In this document: positions 1-64,000 of the stretch, piece after piece | Position numbering within the stretch: the first letter of the stretch is position 1 | How the letters are laid out: each line of letters opens with the position of its first letter | DNA from: Nannobrachium achirus | Lineage: Eukaryota > Chordata > Actinopteri > Myctophiformes > Myctophidae | NCBI GenBank assembly: GCA_963921795.1 | Contig: OY997642.1 | Span: 58,956,927 to 59,020,926, forward strand | Length of the DNA: 64,000 nucleotides | Direction: 5' to 3' | The notes under the pieces: generated by a model | What the model was told of the DNA's origin: nothing | Database searches by the model: none | Seen by the model: only the letters and a program-made list of their open reading frames with translations | Program-made: the position numbers and the translations under genes

Positions 1-236
1 TGGGCTGTGCTGTTCTGTGCTGGGCTCTGTTGGGCTATACGAGGCAGTACAGTACTAAAGCCTAGACATGTTCATGTAAAACTATTGGCTGTGTACACAA
101 AGTCATGTAAAACTATTGCCCGTATATACAGGGGTTAATTATTATAATTGAATTTAAGGACACAACTGTTCAAGTGTGGAGAGCTACAGAGCTGGCGAGA
201 GCCTAGTGCAGTGTTCCAGACGGATCCAGCCTCATA
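1..236 (+). repeat. End of a satellite array (about 380-bp monomer)
   Basis: The segment carries the monomer signature GGGCTCTGTTGGGCTATACG, then CAGTACAGTACTAAAGCC, then copies of a GTGTACAC..CAATAGTTTTACATGA sub-repeat. It has the same orientation as the array at 40.5-42.4 kb and is the mirror image of 39740-39930. The window edge cuts it. Confidence 0.9.
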
Positions 237-343
237 TACTCCCCTTATAAGTCAGTGGTTCAACTATGGGACCCCTAGAGGGGTCTCCATACTCCCCTTA
301 TAAGTCAGTGGTTCAACTATGGGACCCCTAGAGGGGTCTCCAA
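237..343 (+). repeat. 53-bp tandem duplication
   Basis: Two adjacent near-identical copies begin CATACTCCCCTTATAAGTCA and end CCCCTAGAGGGGTCTCC. The last part is itself palindromic (CCCCTAGAGGGG). The mirror copy lies at about 39625-39730. The following stretch to 490 is anonymous sequence. Confidence 0.85.
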
Positions 344-496
344 ATGATCTTGGGTGGTCCCAAATGTTTATCTTAATGTGAAACATTGTTTTTCCACTCA
401 ACAGTATACAGAGGCTATCTGCACATTTCTAAAGAGACAATTTAAGGACTTTTTAATACTTTTAAAATGATAAATTAAATATTAGGGGCAGAAATT

Positions 497-573
497 GTGA
501 AAATATCAGATCTACATGCTCACGCCGCCCTGCGTTGTGAGGTGTTGTGAGCATGTAGATCTGCTATTTTCAC
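497..573. repeat. Fold-back element, GATCTACA type
   Basis: Imperfect inverted repeat. The left arm is GTGAAAATATCAGATCTACA and on to TGCTCAC. The right arm is GTTGTGAGCATGTAGATCTG and on to CTATTTTCAC. It belongs to the dispersed family described in the findings. A half copy (GTGAGCTTGAAGATTAGCTA) follows at 630-655. The mirror copy is at about 39393-39473. Confidence 0.8.
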
Positions 574-698
574 AAGGCCGTGTTTTACAAAATGTAACGC
601 CTCAACTCTTTGTCCAAACAGTGAGGCATTGTGAGCTTGAAGATTAGCTATTTTCGCCATCTGTTGGAACCAAGTCAAATAAATGCAAGGCCTACAAT

Positions 699-700
699 TC

Positions 701-755
<55 letters not shown>
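699..755 (+). repeat. (TCTG)n microsatellite
   Basis: About 13 TCTG units end in two TCTA units. The mirror-arm copy at 39218-39264 is shorter, so the two arms have drifted in repeat number. Confidence 0.95.
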
Positions 756-763
<8 letters not shown>

Positions 764-812
764 GGCAATATGTTCAGGGTGTCCAGTCAAAACACCACAA
801 AACTGACATTCA

Positions 813-921
813 AGGAGTAGTTCACCCCCAAAATGACTTATTTTTTCAATGTATTACTCACGCCATGGAGACTTGAGTTCAATAGAAAAAAAGTCACTTT
901 GGGGGTGAACTACTCCTTTAA
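813..921. mobile_element. Short fold-back MITE ending at TTAA
   Basis: The termini are AGGAGTAGTTCACCCCCAAA and its complement TTTGGGGGTGAACTACTCCT, and the right end abuts TTAA. The centre carries CGCCATGGAGACTTGAGTTC. It is a short form of the same family as 51157-51475, with other copies at 24232, 39058, 42421 and 43728. Terminal inverted repeats plus TTAA suggest a Kolobok- or piggyBac-type non-autonomous element. The family assignment is inference. Confidence 0.75.
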
Positions 922-1482
922 TGAAATGTTTTTCTTCTCTTCACCCACACCAAATGATCACCACTCTGTTTTGTTACACACGTGTGGTTCTAAAGATGAA
1001 AGAAAAATGCAGGGCATTCACAATCCGGCTAATTAAACAACAAACAAATTGGAATTATCAGAAATATTAGTTAGTCGCACGCATACTGTACCAACAAAAC
1101 ACAGTAAGTCCAAATGGAAAACAAATACACTTGCACTGATCTGAAACATTCTCTCCCAGTGAACTTGACTGACCAGGGAACAAAGACAGACTGGTGCCAC
1201 TCATCAAGCAGAAGCCACTGATCAAAAGAAGGCACTAATTGACCACACCTGGCTTGGTGGCCTGAGTGGTGTAGTATAGTGTGTTGACAGCAAGGCTTAT
1301 GCAGGCCAACCTACTCTGTCCCTATGTGCGAGGTGCTTGTAGATCTGTGAGGTGCTTGTAGATCTGCTGTATTGGGTTTTTTAACTAGTTTGAAGTGTTG
1401 GTGCCGTGCTGTGACAGCTTGAAGCAGGGATGGCTCCCCACAAACCCAATTGTGATGAAAAATATTTATGAAATAAATAAAT

Positions 1483-1641
<159 letters not shown>

Positions 1642-1849
1642 CAACTGACTTTTATGTAAACCATACTATATGGACAGTTTGTTCTGCATGTCACTATGCT
1701 GGAAAGTGTCCTAATCGGGAGATAAGCCCTGGGGGTCCCTGGAGGGGTGGAGGTTGTGGATTGGCAGGCAAGGAGTGTGTGTGCAAAGTTTGGCATTGAG
1801 TAATATGCTGGCTGTGTACACATGTTCACAGCGGCGTCAGTTCAGGAAA

Positions 1850-1912
1850 GGCTAAGGTATGGCAACATGACTGGTGTCTTGCAAGACACCAATCATGTTG
1901 CCATACCTTAGC
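1850..1912. repeat. Near-perfect 63-bp hairpin
   Basis: Two arms of about 30 nt face each other. The left arm begins GCTAAGGTATGGCAACATGA and the right arm ends TCATGTTGCCATACCTTAGC, meeting at GTGTCTTGCAAGACACC. Degenerate further copies of the GGTATGGCA motif follow at 1960-1990. It lies in the part of the left arm that has no partner in the right arm. No function is evident. Confidence 0.8.
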
Positions 1913-2327
1913 AACAGGCACGATGAAAAGTACATTTAATTATTTCCCCCCTGTAGCCAAGGTATGGCAGCTGCCATAGCTTGCCATACCCAATTGACGC
2001 CCCTGCATGTTCACCTCCAGTAGGTTGGGAAAGTAGCCTGCCACCCTGTGGAAATAGGCTTGAACTGCAAGATAGGACCCTAAAACAAATAAAATGGAAT
2101 AAAAAAGCATCCGTAAGACGGATGGGCGAACAAGTGGTGTCCATACGTAGATGGGGTCCCAGAGGACATGTAGAGCCCACCCCCTTATTTTTCACGCCCC
2201 CAGGGAACACACAGCGGGGTTTGGAAATTTGTCGTGTACACCAGCCCTAGGACCTCGGCTTCGTGGACCGATTTAACGATAGGGGTAATAATAGTGAAAA
2301 TAATAAAAATAAACGAGTAGCCAACCT

Positions 2328-4570
2328 ATGAAGACATCGATCACCAACTGCCGTGTCTTCAGAGGAGCACAGCTTGGCAACACCGACCATCGTCTGCTCG
2401 TAGCCGACATGCGGCTGAAGCTTAAGGCAGGAACCTTAGCCAATGCCTCCCCCAAGCTGAACTCCTCACGCCTGTTAGACCCAGCCATCATGGAGCGTTA
2501 CAGCTGTACCATCGCTAACAGATTTAGCGCCCTCGCCAGTGGGATGTCTCAGGACTGGCCTCACTTTAAAAGCGAGGTCACCATGGCTTCGAAGGAATCC
2601 ATCGGGCAAACAAGACCTGCTCCCAAGAAGCCCTGGATATCCCAAGCTACGTTGGATATTGTCAATAACCGACGAGCTGCTCGGCTGCGAGAAGACATGG
2701 ACCTCTATCGGCGTCTAAACAGCCAAAGGAACATCTCCATCCGCCACGACCGGGAAAACTTCTGGAGAAAACAGGCGGCAGCCATGGAGTCAGCCTCCAA
2801 AAATAACAACCTGCGGCAGCTCTTCAATCTCCTCCGCCAAGGGAAAGCGGGCCCCCGTAAGCGCTGCTTCCTAGTTAAGGACGAGGCTGGGAACATCCTA
2901 TCAACCGAAGCTGACTGCCTCAGTCGTTGGAAGGAGCACTTCAGTGCGCTCCTAAACCATCCTCCGCTCCCAGAAGACCCCAGTCCTACTATCCACCCCA
3001 CCTTCAACCCGGACTGTCCCATCACCCCCGTCTCCCCAACAGAAGTCAAGGCAGCCCTGTCAAAGCTCAAGAACGGCAAAGCCCCAGGCCTATGTACCAT
3101 CACAGCTGAGATGCTGAAGACCGGGGGCGACAACATCACCCTCTGGCTCACACAAATCATCAACCATGTGTGGGTTTCTGAGTCGCTGCCCGATGATTGG
3201 AGGCGCGGAATCATACTTCCCTTCTGAAGCATAAGGGAGACCAGCTCACTTGCAGCAACCACCGAGGCATCACCCTCCTCTCCATCCCCGGAAAATTATT
3301 CACCCGCATCCTAATAACCCGCGCTTTACCGGCAACCAGAAGCAGACGCCGCCAACAGCAAGCCGGATTTATGCCCAACCGCTCCACCACGGATCACATC
3401 TCTGCACTCCGGCTCTTAATAGAAAAGGCCCGGGAATTTAGGAAGGACCGGCACCTCTACATCGCCTTTATAGACCTTAAGGCAGCCTTTGATACTGTGG
3501 ACCACGGGACTCTCTGGAACATCTTGAAGTCCCTTGGAGTCCCGGCCAAAATTACCACTCTCTTCAGGCAGCTGTACCAGGGTGCCGAAAGCTGTGTGCG
3601 TGTGAATGGCCGTGACTCAGAGTGGTTCCCTATAAACAGTGGGGTAAGGCAGGGCTGTGTCGCCGCTCCAGAACTTTTTAATTGCATCATTGACCGCCTG
3701 ATGTCAAGAGTCTGTGAGCGGATTCCTGGGGTGCTATTAGGTGACTACACCCTCAGGGATCTCGAATACGCGGATGACACCACCCTGTTCAGTGAGACTG
3801 CTGAGCAGCTTTGTGAAGCCCTCCACGTATTCGATGAGGAGGCCAGGAAGTTAGGCCTGAAGATAAGCTGGCCAAAAACCGAGCTTATGCACGTAGGCAA
3901 CGGACCTGACCCACCACCACTCCTCTTTGACAGCACCCCTGTCCACTTTGTCCCCACTTTTAAATATCTTGGATCATCATTGTCTAACACCGGCGACCTC
4001 AAACCTGAGATCGACCGGCGCCGTGCCCTAGCGTCCTCTGTAATGCAGTCCCTATGGAGACCGTTGTGGAGACACCGGCACATCTCGCGTGAGACAAAGC
4101 TTAGGGTCTATAATGCCTCGGTCATCTCTGTCCTGCTGTACGGCTCTGAAACCTGGCCACTGAACAACACCCTGGCAGCCAGGCTGGACGGATTCGACAC
4201 CAGGGCCCTTAGGAGAATCGAAGGCATCAGCTGGAGCCAGCATGTCACGAACCAGACTTTAAGGGTCCAAACCCAACAGCCCCCAGCATCTCGTCTCGCA
4301 GCAATGCGGCGAGTGCGCTGGTACGGCCACATCATCCGCTCGCCCCTGGAACACCCAACGAGCACCATCCTGGCTTTTAATCCCCAGCTAGCCGGATGGA
4401 AAAGACCCAGAGGTGCCCCCCGCACCCGCTGGCTGGATGTGGTTGCCCAGGACCTTAGGGCCTGTAATGTGACCCTGGCACAAGCCCAACACCTTGCCCA
4501 CGATAGACCCAAATGGAGAAACCTGGTTGCCACAGTTGGCTCTACGCGCCTTGAAGTGCAAGAGGACTAA
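2328..4570 (+). pseudogene. LINE endonuclease-reverse transcriptase polyprotein, frameshifted
   Basis: Reverse transcriptase of a LINE, which would copy element RNA at nicked chromosomal DNA. The first part (2328-3227) starts at the end of an apurinic-type endonuclease; the catalytic TDHRLL motif is visible at its N-terminus. It runs through a linker into the N-terminal RT region (KLKNGKAPG, then WRRGIILPF). The second part (3197-4570) continues with GITLLS, AFDTVDH, SGVRQGC and the catalytic LEYADDTTLF motif, then a thumb and C-terminal region (VLLYGSETW, RWYGHIIRS). The two parts differ by one base: a TGG tryptophan codon appears to have lost one G at 3225-3227, giving TGA. The copy is dead as an autonomous element because it is 5'-truncated, but it is otherwise well preserved, so the insertion is fairly young. 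The first ATG lies in the target-site duplication and is fortuitous. Confidence 0.93.
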
Positions 4571-4586
4571 GTAAGTAAGTAAGTAA
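2332..4586 (+). mobile_element. 5'-truncated non-LTR retrotransposon (LINE), 12-bp TSD
   Basis: A 2255-bp insertion is flanked by a perfect 12-bp target-site duplication, GCCAACCTATGA (2320-2331 and 4587-4598). It begins inside the endonuclease domain, as expected of 5' truncation during target-primed reverse transcription. It ends almost directly after the stop codon in a (GTAA)n tail. The nearly absent 3' UTR with a short simple-repeat tail and the C-terminal RxRWYGH..R..RP.GAPRTRW region are most like RTE-related or related endonuclease-encoding LINEs. The clade is uncertain without a phylogeny. Confidence 0.93.
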
Positions 4587-4598
4587 GCCAACCTATGA

Positions 4599-6640
4599 TG
4601 TCATATATTTTTGAAAGTTTTAGGGTTCCCTTATTTTGAAAATATCCTAGACAAATAATTGTTTAATTTGCTTCCTTTTAATTTGAATTGGTGCCTGTTC
4701 AGTGGTGGAAAGTACTACATTCACTAATTGATTTGGGAACTTGAGTTACTAGTTAGACATATCATTATAAACATGCTTCAGAAGCATACTTAGGCTCTTT
4801 GACAATTGAGAAATGTAAGGTTGTAGATCTGCTATTTTCAAAACCATTTTTATAGTTTTTGAAACTTGTGGAATGGTGTGTTAACACATAGTGAGTACTT
4901 TTACTTCTTAGTTACAAAATGTGAGTGCTTTTTCCAAGACAAAAGACTCCCACCCATATAGTAGGCCATGGGTTAAAAATAGCCATTTTGTCACCCCTCT
5001 CCCCACCCCTCCCCCCATGTAGGGGAGAGAAAGAGACAGAGGAGTTAATCCATTGAGAAAAAGTTTAAAATGGTAGGTTTTAATGGACATTTGCCGGTGA
5101 TCTTTAGAATAACCAGACAATTAACATTTTAACGATCAATGGCCAGCAAATAGCGGCTCATGGAAACTCTTGATATAGATTAACAATGAAGATATGTTAG
5201 TGCGCTGGTGAACAGATAGTCGAACGGACCGGCAGAACAATAAACGTATTGATGAAGAAAAACAAAGTTAAAATAATAGTAGATGAACCAACAGAGAGGC
5301 ACAATTGAATCCTCTCATATTTACTCCAGTCAAATCCGAAATATCAAGATAAACTTCAGTTTCTAGATCAAAACATCTCTGCTCCGCCAGCCGATTAGGC
5401 CTATAGGCTACTCAGAAGTGTAAAATAGCTAGAAGGCATATTGAAAACCTATTAACAGGTTTGGCTATCATTATTGTAATATTTTTGTGAATACATTGCG
5501 GTTTAACAAAAACTCAGACAGACAGTGTCTGGAATAGAATATTATGTTTAACTTAACCAATATCGTGCAGATGTACCTATTTAATGTAATAAACCCTCAA
5601 AGTATACTGACCGAAATGGAGCGTCGCTGGTTCGGACATCTGTCCCTCTGGTGCAGCTGGTATCATTGGCCAGTCGCCTGAGATAAGTTTTTTCCAAAAA
5701 GCAATCCATGATCGACAAAGCCTCTACCGCTGGCACCCAGAGTTCTGACGCCGTTTCGAAGGACCAATTTGATAGCTATGAAAATTAAACCTTTATATCG
5801 CAAACATTATCTAAAAAGGAAAGGACGCAAGGCCAGCTATAAGGAGGGTAGAAAGTGTTCCTTCCATCAGTTTATTCCAAGCAAATCTGAGGCCACCAGA
5901 CCCAGCATTCATTTTACATAGTCAGTTTACAAGTCCCTCCCCAAGGGAGAAACACAAAGACAAAGGATTTCACATCAACATAACAGGTCCTGAAACACCC
6001 CCACATCATAAATACCTTAACTCTAACGAAGGATTTTGGACTTCATGTTAGGTTTTAGGGTAGCTTGTAGTTGCTTACATAAAAATCAACATGCAAATGA
6101 TTATAAGAGAAACACACTATAAAAATCCATTTATCACTCTGGGGTTAGCTTTTCAAATGGGGGTCCGTGGGCTGATAAGTGTCCTTGACATGAAAAAGTT
6201 TGAGAACCACTGCTGCTTCACTGTCGCGCAATGAAGGAGAGAGAGAATCTTATTTCTATAGTCCACCTCTCTGTAAGGCTATAGCTATAGCCTTGTAAAC
6301 AACTAATGTTTACATTTAGGCTATGTTATTCAATATACATTTTAGCAACAAATATACAGTTTCCATTATGTTATAGCATTTTCTGTGAATTAATAATTCT
6401 ACACAATCTGCGTTTTCTGTGAATTAATTATATTCTACTACACAATCTACAGTTTAACCTGCAGTGATTCCCTGCCATTTCCTTCTCAAGGAGCCCCAAT
6501 TTGATATAAATTAGCCTAGGTCATTTGATATGATTTTAATCTCTGGGACATCAATCTACATGGTCAAAAGCCAGCGTTAATTAATTGAATATGAGAAAAG
6601 AAAATGGTAGGCCTTTACCAAATGTTCACATCGTATGCCT
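4599..6640. other. Anonymous non-coding stretch with repeat relics
   Basis: No convincing gene is seen. A GTGGTGGAAAGTACTACATT segment near 4700 resembles common fish MITE ends. A half fold-back motif (GTTGTAGATCTGCTATTTTC) is at 4822. A hAT-type end, AAAAGTTTGAGAACCACTG, is at about 6195-6213, with GGGGGTCCGTGG at about 6160. A possible minus-strand exon near 5616-5683 is treated as a finding. Confidence 0.5.
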
Positions 6641-6649
6641 GCTTACATT

Positions 6650-7430
6650 GGCACCGTGGCACATACAGTCTTATATTCAAAACTAGAAAATATTGTTCCT
6701 TCGAAACAATTGTGGGCTCGCTTCAAGCCAAAAAATAATGGCTATAAAAGTACAAAATGTCAAGATCGCAGGCAGTGCTATCTTTGACGTTACTGATGCA
6801 ATTGGACGCTGCATGTGTGATTTGAGGCATTTTGTTCCAAAAATGTGTTATGAAAAAGTTGACCCGCTGGTGGCGCTATAACAGGCCAATGTGAGAAGGG
6901 TGGTATCTGTTCCTTGACCTAGTGGGAATGTGCATGCAAAATGTCACGCACATCGCAGGCTGTGTTCATGATTTGAGGCGTTTTTGGCCACTTTATCGCT
7001 GCTTGCAGCTATATTTATTATTATTCATATTATTTAAAAACATTGTGCATGTCAGATGTTTTACAAACTGCTCAAATTATATAGCGCCCCCCTTTGGCCA
7101 TTATGGGTAAGATTGGTTTCAGTGAACTAACCCTCTACACTATTTTGTCATGAAAATGTGACTTTGCGTGTATGTTTTAGAGGCAGAAGAATAATTTGCA
7201 TAAAACTGCAATATTCATTGAATTATTAAAAAAGATTTTTTCAATTAAAAATAAAAATCCGATCAGACAGAACTTTAGATATAGATCCAAAGTTCATGTA
7301 AAAAAAAGTTCAGTGCACGTGACGCAAAAATCCCAGGATAAAACCGTGTTTAAGCGTTTTACAAACTGCTCAAAATGGCGGAAAATCAAAGGGTGGAGCT
7401 TATTTAACTACTTACTTAACACCTCAGGGT
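6650..7430. repeat. Old dispersed repeat (gcgcc-type family), partial copies
   Basis: The sequence is built from phrases that recur across the window: GGCGCTATAACAGGCCAATG, GATTTGAGGCATTTTGTTCC, TAGCGCCCCCCTTTGGCC. The part 7070-7260 is repeated in direct orientation at 17290-17480 (for example AGGCAGAAGAATAATTTGCA). No coding capacity is visible. I do not recognise the named family. Confidence 0.65.
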
Positions 7431-7439
7431 GACTTGCGA

Positions 7440-7763
7440 CCTCAGGTTGACATGCGACCTCTTGGCCATCTGGCCAGTGATGTATATGGGTTGAGTTACT
7501 CATATATGGAGACCCCTTCATGATAGTTATGTTATGTCAAAACATGCCCATATGGACATTACCAAATATGGGCATTTCCATATATGTCCTTAATATTGAT
7601 AACATAATATCCTTAATAAGGTCCTTAATATTGACAATATAGGAATCTCCATATATGGGCATAAAACGTACGTTAATTAGTAATGCCAAGCAGGGCCTTG
7701 GTGAGTTCGGGCCTTGGTTTGATGCCTGTGGATCTCCATATATTGGCATAAGGGGGTACCCTA
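7440..7763. repeat. Left remnant of the host repeat of the nested insertions
   Basis: Rich in CCATATATGG and close variants (CTCCATATATGGGCAT). The same repeat continues on the other side of the hAT element at 14811-15141, then at 16246-16375 and 17118-17180, once the three later insertions are removed. It ends with GTACCCTA, the hAT target-site duplication. Confidence 0.7.
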
Positions 7764-9283
7764 TAGGGGTGTGAAAGAATATTCTATATTCGAATATTCG
7801 TTCGAATGATAACAATAAAAGAATATTCGAAAGTAAAAAATTGAGCTTCGAATTAATTTATATTTAATTAAAACAAATCTACCGCACTTCTCGCGAGATT
7901 CTGGGCGCATGGAACGTTAAAAGGTGGCTGGTCTCGCATGGCAGAAGTCTCCATTCGCTGCTGCAAAAGTGGGCTGATCTACAAGTCCACAATACGTCGC
8001 TGATCCAATACGTTGTGAGCTTGTAAATTAAGGGTGCCTATTTAGCGACACCGTCATACAGCGAAGAATAAACCTCCAGCTGCTAAACTTTCCCTTCACT
8101 CACACTGTCCCTCACACACAGATGCAGCTTCACAGGGTACACTGTGGCACACACTGTGTGTGAGGGACAGTGCCTGAGCCTATGCATGCTAACGTTGTCA
8201 TTGATTAACGAGTCAAGCTGAAACGGGCGACTCATTTGCTAGTGACGGGAAGGAACAAGACTTTTCCACCGAAAACACAATATAAAAAAGCATGGATTTC
8301 TTCTCTCACCGAGTCAGTCTCCTCGCACGCAGCCACGGTAACGGTAAAACTTCCTCCGTCACTCACACTGCTCTTGTAGACTACCCAATTTGGTTCAAAC
8401 CAAAACATAATCCATTGGTGTGATTATAATTGCTCGTTTCATGTCGTGGCTGTTCCAAATCAATCACAGCTGCTGTGACGCTTCGCAACGAACGACGATC
8501 CGATTCTGCTGTTGCTTTTACCAACGCACTGAACGCAGGCACGCATAGCCGCGGGAACTAATCTGAGGCAGGAGGGGCTGTCGATCGTGTCACGCGCGCA
8601 AAAAATCGCGGTTATTTGCGGATTTTAATTGTGTTTTATAACCTTTTTTGCAGGTTTTATTCGGGTTTCCGCGGTTTATTTTTTAGCTAAATGTAACACA
8701 ATTGGGAACTGCACACTAAACTTTCCCTTTGCCTCTCCAAACGGGCTGTGGACAGTGCGGAGACATATAAAAAAATGCACACACAGTGGCCATATGCCAC
8801 TGATCTGATTGCAGCCAGCAGGATATTATTAGATGCTATATAGATGGATTTCTTGGTACCAACACTGAGACAGCAAGTGCCTGTTTCATAGGCCTATATA
8901 CCAATCATTTATTTTTTCCCAATAGAAACGGCCAAACCTATTTTGGGGAGCGCATTGAGTAGGCCTACAGCTGATAATATACAAGCTCACTGTCAGTTGT
9001 CAGTAACGAGGCTTAGCTGATATGTAACAGCATTTTTATTAACCCTTTTAACAAATCAATTAAATAGCCTAAACATGAGCGAGGAGCAGGAGGATATATA
9101 GATGGCACAGAATTAGTCTGGTAGGATTCACCTTGAAACATGGGCTGCATATTGTTGTAGTGTTTTTGGTTGGTTTCTGTTCTGGATGTTTTGAAGGTTT
9201 GCACAGGGCTCTACTTCCTGTATTGTCCCAGCTCAGATTCTGAGCCTGGGACAACTTCCTGCCCAGGAATATCATAGTTTTGG

Positions 9284-9332
9284 CCCAGAGGTTCTTCTCG
9301 CCCCCCTAGTGGCGAGAAAAAGAACCTCTGGG
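9284..9332. repeat. Hairpin at the duplication breakpoint
   Basis: CCCAGAGGTTCTTCTCGCC faces GGCGAGAAAAAGAACCTCTGGG across an 8-nt CCCCTAGT loop. The duplicate lies at 10961-11005. The left boundary of the 1675-bp tandem unit falls inside this hairpin. Confidence 0.85.
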
Positions 9333-12300
9333 AACTCAGATTGGCACAGAATAAACATCAGAACAATGCGCCGATCATCTTCAAAATAAAGTGCGCTCAA
9401 AACTAGACTCACACTGGCATGGCACAGCCACAGTGGCGGCGATAATAGGCTAGGCCGCCTATATTAAAATAAAACATAGACAAAGTGCACAGAAAGTCTG
9501 GCAAACATGGCAATACCACAAAAAAAAACAATTAATTATTAGACCTATTGCATAAATTGCATTGGTACACAGGGCGATGAAAAAACAAACAAAAACAATG
9601 TGTATAAAGTGCAGTAGCTGGCACAAAAGAAAGAAAATATAAAAAACAAACATAATCAGTTGTGTAATGTAACTAAACATTTGTTAGGTAGGCCTATCTG
9701 TAGGCTACTTTACTGGAGTGGAGTATATTTCCAATAAGCCCATTTTACTTCTAGGCCTAAGGCCTAAACTCCAGTACTCCACATCTTGGATTAAAAAATA
9801 ATTGTACTTTTACTCCACTATTTGAAAACTTTGGTTAATAGTTACTTTGCAGATAGCCTACACATTATTATAAACCATACAAAAAACAATTTAGCCCAAT
9901 TTTAGGCTATTAATAGCCTATATGCCCTGGCAGCGGCCCATCTTCAATGCGTCCTGGCGGTGCCAGCGGCCCAGCGCCCATCTCGTCATTATTACCCTGC
10001 AATGAGAGTAATGGATGTATTATTGATATGAAAATAAAACTGTATTATTATGACAACATATTAATGTGTCCTAGTAGGCCTACATAACATTTGCAGCAAC
10101 AGTTGGCACATAAGAAGCCTGACCAACGTCAGAACGCAACATAATAGTATTAAGTAATATGATGATTATTATTATTATTATTACCTTGAATTATTCCAAA
10201 TGTGCTCTTGCGCTCTGGGGTAACGCTGATGAATTCCCTCATCATGGCATGTATGTCCAGGGTCTGCAGAATGTCACTGTGTACATGCATAAGGGACAGA
10301 TGTGTCAGTCTTTTCTGGGTCATTGTGCTGCGTGTCCACGTCTTAAGCCTCCGAAGGGAGGAGAAGGATCTCTCTGAAGATGCAACAGATATTGGCAGAC
10401 TGAGGCACAACTTTATGAGGTTTTCGACATCTCTGAACATTTCCCTGGTTTGTGGTTGAAGTTTGGAGAGACATGAACCAACTTCTGCTACTGCATTTCG
10501 AATTCTTAGTTTTTTCTCCCAGCATTTTGAGTTGGAGCTGCAGGCGATCTGTGTCAAGCTGCTCGGGAAGATGAAGCGCCTGTGCGTCAAATTCAAAGGT
10601 GCCATTTGCTGCGTTGATAACGGTCCTCTCTCTGCTTGCTGCTATACGCATGCTGTCCTGGTCAAATCTCCTCTTCAGCTCAGAGTGCACCAGGTCTACA
10701 GCTTCATAAAACTCGCGTCTCCACGGGTCCACTCCTGATTCATCAGCCAGCATTTCGGGCTCCTCTGTATGACGTAAGCGGGCTGGGGTTTTGCTCACTC
10801 TTGGTGGGGCAGTGGGCATTTTCAGGCCGAGTTTGTGGGCACATGTTGTCACCTTGGCTGTTATCTTTCCCACGAAGTCATCGTCTCTCAGTTCTGCTAC
10901 CTGGGCTGTCAGAACATTTGCGCACTCTAATGCTCCTAGTGCACTGGCGTTTGAGCTCTGCAGAGGTTCTTCTCGCCCCCCTAGTGGCGAGAAAAAGAAC
11001 CTCTGGGAACTCAGATTGGCACAGAATAAACATCAGAACAATGCGCCGATCATCTTCAAAATAAAGTGCGCTCAAAACTAGACTCACACTGGCATGGCAC
11101 AGCCACAGTGGCGGCGATAATAGGCTAGGCCGCCTATATTAAAATAAAACATAGACAAAGTGCACAGAAAGTCTGGCAAACATGGCAATACCACAAAAAA
11201 AAACAATTAATTATTAGACCTATTGCATAAATTGCATTGGTACACAGGGCGATGAAAAAACAAACAAAAACAATGTGTATAAAGTGCAGTAGCTGGCACA
11301 AAAGAAAGAAAATATAAAAAACAAACATAATCAGTTGTGTAATGTAACTAAACATTTGTTAGGTAGGCCTATCTGTAGGCTACTTTACTGGAGTGGAGTA
11401 TATTTCCAATAAGCCCATTTTACTTCTAGGCCTAAGGCCTAAACTCCAGTACTCCACATCTTGGATTAAAAAATAATTGTACTTTTACTCCACTATTTGA
11501 AAACTTTGGTTAATAGTTACTTTGCAGATAGCCTACACATTATTATAAACCATACAAAAAACAATTTAGCCCAATTTTAGGCTATTAATAGCCTATATGC
11601 CCTGGCAGCGGCCCATCTTCAATGCGTCCTGGCGGTGCCAGCGGCCCAGCGCCCATCTCGTCATTATTACCCTGCAATGAGAGTAATGGATGTATTATTG
11701 ATATGAAAATAAAACTGTATTATTATGACAACATATTAATGTGTCCTAGTAGGCCTACATAACATTTGCAGCAACAGTTGGCACATAAGAAGCCTGACCA
11801 ACGTCAGAACGCAACATAATAGTATTAAGTAATATGATGATTATTATTATTATTATTACCTTGAATTATTCCAAATGTGCTCTTGCGCTCTGGGGTAACG
11901 CTGATGAATTCCCTCATCATGGCATGTATGTCCAGGGTCTGCAGAATGTCACTGTGTACATGCATAAGGGACAGATGTGTCAGTCTTTTCTGGGTCATTG
12001 TGCTGCGTGTCCACGTCTTAAGCCTCCGAAGGGAGGAGAAGGATCTCTCTGAAGATGCAACAGATATTGGCAGACTGAGGCACAACTTTATGAGGTTTTC
12101 GACATCTCTGAACATTTCCCTGGTTTGTGGTTGAAGTTTGGAGAGACATGAACCAACTTCTGCTACTGCATTTCGAATTCTTAGTTTTTTCTCCCAGCAT
12201 TTTGAGTTGGAGCTGCAGGCGATCTGTGTCAAGCTGCTCGGGAAGATGAAGCGCCTGTGCGTCAAATTCAAAGGTGCCATTTGCTGCGTTGATAACGGTC

Positions 12301-12638
12301 CTCTCTCTGCTTGCTGCTATACGCATGCTGTCCTGGTCAAATCTCCTCTTCAGCTCAGAGTGCACCAGGTCTACAGCTTCATAAAACTCGCGTCTCCACG
12401 GGTCCACTCCTGATTCATCAGCCAGCATTTCGGGCTCCTCTGTATGACGTAAGCGGGCTGGGGTTTTGCTCACTCTTGGTGGGGCAGTGGGCATTTTCAG
12501 GCCGAGTTTGTGGGCACATGTTGTCACCTTGGCTGTTATCTTTCCCACGAAGTCATCGTCTCTCAGTTCTGCTACCTGGGCTGTCAGAACATTTGCGCAC
12601 TCTAATGCTCCTAGTGCACTGGCGTTTGAGCTCTGCAG
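9289..12638. repeat. Tandem duplication, two 1675-bp copies
   Basis: Copy 1 is 9289-10963 and copy 2 is 10964-12638. They read as identical over long stretches, including the transposase frameshift, so the duplication is younger than the frameshift. The breakpoint shows 3 bp of microhomology (CAG at 9286-9288, 10961-10963 and 12636-12638). Copy 1 contributes a 5'-truncated, non-functional second transposase C-terminus at 10150-10963 on the minus strand. Between the coding parts lies the 3' non-coding region of the element, containing a degenerate segment of the type ACTTTACTGGAGTGGAGTA. Confidence 0.93.
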
Positions 12639-14228
12639 GGTTTTGGCCACTATCTCACAGGGCTCGAACAGTGCTTTACAGCAAAGAAGCGAAAACAACG
12701 TTTTTCCTTTCAGTGCCTGTTTGTGCAGGCCCTTGATTTTCGGTCTTGTTTCCTTTCTTACACTGTTGTCATCTTTTAGTGTGTCAAGTGTGGCTACTAG
12801 AGTGCTGTATGAGTCGCAGACGCGCGTAATTGCCTTTGCGCGCACGCACCACCGGGTTGGGCACAGACTCAAAATATTGATCACCACTTCATCTCCACCA
12901 AAGAGAGACTCAAAAAGTTGCGTGCGTTTTGATGACTCGTTTATGACCACTGCTACACCCTGAACAAAGTGCAGTGCATCCGCCACAAGGCTCACGTCAC
13001 GGGCAACTTCTTGCAATACCAGGTCCAGAGAATGGTTACAACAGTGAACATACATCGATCCTGGGCACAGCTCTTTCAGTCGTGCTTGTACGCCGGAAAA
13101 ACGTCCTGACATGTTGCTTGCACCATCAAAACAAAACCCAGCAAGCCGTTCAATGGGGATGTTTAAACGCAGAAAAACGTCCTTCACACAGTTAAACAGC
13201 GTTTCTGCAGTAGAGTCGGGGGCGTTGTAGTATCCCAAAAAATCACAGTGTGACTCCAGGTTCTTATCCACATATTGTAGGCTGCATGAGAATTGTTCCA
13301 TCGTACTGATGTCGGTTGTGCCATCAGCTGTCAATCCATAGAAAGCACATTCTGACGAGCGTGTCACTATCTCCCTCTGTATGGCGCGGCCAAACATTTG
13401 AATGACCTCATTCTGGATAGTATCTGACATCCAGTTATCTCTCCTGCGCATCCATTCATGTTCTTTTGGGAGATTGAATGTGCGTTCCAGCATGTACTCA
13501 TATAAAATACCATCACGAGTACTATCTCCTCGGAATGGTATAGACTGGCACCCGAGGAAACGAATGGATCTGAATAACAGCTCCAAAACACTCATTGCTA
13601 TTTTTTGCTGTTCAGCAGCTACATTTGATAGCATGGCACTGATTGGTGTGTCTCCGAGACTGCTCAGCTTTTGTACAGATCTTGAGTGCGCGTCTGACCG
13701 TTCATGCTCCTTGAATTTGTCTATAGCTTTTCGCCAATTAGTGAAACCACCTTTGACAAATGTGTTGTCAAGCCTCACTGTCTCTTGACTGATTAGTTTT
13801 TTCTCAACTGCAGAAATACACGAAAAGCACACAACACAGTCACTGTTCTTCACATAGTGTAACCATGGCCATTTTTCAAACCATGTAGGTTTGCACGATC
13901 TGTTATAGGTTTCCTTTCCAAACCTTTTCCCTGGGAAATTGAAGTCCTTGGGCTGGAAGGGTTTCTCAAGTGCAGCTAAACTAGGCATGGTACTCGCCCT
14001 CGCTGCAGGTGCAGCCGGGAGACTCGGCCCCGGCTCAGCCGGCTGGACAGTGCTTCTGCTGGGGTGAGAATCTCCCAGAGGCCGTGGAACCTCCGCGTCC
14101 TCCACAGGCTCAATTTCCTCCTCCTCCTCCGATGATGATGACAACAAATTGACCGACTCATCTTCAACAACACAACTCTTTTTTGATTTAGGCCCACCAA
14201 AGAAATCTGTCATACGTTTCTGAGCCAT
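11825..14228 (-). pseudogene. hAT transposase (ZMYM1/TTF-zinc-finger type), frameshifted near the C-terminus
   Basis: Transposase for the surrounding element. The main reading frame runs from the ATG at 14228 to 12018 (736 codons). It has an N-terminal QKRMTDFF motif, an acidic stretch (residues 33-46) and a TTF-type zinc finger (about residues 100-185, Cys 131/134/137 and His 175/181). The RNase H-like core follows, with the hAT acidic residues ADGTTD (about 302-306) and CFDGASN (about 368). At a run of six T (plus strand 12185-12190) the frame shifts. Before it the protein reads LKMLGEK. The family-like continuation KLRIRNAVAEVG, followed by the C-terminal dimerisation block with the catalytic Glu in SSERSFSSLRRLK, is in the other frame down to 11825. 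One extra A on the coding strand explains this. The last 56 residues of the long frame are therefore nonsense and lack the third catalytic residue. Confidence 0.92.
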
Positions 14229-15141
14229 GATGTAGATGGAAACAAAACAACCTGCTGACAGTGACAGCTGACAGCTTCATGCGTCCCGCGCGTAAAAGGT
14301 AAACAGGAAACTGCGCCTGCGGACAGGTCTGCTGCCAGTAAACACAGATTCGTGATGATGATAATAATAACAAAAGTCAAACGTGTTGTTTAAGAATATT
14401 CTTTTTTTTTTTTTTTCCCCAAACCCCCTTGTGGGGGGGCGGGAGGGGGGGCGGTGGGACCTGGGGGAGGGGGGGCGGGCGCACCCTCAGCACCCCTACT
14501 TCCCTCGGCTATGCAGGCACGTGCACACAGACATCAAACAGGGCTTGAGCCCCTGCCCTTTTAACAGAGAATTGTCCACCAAAAGGCCCTTTTAGAAAAG
14601 TCAGCCCCTGCCTCTCTTAACATTCTTTGCACGTCCCTGACCAACGCGGACCTGCACACAGTAAAGCGATAGAAGCGACTGTCTAGAATAAACAGCTTCG
14701 AAGTGCGAATGAATTATTCGATATTTTCGAATATTCAAATTTATTCGAATCAACGGTGGATTTTCGGGCGAATATTCGAATGCTATTTTTGGCAAATTTT
14801 CACAGCCCTAGTACCCTAACATTCTCATTTTCAGCCTGGGATTTATGACATCAGAAATCTCCATGTATGGGCATATTTTTTTTTTCTTTTTCTGTGAATG
14901 ACCATATATGGACTTTTATACCCTGAGAAATCTCGTAGCTTGTCTGACTGTCAGTACAGGAAGTGATGTCAGGCATGGAAGGTTTTTTTCTTTTTCTGGG
15001 AATGACCATATATGGACTTTTATACCCTGAGAAATCTCGTAGCTTGTCTGACTGTCAGTACAGGAAGTGATGTCACGTGACATCCTTTTTATGCCCATAT
15101 ATGAGTCATTCTGTACCACATCACTGTGACTCACTGACATC

Positions 15142-16245
15142 CAGTGTTGGGAAGAACGTTGTTACTTGTAACGGTGTTACGTAACGAAACTACTTTTCTC
15201 AGTAACTAATAACGTAACTCGTTAATTACCTTTCCCATTCAATAACGCCGTTCTAGTTACTGTGGTGTAAAGTGGCTAGTTACTTTCAGTGGTCCAAATG
15301 AACTGTTTCTCTCCGCAGCGGAGAGCAGACTGAGAGCGGCAGCAGAGCGGCAGCAGAGCGGAGCCTCCCTGTCTGCTGCCTGTCATAAACTGCCTCTGCC
15401 TGTCTGTGGTAAAGTGAAAGACGTGCCTGGCCTACCACACTAACTTGATGCACTGTAGAGGAGCAATGATTGGTTGACCTAGCTTAAAGCTTCAGGCTAA
15501 GCCAATCAGAGACGGCCTTGGGCGGGTCTTAAAAAATACACACAAACTTAAAGCCAACGCACACACATTGTCACATAAACGGTGAAGAGAGACGGAGCAG
15601 AGAGTTCTCGACCGTGTCTCCAAATGCTGACGAGATCTCGAGACAACAGCAGCTTTGCAACTTGGAAACATTATTTTAACTTTGTGGAGATAAATGGCGC
15701 TAAAATCTACTCCACCAAAATCGCCACAGCATGTCACCCAGAGTGAACCAAACAGATTGATTGCCAAGCCACGTAATGCAAGTGCTAGCTAGATATGGAA
15801 CATGCTTCTTGATCAATTATGCTTTCCATTGCAACCTTTCAGTCTGTTGCCTTCAGAGAACTAGTCGTGTTGCACAGCAGTACGATAAGTTCACAACTTG
15901 GTTTGAAAAAGGCTACAATGAATATATGCCTGTCAACATTTCTAAACATATCTTTAGCTTTATTGTTCCACTGCATTTATATGCATAAGTGCTACAATGA
16001 AAGGGAGTTGTCTTTTTTTCTTCATAAGGTCATTAATGAAGCCCCCTAAAAAAAGAAAAGAAAGTGTAACTGACTTTTTCCAGAATGCTTCGTTTTGATT
16101 ATATATATTTTTTTAAAGTAAAGTAAGGTAACTAGTAACTAGTTACTTTTATAATTTAGTAACTAGTAACATAACAAGTTACTTTTTCAGAGCAGTAACT
16201 AGTAAAGTAATAAGTTACTTTTTTATAGTAACTTGCCCAACACTG
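15142..16245. mobile_element. hAT-type non-autonomous element, 1.1 kb, 8-bp TSD
   Basis: The termini are CAGTGTTGGG and CCCAACACTG, flanked by a perfect 8-bp CTGACATC duplication (15134-15141 and 16246-16253). Subterminal regions are dense in AGTTACTTTT / AACTAGTAAC motifs on both sides. The interior (15300-16050) has no credible coding sequence. Confidence 0.93.
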
Positions 16246-16254
16246 CTGACATCA

Positions 16255-16311
16255 CACTGACATCACTTCCTGTACAGCCAGACAGACAGCCAGACAGACA
16301 GACAGACAGCC

Positions 16312-16375
<64 letters not shown>
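16255..16375 (+). repeat. (CAGA)n microsatellite, left part
   Basis: About 28 CAGA/CAGC-type units follow ACTTCCTGTACAGC. The tract resumes at 17120-17152, after the TA-flanked MITE. It was therefore one microsatellite before that insertion. Confidence 0.95.
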
Positions 16376-16377
16376 TA

Positions 16378-17117
16378 GTCCCCCCAGGAATCCGCGATTC
16401 CGCGATCGCTGTATTTATCGCAGAATTCGCGACCACCCGCGGAATTCTCGGCCATTCGCGGACTTTTCTGACGTCCGCGGAATAACGGTCGCGAGTGGCA
16501 GCAGAGCGGCGGGAGTAGTCATTACTACTATTATAAAACGATGTGTACATGGTCTGGCCAGTGGCCACCTCATACAGAGCCTGGGGGAATAGCTTAGCTT
16601 CCCTCCTGCTAGTTGCACTGACGCTGTATTGGTCCGGTCCCAAATTCGTTCCTGACAGAAACTGTGTCCTGAACTATAGTTCCTCTCTATGCCTCTATGG
16701 TCCTGGCAATAACAATGCAGAGGAGAATAAATAAATATTACACCCATACTAGGTAGTAGGTAGGCTATCCTCTAAAATGTGGTTATTATGAGCAGGGTTT
16801 GCATGACAATATAGTCTTTGCAACAGAAAGTAATTATTAAAAACAATAACAATTAGAAATATATAGATTTAATATTAGATTTGTATTCTCAAAAATGATT
16901 ATTTGATTATTCTAACTACTAATTACAATTAATTGTAGCTATTTCATGAAGGGTTTTACTTGATTATTAGAACTATATCATTTTTACTTGATAACTGGTC
17001 ATTTTAGGTTGTTTTTTAATGTCCGCGGAATCAAGAATTGTTCACCACAGAATTCCGCAGAATCAGGATTGTTCTCCGCGGAATCAAGAATTTTTCTCCA
17101 CGGATTCCTGGGGGGAC
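16378..17117. mobile_element. TA-flanked MITE (Tc1/mariner-type), 740 bp
   Basis: The terminal inverted repeats are GTCCCCCCAGGAATCCG and its complement CGGATTCCTGGGGGGAC, bounded by TA on both sides (16376-16377, 17118-17119). Further CCGCGGAAT-type motifs recur inside both ends. No transposase gene is present. The TA duplication suggests Tc1/mariner mobilisation. Confidence 0.88.
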
Positions 17118-17119
17118 TA

Positions 17120-17152
<33 letters not shown>

Positions 17153-19230
17153 CTACAAGGTTTTTCAGGGTATAATGCGACCTTCGGTCACAACAAAAAC
17201 AAAGACACAGATGTCTTCCACTTGAGTCAAGGCACGCGTGTAAGCAACTTGCATGTCTTCAAACGAAACGAGGCATGACTTATGCCCGTTTAAAGTTTGA
17301 ATTTTCAAACACTTTGTATAGCGCCCCCCTTTGGCCAATTGGATTAAGATTGGTTTCAGTGATATTTGGACTAACCCTCTACATCTTTGCCAAATGCCAT
17401 GAACGTGTGACTTTGCATGTATGATTTAGAGGCAGAAGAATAATTTGCATAAAACTGCAATATTCATTGAATTATTAAAGAATAATGTTTCACTTTAAAA
17501 AGAAATCCGACCAGACAGTTTGACCGTATTGGTCCAAACTTCATATGAAAAAGGTTCTGTGCGCGTGACGCGGAAATCCCAGGAGGAGATAGATTTTTAT
17601 GTTTTTTCATATATTTCAAAATGGTCGGAGATCTAAAGGTCAAAGGTCAAAAGTCAGATGTCAAAATTGTTCGGCATGAGGAGACGCATATGTGTGTCCA
17701 GGTTTCATGGCTGTACGTCAAACAGAGCATGAGATATACACCTGTTCAAAGTTTGCACTTTCAAAGGCTTCCTACAACGCCACCCTTTGGCCAAAAGTAA
17801 TAGCACACGTCGCCACAGTAAGATGAACACATTGATGTTTGAATATAGATTTTCAGTGTAGGAGTAGAAAGGTGCCAAAGGTTTGAGGAGAACTTGATAG
17901 ATAAATATCTAGAAAATGTGCAACTTGTGAAATTGCGAGTGTGGTTGCCCGCCCTGCCCCGGCGCGAGTCGCGGGGATGCGCCGACGGGACCCCGAGGAA
18001 AAAGTCGGGGCCCGAGGGAGACGACGTCGGGACGGATACAGTCGGGGCCTTGCGACGCATGATTCGAAAAGGTGCCGTTCGGATGCATTCGTGATGTAAG
18101 GATATGGTTTGTTGTTTTACAAAAATAGGCTCCTCCCACAAATTTTGCCAGGCGATCCCGAGATCGTTTGTGTTTCGTTTTGAGAGGGTCGTTCCCCCTG
18201 AAAAACACGTTTTGGCACGAAGCGGTTACGTTTTACTCGTTTGTGGTGCACCCTATGGGTCGAAGTGGAAATGCTTTTGGGGATTCTTTGAGTATTCCAC
18301 CCGCGACTTGTGGTTAAAATTTGGTGTTGACTGGATGTTTTGTTTGTGATTTATGGCTATTTTCTGCGAAACAGGCCCCTCCCGCTGACTTTGGAAGCCG
18401 GTTACGGACAAACGGTATGGACTAGACATATCGCTTGAGTATGTTTATCACATGGGTCCATAGATCTTGTGTACCAATTTTTGTGACATTTGGAGAAAAT
18501 ATGTGGGAAAAGGAGCAAAAAGTGTGTTTTGGAGAAAATTCTAAATGGCGGAAAATCTATCCAGACGCAAATGGGCGGGGCCTATAAGGGGAGATGCGTC
18601 ATGACCCAAGGAATCCAGGGAAAAGGGAATTTTTATAGCACCACCATGAGGCCGACTGATGTAATTATTTTTTTGTACATTTTCGTAATTATGATGAACC
18701 TCCGCTCCAAGTGTTGTAACTTCAGGCCTTATCGTTTCCAAGAGAAAAATACTGGAATGGGTGAATTAAAGACCAAATGAAATTACTATTTTGGGTATTT
18801 TATTTTGAAGTTTCAGTCTGAAAAGGAAGCCTGTGTGTTTCTGAACCAATGAGAAGGGACCAGCCCTTCAGGTGATGGGATGTAAAATATGAGTAATGGG
18901 AGTAACGGGAGCCAGCAATGGGAAACAAACAGGTGAATGTAATCAAAGGTTCATTTATATTCAAAAAGTCTATCTATGTCATCATCATCATTTTTTTTTT
19001 GGCGTCTAATGTTAGGAATGCCCATATGATTACCACAGATAAGCTCTAAAAGTGTGAAAAACATATTTTTCATTTCACTGGGTCTTTAATTTTCCCCATT
19101 GACTCCCCATTGAAAAATTAATTCACTAATAAATTAATATCAATTAAACTATACAGCCTTTCTCTTAGCAAAATGATAGCACACGATTCCCGATGAAGCC
19201 GGTCGATTTGACATATAGCGCAAGTGGGAC
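17153..19230. repeat. Old dispersed repeats, including a CpG-rich stretch at 17935-18065
   Basis: 17290-17640 is a second copy of the 7070-7400 repeat. At 17935-18065 there is an abrupt GC- and CpG-rich segment (CGGCGCGAGTCGCGGGGATG, GTCGGGGCCCGAGGGAGACG), unlike the AT-rich neighbours. The phrase GCGAGTGTGGTTGCC just before it recurs near 56090. No ORF here looks like a real protein. Confidence 0.5.
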
Positions 19231-19365
19231 CTCCTCCAAACTAAAAGTGATCTCACCTCAATGTCAGGTACCTTCGCTTCAAACTGTTCCCAGCATGCCT
19301 TAATTAACCACGCATCGTGTCTCAAGTTTCCTTCCTCCAGTGTTGCTTTATTGCATTGTGTGACA
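19231..19365 (+). repeat. Direct-repeat partner of the dermatopontin-like gene's upstream region
   Basis: The order GACCTCCTCCAA, AGTGATCTCACCTC, AATGTCAG, GCATGCCTT, TCTCAAGTTTCCTT, CAGTGTTGC matches 22880-23035 upstream of the dermatopontin-like exon 1. It could mark a lost tandem gene copy or a shared repeat. No exon follows it recognisably. The stretch to 19970 is anonymous, with an AGATTCAGCTTTATTGTCAC repeat-like phrase at 19660. Confidence 0.6.
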
Positions 19366-19969
19366 TTTGCATGCCTCAGACTTTCTCACCAACAGAGAAT
19401 ACCTGATCAAATTAAAGTATACTGTTTCAGCTACCTTGCCAAACCAAACAAACAGCAGGTCTACAAGCTCACAACACGTGAGATGTGCATTATTACATTC
19501 CATTCACACACACATTCATACACCGATGGTGGAGGAAACCATGCAAGATACCAACAGAGTCTTGCTGAAGGACTGCTCAATCCCGTGTTCTAATGACGGT
19601 TTCTCTACCCCTGAGCCACTGCCACTATATATAATAGCCTTATGATATATAATCAGATTCAGCTTTATTGTCACGTAACAGGTTTACAGAATTAAAACTA
19701 TATAATAATAGTTCCCATGCATAGTTCCCATCATCATTATTAATTCCCTAGAAAAAAGAACGGGAAGAGAGAGGGGGTGTAGCATAATAACGGCTCATAA
19801 TGTAATGTAATAATCAGCTCATAATGTAAAAAAAAAGAAAATGAGCAAATAACGTAATAACGGATATTTCAATAATGTAATAATGTGTTACATTAAGAAC
19901 CTCCACATAGGAGGCTCATAATGTAATACAACTTCATAATGTAACTAGAAGAAGTGCTCTTCTGAGCAC

Positions 19970-22110
19970 AGGTCTCCACCAGGCCACGCGTCCTGGTGGT
20001 GCTATAATAGGCCAATGTAAAAAGGGTGGCATATGTTCTTCACCAATCTTAGACCTTTCATGGCACCATCATGAGGCTGATTTGAACATTTTGTAGTGTA
20101 ATTTCTTCCTTGGCCTTTTGCGAATGTGCGTGCACAATTTCATTACAATTGCACGCTGTGTTTGATTTGAGGCATTTTGTTCGAAACGGATCAATCCTGC
20201 AATGTTTGGAGGCCAATCTTAGCCAATCAGGATGGACTATTTAATATGGGACAGATCCATCTTGATCATATGACTGTAGAGATACCGTGTACGTTCATTT
20301 TGGGTAAAATCTGAAGTAATATCCAAAAATGTGTCTTACATAAGTCGGCCTCCTAGTGGCGCTATAAAAGGCTGATGTGAAAATGCAAGGAAAGGGTTTT
20401 TCCTTGGCCTATAGTGAGTGCGCTTACAAAGTTTGAAACTGATCGGTAGAATTATAGGTAAAACCACAAATTGGCCTGTTATAGCGCCACCATGAGGTTG
20501 ATTTAAAAATGTTGAAGTGGCATTTCTTCCTCGGCCTAGTGGGAACATGTGTGCGCGATTTCATGTTAATTGCACTCTGCGTTTGTGATTTGAGGCATTT
20601 TGTCCAAAACAGACCAATCTTACAAACTTTGAAAGCCAATCTGGATTAGTCGGGGGCGTTAGGGATATTTTGCGCTAATCAGTCTAAATGATTTAGCCAG
20701 GGCGCCCGAGTCGGCGACCTTCAGGGTCGCCACAGTGGCCAAATCAAGTTGGGCTCCCATTGACTTTCTATACAGGAGGAAAATACCCAGAAAAACTTTT
20801 TTTTTCTGGGTATTTAAGTAGGACCTGCTGGGTCTAACTAGGGGTTTTTGCACAAAAAAACATTCCTTGGGCTAGAAATTGCCTCAGAAAACGATGGATG
20901 TATGGGTGAGCATTCATGTTAGTCGGAGGCCTTAGGATTTTTTTCTCGTGCTAATCAGTCTAAAAGCGCCAAATTTTGCACAGATGTAGCCCAGGGCATG
21001 CTCTAATGATTTAGCTAGGGCGCCCGAGTCGGCGACCTTCGGGGTCGGCACAGCTCCAGAAAACACACACAAAACTCTGAAAAGTGATGACTCATCACTT
21101 TATGGACAATCAGACAGATCCATGTCGATCACATGACTGTAGAGATACTGTCTACCGATTTGCGTGATTTTTGGACAAAATCTGTAGGAGTAGTGTACAG
21201 AAATGTGTTTTGCAAACATCGGCCTCATGGTGGCGCTAGAACAGGGCCATTTGAAAAATGGGAGAGTATGTTTTCGTCCTCTGTCCGTCCGTGCGTCCGT
21301 CCGTCCGTGTGTGCGTGCGTCCACCCAGTTTGTTACCAGCTAATCTCCCTCGCCGTTGGCCCGGTCGCTGCCAAAATGAGCACACACACTCCCTGGATAG
21401 TGGATACCAATTCAGAACCTCTGCCCCACATTTTTCAAATGGCCCTGTTCTAGCACCACCATGAGGCCGATGTTTGCAAAATACATTTCTGTACACTACT
21501 CTTACAGATTTTGTCCACAAATCCTACAAATCGGTAGACAGCATCTCTAGTCATGTGATCAACATGGATCTGTCCGATTTTCCATATTCCATCCTGACTG
21601 GATACAATTGGCTTCCAAAGTTTGCAGGATTGCTCCGTTTTGAACAAAATGCCTCGAATCATGAACACAGCGTGCAATCTTGGTGAAATTGGGCGCACGC
21701 ACACGTTCCCACTAGGCCGAGGAAGAAATGCCACTTCAAATTTCTCAAATCAGCCTCATGGTGGTGCTATAACAGGGCAATTTGTGTTTTTACTTTTAAC
21801 TCCACCGATAAGTGGAAAACTTTGTATGCACACTCCCTAGAGACTAAGGATAAACCTTTGCCCTCATTTTTCACATTTGCCTTTTATAACGCCACCAGGA
21901 GGACAACCTATGTAAAACACATTCTTTGCTATTACTCCATCAGATTTTCTCCAAGAATCATGCAAATAAGTACGCAGTATCTCTATAGTCATGTAATCAA
22001 TTCCGATCCGACTAATATTTCATATTCCATCCTAATTGGCTAATATTGGCTTCCCAAGTTTGAAGGATTGCTCCGTTTTTGAACAAAATGTCTCATATCA
22101 TTACATAGTT
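19970..22110. repeat. Array of dispersed-repeat copies in both orientations
   Basis: Repeated blocks share TGGCGCTATAACAGG, ATTTGAGGCATTTTGTTC, CCAATCAGGATGGA, GATCACATGACTGTAGAGAT and CGGCCTCATGGTGGCGCTAG. Units face each other (for example 21133-21260 against 21420-21560), giving an inverted layout. The same family makes up 32000-33200, 36480-37860 and 45585-46262. A CGACCTTCAGGGTCG palindrome occurs at 20715 with a variant at 21035. No coding sequence. Confidence 0.7.
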
Positions 22111-22164
22111 CATAGACTATGCTTTTGTAGACTGGTGACCTTCCTTCCCTGCATGATATAGCCT

Positions 22165-22775
22165 ACAATACTGCCATGATATTGAACATGAAACTGCCTA
22201 TGACACTGCCATGATACTGACCATGATACTGACATGATACTGACCATGATACTGACATTATACTGACCATGATACCAACCATGATACTGACATGATACTG
22301 ACCATGACACTGACATGATACTGACCAGGCTACAGACAATGATACTGACCAGGATACTGACATGATACTGACCATGACACTGACATGATACTGACCATGA
22401 TACTGACATGATACTGACCATGATACTGACATGATACTGACCATGATACTGACATGATACTGACCATGATACTGACCATGATACTGACATGATACTGACC
22501 ATGATACTGACCATGATACTAATCATGATACTGACATGAAACTGACCATGATACTAATCATGATACTGACATGATACTGACCATGATACTAATCATGATA
22601 CTGACATGACACTGACATGATACTGACCATGATACTGACCATGATACTAATCATGATACTGACATGATACTGACATGATACTGACCATGATACTGACATG
22701 ATACTGACCATGATACTGACCATGATACTAATCATGATACTGACAATGATACTGACCAGGATACTGACATGATAA
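22165..22775. repeat. Minisatellite of ATGATACTGAC units
   Basis: Alternating 12-bp (ATGATACTGACC) and shorter ATGATACTGAC units run for about 600 bp. Long open frames on the minus strand (MVSIMSVSWSV-type) are products of the repeat and not genes. Confidence 0.95.
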
Positions 22776-23138
22776 TGAGATGCTTAAGCTATGATTGTGC
22801 TCTGTTCAGAAGGAGCTGTTTTCTACCCAGATAAAAAATGGCAGAACTGTAATTAAATTAAAGATGATTTCAAAGTGTCAAAGGAACCTCCTCCAACCTA
22901 AGTGATCTCACCTCTGATCAATGTCAGCTAACCTGCTGCTTGTTCGTGACATCAAAATCCTGGCATGCCTTCATTAATCACTTGTGTACTTTTCGGTCTC
23001 TCAAGTTTCCTTTTAACAGTGTTGCCTTTGTGTGATGTGCATGTGTATTAAGACATAGATACAGTAGGAGGAAACAAAAAGCTCTCTACTGTCACATTAA
23101 TTAATCTCTCTCTCTGTCTCTATGACATGTCATGCCTG

Positions 23139-23235
<97 letters not shown>
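23139..23235 (+). repeat. (CA)n microsatellite
   Basis: About 48 CA units with a few CG interruptions at the left end. They end about 45 bp upstream of the TATA-like box of the dermatopontin-like gene. Confidence 0.97.
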
Positions 23236-23236
<1 letters not shown>

Positions 23237-23277
23237 GGGACATTCCCAGATACAAACAGTTTCCTGGTGCATCCATG

Positions 23278-23284
23278 TATAAAT
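23278..23284 (+). promoter_or_regulatory. TATA box of the dermatopontin-like gene
   Basis: TATAAAT lies 54 bp upstream of the first ATG (23332). Transcription would then start near 23308 and leave a 5' leader of about 25 nt. Position and sequence fit a TATA-type core promoter; function is inferred. Confidence 0.55.
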
Positions 23285-23689
23285 TAGAGCAGTGTTGGTG
23301 ACATTGTGCATGCAGAGCAGGTGACATCAACATGATGGCTGTGGCTTTGTTTCTCATCCTTCTGACGCGTAAGAACAATGAATTATTATTACCCTTATCA
23401 TTATTATTATTACACTTGAATGAGTGAATGAATGAATGAATTAACTGCTAGCAAAAGGATGAATCAATATAATAAGGTTATATTAATGTGTTCCCGTTTA
23501 CTTACAATAATACTAGTATTATATTTATTGACAGTTATGTTAATGTGTCCATATTTATTGACAGTTATTATATTATATATTTATTCACAGTTGGACATGA
23601 AGTGTCTTCATGGGACAACGACTGGGACAGGGACGTGTTTCGTTATTGTCCCAGTGGACAGGGTGTGTCCTATATACAAAGGTAAAGGA

Positions 23690-24225
23690 TTAGCACACAC
23701 CCATGCACGCTCAAACTCACACAATTTGGTACATAATGATCCCTGTGGTCACTTGATCATGATGTAGCTGTCTGATTTTTCACGTTTCCATACAAAGTGT
23801 TTTTGTATGGGACATGGACACTTTAATGTCTGTGGGCATGTGTGTATATTTATTTCCCTGCTGGCTATAGAAACATTTGATTGGCTGATTGATCGATTTA
23901 AGACTTTATTAGAGTTTGCATAGGAAAAGGTACAGTTTCATGACAGTACAGTTCACCGGTACACAGTCAACTAAAAGGATACCTCAAAAAAGCTTTTGGG
24001 CTTGTTTCATTGGGGTCCTGACACCTTTTATATAACAGAATGACATACAAATAAAACAGAGTACTATGCAGAACATATATAAAGACAAAAAAAATGTCGT
24101 AAAACAAAATAAATGGAATACCTAAAAAGGTCAAGGGGAGGTAAGGATAGGCTTTGTTTTCTTTTACCAGTTTCGAGTCGCATCTTTTTTCAGTGCCGTT
24201 AAGGGAAGGTAGGGGTTTTTCACTC
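23690..24225. other. Intron 2 of the dermatopontin-like gene, first part
   Basis: Contains AAGACTTTATTAGAGTTTGC and AT-rich anonymous sequence. No further exon of the family is seen between 23682 and 24975. Confidence 0.6.
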
Positions 24226-24231
24226 CTTTAA

Positions 24232-24470
24232 AGGAGCATTTCCACTCCAAAATTACTTTTTTTCCACCTATTGAGATTACTCACGCCATGGAGACATGAG
24301 TTCAATAATATTTTTTTTGTTTGTGTCGCATTCAATATGACAATAATTTGGTTATAAAACACTTGATCCCCATTGATTCCGGATGGGAACCCACATGCAT
24401 TTGAGTCCCCAGCCGGAAACAATGGGGGTATATTTTCTATAGGAGTGCGACACATCCAAAAAAAAAGAAA
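24232..24470. mobile_element. TTAA fold-back MITE, partial copy
   Basis: Begins at TTAA (24228-24231) with AGGAGCATTTCCACTCCAAA. It carries CTCACGCCATGGAGACATGA and a central ATTCCGGATGGGAACCCACA / CCCCAGCCGGAAACAATGGG inverted pair, like the full copy at 51157-51475. The right end is lost. Confidence 0.75.
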
Positions 24471-24477
24471 AATGACG

Positions 24478-24900
24478 CAGGCCCGGCACTACGGGGGGGG
24501 CTTGCTGGGGCATTGCACCCTCAGTTGCAAGTTGTGCCTCCTCTGTTTATATTCTATGTAAAGTCAAGAAAATATCAAAAACAACACAAATATTGGCTGA
24601 ATATTATTATTGTCATAATAAACACAGTTGCCCCCTATAATAATTATCCGATTATTATTATCCGCAGCTAGTGCAGCAGCGCAACTCCCGTCTAATCTGC
24701 AATTTAAAATCAACTAAACCACAGAGCAGTAGCAGCGGCTGTTATTTCAGCTCCCAAAAACTGGCATCTGTTGTAGGTAGGTAGGCTATTATAGATAATA
24801 CAAAGAATGTTGATTATTACTAGCCTAAAATAATACAAATATGTGCCCCCTCACAATTTTCAACAGCACCCTTAGTCATTCCATCCTGCAGCCGGCCCTG
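24478..24900. mobile_element. Small hAT-type MITE, imperfect 8-bp TSD
   Basis: Starts CAGGCCCGGCAC and ends CAGCCGGCCCTG. The flanks are AAATGACG and AACTGACG (7 of 8 identical). It lies directly right of the previous MITE, inside the same intron. Confidence 0.65.
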
Positions 24901-25398
24901 AACTGACGCCACTGATAATGACTGTATTTGTGACTCATTGTATGATTAACGTATGGTTTTACTATTGATATACAGCTATCACAGCAACCGTCATGAGGAC
25001 CGTCGTTGGAGCATAGGCTGCAGAGAAGCAGCAGCAACGAGCTACAGCCACTGTTCCTAGTCTGGATGGGTCAACGACTGGGATCGACGCCTCTTCCACA
25101 TCTGTCCCACCAATCATGTCCTCACTGGAGTGCACAGTTACCACAGCAACCATCATGAGGACAGGCGGTGAGTCTGATTGACAACAACTAGAAAGGTGCA
25201 ATTCTGGTCAATTGCAGGTGTGGAATCCACTGGGAAATTAATTCCGTCTTACCGTTTATATTAGATATTGTGATGTCACCTCTCACCAGGAGCATGACCA
25301 ATCCCGTTTGATTGGACATTATATTGTCCAGACAGAAAACGTCCATTGAACTGAATGGACTTTCGGGGTTACAGAAAAGTTAAGAGATGACAGGTTTA

Positions 25399-25720
25399 AG
25401 CCCTTTGCACACAGGCGCGTTTAACCGCACGGATAAAACGGACAATATAATTTTTTGAAAAGAAAACAATGATATGACCTCATGCACACCGGCTCCGAAT
25501 TAGCCGTGCGACGAGTGGCTGCCACCGTGCGTTTTTTTTTCTCGATCGAAACCAGTTCGATTTGTGCGTCTTGTCGCATGCGGTAAAAAACTCATCACTC
25601 CTTTTATGACTCCTTTTTGGATCCGCAGCGCCGATTCCGCACAGCCTTGCACACCAAATCCAATGCGTTTTATTCATGCCGCAAACGAAAAAAACGCAAC
25701 TGTCCTGTGTGCAAAGGGCT
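25399..25720. mobile_element. Harbinger-type MITE, TTA TSD
   Basis: Terminal inverted repeats AGCCCTTTGCACACAGG and CCTGTGTGCAAAGGGCT are flanked by TTA (25396-25398, 25721-25723). The 322-bp interior is CpG-rich and non-coding. A three-base TTA duplication and a GCCCTTT.CACAC end fit PIF/Harbinger. Confidence 0.88.
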
Positions 25721-25763
25721 TTACTCTAGGTGAAATAAAGGTTAAAAAAAAAAAAAAAACAAT

Positions 25764-25854
25764 AGTCAAGAAAAGGTTCTAAAAACCTAAAAACAATTGC
25801 TGACATGAAGCTAGTCAGCATTTGTTTTTAGGTTTTTAGAACCTTTTCTTGACT
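25764..25854. ncRNA. Near-perfect 41-bp-stem hairpin, pre-miRNA-like geometry
   Basis: The left arm 25764-25804 and the right arm 25814-25854 are complementary at all but one base, with a 9-nt loop. The arms begin AGTCAAGAAAAGGTTCTAAA. It lies in intron 3 of the dermatopontin-like gene just after an A tract. Such perfect stems usually belong to young fold-back elements; a microRNA precursor is possible but unproven. Confidence 0.45.
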
Positions 25855-25954
25855 GATTATTTAGTTTTCTAGATAGATATCCATTTGCATTTGTTATATT
25901 GCTGTTGATGTATTGACATATTATCCTATTTATTATTGTGATGTTTTTTATCTG

Positions 25955-26022
25955 CTTATTGTAAGTCGCTTTGGATTAAAAGCGTCTGCTAAATGCCTAA
26001 ACTGTAAACTGTAAACTGTAAA
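25955..26022 (+). mobile_element. 3' end of a common teleost LINE/SINE
   Basis: The phrase GTAAGTCGCTTTGGATTAAA followed by AGCGTCTGCTAAATG and a run of ACTGTAA units is the widely dispersed 3'-tail motif of fish retroposons. Only the tail is present. Confidence 0.7.
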
Positions 26023-26024
26023 CC

Positions 26025-26175
26025 TATAGCAGTGGTTCTCAAACGGGGGTAAGAGTGTCCATAGGGGTACGCAGAGGTACTACAGGGGTTACGTGGGAGA
26101 AAGTGGAAAATGGAAAAACGGGTAAAAGGGGTACTTTGATACAGAAATCAGGAAAAGGGGGTACAACGGACTTAT
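26025..26175. mobile_element. hAT-type terminal fragment
   Basis: Starts AGCAGTGGTTCTCAAACGGG, the classical hAT terminus, followed by repeated GGGGTAC-type phrases. No opposite end or duplication was found. Confidence 0.55.
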
Positions 26176-26519
26176 AGCAACCACCTGTACTTTCAGCTGG
26201 GAGTTCCGGTGCTGTAGGAGCCCTCTATTGGATATTCATTCCTGTCGTTGGTCTGGGTACGTGAATGACTGGGACCGCTACTTCATCTGGGGCGTTCCCT
26301 GGGGATACTACCTGAGAGGTGTAGACAGTTACCATAGCAACCATCACGACTAAGTACATTCACCAAGTATTAGATTATATATACACTAACTGTACACTCA
26401 TACATTATATATTACTGTACATTTACATTGTGTCTGGACATTGAAGTGAAGTGTTTTTGGTTTGAGAAATATACGGTAGCTCTGAAGTTTATAAATATAA
26501 AACGCCACATTACTGCAGT

Positions 26520-26522
<3 letters not shown>

Positions 26523-26589
<67 letters not shown>

Positions 26590-26631
26590 TGTATAATATA
26601 CAGTATATGTATATGTGTGTGAGTATATATG

Positions 26632-26666
<35 letters not shown>
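26523..26666. repeat. (TA)n microsatellites
   Basis: About 62 bp of pure TA, a short transition, then about 30 bp more TA. Another 50-bp TA tract is at 26808-26858, so the tRNA-like segment between is bracketed by TA repeats. Confidence 0.97.
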
Positions 26667-26668
<2 letters not shown>

Positions 26669-26679
26669 GTATATGTAAA

Positions 26680-26800
26680 CCGAGGTGATCCGAACCTCCC
26701 TACCCAGCTTCGTACCCGGGTCTCCCACGCGAAAGTCCAATATCTTAACCACTAGACCAAAGAGACATCTCTTTGGTCTAGGGGAGATACTAGACTTTTG
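26680..26800 (-). ncRNA. tRNA-Glu-like sequence (tRNA-derived SINE or tRNA pseudogene)
   Basis: On the minus strand it reads GGTCTAGTGGTTAAGATATT (A-box region) and later GACCCGGGTACGAAGC (B-box/T-loop-like, one base off GGTTCGA). A palindrome TAGACCAAAGAGACATCTCT (26754-26773) with TTGGTCTA replaces the normal acceptor stem. It resembles a tRNA-derived SINE head and is not expected to be a working tRNA gene. Confidence 0.5.
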
Positions 26801-26806
26801 AGGCTT

Positions 26807-26861
<55 letters not shown>

Positions 26862-28392
26862 CTTTTTAAAGTTGAAATCACGTTGCTAGGCAAAAGTATG
26901 GCAGAGTTATGTGTGAGAGCAAAGTAGTTTATTGCAACGCATTGATTTTTAACTGGGGTAATTTTTTACTCCACTCATGGAAGAGTGGGGTAGTGATACA
27001 AAAACTGCAATTTGTTAAAATTAATGAAAGAATACATGCAAAATGCAAATGGCCTCATGTCACAAACATGTTTTATGAGGAAGAAAACAAGATTTTGAAG
27101 AATAACAACCCATGGGGTCATTTTTGACCCCACTTATGCATCTAAGGGTTAAGATACATGTTGAGAAATAGCATTATTATTTTTCTTTCTTCCTTTCTCG
27201 ATGGCAGGGATCGCCGCTGGGATTTCTATTACTGCAAGGGAGAAGACACTTCAGGTGTGTTTGTGAGATCTGGTGTTTACTGTAATCGTTAAACCATGGA
27301 AGGTTTTCATTCATGGAAAAAATAGGCCTATTGGTGATTAATTTAAACATATACGGACCTATACGGACAAGCTGTGACGGTTCTGATTGTAAACTGCGAT
27401 CTACGGTCGCAAATTAGTATTAGGGGCCAAAACCATTGACCAAAGGGTGCTGTGTTGGGTTTTAGTTTTTTAGTTAAAAAATTAAGCTTTTGTGAGACAA
27501 TGAACATTGGAGTGTTTGGGCATACAGTATGCATAATCGGTAGCACTTTACAATAAGGTGCCATTAATAAAGACTTATTAACAGTTAATAAGATACTTAT
27601 TAACTTGTTATTAACTCTAATAAAAACGTTATAAAACTCTAATAAACACATTATAAACTGCATAATATGAATCTTATAAACATTAATAAAATACTTATAA
27701 GATTCTTATAAACCTTAATATATACTTAATACAGCTTAATAAAAGATTAATAGGAACGTTTTAACAACTTAATTAAACATTTATACGATGCTTAATTAAA
27801 CATTAATAAATAACGTATAAGTCATCTATAAACCTTATTATATGTTTATACATGTTAATAAATGAATAATAAGAAAGTCAAATAACCTTAATTAACACTT
27901 AACAAACTATATGAAAAGGTACCTTACTAACGGTTAATTATCAACCTATAATTAACCAATAAACCCTATTATATTTTAATACAGGTTAATAAACCATCTT
28001 AATTACTACCAATATTGTATCAACTATTCATAATATACTTAATTAACAATTAATAATCTACTAATAAGATACTTGTTATATCATAATAAATATTTATAAA
28101 TGCATTATGAATACTATATAACAATATATACATTGTTAATAAGTTACTTAATTAACAACTGTTGTAAGTGGAATAATATTGTATAAACAATGACAAGTCC
28201 TAAATAGATTTCTTATTAACATTGAGACAGTGCATTATTAACATTAATACATTCTTTATTGAGCATTCATTAACACGTTAATTAGGCATTTTGTGGGTAC
28301 CTGTTGTAAAGTGGGAACATGTCTTATAAACATCAACAAATCCTTAAACAGTTTTATTTACTTCAACAAATCGTTAATTAGGCATCTATTAA

Positions 28393-28878
28393 CTCAATCA
28401 GCGCCTTTCACGGGATGTCGCGTGAAAAGTAATAGAGTATTTATAGTGCCATTCACGCGATATCGCGCGAAAAGTAATTTATTACTGTAAAAATACCGAG
28501 TACAATGGCCGACGCTCCGGAGACGAAATCCGCGCTGATTTGTCATCATCACGGCTCCACGAGCACACAATAGTCAGCCTGTAACATTGAGGTGGACGGG
28601 AAATCTCATCTTTAATGTCCATTATCTCAAAACTACACTTTAGAAGCGAAGATGGAGGCAGATGGAAGTTTATAAAACACATGGTGAGTATCTCCGAGCC
28701 GATCCAGCATGGCACCACGTAAACAATGATCGGTTCCGTCGCACGATCCGATGACGTCAGACCGGAAGTACTTCCGGTCTAGACTTCTGGCCTTCAAAAT
28801 AAGACAGCGGCCGTTAATGGGGCCGGGAGGGGGCACTCTGGGCCCCCTAATCCGTTAATGTCCTGGGCTCAGAATGAG
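28393..28878 (+). mobile_element. TTAA-flanked element A with CRE/ETS motifs (copy 1)
   Basis: Flanked by TTAA (28389-28392, 28879-28882). Ends CTCAATCAGCGCC and GGGCTCAGAATGAG form imperfect inverted repeats. Subterminally it carries two palindromes, TTCACGGGATGTCGCGTGAA and TTCACGCGATATCGCGCGAA. Inside are GATGACGTCAG (CRE) and ACCGGAAGTACTTCCGGT (two head-to-head ETS sites). It is probably a non-autonomous piggyBac-type element; the superfamily is inferred from TTAA. Confidence 0.75.
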
Positions 28879-29188
28879 TTAACATGTTAATTAGGCATTT
28901 TGTGGGTACCTGTTGTAAAGTGGGAACACGTCTTATTAACATCAACAAATCCCTAATAACATGTCTTATTAACATTGAACGTGTATTATTAATGTCAACA
29001 AATCCTTAACAAAGTGTGTTAACATTGAAACAGTCTTATTAACATCAACAAATTATTAATTAAGTATTCATTAACACATTAAATAACATTGAAACAGTCT
29101 TATTAACATCAACAAATCATTAATTAAGTATTCATTAACACATTAAATAAGCATTTTGTGGGTACCTTTTGTATCAACAAATCCTTAA

Positions 29189-29817
29189 CTCATTCAGTGC
29201 CAATCACGAGTATACACGTGATATATTAGCGCATCCCACAGTGCCAATCACGAGTATACTCGTGATTAAAAAAAAAAAAAAAAATGTTTTGAAATTATTT
29301 TTTTTGATTTTTTTTTTTTGGACCCCATCAAAACTAGTGAACATGATTTCAATCGCGATTTTGCATGTTTAACCCCCATACAACCCCCATACAACTCAGG
29401 TAGCAGACCTCCAAGCTCACAACAGTGTAAAACATAATGGCTATTATCTCAAGAATGCCTGAACGGATTTCCAATCGGATTTTTTTGTTTGAAAGCTGTG
29501 AACAAACTGCACAAACCCACAACAATGCAATCCAGGATTGCATTGGATTTTTTAGAGCTCATTCTTCTCTGTTTTTTTCCCATGCATGAGGTGTGCAAGG
29601 TTTAATCATGGCTAAGTTGACGAAAATAAGGCTTTTAAAATGCTTGGTAGCCAATAGCTAACTTCAAGCTAACTTCATCCTCTTCCTGTACATGCACAAA
29701 GGAAAGTGTTCAGGCAAGTCATGGCTGCAGGGCTTCTGCATATACCAGCATATCTCTATGGGATTGTCTATGGCCCTCTGGACACCCTCTAGTGGTGAAA
29801 GGGTGGCATTAAATGAG
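29189..29817. mobile_element. TTAA-flanked element B
   Basis: Flanked by TTAA (29185-29188, 29818-29821). Left end CTCATTCAGTGCCAATCACG, right end GGTGGCATTAAATGAG. Two subterminal copies of a CACGAGTATACTCGTG-type palindrome lie at about 29205-29265. The interior shares CCTGAACGGATTTCCAA and TTTGTTTGAAAGCTGTGAAC with element C. A half fold-back motif (CAAGCTCACAAC) is at about 29412. Confidence 0.7.
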
Positions 29818-29910
29818 TTAATTAGTCATTCAATAACATGTTAATTAGGCATTTTGTGGGTACCTGTTGTAAAGTGGGAACATGTCTTATAAACATCAAC
29901 AAATCCTTAA

Positions 29911-30406
29911 CTCATTCTGAGCCCAGGACATTAACGGATTAGGGGGTCCAGAGTGCCCCCTCCCGGCCCCATTAACGGCCGCTGTCTTATTTTGAAGGCC
30001 AGAAGTCTAGACCGGAAGTACTTCCGGTCTGACGTCATCGGATCGTGCGACGGAACCGATCATTGTTTACGTGGTGCCATGCTGGATCGGCTCGGAGATA
30101 CTCACCATGTGTTTTATAAACTTCCATCTGCCTCCATCTTCGCTTCTAAAGTGTAGTTTTGAGATAATGGACATTAAAGATGAGATTTCCCGTCCACCTC
30201 AATGTTACAGGCTGACTATTGTGTGCTCGTGGAGCCGTGATGATGACAAATCAGCGCGGATTTCGTCTCCGGAGCGTCGGCCATTGTACTCGGTATTTTT
30301 ACTCGCCGTTACAGTAATAGATTACTTTTCGCGCGATATCGCGTGAATGGCACTATAAATACTCTATTACTTTTCACGCGACATCCCGTGAAAGGCGCTG
30401 ATTGAG
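29911..30406 (-). mobile_element. TTAA-flanked element A, opposite orientation (copy 2)
   Basis: Reverse-complement copy of 28393-28878, nearly identical, flanked by TTAA at 29907-29910 and 30407-30410. The two copies form an inverted pair about 1.0 kb apart. Small ORFs in them are identical in both copies but not recognisable. Confidence 0.8.
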
Positions 30407-30568
30407 TTAATAAAGTGTCTTATTAACATTGAACGTGTATTATTAACATCAACAAATCGTTAATTAGGAAATCATTAACACGTTAAATAGGCATTTTGTG
30501 GGTACCTGTTGTAAAGTGGGAACATGTCTTATTAACATCAACAAATCACTAATTAAGTGTCTTATTAA

Positions 30569-31001
30569 CACATCTGGTGCCAACCCCGAGTTTCCCGAGT
30601 TTGTATTGATACCAACGCTGTGCCAACCCCGAGTTTCCCGAGTTTGGGCCGTTTTTGAAATTCTTTTTTTTTTTTTTTTTTCAATTTTTTTTTTGGACCT
30701 CCAGAAATGTATTAGGCATGATCGCGATCGCGAAATTGCATGTTTAACCCCCATACCAACCCATTCTTTCAAACATGGCAGCCATGTTTGTTTACATCTG
30801 AAGAAAACATAATGGCCCATAACTCATGAATGCCTGAACGGATTTCCAAGCGGATTTTTTTGTTTGAAAGCTGTGAACAGCATCTACACATGTGGTGCAT
30901 CATCTAGGCATGGGCGTACACAATTGCACAATTACATGGAAGTCTATGGTAACCATGGCAACGCGAGACATTGAAGAGAAAAAATCATTGCAACATAAGT
31001 G
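30569..31001. mobile_element. TTAA-flanked element C, related to B
   Basis: Starts after TTAA (30565-30568) with CACATCTGGTGCCAACCCCG and ends before TTAA at 31002-31005. Two subterminal copies of GTGCCAACCCCGAGTTTCCC occupy the place where B has palindromes. Shares the interior blocks of B. The right boundary is less certain. Confidence 0.55.
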
Positions 31002-31181
31002 TTAACATTGAAAGTGTACTATTAACATCAACAAATTGTTAATCAGGCATTCATTAACAACTTAAATAGGCATTTTTCAGCTACATGTTGCAAAGTGGGA
31101 ACATGTCGGTAAAACATTAACAACTTACTATTTATCTTTCTTTTCACTTTAGGTAAATAAAAGGAGGTAATTCATTCTTAA

Positions 31182-31644
31182 CCCTGCAAGGCCCAGCGTT
31201 GTTTTTTGGCAACATTTTTTTCACATTAACATCACCATTAAATCCTATTGTTTAGTATTACAATGCCATTGGCCACGATATTTGCATATAAATACCTCCC
31301 ACAGAGACTGACATTCACACCTCCAAGAGAAGTAGAAATTCCAGCGTCTGGACGAACAACATCTCACTTTATAACTGAAGCTATTCCTCACTAAAACATA
31401 AGTAAAATGCCTGTAATATGTGTGCATATTATGTGTGCATACATGAATATGTTAATATTGTGAAAAATATCCCCACAATGCAAATTAGAGCATGATTTAT
31501 GATTTATGGCTATAAAACCTTACAAAAACATTATGAATTTTTTAACATTATATTTTCCTGTGATTAGGACTCCTACAACACCATCTGATTTATTTTATTT
31601 TTTTTTATTTTTGGCCAGTAGAAATTAATTCGGGTCTTGCAGGG
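31182..31644. mobile_element. TTAA-flanked element D, piggyBac-like ends
   Basis: Terminal inverted repeats CCCTGCAAGGCCC and GGGTCTTGCAGGG (12 of 13 matching), flanked by TTAA at 31178-31181 and 31645-31648. 463 bp, non-coding. TTAACCC ends are characteristic of piggyBac-type elements. Confidence 0.8.
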
Positions 31645-31707
31645 TTAAATGAAGGCTGTGCACAAACAGAAGTAGTAATGTTTTGGGGCTAGCGATTCCT
31701 TTGCAGC

Positions 31708-31856
31708 TTATGTAATATCATTCCAGTTTATGTACAACTTCTTCCTCCTCCTGCCATCGCTTGAAGACGAAGAGCTAGAGGAATTTGAGGCAAAGGTGGT
31801 CGAGTAGCTGGACTTTGATGGTGACTTGACAGAGGTTGGAGACTCATTTCTTGATG
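31708..31856 (-). CDS. Possible orphan terminal exon, Ser-rich
   Basis: On the minus strand a pyrimidine-rich TTTGTTTTTACAG acceptor precedes an open frame of 49 codons ending in TAA. The peptide begins SRNESPTSVKSPSKSSYS, continues through a run of eight or more Ser and ends in GRRRKKLYINWNDIT. No upstream exon was identified and the product is not recognised. It could be an exon of a decayed gene or chance. Confidence 0.3.
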
Positions 31857-31939
31857 CTGTAAAAACAAAATGCAAAATGTACGTAAATAGGAGGTTAGGC
31901 ATTTTAGACATGTTTTGTTCATGAAGGGGTAACGGTGCA

Positions 31940-34677
31940 CTTATTGTAAAAATAATAATAATAACAATAAATAAATAGGAGCAGCGCTTAGGAGCGAGCA
32001 CAGGTCTCCAATGTGATATGTAAATGTGAAAAGGATGCCTGTCATGATTTTTTTCATGGCATTTTGTTCCAAAGATGTGTTTTGCTCAAATTGAGCTGCT
32101 GGTGGTGCTATAACAGGCCAATGTGAAAAGGGTGGCATTTGTTCCTTGACCTATTGGGAATGTACGTGCAAAATTGCACGGAAATCACAAGCTGCGTTTA
32201 TGATTTGAGGCTTTTTTTTTTTCAAAACGGACCAATCCTGCAAACTTTGGAAGCCAATCTAAGCCAACTAGGATGGAATATGAATTATCGGACAGATCAG
32301 TCTTGATCACTTGCCTATAGCGATACTCTGTACTGATTCCTGTGATTTCTGGAACAAATCTGAAGGAGTAATTTAAAAAAAATATGTGTTTTACAAAAGT
32401 CAGTCTCCTGGTGGCACTTTAAAAAGATGTGAAAAATGAAGGGCAAAGGTTTTTCCTTGGTCTCTTGGGAGAGCGCATACAAAGTTTTACACTGATCGGT
32501 GGAGTTATTGGTAAAAACACAAATCGGCCTGTTAAAGCGCCACCATGAGGCTGATTCCAACATTTTTACTGGCATTTCTTCCTCTGCCTACTGGGAATGT
32601 GCGTGTGAAATGTCACTTAGATCGCACCCCTGTGTTCAAGATTTGAGGCATTTCGTTCAAAAGGGAGCACACTTGCAAAAGCCAGTCTTAGCCAATCAGG
32701 GTGGAATTTGAAAAATCGGAAAGACCCATTTCGTTTAAGGACTATAGAGATACTGTGTACCTATTTGTGTGATTTGAGCAAAATTGTTAGAAGTACTGTC
32801 CAAAAATGTTACTATGTAGAAAGACTTGCTACAGTATCTTTGCAGACTAGTGCTTGCTCTGCCATCATATTAAGATGTTGAAGTTATCATCTGCCCATTT
32901 GTCAATTTGGTCAAAAGAAATTGATTGAATAGAACTCATATTTTGGGACCATCGCTCCATTGTTTACAATGGTTTGTAATGCAGGCTGCCACCCTGTGTG
33001 GTCATGTGATCCAAGATGGCCGCAATGTGAATAAGGTCTATAACAAGCCCATGCAAAACATTGGGGCAGAGGTTCTGCTCTGGCACCCAGGGAATGTGCG
33101 CGCTCAGTTTGGGCCTGGCAGAGACAAAGGGTTTGCAGAAATCTGCCTCCTGGTGGCACTATAACAGCAGAAGTTCACAGCATTTTTTCTTCTTCACCTT
33201 AATTTGCCATCGTCCTGCTGGACGGAAGTGCAGCAGGACCATTTTAGTAATGCATTTTGAAAATTAATATTAATAATAATAATTTATCCAGCAACAATTT
33301 CATGGACCCCCTGAAGTACCTCCGGACCCCCTAGGGGTCGTGGACCCCCTGTTGAGGACAGGGGTGTCGCACCAATTTCTGGGCCCTGGTACAAGGATTC
33401 AGGCGGCTGCTACCTGTGACTTGTAAATAGACTAAGCCCTTATGCGCCCCCACCTTTTTCTACCTTTGTATTTGATGTTATGGTTTTTCGGCTTTTGAAA
33501 TTGATATTATCCTAGATAAAGTACTATGTTCTATCCGTCTGTCTTTCAATGTTATATGAGATACTTAAAGTGTGGTTCCTGTGGAAATAAGCCTCGGATT
33601 TCTAGGGTCTCCTTTTAGTTGACCTTGTACCAGTGATTTGTAAAACTCAAAATGTACAAAATCAATTATCACAATCAGTCACTTTACAAATGTCTTGAAC
33701 TTAGAAATAACCCATAAATGTCGTATGGTCTTAAAAGTCCAATCCTAGTACCACTGTGTGTGGCAGTAAGTTGTGAGTAGTTGTAAAGTTCACTAATTGT
33801 CCACCCAGGTAAGGGTTAAGACTGTCAACGATGAATTAGAATTCTGTTCCGAAGAATGTTGACCAGAGTGATCACTCAATCCAGTCCAAGTAAAAGACCT
33901 GACCTGTTTATAAAACAGGGTCATTATAATCAAATTAGGGTCACACTCTTTAAAAGTTTAGAAAATAAAAATAAAACATTGTCTTCTTCTTCATAATTCA
34001 ATTACTGAAAGTGTGTTTACAATTAGCAGATTACATAATCAAAACAAAACTATTACTGTCAAAGTTAGTCAGTTGCTGCTACTGCAGTCACAAGCACAGT
34101 ACAGTTTAACTCACCAAGTCAGACTTCAAACTAATCACAGAATCATCACAGGGTTCCAGGGATCACCAGGTTTCAAAAAGAATCAAAATACAGCTCTTCT
34201 TATCAAAAGAGTTCATCAACCAAACATATCTGTTCACATTCATCAAACTTGTTCTTTCTTAACTCAATCTGTAATCTGTTTGTTTCTCTCTGCTCTCCAG
34301 AACATTCTGTGCTCTCTGCTCTGCTGCATGCAATTAGCTGAATCACATCACCTGGGCTGGTGGTGTCTTCAAAGAACAGTCAATTAATTGAGAGACCTCA
34401 TTGGCCAATTGGTTCATTGGTTGTTCAGAGCACCTCAGAGGGCTCTTAAAGGAACAGTACACTACAAGTAGATGAATGTGAATCAGAATGAAAATAAAAC
34501 CCATAGTAAAATAGTTTGACAAATCCTATTTAGTGTTCATCTCTTAAGCTCTTTTTTTAGAGGTTTGTTCTTTTATTTTAACCTGGTTTATGAATCAAGT
34601 GCATTCATATTTAGATAATTACATGATTCAGTTGTCTATTTTGACCTGGGTTACAAATAGCAGGTGTACAAGCTCAC
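31940..34677. repeat. Inner left arm of the large palindrome
   Basis: Reverse complement of 35015-37895 with scattered substitutions and small indels, such as an extra block of about 20 bp near 35825 in the right arm. 32000-33200 consists of the dispersed gcgcc-type repeat. 33300-33365 carries GGACCCCCTAGGGGTCGTGG-like phrases. 33430-34677 is anonymous sequence, mirrored at 35015-36290, without a recognised gene. Confidence 0.93.
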
Positions 34678-35014
34678 AGCATGGCACCGAGTGCCACGCT
34701 GCGAGCTTGTAGATCTGTTATGTAGATCTGACAAAGTGTGGAAATCTTTGAATATGGATATTTTTTTAAGGTAACATTTTTAGATCAAATTTTGCTTCTG
34801 GGGGGTCTCTGGAACTAAATATTTTGAGATGGGGTCCGTGGCCATATACATATAATTTTGGGGGTCCTTCACATGAAAACGTTTGAGCACCACTGACAGA
34901 AACATACGTTTTTCAAAAACTTATGTTTGAAATTTGAAATATTCAAAGACCCCATGAAAAATGTTCAAGATTAAAAAAAAAGAAGAAAAAAAAAACAGAT
35001 CTACAAGCTCGCAC
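34678..35014. other. 337-bp palindrome spacer bordered by fold-back motifs
   Basis: The left edge carries GTGTACAAGCTCACAGCATG and GCGAGCTTGTAGATCTG. The right edge carries CAGATCTACAAGCTCGCACG and TGAGCTTGTACACC. Between them lies a hAT-like end, ACATGAAAACGTTTGAGCAC with CACTG, and an A-rich tract. The palindrome centre is thus made of the dispersed fold-back motif. Confidence 0.8.
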
Positions 35015-37895
35015 GTGAGCTTGTACACCTGCTATTTGTAACCCAGGTCAAAATAGACAACTGAATCAAGTAATTGTCTAAATATGAATGCACTTGATTC
35101 ATAAACCAGGTTAAAATAAAAGAACAAACCTCTAAAAAAGAGCTTAAGAGATGAACACTAAATAGGATTTGTCAAACTATTTTACTACTGTACAGAGGAA
35201 AGATACTATGGATACTACTTGTAGTGTACTGTTCCTTTAAGAGCCCTCTGAGGTGCTCTGAACAACCAATGAACCAATTGGCCAATGAGGTCTCTCAATT
35301 AATTGACTGCTCTTTGAAGACACCACCAGCCCAGGTGATGTGATTCAACTAATTGCATGCAGCAGAGCAGAGAGCACAGAATGTTCTGGAGAGCAGAGAG
35401 AAACAAACAGATTACAGATTGAGTTAAGAAAGAACAAGTTTGATGAATGTGAACAGATATTTTTGGTTGATCACAACTCCTTTGATAAGAAGAGCTGTAT
35501 TTTGATTCTTTTTGAAACCTGGTGATCCCTGGAACCCTGTGATGATTCTGTGATTAGTTTGAAGTCTGACTTGGTGAGTTGAACTGTACTGTGCTTGTGA
35601 CTGCAGTAGCAGCCACTGACTAACTTTGACAGTAATAGTTTTGTTTTGATTATGTAATCTGCTAATTGTAAACACACTTTCAGTAGTTGAATTAAGAAGA
35701 AGAAGACAATGTTTTATTTTTATTTTCTAAACTTTAAAGAGTGTGACCCTAATTTGATTATAATGACCCTGTTTTATAAACAGGTCAGGTCTTTTACTTG
35801 GACTGGATTGAGTGATCACTCTGGATTCCTACTAGGACTGTCAACATTCTTCGGAACAGAATTCTAATTCATCGTTGACAGTCTTAACCCTTACCTGGGT
35901 GGACAATTAGTGAACTTTACAACTACTCACAACTTACTGCCACACACAGTGATACTAGGATTTGACTTTTAAGACCATAGGACATTTATGGGTTATTTCT
36001 AAGTTCAAGACATTTGTAAAGTGACTGATTGTGATAATTGATTTTGTAAATTTTGAGTTTTACAAATCACTGGTACAAGGCCAACTAAAAGGAGATCCTA
36101 GAAAGCCGAGGCTTATTTCCACAGGAACCACACTTTAAGTATCTCATATAACATTGAAAGACAGACGGATAGAACATAGTACTTTATCTAGGATAATATC
36201 AATTTCAAAAGCCGAAAAAGCATAACATCAAATACAAAGGTAGAAAAAGGTGGGGGCGCATAAGGGCTTAGTCTATTTACAAGTCACAGGTAGCAGCCGC
36301 CTGAATCCTTGTACCCAGGGCCCAGAATTTGGTGCGACACCCATGTCCTCAACAGGGGGTCCACGACCCCTAGTGGGTCCGGAGGTACTGCAGGGGGTCC
36401 ATGAAATTGTTGCTGGACAAAATGCATTACTAAAATGGTCCTGCTGCACTTCCGTCCAGCAGGACGATGGAAAATTAAGGTGAAGAAAAAATGCTGTGAA
36501 CTTCTGCTGTTATAGTGCCACCAAGAGGCAGATTTCTGCAAAGCCTTTGTTTCTGCCAGGCCCAAACTGAGCACGCACATTCCCTGGGTGCCAGAGCAGA
36601 ACCTCTGCCCCAATGTTTTGCATGGGCTTGTTATTGACCTTATTCACATTGCGGCCATCTTGGATCACATGACCACACAGGGTGGCAGCCTGCATTACAA
36701 ACCATTGTAAACAATGGAGCGATGGTCCCAAAATATGAGTTCTATTCAATCAATTTCTTTTGACCAAATTGACAAATGGGCAGATGATAACTTCAACATC
36801 TTAATATGATGGCAGAGCAAGCACTAGTCTGCAAAGATACTGTAGCAAGTCTTTATACATAGTAACATTGCAACCTAACTGCCATGAATTGTGGATGTAC
36901 CAATCTATTTAATCCAAATAGTCATCTGCCCATTTGTCGATTTGGTCAAAAAGAATTGGTTGAACAGAACTCATTTTGGGACCATCGCTCCATTGTTTAC
37001 AGTGGATGTCCAAAAACAAATTTTTGGACAGTACTTCCAACAATTTTGCTCAAAAATCACACAAATCGGTAAACAGTATCTCTATAGTCCTTAAACGAAA
37101 TGGGTCTTTCCGATTTTTCAAATTCCATCCTGATTGGCTAAGACTGGCTTTTGCAAGTGTGCTCCCTTTTGAACGAAATGCCTCAAATCTTGAACACAGG
37201 GGTGCGATCTAAGTGACATTTCGCACGCACATTCCCATTAGGCAGAGGAAGAAATGCCAGTAAAAATGTTGAAATCAGCCTCATGGTGGCGCTTTAACAG
37301 GCCGATTTGTGTTTTTACTAATAACTCCACCGATCAGTGTAAAACTTTGTAAGCGCTCTCCCAAGAGACCAAGGAAAAACCTTTGCCCTTCATTTTTCAC
37401 ATCTTTTTAAAGTGCCACCAGGAGGCTGACTTTTGTAAAACACATATTTTTTTAAATTACTCCTTCAGATTTGTTCCAGAAATCACGGGAATCAGTACAG
37501 AGTATCGCTATACTGTAGGCAAGTGATCAAGACTGATCTGTCCGATAATTCATATTCCATCCTAGTTGGCTTAGATTGGCTTCCAAAGTTTGCAGGATTG
37601 GTCCGTTTTGAAGAAAAAAAATGCCTCAAATCATAAACACAGCTTGTGATTTCAGTGCAATTTTGCACGTACATTCCCAATAGGTCAAGGAACAAATGCC
37701 ACCCTTTTCACATTGGCCTGTTATAGCGCCACCAGCAGCTCAATTTGAGCAAAACAAATCTTTGGAACAAAATGCCTCAAATCATGACAGGCATTCTTTT
37801 CACATTTACCTATCACATTGGAGTCCTGTGCTCGCTCCTGAGCGCTGCTCCTATTTATTTATTGTTATTATTATACTTACCCTTATTGGAATAGG
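35015..37895. repeat. Inner right arm of the large palindrome
   Basis: Mirror of 31940-34677. Unlike the left arm it continues without interruption into the outer arm at 37920-39930. The ORFs in it are the mirror images of those in the left arm and are not genes. Confidence 0.93.
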
Positions 37896-37919
37896 TGTGC
37901 ACTTGCAGCAGTTTCTATG

Positions 37920-39930
<2,011 letters not shown>

Positions 39931-40493
39931 CGGCCCACCAGAGCCCAATACAGCCTACCAGAGCCCAATAGAGTCCAGCAAACCTAAGTCCAGCCCAGTC
40001 CTGCCGAGTAGGAGTATAGACCGGGGAAAGGGGGTAGTTAGATGACTCCACCAGGCCATTACTGTCCAGATCTGGCTTGAATAGGCCAGACCAGGGTAGA
40101 CAGGACTGCACCAGACTCCACCAGGCTGCTCCATCATCCAGCCAGCTCTGTAGATCCTTGCACATGCGATTAACCACTGTGTACACGGGCAATAGTTTTA
40201 CATGAGTTTGTGTACACGGGCAATAATTTTACATGACTTTGTGTACATGGCCAATAGTTTTACATGACCATGTCCAGGCTTTAGTACTGTACTGCCTCAT
40301 GTAGCTCAACAGAGCCCAGCACAGCACAACACAGCCCACCAGAGCCCAATACAGCCCACCAGAGCCCAATAGAGTCCAGCAAACCTAAGTTCAGTCCAGT
40401 TTGCCCAGTGGGAGTATAGACCAGGGAAGAGGGTTATATAGAATACTGCCCCAGGCCATTACTCTATTGGGCTTTGGCTGACTGTACTTGGTG

Positions 40494-42418
40494 GGCTGTG
40501 CAGTGCTGTGCTCTGTTGGGCTATACAAGGCAGTATTGTAATAAAGCCCAGACATGTTCATGTAAAACTATTGGCCGTGTACACAAACTCATGTAAAACT
40601 ATTGCCTGTGTTCACAGTGGTTAATCGCATGTGCAAGGAGCTACAGGGCTTATGGGAGCCTGGAGCTGCCTGGTGGAGACTGTTGGAGTCTGGTGCACCC
40701 TGGTCTGGCCTATTCAAGCCGGTTATGGGCTGTAATGGCCTGGTAGAGCCATCTAACTACCCCCCTTCCCTGGTCTATACTCCTACTGGGCAGGACTGGG
40801 CTGTCTTAGGTTTGCTGGACTCTATGCTGGTTCTGGTGGGTTGTATTGGGCTCTGGTGGGCTGTGCTGTGCTGTGCTGGGCTCTGTTGGGCTATACGAGG
40901 CAGTACAGTACTAAAGCCAAGACATGTTCATGTAAAATTATTGGCCGTGTACACAAACTCATGTAAAACTATTGCCCGTGTGCACAAAAACTATTGCCTG
41001 TGTACACAGTGGTTAATCGCATGTGCAAGGAGCTACAGGGCTGGGCTGGAGCATGGAGCAGCCTGGTGCAGTCCTGTGTACCCTGGTCTGGCCTATTCAA
41101 GCCGGATATGGGCTTTAATGGCCTGGTAGAGCCATCTAACTACCCCTCTTCCCCTTGTCTATACTCTACTGGGCAGGACTGGGCTGGACTTAGGTTTGCT
41201 GGACTCTATTAGGTTCTGGTGGGTTGTATGGGCTCTGGTGGGCTGTGCTGTGCTGTGCTGGGCTCTGTTGGGCTATACGAGGCAGTACAGTACTAAAGCC
41301 AAGACATGTTCATGTAAAATTATTGGCCGTGTACACAAACTCATGTAAAACTATTGCCTGTGTACACAAAAACTATTGCCTGTGTACACAGTGGTTAATC
41401 GCATGTGCAAGGAGCTACAGGGCTGGGCTGGAGCATGGAGCAGCCTGGTGCAGTCCTGTGTACCCTGGTCTGGCCTATTCAAGCCGGATATGGGCTTTAA
41501 TGGCCTGGTAGAGCCATCTAACTACCCCTCTCCCCCTTGTCTATACTCTACTGGGCAGGACTGGGCTGGACTTAGGTTTGCTGGACTCTATTAGGTTCTG
41601 GTGGGTTGTATGGACTCTGGTGGGCTGTGCTGTGCTGGGCTCTGTTGGGCTATACGAGGCAGTACAGTACTAAAGCCAAGACATGTTCATGTAAAATTAT
41701 TGGCCGTGTACACAAACTCATGTAAAACTATTGCCCGTGTACACAAAAACTATTGCCTGTGTACACAGTGGTTAATCGCATGTGCAAGGAGCTACAGGGC
41801 TGGGCTGGAGCATGGAGCAGCCTGGTGCAGTCCTGTGTACCCTGGTCTGGCCTATTCAAGCCGGATATGGGCTTTAATGGCCTGGTAGAGCCATCTAACT
41901 ACCCCTCTCCCCCTTGTCTATACTCTACTGGGCAGGACTGGGCTGGACTTAGGTTTGCTGGACTCTATTAGGTTCTGGTGGGTTGTATTGGGCTCTGGTG
42001 GGCTGTGCTGTGCTGTGCTGTGCTGGGCTCTGTTGGGCTATACGAGGCAGTACAGTACTAAAGCCAAGACATGTTCATGTAAAATTATTGGCCGTGTACA
42101 CAAACTCACGTAAAACTATTGCCCGTGTACACAAAAACTATTGCCTGTGTACACAGTGGTTAATCGCATGTGCAAGGAGCTACAGGGCTGGGCTGGAGCA
42201 TGGAGCAGCCTGGTGCAGTCCTGTGTACCCTGGTCTGGCCTATTCAAGCCGGATATGGGCTTTAATGGCCTGGTAGAGCCATCTAACTACCCCCCCCCCC
42301 CCCCTTCCCTGGTCTATACTCCTACTGGGCAGGACTGGGCTGGACTTAGGTGTGCTGGACTAATCTTGGCTCTGGTGTGCACTTAATTGGGCTCTGGTGG
42401 ACTGTGCTGGGCTCTGTT
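40494..42418 (+). repeat. Satellite array, forward orientation, period about 380 bp
   Basis: Successive monomers start at the same phase at 40994, 41376, 41753 and 42141, giving periods of 382, 377 and 388 bp. Each contains CAGTGGTTAATCGCATGTGC and a variable number of GTGTACAC..ACTATTGCC sub-repeats. The open frames (VNRMCKELQGWAGAWS-type) arise from the repeat; there is no sign of a start, splice or stop architecture of a gene. Confidence 0.95.
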
Positions 42419-42420
42419 GT

Positions 42421-42632
42421 ACCCACATTGATTCCCGGATTGGGAACCAAAATCATTTGGGTCCCTATATGGCATTTGGGTCCTTATCCGGAATCAGTGA
42501 GTGTAAATTTATTGTAATGAAATTATCATCTCAGGAATGCGAAAAATACAAAAAATATTATAGAACTCAAGTCTCCATGGCATGAGTAATCAATAGAAAA
42601 ATAGTAATTTTTGGGGTGAACTACTCCTTTAA
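42421..42632. mobile_element. TTAA fold-back MITE, right two-thirds
   Basis: Carries the ATTCCCGGATTGGGAACC and CTTATCCGGAATCAGTGAG centre and TCAAGTCTCCATGGCATGAG. It ends GGTGAACTACTCC before TTAA (42629-42632). The left end was lost at the junction with the satellite array. Confidence 0.75.
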
Positions 42633-42718
42633 GCCAATAAGAATAGACCTGAATAATTCAATTCCTAATACAGTCTCTGCTATCTTTTCTAAATGGCTAA
42701 ACACATTGTTTGATGCAG

Positions 42719-42719
<1 letters not shown>

Positions 42720-42765
<46 letters not shown>

Positions 42766-44767
42766 TAGGGTTAGGGTCTCAGTGTAATCTCAGTGTATAA
42801 TACTTACAAATAATACATATTTTTTAGATTTTAAACCAGTTTAATTAAAACATTTTCCAAAAATTGAAAAAGAAGATATTTAAAAAAAATGTCATGCCTA
42901 ATATGTGTAATCATTCAGTACAGGTTGGATACTTTAGGCAGCTATGTTCGGCATAGCCATAGCAATGCTGTCATATTCCGATAGAGAGAGAGAGAAAGAG
43001 AGAGGTGCTAGCAATGAAGCAGCCATTATATTGGGCCGGATTGAATCAGTTCTGGCCCGCGGGCCTTATGTTTGACACGAAAGCGGGTGTGACTGCTTAA
43101 CCTGCATGACTCCTGATTCAAAGCAGCAGTGCACCTGTGGTCTTCACCAAACACAGAAGACAAACCACAAGCCACAAGTAAGTCAGAATTCAATTTTCCT
43201 CCAGACATGGCTTGTGATTTTATTATATCCTCTCTCAGGAAATTATGCATTGTCTGACAATTATTAATCTCTCAAGAACATACTCTGATGCGACTGACAC
43301 CCACAGTTTGTGTGTGTAGTTGCACTAATTCTTCAATTCTAGACTCTAGAATCAGGGTTCCCAAACTTTTTTGAGCGTGACCCCCAAAATAAACATATTT
43401 TAACTGGGGACCCCCCACCCTGGCAAGCACTTGGAAACCTAGATATAACATTTAGTTTGACTCTGTTCCACAGATATTTTGACATATTTTGAAAATAGCC
43501 GATCTACAAGCTCACAAGCAGCGTTGTGAGCTTGTAGATCGGCTATTTTCACAATATTCGCCTATTTCTTACTGTTTTATTTATACTATATTTGAGTTTG
43601 CCCAGTTTAGTATTAAAAAGGTATTGAATGTCCTTACATTTTCACTTAAATTTGCATTCTGCATCCCTGACGCATATATTTTATAAAGGACACATTAAAC
43701 TAAACTGCTTGAAAAACATTGAATATTTTTTTCCTATTGATTACTCTCCATGGAGACTTGAGTTCCAATATTCCATATTTAGTCCACATGGGCCATATGA
43801 GATGTTGGTATCCAAAAGTTGGCAAAGGTTACCATGCATTTTTGAAAAGCTCTATATCTGGAGATTATATTTTGGTATGATAACCCTTTCTGAGACACAA
43901 GCTATCAGCCACTAGACTTGGTGTCCCATTAACTTTACCATACAGGAAAAAAAAGCTAAACATTAATCCGCTTTAAGTAGCATATGAGGGGTCAAACTAG
44001 GGGTTTTTCCGTGATTCTGAATCAATTTAAAATATGATTATTTTGGGGGAATTATATGCAGGGTTTAAATTGCCTACAGTATATGAGTGCACTCTCTCAC
44101 ACTTCTGCCAGTGTGCCATTGATCACCCACACCTGTGCCAGTGTTGGCACCCGTGCCAAAGGTTGTCTAGCCCTGCTGTAGACCCTCTCAGTAAAACAAA
44201 CCTTATTTGATTTTGCACTGTATTTGATGTATTTTCTCAGCTATGGTCTCTTCACCCAAAATTAACAGATCACAACATACCATGTTGTGAGTTTATAGAC
44301 TTAACGGTGTAATTGAGGGGTGTCATGGATGAAAAAAATATTCACAGGGGTGACCTGTGTCAAAAGTTGTTAAATCATTGGTATAGAAAAATCACACCCG
44401 TGTGAACTGAGCGGTGGTCGTGGAGGCTGCGCAACAGCAAAACAAATATATATAGGCCTATACCTGTATAAATATATATATATACCTGCGTGCGTGCGTG
44501 TGTGTGGGCTGGCCAGCCCGCACGCACGCATGCACGCACGCGATGGATACCAGTGGCGGCCTGAGTGACATGCATTTTATTATTAATATTTTGTTTAATA
44601 TTGTTTTACTATTTTTTATTATATATATATATACAGGTCACTATACAGTGAGCAAGCTAAAAACTGACCCATGACTTAGGTTTAGTGATGAGTCATCACG
44701 TTTCTCCGTTTTGTGAGGGCCACAAAATCTAACCAATTTTCTCTCTCCCCTCTCTGTTAATGTGTAG
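42720..44767. other. Non-coding stretch with transposon relics, upstream of the recombinase-like gene
   Basis: (TA)n at 42720-42762. A hAT-type end, CCCGCGGGCCTTATGTTTGA with CAC, at about 43058-43080. GGGTTCCCAAACTTTTTTGAG at 43356. A MITE fragment (TTGATTACTCTCCATGGAGA) at 43737. A purine/pyrimidine TGCGTGCG tract at 44485-44545. The last 40 bp before 44768 form a pyrimidine-rich 3' splice site (TTTTCTCTCTCCCCTCTCTG with TTAATGTGTAG), implying an unseen upstream exon. Confidence 0.6.
43491..43550. repeat. Fold-back element, perfect 27-bp arms
   Basis: GAAAATAGCCGATCTACAAG with CTCACAA faces its exact complement TTGTGAGCTTGTAGATCGGC with TATTTTC across 6 nt. This is the cleanest copy of the dispersed fold-back family. 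Confidence 0.9.
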
Positions 44768-45468
44768 GATGCCTACCTGTCCTGTGTGTTTCAATGACTA
44801 CACTCTGGCATCCCTTCCAGGCCATCTAAAAGACCAGCACCTGTATCGAAATATTCAAGAGCGAAAAATAATTCTAAATCTGTGCAATAAACGCACATAC
44901 ATCCGGAAGTGCCCATGTCCAGTCCCGGGATGTGGAGTTGTAGGGACGTTCCTTGAGAGGCATATTGCCCTAACCCATAAGGAACTGGAAATCGACAACC
45001 TCACACAAACAGCCCGGAGGCTGGAAACAGAGCGACTCCTCCGGGAGTTAAGGGCCACCAACCCGGTGGTCCCATTAAGGACCACCTGGGACAACGACGT
45101 ATGTACAATATATTTTGTATTATGTTGGACTTCCCTCTCCTTATTCATCTCCCCTTCATCCTCAACCTCATTCTCCCTCAGATTTCCTAGTCTATCTAGT
45201 GCGCCTATTGTGCACACTGATCATGTTTTTTCTCTCCTTCACACAGAATGATGATCGTGCCGTGGACTTGCAAAGGCCCGAACGGCCGGCCAGGCAGAGC
45301 GGGCTGGTATGTCGAAAGACTAAATGTCAGGGACTACAGCAACGTTTTAAGGTCATGTCTAATAAGTTCAGGTTGCTGAAGCAGCTCTATGTCAAGGTCA
45401 AGAGTGAGAACCGGGCCTTGCAAATGGCTAGAGGTCTCCTGCAGTCCTCCCTACCAGTGTTACCAGAG
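44768..45468 (+). CDS. Recombinase-like gene, exons a-b: two C2H2 zinc fingers and basic linker
   Basis: Exon a: the ATG at 44769 opens MPTCPVCFNDY. The first finger is C-x2-C-x11-H-x4-H (Cys 4 and 7, His 19 and 24). A second lies in CPVPGCGVVGTFLERHIALTH-type sequence (C-x4-C, H-x4-H). The exon ends WDND at a GTATGT donor, phase 0. Exon b (acceptor CCTTCACACAG, donor GTGAGA) encodes NDDRAVDLQRPERP followed by a basic helix (KTKCQGLQQRFKVMSNKFRL) and ends VLPE. The fingers are likely to bind DNA, for example element ends or a host site; this is inference. Whether the ATG in exon a is the true start depends on the missing upstream exon. Confidence 0.8.
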
Positions 45469-47493
45469 GTGAGAAATGGCAGATATATAGGCACTTTGAG
45501 CTTTGTAGGTCTGTGTCTGTCAACATGCGTTGCATAAATCACCTAACAATGAACATTATGAGTGGTTATCACTGCTGTATCATTGCGACCGTAGGTCGCA
45601 TTTACTACCAAAACCTCCACCGGCTGTCTGTGAGTCAGTCAGTGAGTCAGTGAGTCCGTCACACTTTTGCCCTGCTCATATCTCCACAACCGTTGCCCCC
45701 ATCCATGCCACATTTCGAACACACACTCCTTGACTGCCAAACTACAACCTCCAAGGACCCCCGGAGCCCCAGGGACCCCCAGGTCCCTGGCCCAGGGACC
45801 CCAGGTATAAAAAATGACCAAATGTGCAAAAATGACCAAATGACCACCCCAACGGGGCTGCTCGCGGGGAATTCCCGGGGACCACCGACTCCTGGTGCTC
45901 CAGAACGGATGCAAAAGTGGTGGCGCCCCCAGTGGAGGACCCCCTGCCACTGCAGCGCACATAAAATGCCGTAACTCGGGCTAGGAGCGTCCGGGAGAGC
46001 CGGGGCCGGTACCTATTCGTCCGCCAAGGCAACGCGGAGACCCCACCCCTCATTTCTCACATGGCCCTATTCTAGCGCCACCTTCAGGCCGATTTTTAAA
46101 ACACATTTTTGGACACTGCTCCTACAGTTTTTGCCCTAAAATCACGAATATCACTACACAGCATGTCTACACTCATGTCATCAACATGGATCAGGAAGAT
46201 TTTGGAAAAAGACATTTTTGCCCTATTTGTGGAGATAAGCCACCTACGGTCGCTTATCTCCCGATTAGGGAGTCTTACTGGTTAACTTACCTTTTCATTT
46301 CAGATGAGTCCAGGTAACTGAGTGGTTATCACTGCTGTATCACTAACTTACCTTTTCATTTCAGAGGAGTCCAGGTAACTGAGTGGTTATCACTGCTGCA
46401 TCCAGGGACATGCTGGGCCCCTGATTCAGCCCGGGAAAAAGAGTTGGAGAGGCCCTCATTGCACGCTATGGAGAGATATCTCTCTATAGCGCTACTGCTA
46501 CTCAAAGATTTGCCATTTAAAATCATGAAAAGCCAGTGGGGCAATTACTGTACATGAGTTATATTTCGTCGTTGTCGGGTGCAAACCTTGTATGTCCAAA
46601 ACCGTTTTGTATTTATCATTTTAAAAATGATTTAAATTTGTGAAAACAGACGATCTACAAGCACACAACCCCTCGCAGTGCGAGGCGTTGTGTGCTTGTA
46701 GATCTGCTGTTTTCACTACTTTTGTGCAACAGCCTTGTATGATGAAGCAGGTCTATGCTTTGCGAAGAAAGATTTATACATTTGAAACTTGGAGATACAA
46801 GGTTTCTGCCCGACAGTGACGATTTACTTTGTTGGCCGCCCAGCCCCCAAAAAGGAACGAGGGCCGACATTTTATTTTTCATTTTTTCCTAATGGCCGGC
46901 CTGGACTGGCCGGGAATGAACCGGCCGTTCAGGAGTTGTCCCGGTTTTCCCAATGGCCAGCACGTCCCTGGCTGCATCACTAACTTATCTTTTCATTTCA
47001 GATGAGTCCAGGTTTAACTGTAACTGAGTGGTTATCACTGCTGCATCACTAACTTACCTTTCCACCTCAGTGTCCAGACCCCGAACTCAGTCCTGACGAT
47101 GATCAGGACACTGGACAGGAGATGGAGTCTGCTGCCCCTGCCATAACAAGGCCCAAGGGTAACGGGACCCCGGTAAAGGTGTTGTTTTCTAATTCAATTC
47201 ACTTTCACACTCAACATCATGCTCACAATATGTAGAGATCTTTTTTTAATCTTGTTTGTGTATATTTTATGTAATTGTTTATGTATGCTCTTGTCGGCTG
47301 TTGTATTTTGTCTCGCACATCTAGATGGTGTCAGTTACACCAGATGGATCGCACTCTGAGACTCGACTCAGAGTGCATTCATTGCATGCTCAGGAATTCT
47401 CCCCCTCAAAGTGCCAGCCGTGGGCGGATGGCAAGCGCAGGGGAAATAAGATGCGCGAGATCTCTGTGCCCTCGTCGTTTCGTGAGTGTGAAT

Positions 47494-47550
<57 letters not shown>

Positions 47551-50500
47551 CCAGGGCCATTCATTTGCCATACATAACATTCTCTACTGTATGAACTATT
47601 CAGGCACAAAAATGTTGTATTCAACAATGTGTGTTACTTGTGCCATTACAGAAACGATATTGGAGACATACCAGGCGGCCCGTGAGGGAGCAGAGCCGAA
47701 TCGTACTGCACACAACAATGCAGTATCGAAAGTCAGCCGCATAAAGGCGTTTATTCTATATATGTCGCACAGTGTGCCTAAGACAGCAGACTGGCGATTC
47801 CTGTCTGACCTACAGAGAATCAAAAGGTGAGTCTGATGGACTGACTGATGGCCGGTCGGGGGGTAAAGACGTATTTGCACTGTAACAGTCCGGTGTTGGA
47901 TTTCCTTTTTGTTTTATTATTATCTGTACATTTAATATATCAACATCAATATGATTATCTCCACATTATCTCCACATTTTGCAGCTTTTACAAGAGCCTC
48001 AACTCGTCGCTGATGCCGCCGTCAGTGCTGCACTATTTACAGGGTGTGAAGCAGTTCTTGAAACATGCCAAGGAGAGCCGTGTCCCGGCCTGCAAGCTCA
48101 ATAAGTCTGATTGGTATAACATAGAGACCACTTTCACAATGCTTATTAAAACAATCCACAAGGCCGTAGTGCGGCACCAGCAGGCTACAAAGAGGCAGAA
48201 GCACGAGATGCTCCCCACCAAAGAAGAGCTCCGGACCTTCCAGACCCAGGCAAGGGCCAGAATTCCGCTAGTCCTCGGTATGTTTACCCTCATTTCATTA
48301 GACTATACCATTCCCAAACATACCCGGAGCTATTCATCACCAATCACAATATAGCAACATTGTTACGGGTTTTAGACTATAAAAATGTAATACTTATATT
48401 TATTGTTTGCACTTCTCTCTCCCCCCTGGTCCTGTTACCCAGAGCAACTCAAAGAGAAGCCATCGAACAAGAGCCTTAGGTTCCAGTTTTATGGACTCCT
48501 GTCTGGCCTCTGGTCCACCCTGTATGGACACAGGCCCTGTGTCCTGAAAAACATGTTGGACCAGGAGGTGGAGTTGGCCAGACAGACCAGAGAAAGGACC
48601 AAGGCAAAGGACTTCCTCATCCTGGTGAGTTGCTGAGTGGTTGTCACTGCTGCTGCATCACTAACTTACTTTTTCATTTCAGATGAGTCCAGGTGAGTGG
48701 TTATCACTGCTGTATCATTAACTTACCTTTTCATTGCAGATGAGTCCAGGTTTAACTGAGTGGTTATCACTGCTGTATCATTAACTTACCTTTTCATTTC
48801 AGATTAGTCCAGGTAACAGAGTGGTTATCACTGCTGTATCATTAACTTACCTTTTCATTTCAGATGAGTCCAGGTAACTGAGTGGTTATCACTGCTGCAT
48901 CACTAACTTAACTTTTCATTTCAGATGAGTCCAGGTAACAGAGTGGTTATCACTGCTGTATCATTAACTTACCTTTTCATTGCAGATGAGTCCAGGTTTA
49001 ACTGAGTGGTTATCACTGCTGTATCATTAATTAAGTGTGCCTGCCATGCAATGCAATGGCAAAACACTTATTGTAATCCGCCATACTTAAGTAAGTCAGT
49101 CAGTAAGTCATGTTCTGGCAAATTTCGGCGCGTAATAACTGCCGCACGATTTACACCACCCCCGCAATATATACATCAAAACGTGCGGCTCGGCCGGGAA
49201 TGGGGTGCTATTACTTTTCTTTCCGATCCGCGTTACCATGGCGACGTAATTCGCAAAAAACGACGCCCAAAAACCCCATTGACTTAGAATGGGGGAAATT
49301 TCGGCACGTAATAACTGACGCAAGATTTACGCCACCCCCGCAATATATACATCAAAATGTGCGGCTCGGCCGGGAATGGTGTGCTATTACTTTTCTTTCC
49401 GATCCGCGATACGATTGCGATGTAATTCGCAAAAAACGACGCCCAAAAACCCCATTGACTTAGAATGGGGGACTCCGAAAAAAACCCAGAAACTTTGGCG
49501 CCACATAACTCTGCCATACTTTTGCCTAGCAACGTGATTTAAACTTTAAAATGCACACACAACTTTGGTCTTTTTCCGGCCAATAGGGATGAGCTGTAAT
49601 TGATTAAGCCCCGCCCCCTCTGTAACAGGAAGTGTCCTTCGCCAAACAGTAAGTGCCTCTATAACTCATGAACCGTTTGTCGTACAGACCCGCGGCTGGT
49701 GTCATAATTCTTTTTTTTTCTCAAATTTTTTTTCTCAATTTTTTTTTTCTCAAAAATTTTTTTTTCTCAAATTTTTTTTTCTCAAATTTTTTTTTCTCAA
49801 AAATTTTTTTTTCTCAATTTTTTTTTTCTCAAAATTTTTTTTCTCAAAATTTTTTTTTTCTCAAAAAATTTTTTTTTCTCAAATTTTTTTTTCTCAATTT
49901 TTTTTTTCTCAAAAAATTTTTTTTTCTCAATTTTTTTTTTTCTCAATTTTTTTTTTCTCAAAAAACTTTTTTTTTCTCACAAAACAATTTTTTTCTCACA
50001 AAACAATTTTTTCTCAAAAAAACAGTCGTTAAAGTGCGACCCGTGATAACGGCCAAAAATGCGCCAAAACGCCACTAATTAGTCGAAATGGCTGTGGGTG
50101 GTGTCATATGAAGAACCATAATGTTAAAGCTTATGCAAAAAATGCTAATGTTAAAAAATGTAACGCTAATGCTAACACCAACCGCTACACAAGGTTGCAC
50201 AGACTTAGCGAGCTGCAGGCACACTTAAAATTTCTTGGAAATTTTCTTTTCTAGTTTACCTTTTCATTTCAGATTAGTCCAGGTAACAGAGTGGTTATCA
50301 CTGCTGTATCATTAACTTACCTTTTCATTGCAGATGAGTCCAGGTTTAACTGAGTGGTTATCACTGCTGTATCATTAACTTACCTTTTCATTTCAGATTA
50401 GTCCAGGTAACAGAGTGGTTATCACTGCTGTATCATTAACTTACCTTTTCATTGCAGATGAGTCCAGGTTTAACTGAGTGGTTATCACTGCTGTATCATT

Positions 50501-53500
50501 AACTTACCTTTTCATTTCAGATGAGTCCAGGTAACTGAGTGGTTATCACTGCTGCATCACTAACTTAACTTTTCATTTCAGATGAGTCCAGGTAACAGAG
50601 TGGTTATCACTGCTGTATCATTAACTTACCTTTTCATTGCAGATGAGTCCAGGTTTAACTGAGTGGTTATCACTGCTGTATCATTAATTTACCTTTTCAT
50701 TTCAGATTAGTCCAGGTAACAGAGTGGTTATCACTGCTGTATCATTAACTTACCTTTTCATTTCAGATGAGTCCAGGTAACTGAGTGGTTATCACTGCTG
50801 CATCACTAACTTACCTTTTCATTTCAGATGAGTCCAGGTTTAACTGTAACTGAGTGGTTATCACTGCTGCATCACTAACTTACCTTTTCATTTCAGATGA
50901 GTCCAGGTTTAACTGTAACTGAGTGGTTATCACTCCTGCATCACTAACTTACCTTTTCATTTCAGATGAGTCCAGGTTTAACTGTAACTGAGTGGTTATC
51001 ACTGCTGCATCACTAACTTACCTCTCCATATCAGATTTCCCAGGTGTCTGCCATGCGTAAGAGGGCGCCTCTGCAGGACTGTGTCCCACGTGTGGGAAAG
51101 TTGGTTTGTTTCTGGATTTCCACAGCTTCTCTTATCCACTGTCCCCATGAGCTATCTTAAAGGAGTAGTTCACCCCCAAAATGACCTTTTTTTCCTATTG
51201 ATTACTCATGCCATGGAGACTTGAGTTCAATAATATTTTTTTGTGTCTTGTTGCATTCCTAAGACAATAATTTGATTACAATTAATGTCCTTCCATTGAT
51301 TCCGGATGGGGACCCGAATGCATTTGGGTCCTCATCCGGAATCAATGGGGCTGAATTTACTAGAATCAAAATGTTTTCTTAGGAATGCGACAAATACCAA
51401 AAAGTATTATTGAACTCAAGTCTCCATGGCGTGCGTAATAAAAATAAAATGCATTTTGGGGCTGAACTACTCTAACCCTCTCCCAGTCCATCAGGTGGAT
51501 TTCTTGGTTCTCCTTTATTGCTCGCTGTCTTAATATGCGGGTTGGTGTTTAAAAAGTTTATTTCTCACATTCTTTTTGTGGTCTTTTCTTTTATGTATCA
51601 ATCTGCCTGTCACACTTTTTCAGCCTCTAAACATCCCCCAGCCCTTATAGCAGGTGTGGGAAACTTTGATGATGGAAAGGACCGCTATATTTCCTCACTC
51701 ACTCCAGAGGGTCACTATATGTCCACACTCACTCCAGGACGTCACTAATATTTCCACGCTCACTCCAGAGGTTCACTATATGTCCACGCTCATTCCAGAG
51801 GGTCACTATATGTCCACGCTCATTCCAGAGGGTCACTATATGTCCACACTCACTCCAGGACGTCACTAATATTTCCACGCTCACTCCAGAGGTTCACTAT
51901 ATGTCCACGCTCATTCCAGAGGGTCACTATATGTCCACGCTCATTCCAGAGGGTCACTATATGTCCACGCTCACTCCAGAGGGTCACTTTATGTCCACGC
52001 TCACTCCAGAGGGTCACTATATGTCCACGCTCATTCCAGAGGGTCACTATATGTCCACGCTCACTCCAGAGCGTCACTATGTCCACGCTCACTCCATAGT
52101 GTCACTATATGTCCACGCTCACTCCAGAGGGTCACTTTATGTCCACGCTCACTCCAGAGGGTCACTATATCGCTCACTCCAGTCGTTCCTACATCCCATT
52201 AGTCTGAATCTGGTGAATGTAAACCTGGTGAAAATACTATGCTTAAACTTAAACCTAACCTGAGTAAAACTATACCTAAACCTGACCCAAACCCTAACCT
52301 CAGTAAAACTATGCTTAACCCTACATTAGAACTAATGAGATGTAGGACTTATGGGCAGTCCCCCACTCCAGAGGGTCACTTTATGTCCATGCTCACTGTT
52401 GTTGGGCAGAAATCCATCTCTAGTCTTTTTCATAAATGAATGTCCTACTTCAGGAAAAAAATTGCTGATCTACAAACACACAATTTTGAGTTTATAGATC
52501 TGCTATGTTTAATTTGATTTCAAATGTATTTAGTTATACTTATGTCAACTTTATGAACTTAAATACAAATACATTGGACATAAAACAGACCATTTTAACA
52601 CTAGTCATTAAACAAATGTTTCAAATTAAAGCGGTCATGTTTGCGTTTTTGTAATTGTAACAGCTGAAATCAATACTATATCAGTATTCTGATATTAATA
52701 TGCAGGCCACCTTAGGTGAAGGTGGGGGCTGTATGCCGGCGTAAAGTGTCTGTTTCCTTTCCCATGTGTAAATCTCTCTATCCTATGATAGGTCAAGGAG
52801 CACAAGACGGCCCATATGTTTGCCGAGGCATGTGTTCATGCCACAGAGGAGGAGTTCTCTTGGGTGGAGGAGTGGCTCAAGATCAAGGTTATTAAAGTTA
52901 TATCCGTGCTACTAAAGTGGTTGACACTTCTGCACAAGCACACAGAAACCAAACACATACATCAACTGACATATTAGCACAACTACAGTAGGTTAATTAG
53001 TACAGTGGATTTGTATACCGTGTTACTCGCAAATTGTCCAATGCAGACATTAATACAAATACTGTACATTTCCTTGTCTCAAGGAGCGGTGCCCAGGGAG
53101 AAAGAGTCCTCATGTATTCTTCACCGGGGGGGAGGGGGTCTGCGAGAAACTTCTCGACCAATTCCGGAAGGAGTGGTCCACCTGTGGCCTGAAGGGGAGG
53201 CCCTTCTTTATGTTGATACGGACTGCCATATCCTTCTATGTAGGTAGCATTGGCCAACATTACATACATTCATTTGTTTGAATATATTGAATATCTGTGC
53301 TCCAATTTGATTTCTCAATAATTATTTGCTTTTTATGTGCTAAATGAAACAGGCCCGCCAAAACATGTCACCGGAGGCGCGCAAGAAGGTCACCGATCTC
53401 ATGGCCCACAACATGGAAGTCTCTGACCGGTTCTATGCCCTGAACCCCACCCCTCAGGAGACATTGGAGATCAGACAATTGATCCAGCGCTCCCTGGATG

Positions 53501-55678
53501 GGCCCGAGCCCGTCACCATGGCCAACGAAATGGGGAGGCTTCTAGAGAAGGCCAGACAGGAGGCCATTGAGGAGGGGGAGATCCCCGAAAATGAATGTGG
53601 GGAGAAAGAGAGGGAAGGCGAGGATAAAGACAAGGAGAAGCGCCTCCGTCTGCTCACCCGAACCATCAGCCAGCTGAACAATGAGCAGACGGGCCACGTC
53701 TACTCTCTCCTGCAGGCGCACGAGGGTATAAACCCTGAGGTCAATGAAATGACTATTGACTTCAAAAACCTCAAGCCCTCCACACTGCAGGAGTTGGAAG
53801 ACTACGTCTCCACCCTCCCCAAAGTTCCTGGTGAGTAAACCATTCAGCTTTACTCCTGTTACTTATTCCTGTTGTTTGGATCTTACATTGGTGTGATCAT
53901 GTGTTATTGAAACATGCATTTCTATTTTTCTATAAAAAAGCCAAGGCCAAGTTCAAGTCGAGGAGGACTCGGCAAGAAAGTGACCATGAGACCACGGAGG
54001 AGGAACAGGAGGTATCTTGGATTATTTAGAACTAGCCCTTACCCGTTCAAAGATATGAGCTCCAAAATGATGTGCAGTGTGTGGGTTATGGGATGTGCAC
54101 TGTGCACACAGTGGCCCTCATTTATCAATGGAGTGTAAAAAATGGTCTATTTTTTTCACCAAATTTTGCGTAGGGCAACGTGTGCACGGCATTTATCAAT
54201 GCTTCCTAAACAGACACACCTGGCGTACATTTGATCCCAGCGTTGATAAATGCGCAGGCTGAAATTTAAATAACACGCCCTTAATTATTCTCGAAACGCC
54301 CCGATTTTACGACCAGAACAACCCGAATACGACCTAACAACCAAAGAAAAGCCATGTCCGCGTCCCACACAGACCACGCACACATGCACGCACGCACGCA
54401 CACACCTACACACGCAACTAGGCTACTTTGAACAGCAGCATTTTGGTTTACACAGCAGTCTTTGACAGTGGAAACGTGGGATTAACCAACGGTACAATCT
54501 TTGACAAGGAGGCTATAGCACCGCAGCCGACATGAATGACACAAGTCACTGGTCACTGCCATGAATACTTTTGGATATAAATTTAAACCATTGCCTACCC
54601 GTGCCGTGTGTGCGCAGACAGAGCGCGTTCATTTGGTTACAAGCAATCATATTCCCCATGGCCATGATCTCAAGGCTCGCCACGTCGGGTTTCATCATTA
54701 ACTCCAGCATAGTGTACAGTATCTACTGTATAAATTGAGAGACCCCACGGTTACGTTTTGGATATTAATTTAACCCAATTTCGGCGACGAGCGCAATTCA
54801 TGTTTGAGTGCTTGAACTAGCGATCATGTACCGTTCCTGCGCTGGCTGGTCTTCTCCCAGGTGGGCCGCGGACCCCCAAATAAATCATCCACAGCGTGCG
54901 TGCGCGGGGCTGGGCACAGCCAGGTTTGGCGCTTCGGGTTTTATCCATATTTAAAAAGACTCGCGTCACTGTATAAATTGGAGGCTCACGCCTCACGGTA
55001 GATCACAGCGGTGCCGCGCTGGTCCCCGAAAATGTCTCGCATGCGTTCGTAGGCTATAATGTGCTTGTTCTGAGCCAGGTCTGCAATCTTAAAATATAGA
55101 CTGTTAAAGCACTTAACAGTAGATTGCTTCCATGTTGCTAGATTTTGATTGCTTGTCATTGTAACTTGGAAATAAAATCGGCGTGCATGTCCATGATGTA
55201 GCTGGCTATAATATACTTTTATAAAATGTTATATTTTCACAGGATTATTTATTATTGTGTTGGATATACATTTTCGAGTGGATACATGTGTCCATTGCCT
55301 GTCAAATAGTTACACAATGCTGCTCCGCACCTCTACAATGGAACAAAGTGGTGTAGGATGATTCCTACACCACCTCAGGACTTGACGTGAGATTTGATCC
55401 TACCCTAGACCAAAGTCAAAGTCAAGTTGAAATGATAAATGTCGAGACTTCCCTAAATTTCGGTGTACACCCAAATTTTGATCTGCACCACGTTGATAAA
55501 TGAGGGCCAGTATATGAGGGATGGAAAGTAACTTTAACTGGTGCTTGCATGATGTAGGAGCATCAATGTAAGAAACCCGTTTCGTTTAATGGCTACAGAG
55601 ATACTGTCCCCCCCAACCCCCCCCCCCCCCCCCAGCCCGCCCACCCGCCTGCACACACACCCGCCTGCCTACACACAC

Positions 55679-55775
<97 letters not shown>

Positions 55776-56980
55776 GCTGGTTAAACATTTTGCCTCATGC
55801 TAGATGCAGAATAGATGTGCCTCATGCTAGATGCAGAATAGATAATAGATACACCATAAAAATAATATATAATATACAGCATATGATTTGTGAAAGTGAC
55901 AAACGGGCTTCACAGTTATGTCAGGTGTGTTCATATGCTAATGGTGATGCGATTTCAGATCAATTGCTCCAGCCACTGAGGAGAAACGCTGTTTCAGACA
56001 GACAGACACTCACTCACTCACTCACTCAGACATTCGCAAAATTATAGTATAGATATATTTAACTAGAAAGATTAAATCCTGGGAAATGCGAGTGTGGTTG
56101 CCTATTGTCTGGATAACTGGGAGCCCTGTACTGGATGAGTTTATTAATTAAATTGAATATTGATTTTATGTTCTACATTTCCCCCTCCACCGAATGTCAC
56201 CCCCCCCCATATAACCAAATTGTCATAAGCTTTACCAATTTTCCTCAAACTAGCACCACTCCCTTATTGAACTCAATGGACTTATTACTCTATAATGGTT
56301 ACGTCCGATAATGCTGTTTCCTGATTGGCTAAAAGTTTATCTAGAAGGCACTAGTACTATAATGTGTTGCAACATTAACTACCACATCATTTAACTACCT
56401 TCTCAGTCTCTTACATAGTTATATATTGGTACCTATGGACTTTCACACCTGTGCCAATAAGAAGCTGAGGAGTAGTTATGTTGTCTTGTGTACTTAGGGA
56501 AGTGTGTATTTCTTTTCTTCTAAAATGCTCTCCAGGTGCCCTACCAGGAATCAGGGGGTTCCTCATCCTCACAGGAGGAAAACGAGGAGGTGGAGGAGGT
56601 GGAGGGGATAAAGCCTGCATCCTCACAGGAGGACAACATTGTGGTGGAGGAGAGAGAGCCCACATCCTCACAGCAGGAAAACGTGGAGGTGGAGGAGAGG
56701 GCACCCCAAAAGCAGCCCAAGAGGGCACCCCAAAAGCAGCCCAAGAGGGCACCCCAAAAGCAGCCCAAAAGGGAACCCCAAAAGCAGCCCAAGATGAACT
56801 GGAGCCGAACAAGTCCAATCAAGACCCGGAGATCCCTCCCACGGAGCCAGGTGTTGCGGCCCAACACCCAGAATCCCCTACCCTATAAAAGAGTCTGTTC
56901 TATGGTCTTGACCAAGCTCAATTTTGGCAAGTACAGATATATTGAAAGCATAATGACTGATGCTCCACTTTATCTCTAGG

Positions 56981-57051
<71 letters not shown>

Positions 57052-57779
57052 ACATGTTTATATACAGTATATACGCTGACATGTTTATATACAGTATATA
57101 TGTTATCTGTGAGAACATTCCCTTACCAGATGCATTCATAATTTTTTGGAAATATGTCACGCTTTGCGCTATTCTCGACAGCTCCGAATGTGAGCGTTTC
57201 GATATTGCAACCCAACATTTGTTCACCGTTAACAGTTAGTGATGGTACTAATATATTGTGTTTGGTCCACAGATGTTGTTCACCGTTAACAGTTAGTGAT
57301 GGTACTAATATATTGTGTTTGGTCCGCAGATGATGTTCACCGTTAACAGTTAGTGATGGTACTAATATATTGTGTTTGGTCCACAGATGTTGTTCACCGT
57401 TAACAGTTAGTGATGGTACTAATATATTGTGTTTGGTCCACAGATGTTGTTCACCGTTAACAGTTAGTGATGGTACTAATATATTGTGTTTGGTCCACAG
57501 ATGTTGTTCACCGTTAACAGTTAGTGATGTTACTAATATATTGTGTTTGGTCCACAGATGTTGTTCACCGTTAACAGTTAGTGATGGTACTAATATATTG
57601 TGTTTGGTCCACAGATGTTGTTCACCGTTAACAGTTAGTGATGGTACTAATATATTGTGTTTGGTCCACAGATGAAATTCCATAACAAGTGGAGCCAAGA
57701 GTGGTCTCTTCACCAGCAGCCCCCTCCACCGCCCCTTGACCGTCACCCCAGCACAGGATGTATTCCTCTATTCAGTTGA
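44768..57779 (+). CDS. Zinc-finger tyrosine-recombinase-like gene, eleven or twelve exons, apparently intact
   Basis: Predicted exons: a 44768-45098, b 45247-45468, c 47071-47158, d 47652-47826, e 47985-48277, f 48443-48624, g 52792-52887, h 53084-53239, i 53353-53830, j 53941-54011, k 56536-56850 or to the stop at 56979, l 57672-57779. All have AG/GT borders and compatible phases. No in-frame stop is seen, giving about 840 codons. Order of parts: two C2H2 fingers, basic linker, helical core-binding-like region, catalytic region of a DNA-breaking-rejoining enzyme (R, K, R, H-x8-Y), acidic and basic tail. Such an enzyme would cut and rejoin DNA through a 3'-phosphotyrosine. Spliced exons with an intact frame suggest either a Crypton-like spliced transposon or a domesticated host gene. 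I cannot name an orthologue. The upstream first exon is not identified. Confidence 0.8.
45585..46262. mobile_element. Dispersed-repeat insertion with GCGACC palindromic ends
   Basis: The left end is the palindrome TGCGACCGTAGGTCGCA. The right end, GGAGATAAGCCACCTACGGT with CGCTTATCTCC, contains the same motif with 10-bp outer arms. The interior belongs to the gcgcc-type family (TTCTAGCGCCACCTTCAGGC). It splits a splice cassette: GTATCATT on the left and TAACTTACCTTTTCATTTCAG on the right. Its CCTTGACTGCCAAACTACAA block is also found, reversed, at about 1745-1800. Confidence 0.7.
46265..46402 (+). repeat. Splice-cassette repeats in intron b-c
   Basis: Two to three units of the repeat described at 48634-51040: GGTTATCACTGCTG, AACTTACCTTTTCATTTCAG, then (G)ATGAGTCCAG or GAGGAGTCCAG and GTAACTGAG. 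The array resumes at 46979 after a hAT-type MITE and ends at the true acceptor of exon c (47070). Confidence 0.85.
46403..46970. mobile_element. hAT-type MITE inserted in a splice cassette, 8-bp TSD
   Basis: Ends CAGGGACATGCTGG and CCAGCACGTCCCTG, flanked by GCTGCATC at 46395-46402 and 46971-46978. The target is the GCTGCATC part of a splice cassette. The interior carries a fold-back motif (46640-46716). The sister copy at 58232-58758 has a different target duplication, so both moved independently. Confidence 0.93.
47071..48277 (+). CDS. Recombinase-like gene, exons c-e: acidic linker and core-binding-like domain
   Basis: Exon c (CPDPELSPDDDQDTGQEMES) is acidic. Of two possible donors, GGTAACG at 47159 is preferred because it joins in phase 1 to exon d, giving GETILETYQAAREG. 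The downstream GTAAAG donor at 47173 would put exon d in a frame with a stop. Exon d continues AFILYMSHSVPKTADWRFLS. Exon e begins SFYKSLNSSLMPPSVLHYLQ, runs through a long helical segment (KQFLKHAKE, AVVRHQQATKRQKHE) and ends IPLVL. The helix-rich region with a ...YLQGVKQFLKH segment sits where integrases carry the SAM-like core-binding domain that clamps DNA. Introns d-e (158 bp) and e-f (165 bp) are short. Confidence 0.72.
47492..47548 (+). repeat. (CA)n microsatellite in intron c-d
   Basis: About 28 CA units. Neighbouring ORFs on both strands derive from it. Confidence 0.97.
48443..53830 (+). CDS. Recombinase-like gene, exons f-i: catalytic domain
   Basis: Exon f (EQLKEKPSNKSLRF to KDFLIL) contains FYGLLSGLWSTLYGHRPCVL. 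The Arg after YGH fits the first catalytic Arg. Exon g starts VKEHKTAHMFAEACVH; the Lys of HKT fits the beta-hairpin catalytic Lys. Exon h ends PFFMLIRTAISFY; its Arg fits the second Arg, but the usual His of H-x-x-R is Met. Exon i reads ARQNMSPEARKKVTDLMAHN, then MEVSDRFYAL. His to Tyr spacing is H-x8-Y, exactly that of the GH...Y box in phage-type integrases. So R, K, R, H and Y are all present, and only the first His of the box is replaced. After the Tyr comes a charged helix (EIPENECGEKEREGEDKDKE). Intron f-g is 4.2 kb and filled with splice-cassette repeats; the others are 110-200 bp. Confidence 0.8.
48634..49035 (+). repeat. Splice-cassette minisatellite, first block (intron f-g)
   Basis: Seven units of about 62-64 bp. 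Each contains GAGTGGTTATCACTGCTG, a branch-point-like CACTAAC or CATTAAC, a pyrimidine-rich TTACCTTTTCATTTCAG ending in AG, a 10-nt segment ATGAGTCCAG (or ATTAGTCCAG), and GTAACTG, GTAACAG or GTTTAACTG. It has the form of acceptor, micro-exon and donor, tandemly copied. Confidence 0.93.
49120..49471 (+). repeat. Direct duplication, 176-bp unit
   Basis: Two adjacent copies begin AAATTTCGGC(G/A)CGTAATA and end TTGACTTAGAATGGGGG. They differ at a few positions. They are part of a roughly 1.2-kb insertion that splits the splice-cassette array. Confidence 0.9.
49708..50025 (+). repeat. (TTTTTTTTCTCAA)n minisatellite
   Basis: About 20 units of eight or more T followed by CTCA and one to five A, strongly strand-asymmetric. 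The Phe/Leu-rich ORF over it is an artefact. Confidence 0.95.
50255..51040 (+). repeat. Splice-cassette minisatellite, second block (intron f-g)
   Basis: Twelve further units of 62-66 bp, same structure as 48634-49035. The last acceptor, CTCTCCATATCAG at about 51037, precedes ATTTCCCAG followed by GTGTCTGCC, a 9-nt micro-exon-like variant. An open frame continues (ISQVSAMRKRAPLQDC) but lacks a good donor, so I leave it out of the gene model. Confidence 0.93.
51157..51475. mobile_element. Full-length TTAA fold-back MITE
   Basis: Starts at TTAA with AGGAGTAGTTCACCCCCAAA and ends in TTTTGGGGCTGAACTACT. The centre is a strong inverted pair, CCATTGATTCCGGATGGGGA with the complement-like GGTCCTCATCCGGAATCAAT. 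About 315 bp, the best copy of the family in the window. Confidence 0.85.
51690..52175 (+). repeat. 30-bp minisatellite
   Basis: About 16 copies of GTCCACGCTCACTCCAGAGG with GTCACTATAT; one more near 52362-52395. Between them, 52225-52325 has degenerate CCTAACC/AACCCTAA phrases. ORFs in it are repeat products. Confidence 0.95.
52464..52506. repeat. Fold-back motif, short diverged copy
   Basis: GCTGATCTACAAACACACAA against TTTATAGATCTGCTATG. It lies in intron f-g, about 280 bp upstream of exon g. Confidence 0.65.
53941..57779 (+). CDS. Recombinase-like gene, exons j-l: repetitive acidic/basic tail
   Basis: Exon j (KAKFKSRRTRQESDHETTEE) is basic then acidic. Exon k starts VPYQESGGSSSSQEENEEVE and holds three acidic repeats headed by SSQEEN / SSQEDN / SSQQEN, each ending in EVEE or VEE. 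Four copies of an 8-residue basic repeat, APQKQPKR, follow (24-bp DNA unit at about 56700-56795). It may end at a TAG at 56977-56979, or splice at CAG/GTGTTG (56850) in phase 0 to exon l. Exon l (MKFHNKWSQEWSLHQQPP) stops at 57777-57779. The acceptor of exon l is the last copy of a 61-bp acceptor-bearing minisatellite. The tail looks like a disordered nuclear region. Confidence 0.65.
54113..55508. mobile_element. 1.4-kb non-autonomous DNA element in intron j-k
   Basis: Ends GGCCCTCATTTATCAA and TTGATAAATGAGGGCC are perfect inverted repeats. GTTGATAAATG-type motifs repeat inside both ends (54220-54255, 55490). The interior is CpG-containing and non-coding. The target duplication is unclear, so the superfamily is not assigned. 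Confidence 0.85.
55612..55772 (+). repeat. Poly-C and (CAGA)n microsatellite
   Basis: About 20 C residues, a CCCGCC/CACACAC transition and about 23 CAGA units. 55790-56110 after it is an old repeat ending in GCGAGTGTGGTTGCC, shared with 17935. Confidence 0.95.
56983..57047 (+). repeat. (CA)n microsatellite
   Basis: Directly after the alternative stop of exon k. It is followed by a duplicated GCTGACATGTTTATATACAG phrase at 57049 and 57074. Confidence 0.97.
57230..57671 (+). repeat. 61-bp minisatellite carrying a splice acceptor, about 7-8 copies
   Basis: The unit contains GTTCACCGTTAACAGTTAGT, then GATGGTACTAATATATTGTG, then TTTGGTCCACAGATG. TACTAAT is a near-ideal branch-point sequence about 20 nt upstream of the CACAG acceptor. 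The last copy supplies the acceptor of exon l (57671). The long minus-strand ORF across the array is an artefact. Confidence 0.93.
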
Positions 57780-57917
57780 CTGCACTTTCAAGTTGTGGAG
57801 TAGAGTTTTGCCTCCACCCATTTTCAGTTCCCCCCCCCCCCCCCCCCCCCCCGGCCCTGGACCGTTCCAAGGAACAGCTTTGTCTCATGGCTGCCTGGCT
57901 GGCTCACTATGTTTGCC

Positions 57918-58125
57918 ACTCAGGGGGCTTTTCCACCAGCAAAGAACCGGTCCGGGTTCTTTCTTCTGCCTATGGGTTGAACCACAAGTGAGCTTTTCCA
58001 ACGAGAACAGAGTTGGTTCGTGGCCAGTTCGCAAGGACGAACAAGGTTCCAAGAAAGTTGCCATGATCCCATAGGCGGGAGAAAGAACTCGAAACGGTTC
58101 TTTGCCGTTGGAAAAGGCCCCTCTG
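57918..58125. mobile_element. Palindromic MITE with CTTTTCCA ends
   Basis: GGGGCTTTTCCACCAGCAAA with GAACC faces GGTTCTTTGCCGTTGGAAAA with GGCCCC. Inner segments also pair (GGGTTCTTTCTTCTGCCTAT with ATAGGCGGGAGAAAGAAC). A second copy, lacking the left end, is in 58792-58975. Confidence 0.75.
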
Positions 58126-58231
58126 AGTACAGTGCTATGTTTCGCTAGTAATGGTGTGAGGCCAGATTTATGTTTCGATAGTTCAGTTCACACTGGTGTG
58201 TTTTTCTTGTTTTTTTTGTGTGTTTTGGTAC

Positions 58232-58758
58232 CAGGGACGTGCTGGGCCCCTGAATCAGCCCGGGAAAAAGAGTTGGAGAGGCCTTCATTGCGCGCTATAG
58301 AGAGAGAGAGAGATCTCTCTCTATAGCGCTGCTGCTACTCAAAGATTTGCTATTTCAGATCATGACAAGTGACAAGCCAGTGGGCCAATTACATGAGTTA
58401 CTGTATGTCCAAAACAGTTTGTTTTGTATTTATCATTTTAAAAATGATTTAAACTAGTGAAAACAGCCGATCTACAAGCACACAACGCCTCACACCGCGA
58501 GGCGTTGTGTGCTTGTAGATCGGCTGTTTTCACTACTTTTGTGCAACGGCCTTGTCTGATGAAGCAGGGCTTTACTTTTGGACCTTGGAGATACAAGGTT
58601 TCTGCCCGACAGTGATGATTTACTTTGTTGGCCGCCCAGCCCCCAAAATGGAACGAAGGCCGACATTTTATTTTGAATTTTTTCCTAATTGTCCAGGCCG
58701 GGAATGATCCGCCCGTTCGGGAGTTGTCCCGCTTTTCCCAATGGCCAGCACGTCCCTG
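58232..58758. mobile_element. hAT-type MITE, sister of 46403-46970, 8-bp TSD
   Basis: Ends CAGGGACGTGCTGG and CCAGCACGTCCCTG, flanked by TTTGGTAC at 58224-58231 and 58759-58766. The interior includes AGAGAGAGATCTCTCTCTAT and a perfect fold-back motif (58457-58533). It is inserted in copy 1 of the duplicated 3' region only, so it is younger than the duplication. Confidence 0.95.
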
Positions 58759-58773
58759 TTTGGTACTGTGACA

Positions 58774-58779
58774 AATAAA
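58774..58779 (+). terminator. AATAAA polyadenylation signal
   Basis: A canonical AATAAA followed by TGCACATTTGTAC. It is about 1 kb after the exon l stop and could end the recombinase-like transcript. The tandem copy has the same signal at 59081-59086. Use is inferred. Confidence 0.4.
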
Positions 58780-59100
58780 TGCACATTTGTACGTCCGGGT
58801 TCTTTCTTCTGCCTATGGGTTGAACCAGAAGTGAGCTTTTCCAACGAGAACAGAGTTGGTTCATGGCCAGTTCGCAAGGACGAACAAGGTTCCAAGAAAG
58901 TTGCCATGATCCCATAGGCGGGAGAAAGAACTCGAAACGGTTCTTTGCCGTTGGAAAAGGCCCCTCTGAGTACAGTGCTATGTTTCGCTAGTAATGGTGT
59001 GAGGCCAGATTTATGTTTCGATAGTTCAGTTCACACTGGTGTGTTTTTCTTTGTTTTTTTTGTGTTTTGGTACTGTGACAAATAAATGCACATTTGTACA

Positions 59101-59540
59101 TTAAGCATGTATTTGTGAATGATTTGACGGAATAATGCAACAGTTGCTGCTAAACTCATTGTGTAAATGGGATGGGAATACGCTAATTGGGATACTTGGT
59201 CATTATCTTGTGTATAGGCAAAACTAAAACTTTGCTTAGCAAACTGAGTTTCCATACAATTGAATCATAATTTAAATTCTAAAATGTAAATGATCTGAAA
59301 GTATTACACCTGTACTCACGCTAAACTGTCAATTCTGGAGTAGGACCCCACACTCTGGTGAGATGTTTTCTCTCTCTGGATTGTCTCTGGTAAACCCTTT
59401 CTCTATACTCATTTATCACGCCATTACATTATTAGGACGGTCACAGAAGCACTTTGAATTTATGAATGGACACTGAGGGATTGGTTCCAAAATGTTTTCA
59501 AGTATTTCTTTTTCCTCTTTGCCCACATTCTTGCAGTCAG
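59101..59540. other. Anonymous stretch
   Basis: AT-rich sequence between the duplicated 3' region and the satellite array. I see no gene, repeat or hairpin of note. Confidence 0.6.
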
Positions 59541-59549
59541 GACTTGCAG

Positions 59550-62500
59550 TCAGAGCCCACCAGAGCCAAATAGAGCCCAGCAAACCTAAGTCCAGCCTAG
59601 TCCTGCCCAGTAGAGTATAGACCAGGGAAGGGGGGGTAGTTAGATGGCTCTACCAGGCCGTATCCGGCTTGAATAGGCTAAACCAGGGTGCAAAGGGCTG
59701 TACCAGACTCCACCAGGCTGCTCCATGCTCCAGCAAGCCCTGTAGCTCCTTGCACATGCAATTAACCACTGTGTACACGGGCAATAGTTTTACATGAGTT
59801 TGTGTACACGGCCAATAATTTTACATGAACATTTCTTGGCTTTAGTACTGTACTGCCTTGTAGAGCCCAACAGAGCCCAGCACAGCACAGCACAGCCCAC
59901 CAGAGCCCAATAGAGTCAAGAAAACCTAGGTCCAGCCCAGCCCTGCCCAGTAGGAGTATAGACCAGGGAAGGGGGGAAGTTAGATGGCTCAACCAGGCCA
60001 TTACAGGCCGTATCCGGCTTGAATAGGTCAGACCAGGGTGCACAGGACTGCACCAGACTCCAACAGGCTGCTCCAGCCTCGAGCCAGCCCTGTAGCTCCT
60101 TAAACATGCAATTAAAGACTGTGTACACGGGCAATAGTTTTACATGAGTTTGTGTACACGGCCAATAGTTTTACATGAACATGTCTTGGCTTTAGTACTG
60201 TACTGCCTCGTATAGCCCAACAGAGCCCAGCACAGCACAGCACAGCCCACCAGAGCCCAATACAACCCACCAGAACCTAATAGAGTCCAGCAAACCTAAG
60301 TCCAGCCCAGTCCTGCCCAGTAGAGTATAGACCAGGGAAGAGGGGTAGTTAGATGGCTCTACCAGGCCATTAAAGCCCATATCCGGCTTGAATAGGCCAG
60401 ACCAGGGTGCACAGGACTACACCAGGCTGCTCCATGCTCCAGCCAGCCCTGTAGCTCCTTGCACATGCGATTAACCACTGTGTACACGGGCAATAGTTTT
60501 TGTGTACACGGGCAATAGTTTTACATGAGTTTGTGTACACGGCCAATAATTTTACATGAACATTTCTTGGCTTTAGTACTGTACTGCCTTGTATAGCCCA
60601 ACAGAGCCCAGCACAGCACAGCACAGCCCACCAGAACCCAATAGAGTCAAGAAAACCTAGGTCCAGCCCAGTCCTGCCCAGTAGGAGTATAGACGAGGGA
60701 AGGGGGGAAGTTAGATGGCTCAACCAGGCCATTAGAGGCTGTATCCGGCTTGAATAGGCCAGACCAGGGTGCACAGGACTGCACCAGGCTGCTCCATGCT
60801 CCAGCCCAGCCCTGTAGCTCCTTGCACATGCGATTAACCACTGTGTACACGGGCAATAGTTTTACATGAACATTTCTTGGCTTTAGTACTGTACTGCCTT
60901 GTAGAGCCCAACAGAGCACAGCACAGCACAGCCCACCAGAGCCCAATAGAGTCAAGAAAACCTAGGTCCAGCCCAGTCCTGCCCAGTAGGAGTATAGACC
61001 AGGGAAGGGGGGAAGTTAGATGGCTCAACCAGGCCATTACAGGCCGTATCCGGCTTGAATAGGTCAGACCAGGGTGCACAGAACTGCACCAGACTCCAAC
61101 AGGCTGCTCCAGCCTCGAGCCAGCCCTGTAGCTCCTTAAACATGCAATTAAAGACTGTGTACACGGGCAATAGTTTTACATGAGTTTGTGTACACGGCCA
61201 ATAGTTTTACATGAACATGTCTTGGCTTTAGTACTGTACTGCCTCGTATAGCCCAACAGAGCCCAGCACAGCACAGCACAACCCACCAGAGCCCAATACA
61301 ACCCACCAGAACCTAATAGAGTCCAGCAAACCTAAGTCCAGCCCAGTCCTGCCCAGTAGAGTATAGACCAGAGAAGAGGGGTAGTTAGATGGCTCTACCA
61401 GGCCATTAAAGCCCATATCCGGCTTGAATAGGCCAGACCAGGGTGCACAGGACTACACCAGGCTGCTCCATGCTCCAGCCAGCCCTGTAGCTCCTTGCAC
61501 ATGCGATTAACCACTGTGTACACGGGCAATAGTTTTTGTGTACACGGGCAATAGTTTTACATGAGTTTGTGTACACGGCCAATAATTTTACATGAACATT
61601 TCTTGGCTTTAGTACTGTACTGCCGTGTATAGCCCAACAGAGCCCAGCACAGCACAGCACAGCCCACCAGAGCCCAATACAGCCAACCAGAACCCAATAG
61701 AGTCAAGAAAACCTAAGTCCAGCCCAGTCCTGCCCAGTAGGAGTATAGACCAGGGAAGGGGGGAAGTTATATGGCTCAACCAGGTCCTTACAGGCCGTAT
61801 CCGGCTTGAATAGGTCAGACCAGGGTGCAAAGGACTGCACCAGATTCCAACAGGATGCTCCAGCCTCGAGCCAGCCCTGTAGCTCCTTAAACATGCAATT
61901 AAAGACTGTGTTCACGGGCAATAGTTTTACATGAGTTTGTGTACACGGCCAATAGTTTTACATGAACATGTCTTGGCTTTAGTACTGTACTGCCTCGTAT
62001 AGCCCAACAGAGCCCAGCACAGCACAGCACAGCCCACCAGAACCCAATAGAGTCAAGAAAACCTAGGTCCAGCCCAGTCCTGCCCAGTAGGAGTATAGAC
62101 GAGGGAAGGGGGGAAGTTAGATGGCTCAACCAGGCCATTAGAGGCTGTATCCGGCTTGAATAGGCCAGACCAGGGTGCACAGGACTGCACCAGGCTGCTC
62201 CATGCTCCAGCCCAGCCCTGTAGCTCCTTGCACATGCGATTAACCACTGTGTACACGGGCAATAGTTTTACATGAGTTTGTGTACACGGGCAATAGTTTG
62301 TGTACACGGCCAATAATTTTACATGAACATTTCTTGGCTTTAGTACTGTACTGCCTTGTAGAGCCCAACAGAGCTCAGCACAGCACAGCACAGCCCACCA
62401 GAGCCCAATAGAGTCAAGAAAACCTAGGTCCAGCCCAGTCCTGCCCAGTAGGAGTATAGACCAGGGAAGGGGGGAAGTTAGATGGCTCAACCAGGCCATT

Positions 62501-64000
62501 ACAGGCCGTATCCGGCTTGAATAGGTCAGACCAGGGTGCACAGAACTGCACCAGACTCCAACAGGCTGCTCCAGCCTCGAGCCAGCCCTGTAGCTCCTTA
62601 AACATGCAATTAAAGACTGTGTACACGGGCAATAGTTTTACATGAGTTTGTGTACACGGCCAATAGTTTTACATGAACATGTCTTGGCTTTAGTACTGTA
62701 CTGCCTCGTATAGCCCAACAGAGCCCAGCACAGCACAGCACAACCCACCAGAGCCCAATACAACCCACCAGAACCTAATAGAGTCCAGCAAACCTAAGTC
62801 CAGCCCAGTCCTGCCCAGTAGAGTATAGACCAGAGAAGAGGGGTAGTTAGATGGCTCTACCAGGCCATTAAAGCCCATATCCGGCTTGAATAGGCCAGAC
62901 CAGGGTGCACAGGACTACACCAGGCTGCTCCATGCTCCAGCCAGCCCTGTAGCTCCTTGCACATGCGATTAACCACTGTGTACACGGGCAATAGTTTTTG
63001 TGTACACGGGCAATAGTTTTACATGAGTTTGTGTACACGGCCAATAATTTTACATGAACATTTCTTGGCTTTAGTACTGTACTGCCGTGTATAGCCCAAC
63101 AGAGCCCAGCACAGCACAGCACAGCCCACCAGAGCCCAATACAGCCAACCAGAACCCAATAGAGTCAAGAAAACCTAAGTCCAGCCCAGTCCTGCCCAGT
63201 AGGAGTATAGACCAGGGAAGGGGGGAAGTTATATGGCTCAACCAGGTCCTTACAGGCCGTATCCGGCTTGAATAGGTCAGACCAGGGTGCAAAGGACTGC
63301 ACCAGATTCCAACAGGATGCTCCAGCCTCGAGCCAGCCCTGTAGCTCCTTAAACATGCAATTAAAGACTGTGTTCACGGGCAATAGTTTTACATGAGTTT
63401 GTGTACACGGCCAATAGTTTTACATGAACATGTCTTGGCTTTAGTACTGTACTGCCTCGTATAGCCCAACAGAGCCCAGCACAGCACAGCACAGCCCACC
63501 AGAACCCAATAGAGTCAAGAAAACCTAGGTCCAGCCCAGTCCTGCCCAGTAGGAGTATAGACGAGGGAAGGGGGGAAGTTAGATGGCTCAACCAGGCCAT
63601 TAGAGGCTGTATCCGGCTTGAATAGGCCAGACCAGGGTGCACAGGACTGCACCAGGCTGCTCCATGCTCCAGCCCAGCCCTGTAGCTCCTTGCACATGCG
63701 ATTAACCACTGTGTACACGGGCAATAGTTTTACATGAGTTTGTGTACACGGGCAATAGTTTGTGTACACGGCCAATAATTTTACATGAACATTTCTTGGC
63801 TTTAGTACTGTACTGCCTTGTAGAGCCCAACAGAGCTCAGCACAGCACAGCACAGCCCACCAGAGCCCAATAGAGTCAAGAAAACCTAGGTCCAGCCCAG
63901 TCCTGCCCAGTAGGAGTATAGACCAGGGAAGGGGGGAAGTTAGATGGCTCAACCAGGCCATTACAGGCCGTATCCGGCTTGAATAGGTCAGACCAGGGTG
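59550..64000 (-). repeat. Satellite array with a 1462-bp higher-order repeat
   Basis: Monomers of 314-382 bp, seen from the position of ATTAA(CC/AG)ACTGTGT at 59761, 60112, 60471, 60834, 61148, 61507, 61889, 62241, 62610, 62969, 63351 and 63703. From about 60.86 kb the spacing pattern 359, 382, 352, 369 repeats, giving a 1462-bp unit whose copies (about 60860-62322, 62322-63784, then a third) are almost identical, while monomers within a unit differ. Length variation comes from one to three copies of a GTGTACACGG.CAATAGTTT sub-repeat. It runs to the window edge. The repeated ORFs are not genes. Confidence 0.95.

Follow-up and report, generated by a model that had tools for sequence, protein, structure and literature searches.

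The question raised by this locus of the myctophid fish Nannobrachium achirus is whether a spliced gene, combining C2H2-like zinc fingers with a region resembling tyrosine recombinases (YRs), belongs to a mobile element or to the host. The stretch of 64,000 nucleotides that was analysed (the window) carries on its plus strand 11 coding exons, between positions 44769 and 56979, which were joined in phase in silico into a coding sequence of 2535 nt (844 aa) whose only stop is the terminal one; all ten junctions are phase-matched and have GT-AG borders. The exons with matching phases reported in the preliminary description were thus recovered as one frame, while its end at 57779 is unnecessary, as the frame already closes at 56979; the segment 57672-57779 is possibly an extra exon downstream of the stop. 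As read from the DNA, the product of this intact spliced gene is a C2H2 - tyrosine-recombinase-like - ET protein.

Coding exon 1 (44769-45098), to which similar exons exist in paralogues, contains the start codon and two C2H2-like fingers, both identified by eye, as had been claimed, with Pfam giving only a sub-threshold match to zf-Di19. Exon 2 (45247-45468) is supported by the joined frame and by comparison with a copy on another chromosome (the C1 copy), and the small exon 3 (47071-47158, phase 0 to 1) is required because the phases otherwise do not fit. A core-binding-like region is divided between exon 4 (47652-47826, first half) and exon 5 (47985-48277, second half). Exon 6 (48443-48624) carries the box I Arg in YGHRPCVLKNM, exon 7 (52792-52887) the Lys of VKEHKTA, and exon 8 (53084-53239) an M-x-x-R motif (FFMLIRTAISFY) where H-x-x-R is expected. 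Exon 9 (53353-53830) encodes H-x8-Y (MAHNMEVSDRFYAL), a linker and the ET domain and ends in a phase-1 donor; exon 10 (53941-54011) encodes a basic and then an acidic stretch, and exon 11 (56536-56979) a tail that is acidic and QKQPKRAP-repeated, followed by the stop codon.

The YR-like residues of the 844-aa protein are R400 (GHR), K435 (EHKT), M505-x-x-R508 and H533-x8-Y542, so that the R, K, R and H-x8-Y set described earlier, with its His to Met change, is present in full, and the residues typical of YRs (R, K, H-x-x-R, H/W, Y) occur in order and spacing save for that His. Its loss is a family trait, since Met (eight) or Leu (one) takes its place in all nine listed copies that have this exon; R, K, R, H and Y are retained in the paralogue copies read. 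The distance from R to H is 25 and from H to Y 9; five known YRs have 22-23 and 9, respectively, and two Ngaro proteins fall outside the pattern used. In an unforced alignment of the window family with a profile built from lambda Int, XerD, FimB, FimE, Cre and two Ngaro proteins, K fell on K, MLIR on HELR and MAH on LGH, and the score of 24.3 was equalled by one of 300 column shuffles. Searches of Pfam, PDB and PHROGs gave no YR match for the family, and its comparison with the Ngaro pair alone was not significant. These two negative results are what would be expected if the region after the fingers were no tyrosine recombinase and the R/K/R/H/Y pattern were a coincidence, but this appears improbable in view of the catalytic residues aligning in register, the rarity of shuffles as good, and spacings close to those of the known enzymes. 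The protein may be called YR-like with moderate confidence, the grounds being the order of its motifs and a single profile match that is weak but in register. Thus, of the characterisation as spliced, intact and YR-like, the first two terms hold for the 844-aa frame and the third holds moderately.

The C-terminal end of exon 9 (approximately 53626-53829) is a BET extraterminal (ET) domain, matched by Pfam PF17035 (E=8e-8; 32.7-33.3 bits against a gathering score of 24.5), by the BRD4 ET in PDB (7.6e-8) and by searches of the fish's own genome. The domain was absent from the preliminary description and is the most informative part of the gene. Between 24 and 26 of 66 residues are identical to those of four host BET loci, and the ET exons of the window gene, of a second element termed T14 and of the host BET loci (four read of the eight found in the genome) all end in phase 1, at positions that agree to about five residues. 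No bromodomain was found by Pfam in the 844-aa protein. The sequences indicate that the ET domain of the window gene was most likely captured from a host BET gene (BRD2/3/4). No report of an ET domain within a YR element was found in the literature searched.

T14 is a second C2H2-YR element of the same genome, distantly similar to the window family. The ET exon is present at all ten of its full-length copies, which are 99-100% identical and lie on eight contigs; in T14 the ET part precedes the fingers, and in the window family it is C-terminal. The link between the two is weak (tblastn 5e-5; profile E 0.003, probability 10%). No YR match was obtained for T14 in Pfam, PDB or PHROGs, 21 of 300 shuffles did as well as T14 when scored against the YR profile, and its comparison with the Ngaro pair alone was not significant. 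A distant C2H2 subfamily at six places (28% identity; three places, L053-L055, read) was also considered as a relative and set aside, as it gave no match to the YR exons.

The window gene is a member of a multicopy family in which intron positions are shared. Paralogues are about 50-78% identical, with the same introns and the same residues, and are dispersed over several contigs, introns included, some of them being broken or partial. The C1 copy is intact (855 aa) and keeps all splice sites and the whole frame; it differs from the window gene by coding indels of 9, 18 and 6 nt, the 18-nt one being an in-frame insertion in its exon 3. In a third copy, at C1:75.79M, the linker and ET region are disrupted. 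The exon reading goes beyond chance, because introns and residues recur in paralogues and the frame is kept in the C1 copy, and copying of the gene was DNA-mediated, because that copy includes the introns. No reverse transcriptase or RNase H was found by Pfam in the joined protein, and the Ngaro-type loci of the genome lie elsewhere than the window. As in Cryptons, a YR-like gene without reverse transcriptase is found here in dispersed, intron-bearing copies. No relatives were confirmed in a viral contig collection.

For window-type copies, neither element ends nor a target duplication nor an empty site was found. The unit is not cleanly bounded, because beyond 59555 the window and C1 copies still have in common some 35 bp, which belong to a separate high-copy repeat, and because upstream homology with three other copies extends to 43111-43354. 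One border of the C12 copies is the end of a (TAA)n-flanked repeat, and the homology of the C1 copy has an (ATT)n run at its left end. The sharp left border of the C12 copies was rejected as an element end: it is where a short, high-copy repeat stops, and since these copies also carry that repeat within an intron, its presence proves no end. A 447-bp upstream stretch (44032-44478) is inverted in the C1 copy; an invertible promoter or recombinase switch was considered and discarded, as the flanks differ too and repeats are dense there.

Comparison of the window gene with distant copies gave dN/dS of 0.11-0.20 in seven of nine cases, the other two being saturated, and the C12 and C8 copies gave 0.14-0.29 in five of six pairs, one not being computable. 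These ratios demonstrate, at the level of coding sequence, purifying selection that is old in the family. The window and C1 copies, which are the two closest and both intact, gave 0.98, and two further young pairs 1.06 and 2.53. The ratio of 0.98 between the closest intact copies gives no support to the reading as a conserved host gene in single copy. The suggestion that intact frames reflect selection consequently stands for the long term and is not supported for the closest pair. At 78 coding sites these two copies differ with no stop or frameshift, and their indels are multiples of three in three of three coding cases and in seven of 17 intronic ones. Divergence is 3.1% in exons and 1.5% in introns; this excess was not taken as evidence of positive selection, since in exon 1 synonymous sites are also raised and dN/dS is 0.98.

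On balance, the comparisons favour the view that the window gene encodes, or encoded until recently, the recombinase of a DNA-element lineage that is Crypton-like and has captured a host ET domain. The alternative posed earlier, Crypton-like element or tamed gene, leans to the former on the dispersed intron-bearing copies, but no ends were found. It is doubtful, though conceivable, that the gene instead represents a host family derived from a YR element and segmentally duplicated, now working, with its fingers and ET, as a chromatin or transcription factor that binds DNA, its recombinase activity lost or unused. The intact spliced frame with an ET domain and acidic tail is transcription-regulator-like, the copies are duplicated blocks with common flanking repeats and untidy borders, the C12/C8 pairs are constrained, and Met stands in H-x-x-R, all of which suit such a family. 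It accounts poorly for the retained R, K, R, H and Y, the many dispersed and partly broken copies and the near-neutral ratio of the closest intact pair; moreover, several catalytic residues are gone from two relatives of the T14 type whose open frames are long, and the window gene shows no such loss. That same ratio, and the broken copy at C1:75.79M, would suit a transposon copy that is dead or dying and has kept its frame through youth alone, yet this is quite unlikely, as 78 coding differences left no stop or frameshift in either copy, coding indels keep the frame more consistently than intronic ones, and the excess of exon over intron divergence is not predicted by neutral decay.

If the window gene does belong to a Crypton-like element, its fingers might recognise element or target DNA, and the R-K-(M)-R-H-Y core might form and reseal a phosphotyrosine link, Met sitting where other YRs have a His that is helpful and perhaps dispensable. 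The ET domain may bind short chromatin-protein peptides, as BET ET domains do, and so could recruit the recombinase, or transcription of the element, to active chromatin. Such an arrangement would be the reverse of the gammaretroviral one, where the integrase has the peptide and the host BET protein has the ET. It is possible that YR DNA elements of this fish captured the ET of host BET genes, probably twice (in the window family and in T14), docking the recombinase on chromatin. If so, the host domain on which gammaretroviral integrases rely to find their targets has been taken up by a DNA transposon, which has a tether of its own where gammaretroviruses must borrow one. Recombinase and chromatin tether would then be fused in nature in a form open to experiment, and T14, from the same genome, would provide a second case for comparison.

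Among known systems, Cryptons are described as eukaryotic elements with a YR-type protein and no reverse transcriptase, found in medaka and ancestral to host genes (PMC3212892), and the window family resembles them (CryptonA/I/F/S) in its YR-type protein, in which no reverse transcriptase was found, and in its fish host. It differs, in a comparison by description, in its eleven exons, C2H2-like fingers and ET domain; animal CryptonA/I are described without a C-terminal domain in the part of Kojima and Jurka (2011, PMC3212892) drawn on here. CryptonV are presented as YR DNA transposons inserting into microsatellites (PMC8869645, citing Kapitonov and Jurka 2012), which, by that description, recalls the (TAA)n at the C12-copy border and the (ATT)n at the C1-copy left end, but that (TAA)n-flanked repeat is also intronic in the C12 copies. 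With BRD2, BRD3 and BRD4 the window gene has in common ET homology and the phase-1 exon end, and it differs in the fusion of ET to a YR-like region and in the lack of a bromodomain by Pfam. The ET of a host BET protein is reported to serve gammaretroviral integrase in integration-site choice (PMC9609653); there the domain belongs to the host protein, and here to a recombinase-like protein in which it might act as the tether. The domesticated DUF3504 genes (ZMYM2-4, QRICH1, KCTD1, KIAA1958) likewise encode multidomain vertebrate proteins with a YR-derived domain, but most of the catalytic tetrad is described as missing from them (PMC3212892), whereas the window family retains R, K, R, H and Y and is multicopy. 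If it is indeed a YR lineage, the window family also extends the tyrosine-recombinase elements of vertebrates, about which little is known, by a family that is spliced and multidomain.

The exons that the preliminary description had assigned to an intact, spliced zinc-finger, tyrosine-recombinase-like (YR-like) gene proved real. In the window (C5:58956927-59020926), frame and splice-site bookkeeping on the DNA sequence places eleven coding exons at 44769-45098, 45247-45468, 47071-47158, 47652-47826, 47985-48277, 48443-48624, 52792-52887, 53084-53239, 53353-53830, 53941-54011 and 56536-56979, with phase agreement at all ten junctions; the predicted joined frame has 2535 nt and 844 aa, its sole stop being terminal. 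By eye and BLAST, the large intron contains minisatellites (~51673-52190) and repeats (around 48630-51040), and 57-bp tandem repeats lie at 57200-57672, each with the splice-acceptor-like TTTGGTCCACAG or a near copy.

The exon with H-x8-Y ends in an extraterminal (ET) domain of the BET type (PF17035; 33.3 bits for the core, or YR-like, piece and 32.7 for all 844 aa, against a cut-off of 24.5), apart from which no Pfam family exceeded its cut-off in the 844-aa protein, and a PDB search with the protein retrieved ET structures of BRD4, BRD2 and BRD3 (best 7.6e-8). Throughout the genome (1.66 Gb, 564 contigs) the PF17035 profile gave 22 matches at E<=1: eight strong and BET-gene-like, four at window-type copies (three above the cut-off, of which one contains a stop, and a partial one, on C19, below it), and ten with one identical score, belonging to a large repeat, T14. 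Since no match at E<=1 was found at the C12, C8, C6, C2:2.5M, C2:12.2M and C348 copies of the gene, the ET domain seems to have been captured only in the branch of the family to which the window gene belongs. The window ET is identical to four host BET loci at 24-26 of 66 residues, the T14 ET to the same loci at 30-34 of 67, and the two to each other at 18 of 65. The donor following the ET, picked by position and best consensus fit and not by transcripts, is of phase 1 in the window exon, in T14 and in all four host BET loci examined as DNA (of eight), at the same place within about five residues.

T14 is a second, distantly similar C2H2-YR element. In its copy at C14:55.10M (loci L070 and L072), a 748-aa frame combines C2H2-like fingers with an end that is YR-like (FNRRRQGE, GK, TKLRK, MGHSIRVHDKFY). 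Its ET exon (L070 6737-6954), 1.9 kb upstream of this frame, has a phase compatible with the YR exon starting at 8834, and, judging by phase, the two may be spliced together. The YR frame occurs in ten full-length copies (99-100% identical, eight contigs). The ten ET matches are each located 2.4-4.9 kb upstream of such a copy. As the initial 1.4 kb of L070 is found at 98-100% in nine of the ten copies, the repeat extends to the left beyond the sequence examined. With 79 of 195 candidates scored, the T14 superfamily comprises at least 80 matches, many of which have long open frames. Two T14-type relatives, L078 (C10:36181500-36182365) and L079 (C22:34672226-34673090), have lost several catalytic residues; long open frames are present in four neighbouring copies on C10 (649-1118 aa) and on C22 (883 aa), and both loci are candidate domesticated YR genes.

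The YR identity proposed earlier has moderate support from motif order and one weak, in-register profile match; searches of Pfam, PDB and PHROGs gave no YR match to the window family, nor any to T14. The comparison profile combined lambda Int, XerD, FimB, FimE, Cre and two Ngaro proteins, the catalytic residues of lambda Int and Cre being the reference positions. Seven window-family sequences (four partial; from twelve, five near-duplicate or stop-bearing copies were dropped) gave a best local alignment of 106 columns (score 24.3, P 0.019, equalled by 1 of 300 column shuffles), placing EHKT on QSKT, MLIR on HELR and MAH on LGH; no sensible register came out of a forced global alignment. The T14-type set of seven sequences, from which an eighth (L079) had been dropped as degenerate, scored 18.5, equalled by 21 of 300 shuffles. 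Neither alignment matched the Ngaro pair alone significantly, and the two matched each other with E 0.003 and probability 10%. Descent of the window family from tyrosine recombinases is likely on sequence grounds. PF00589 itself had 51 genome matches, many with a 358-aa open frame; among four of the eight loci fetched (L001-L008), the whole 358-aa YR frame was found in two, and a 280-aa neighbour frame, RNase H-like by eye, in all four, as in Ngaro/DIRS elements.

Protein searches of the genome gave at least 91 exon matches for the core (124 of 144 candidates scored) and at least 53 for the finger exons (101 of 101 scored), with copies on C1 (two), C2, C5, C6, C8, C12 (three), C19, C348 and others. 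Intron positions are common to the window gene and paralogues ~50-78% identical, which keep GHRPCV, KEHKT, (M/L)-x-x-R and MAH-x8-Y wherever such exons were covered. Some apparent in-match stops of the core search are intron bases at splice sites, judged from the window-gene frames; in the copies at C2:2.5M and C2:12.2M, the core does carry a stop. The C1:65.88M copy, 94-96% identical to 44640-57333 including introns (main BLAST blocks), keeps all splice sites and encodes 855 aa, with coding indels of 9, 18 and 6 nt, and a third copy (C1:75.79M) has a broken linker/ET part. Separately, 5.6-9.5 kb segments on C1, C5 and C15 (L053, L054, L055; 99.3-99.9% identical) carry a C2H2 frame and frames CARD- and VWA-like by eye.

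Because introns travel with the copies, copying was by DNA. Besides the Crypton-like element or tamed host gene suggested earlier, segmental duplication of the family is possible: near 59555, where a separate high-copy repeat starts, window-C1 homology continues into it for ~35 bp, and upstream pieces common to the window and three other copies reach 43111-43354. Border comparison of the window, C1, C12 and other copies proved no element ends; the sharp left border of the C12 copies was rejected as one, since a high-copy (TAA)n-flanked repeat, present also inside one of their introns, ends there. This short repeat (L084) is followed by tandem repeats of ~70 bp. Immediately upstream of the gene, 44032-44478 (447 bp) adjoins AT-rich inverted repeats and is reversed in the C1 copy, at 97% identity; 43780-44028 belongs, as one arm, to a high-copy foldback-like repeat, with many genomic matches in inverted pairs, and 59555-61500 is the start of the separate repeat, 71-98% identical genome-wide.

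The selection suspected earlier is visible in distant comparisons, core dN/dS being 0.11-0.20 against seven of nine distant copies (two saturated), rough values with synonymous change near saturation, but not against C1:65.88M, where dN (0.031) about equals dS (0.032; 844 codons). The core ratio against C1:75.79M was 0.31; young pairs among the C12/C8 copies gave 0.14-0.29 in five of six (one not computable), and two other young pairs 1.06 and 2.53. Between the window and C1:65.88M there are 78 differences among 2535 exon sites, 21 of them among the 330 of exon 1, and 58 among 3934 intron sites, of which 13 fall in two misaligned-looking patches. Outside exon 1, nonsynonymous change exceeds intron change (p 0.003) and synonymous change does not (p 0.32). 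This exon excess could reflect diversifying selection; alternatively, exon 1 may have been converted by another paralogue.

Titles and abstract openings on ET or bromodomains together with tyrosine recombinases, transposons, integrases or Cryptons mentioned no ET-bearing YR element, nor did those on Crypton-type elements in fish or with zinc fingers, Repbase and most subscription papers lying outside the scope. The window protein would most likely bind DNA via its fingers and core-binding-like region, and cut and rejoin strands by the YR mechanism, while its ET domain, by analogy with BET biology, would most likely dock on chromatin proteins. This docking step is proposed because gammaretroviral integrase binds host ET domains, by which integration is guided, and LANA of KSHV likewise contacts ET (PMC9609653).
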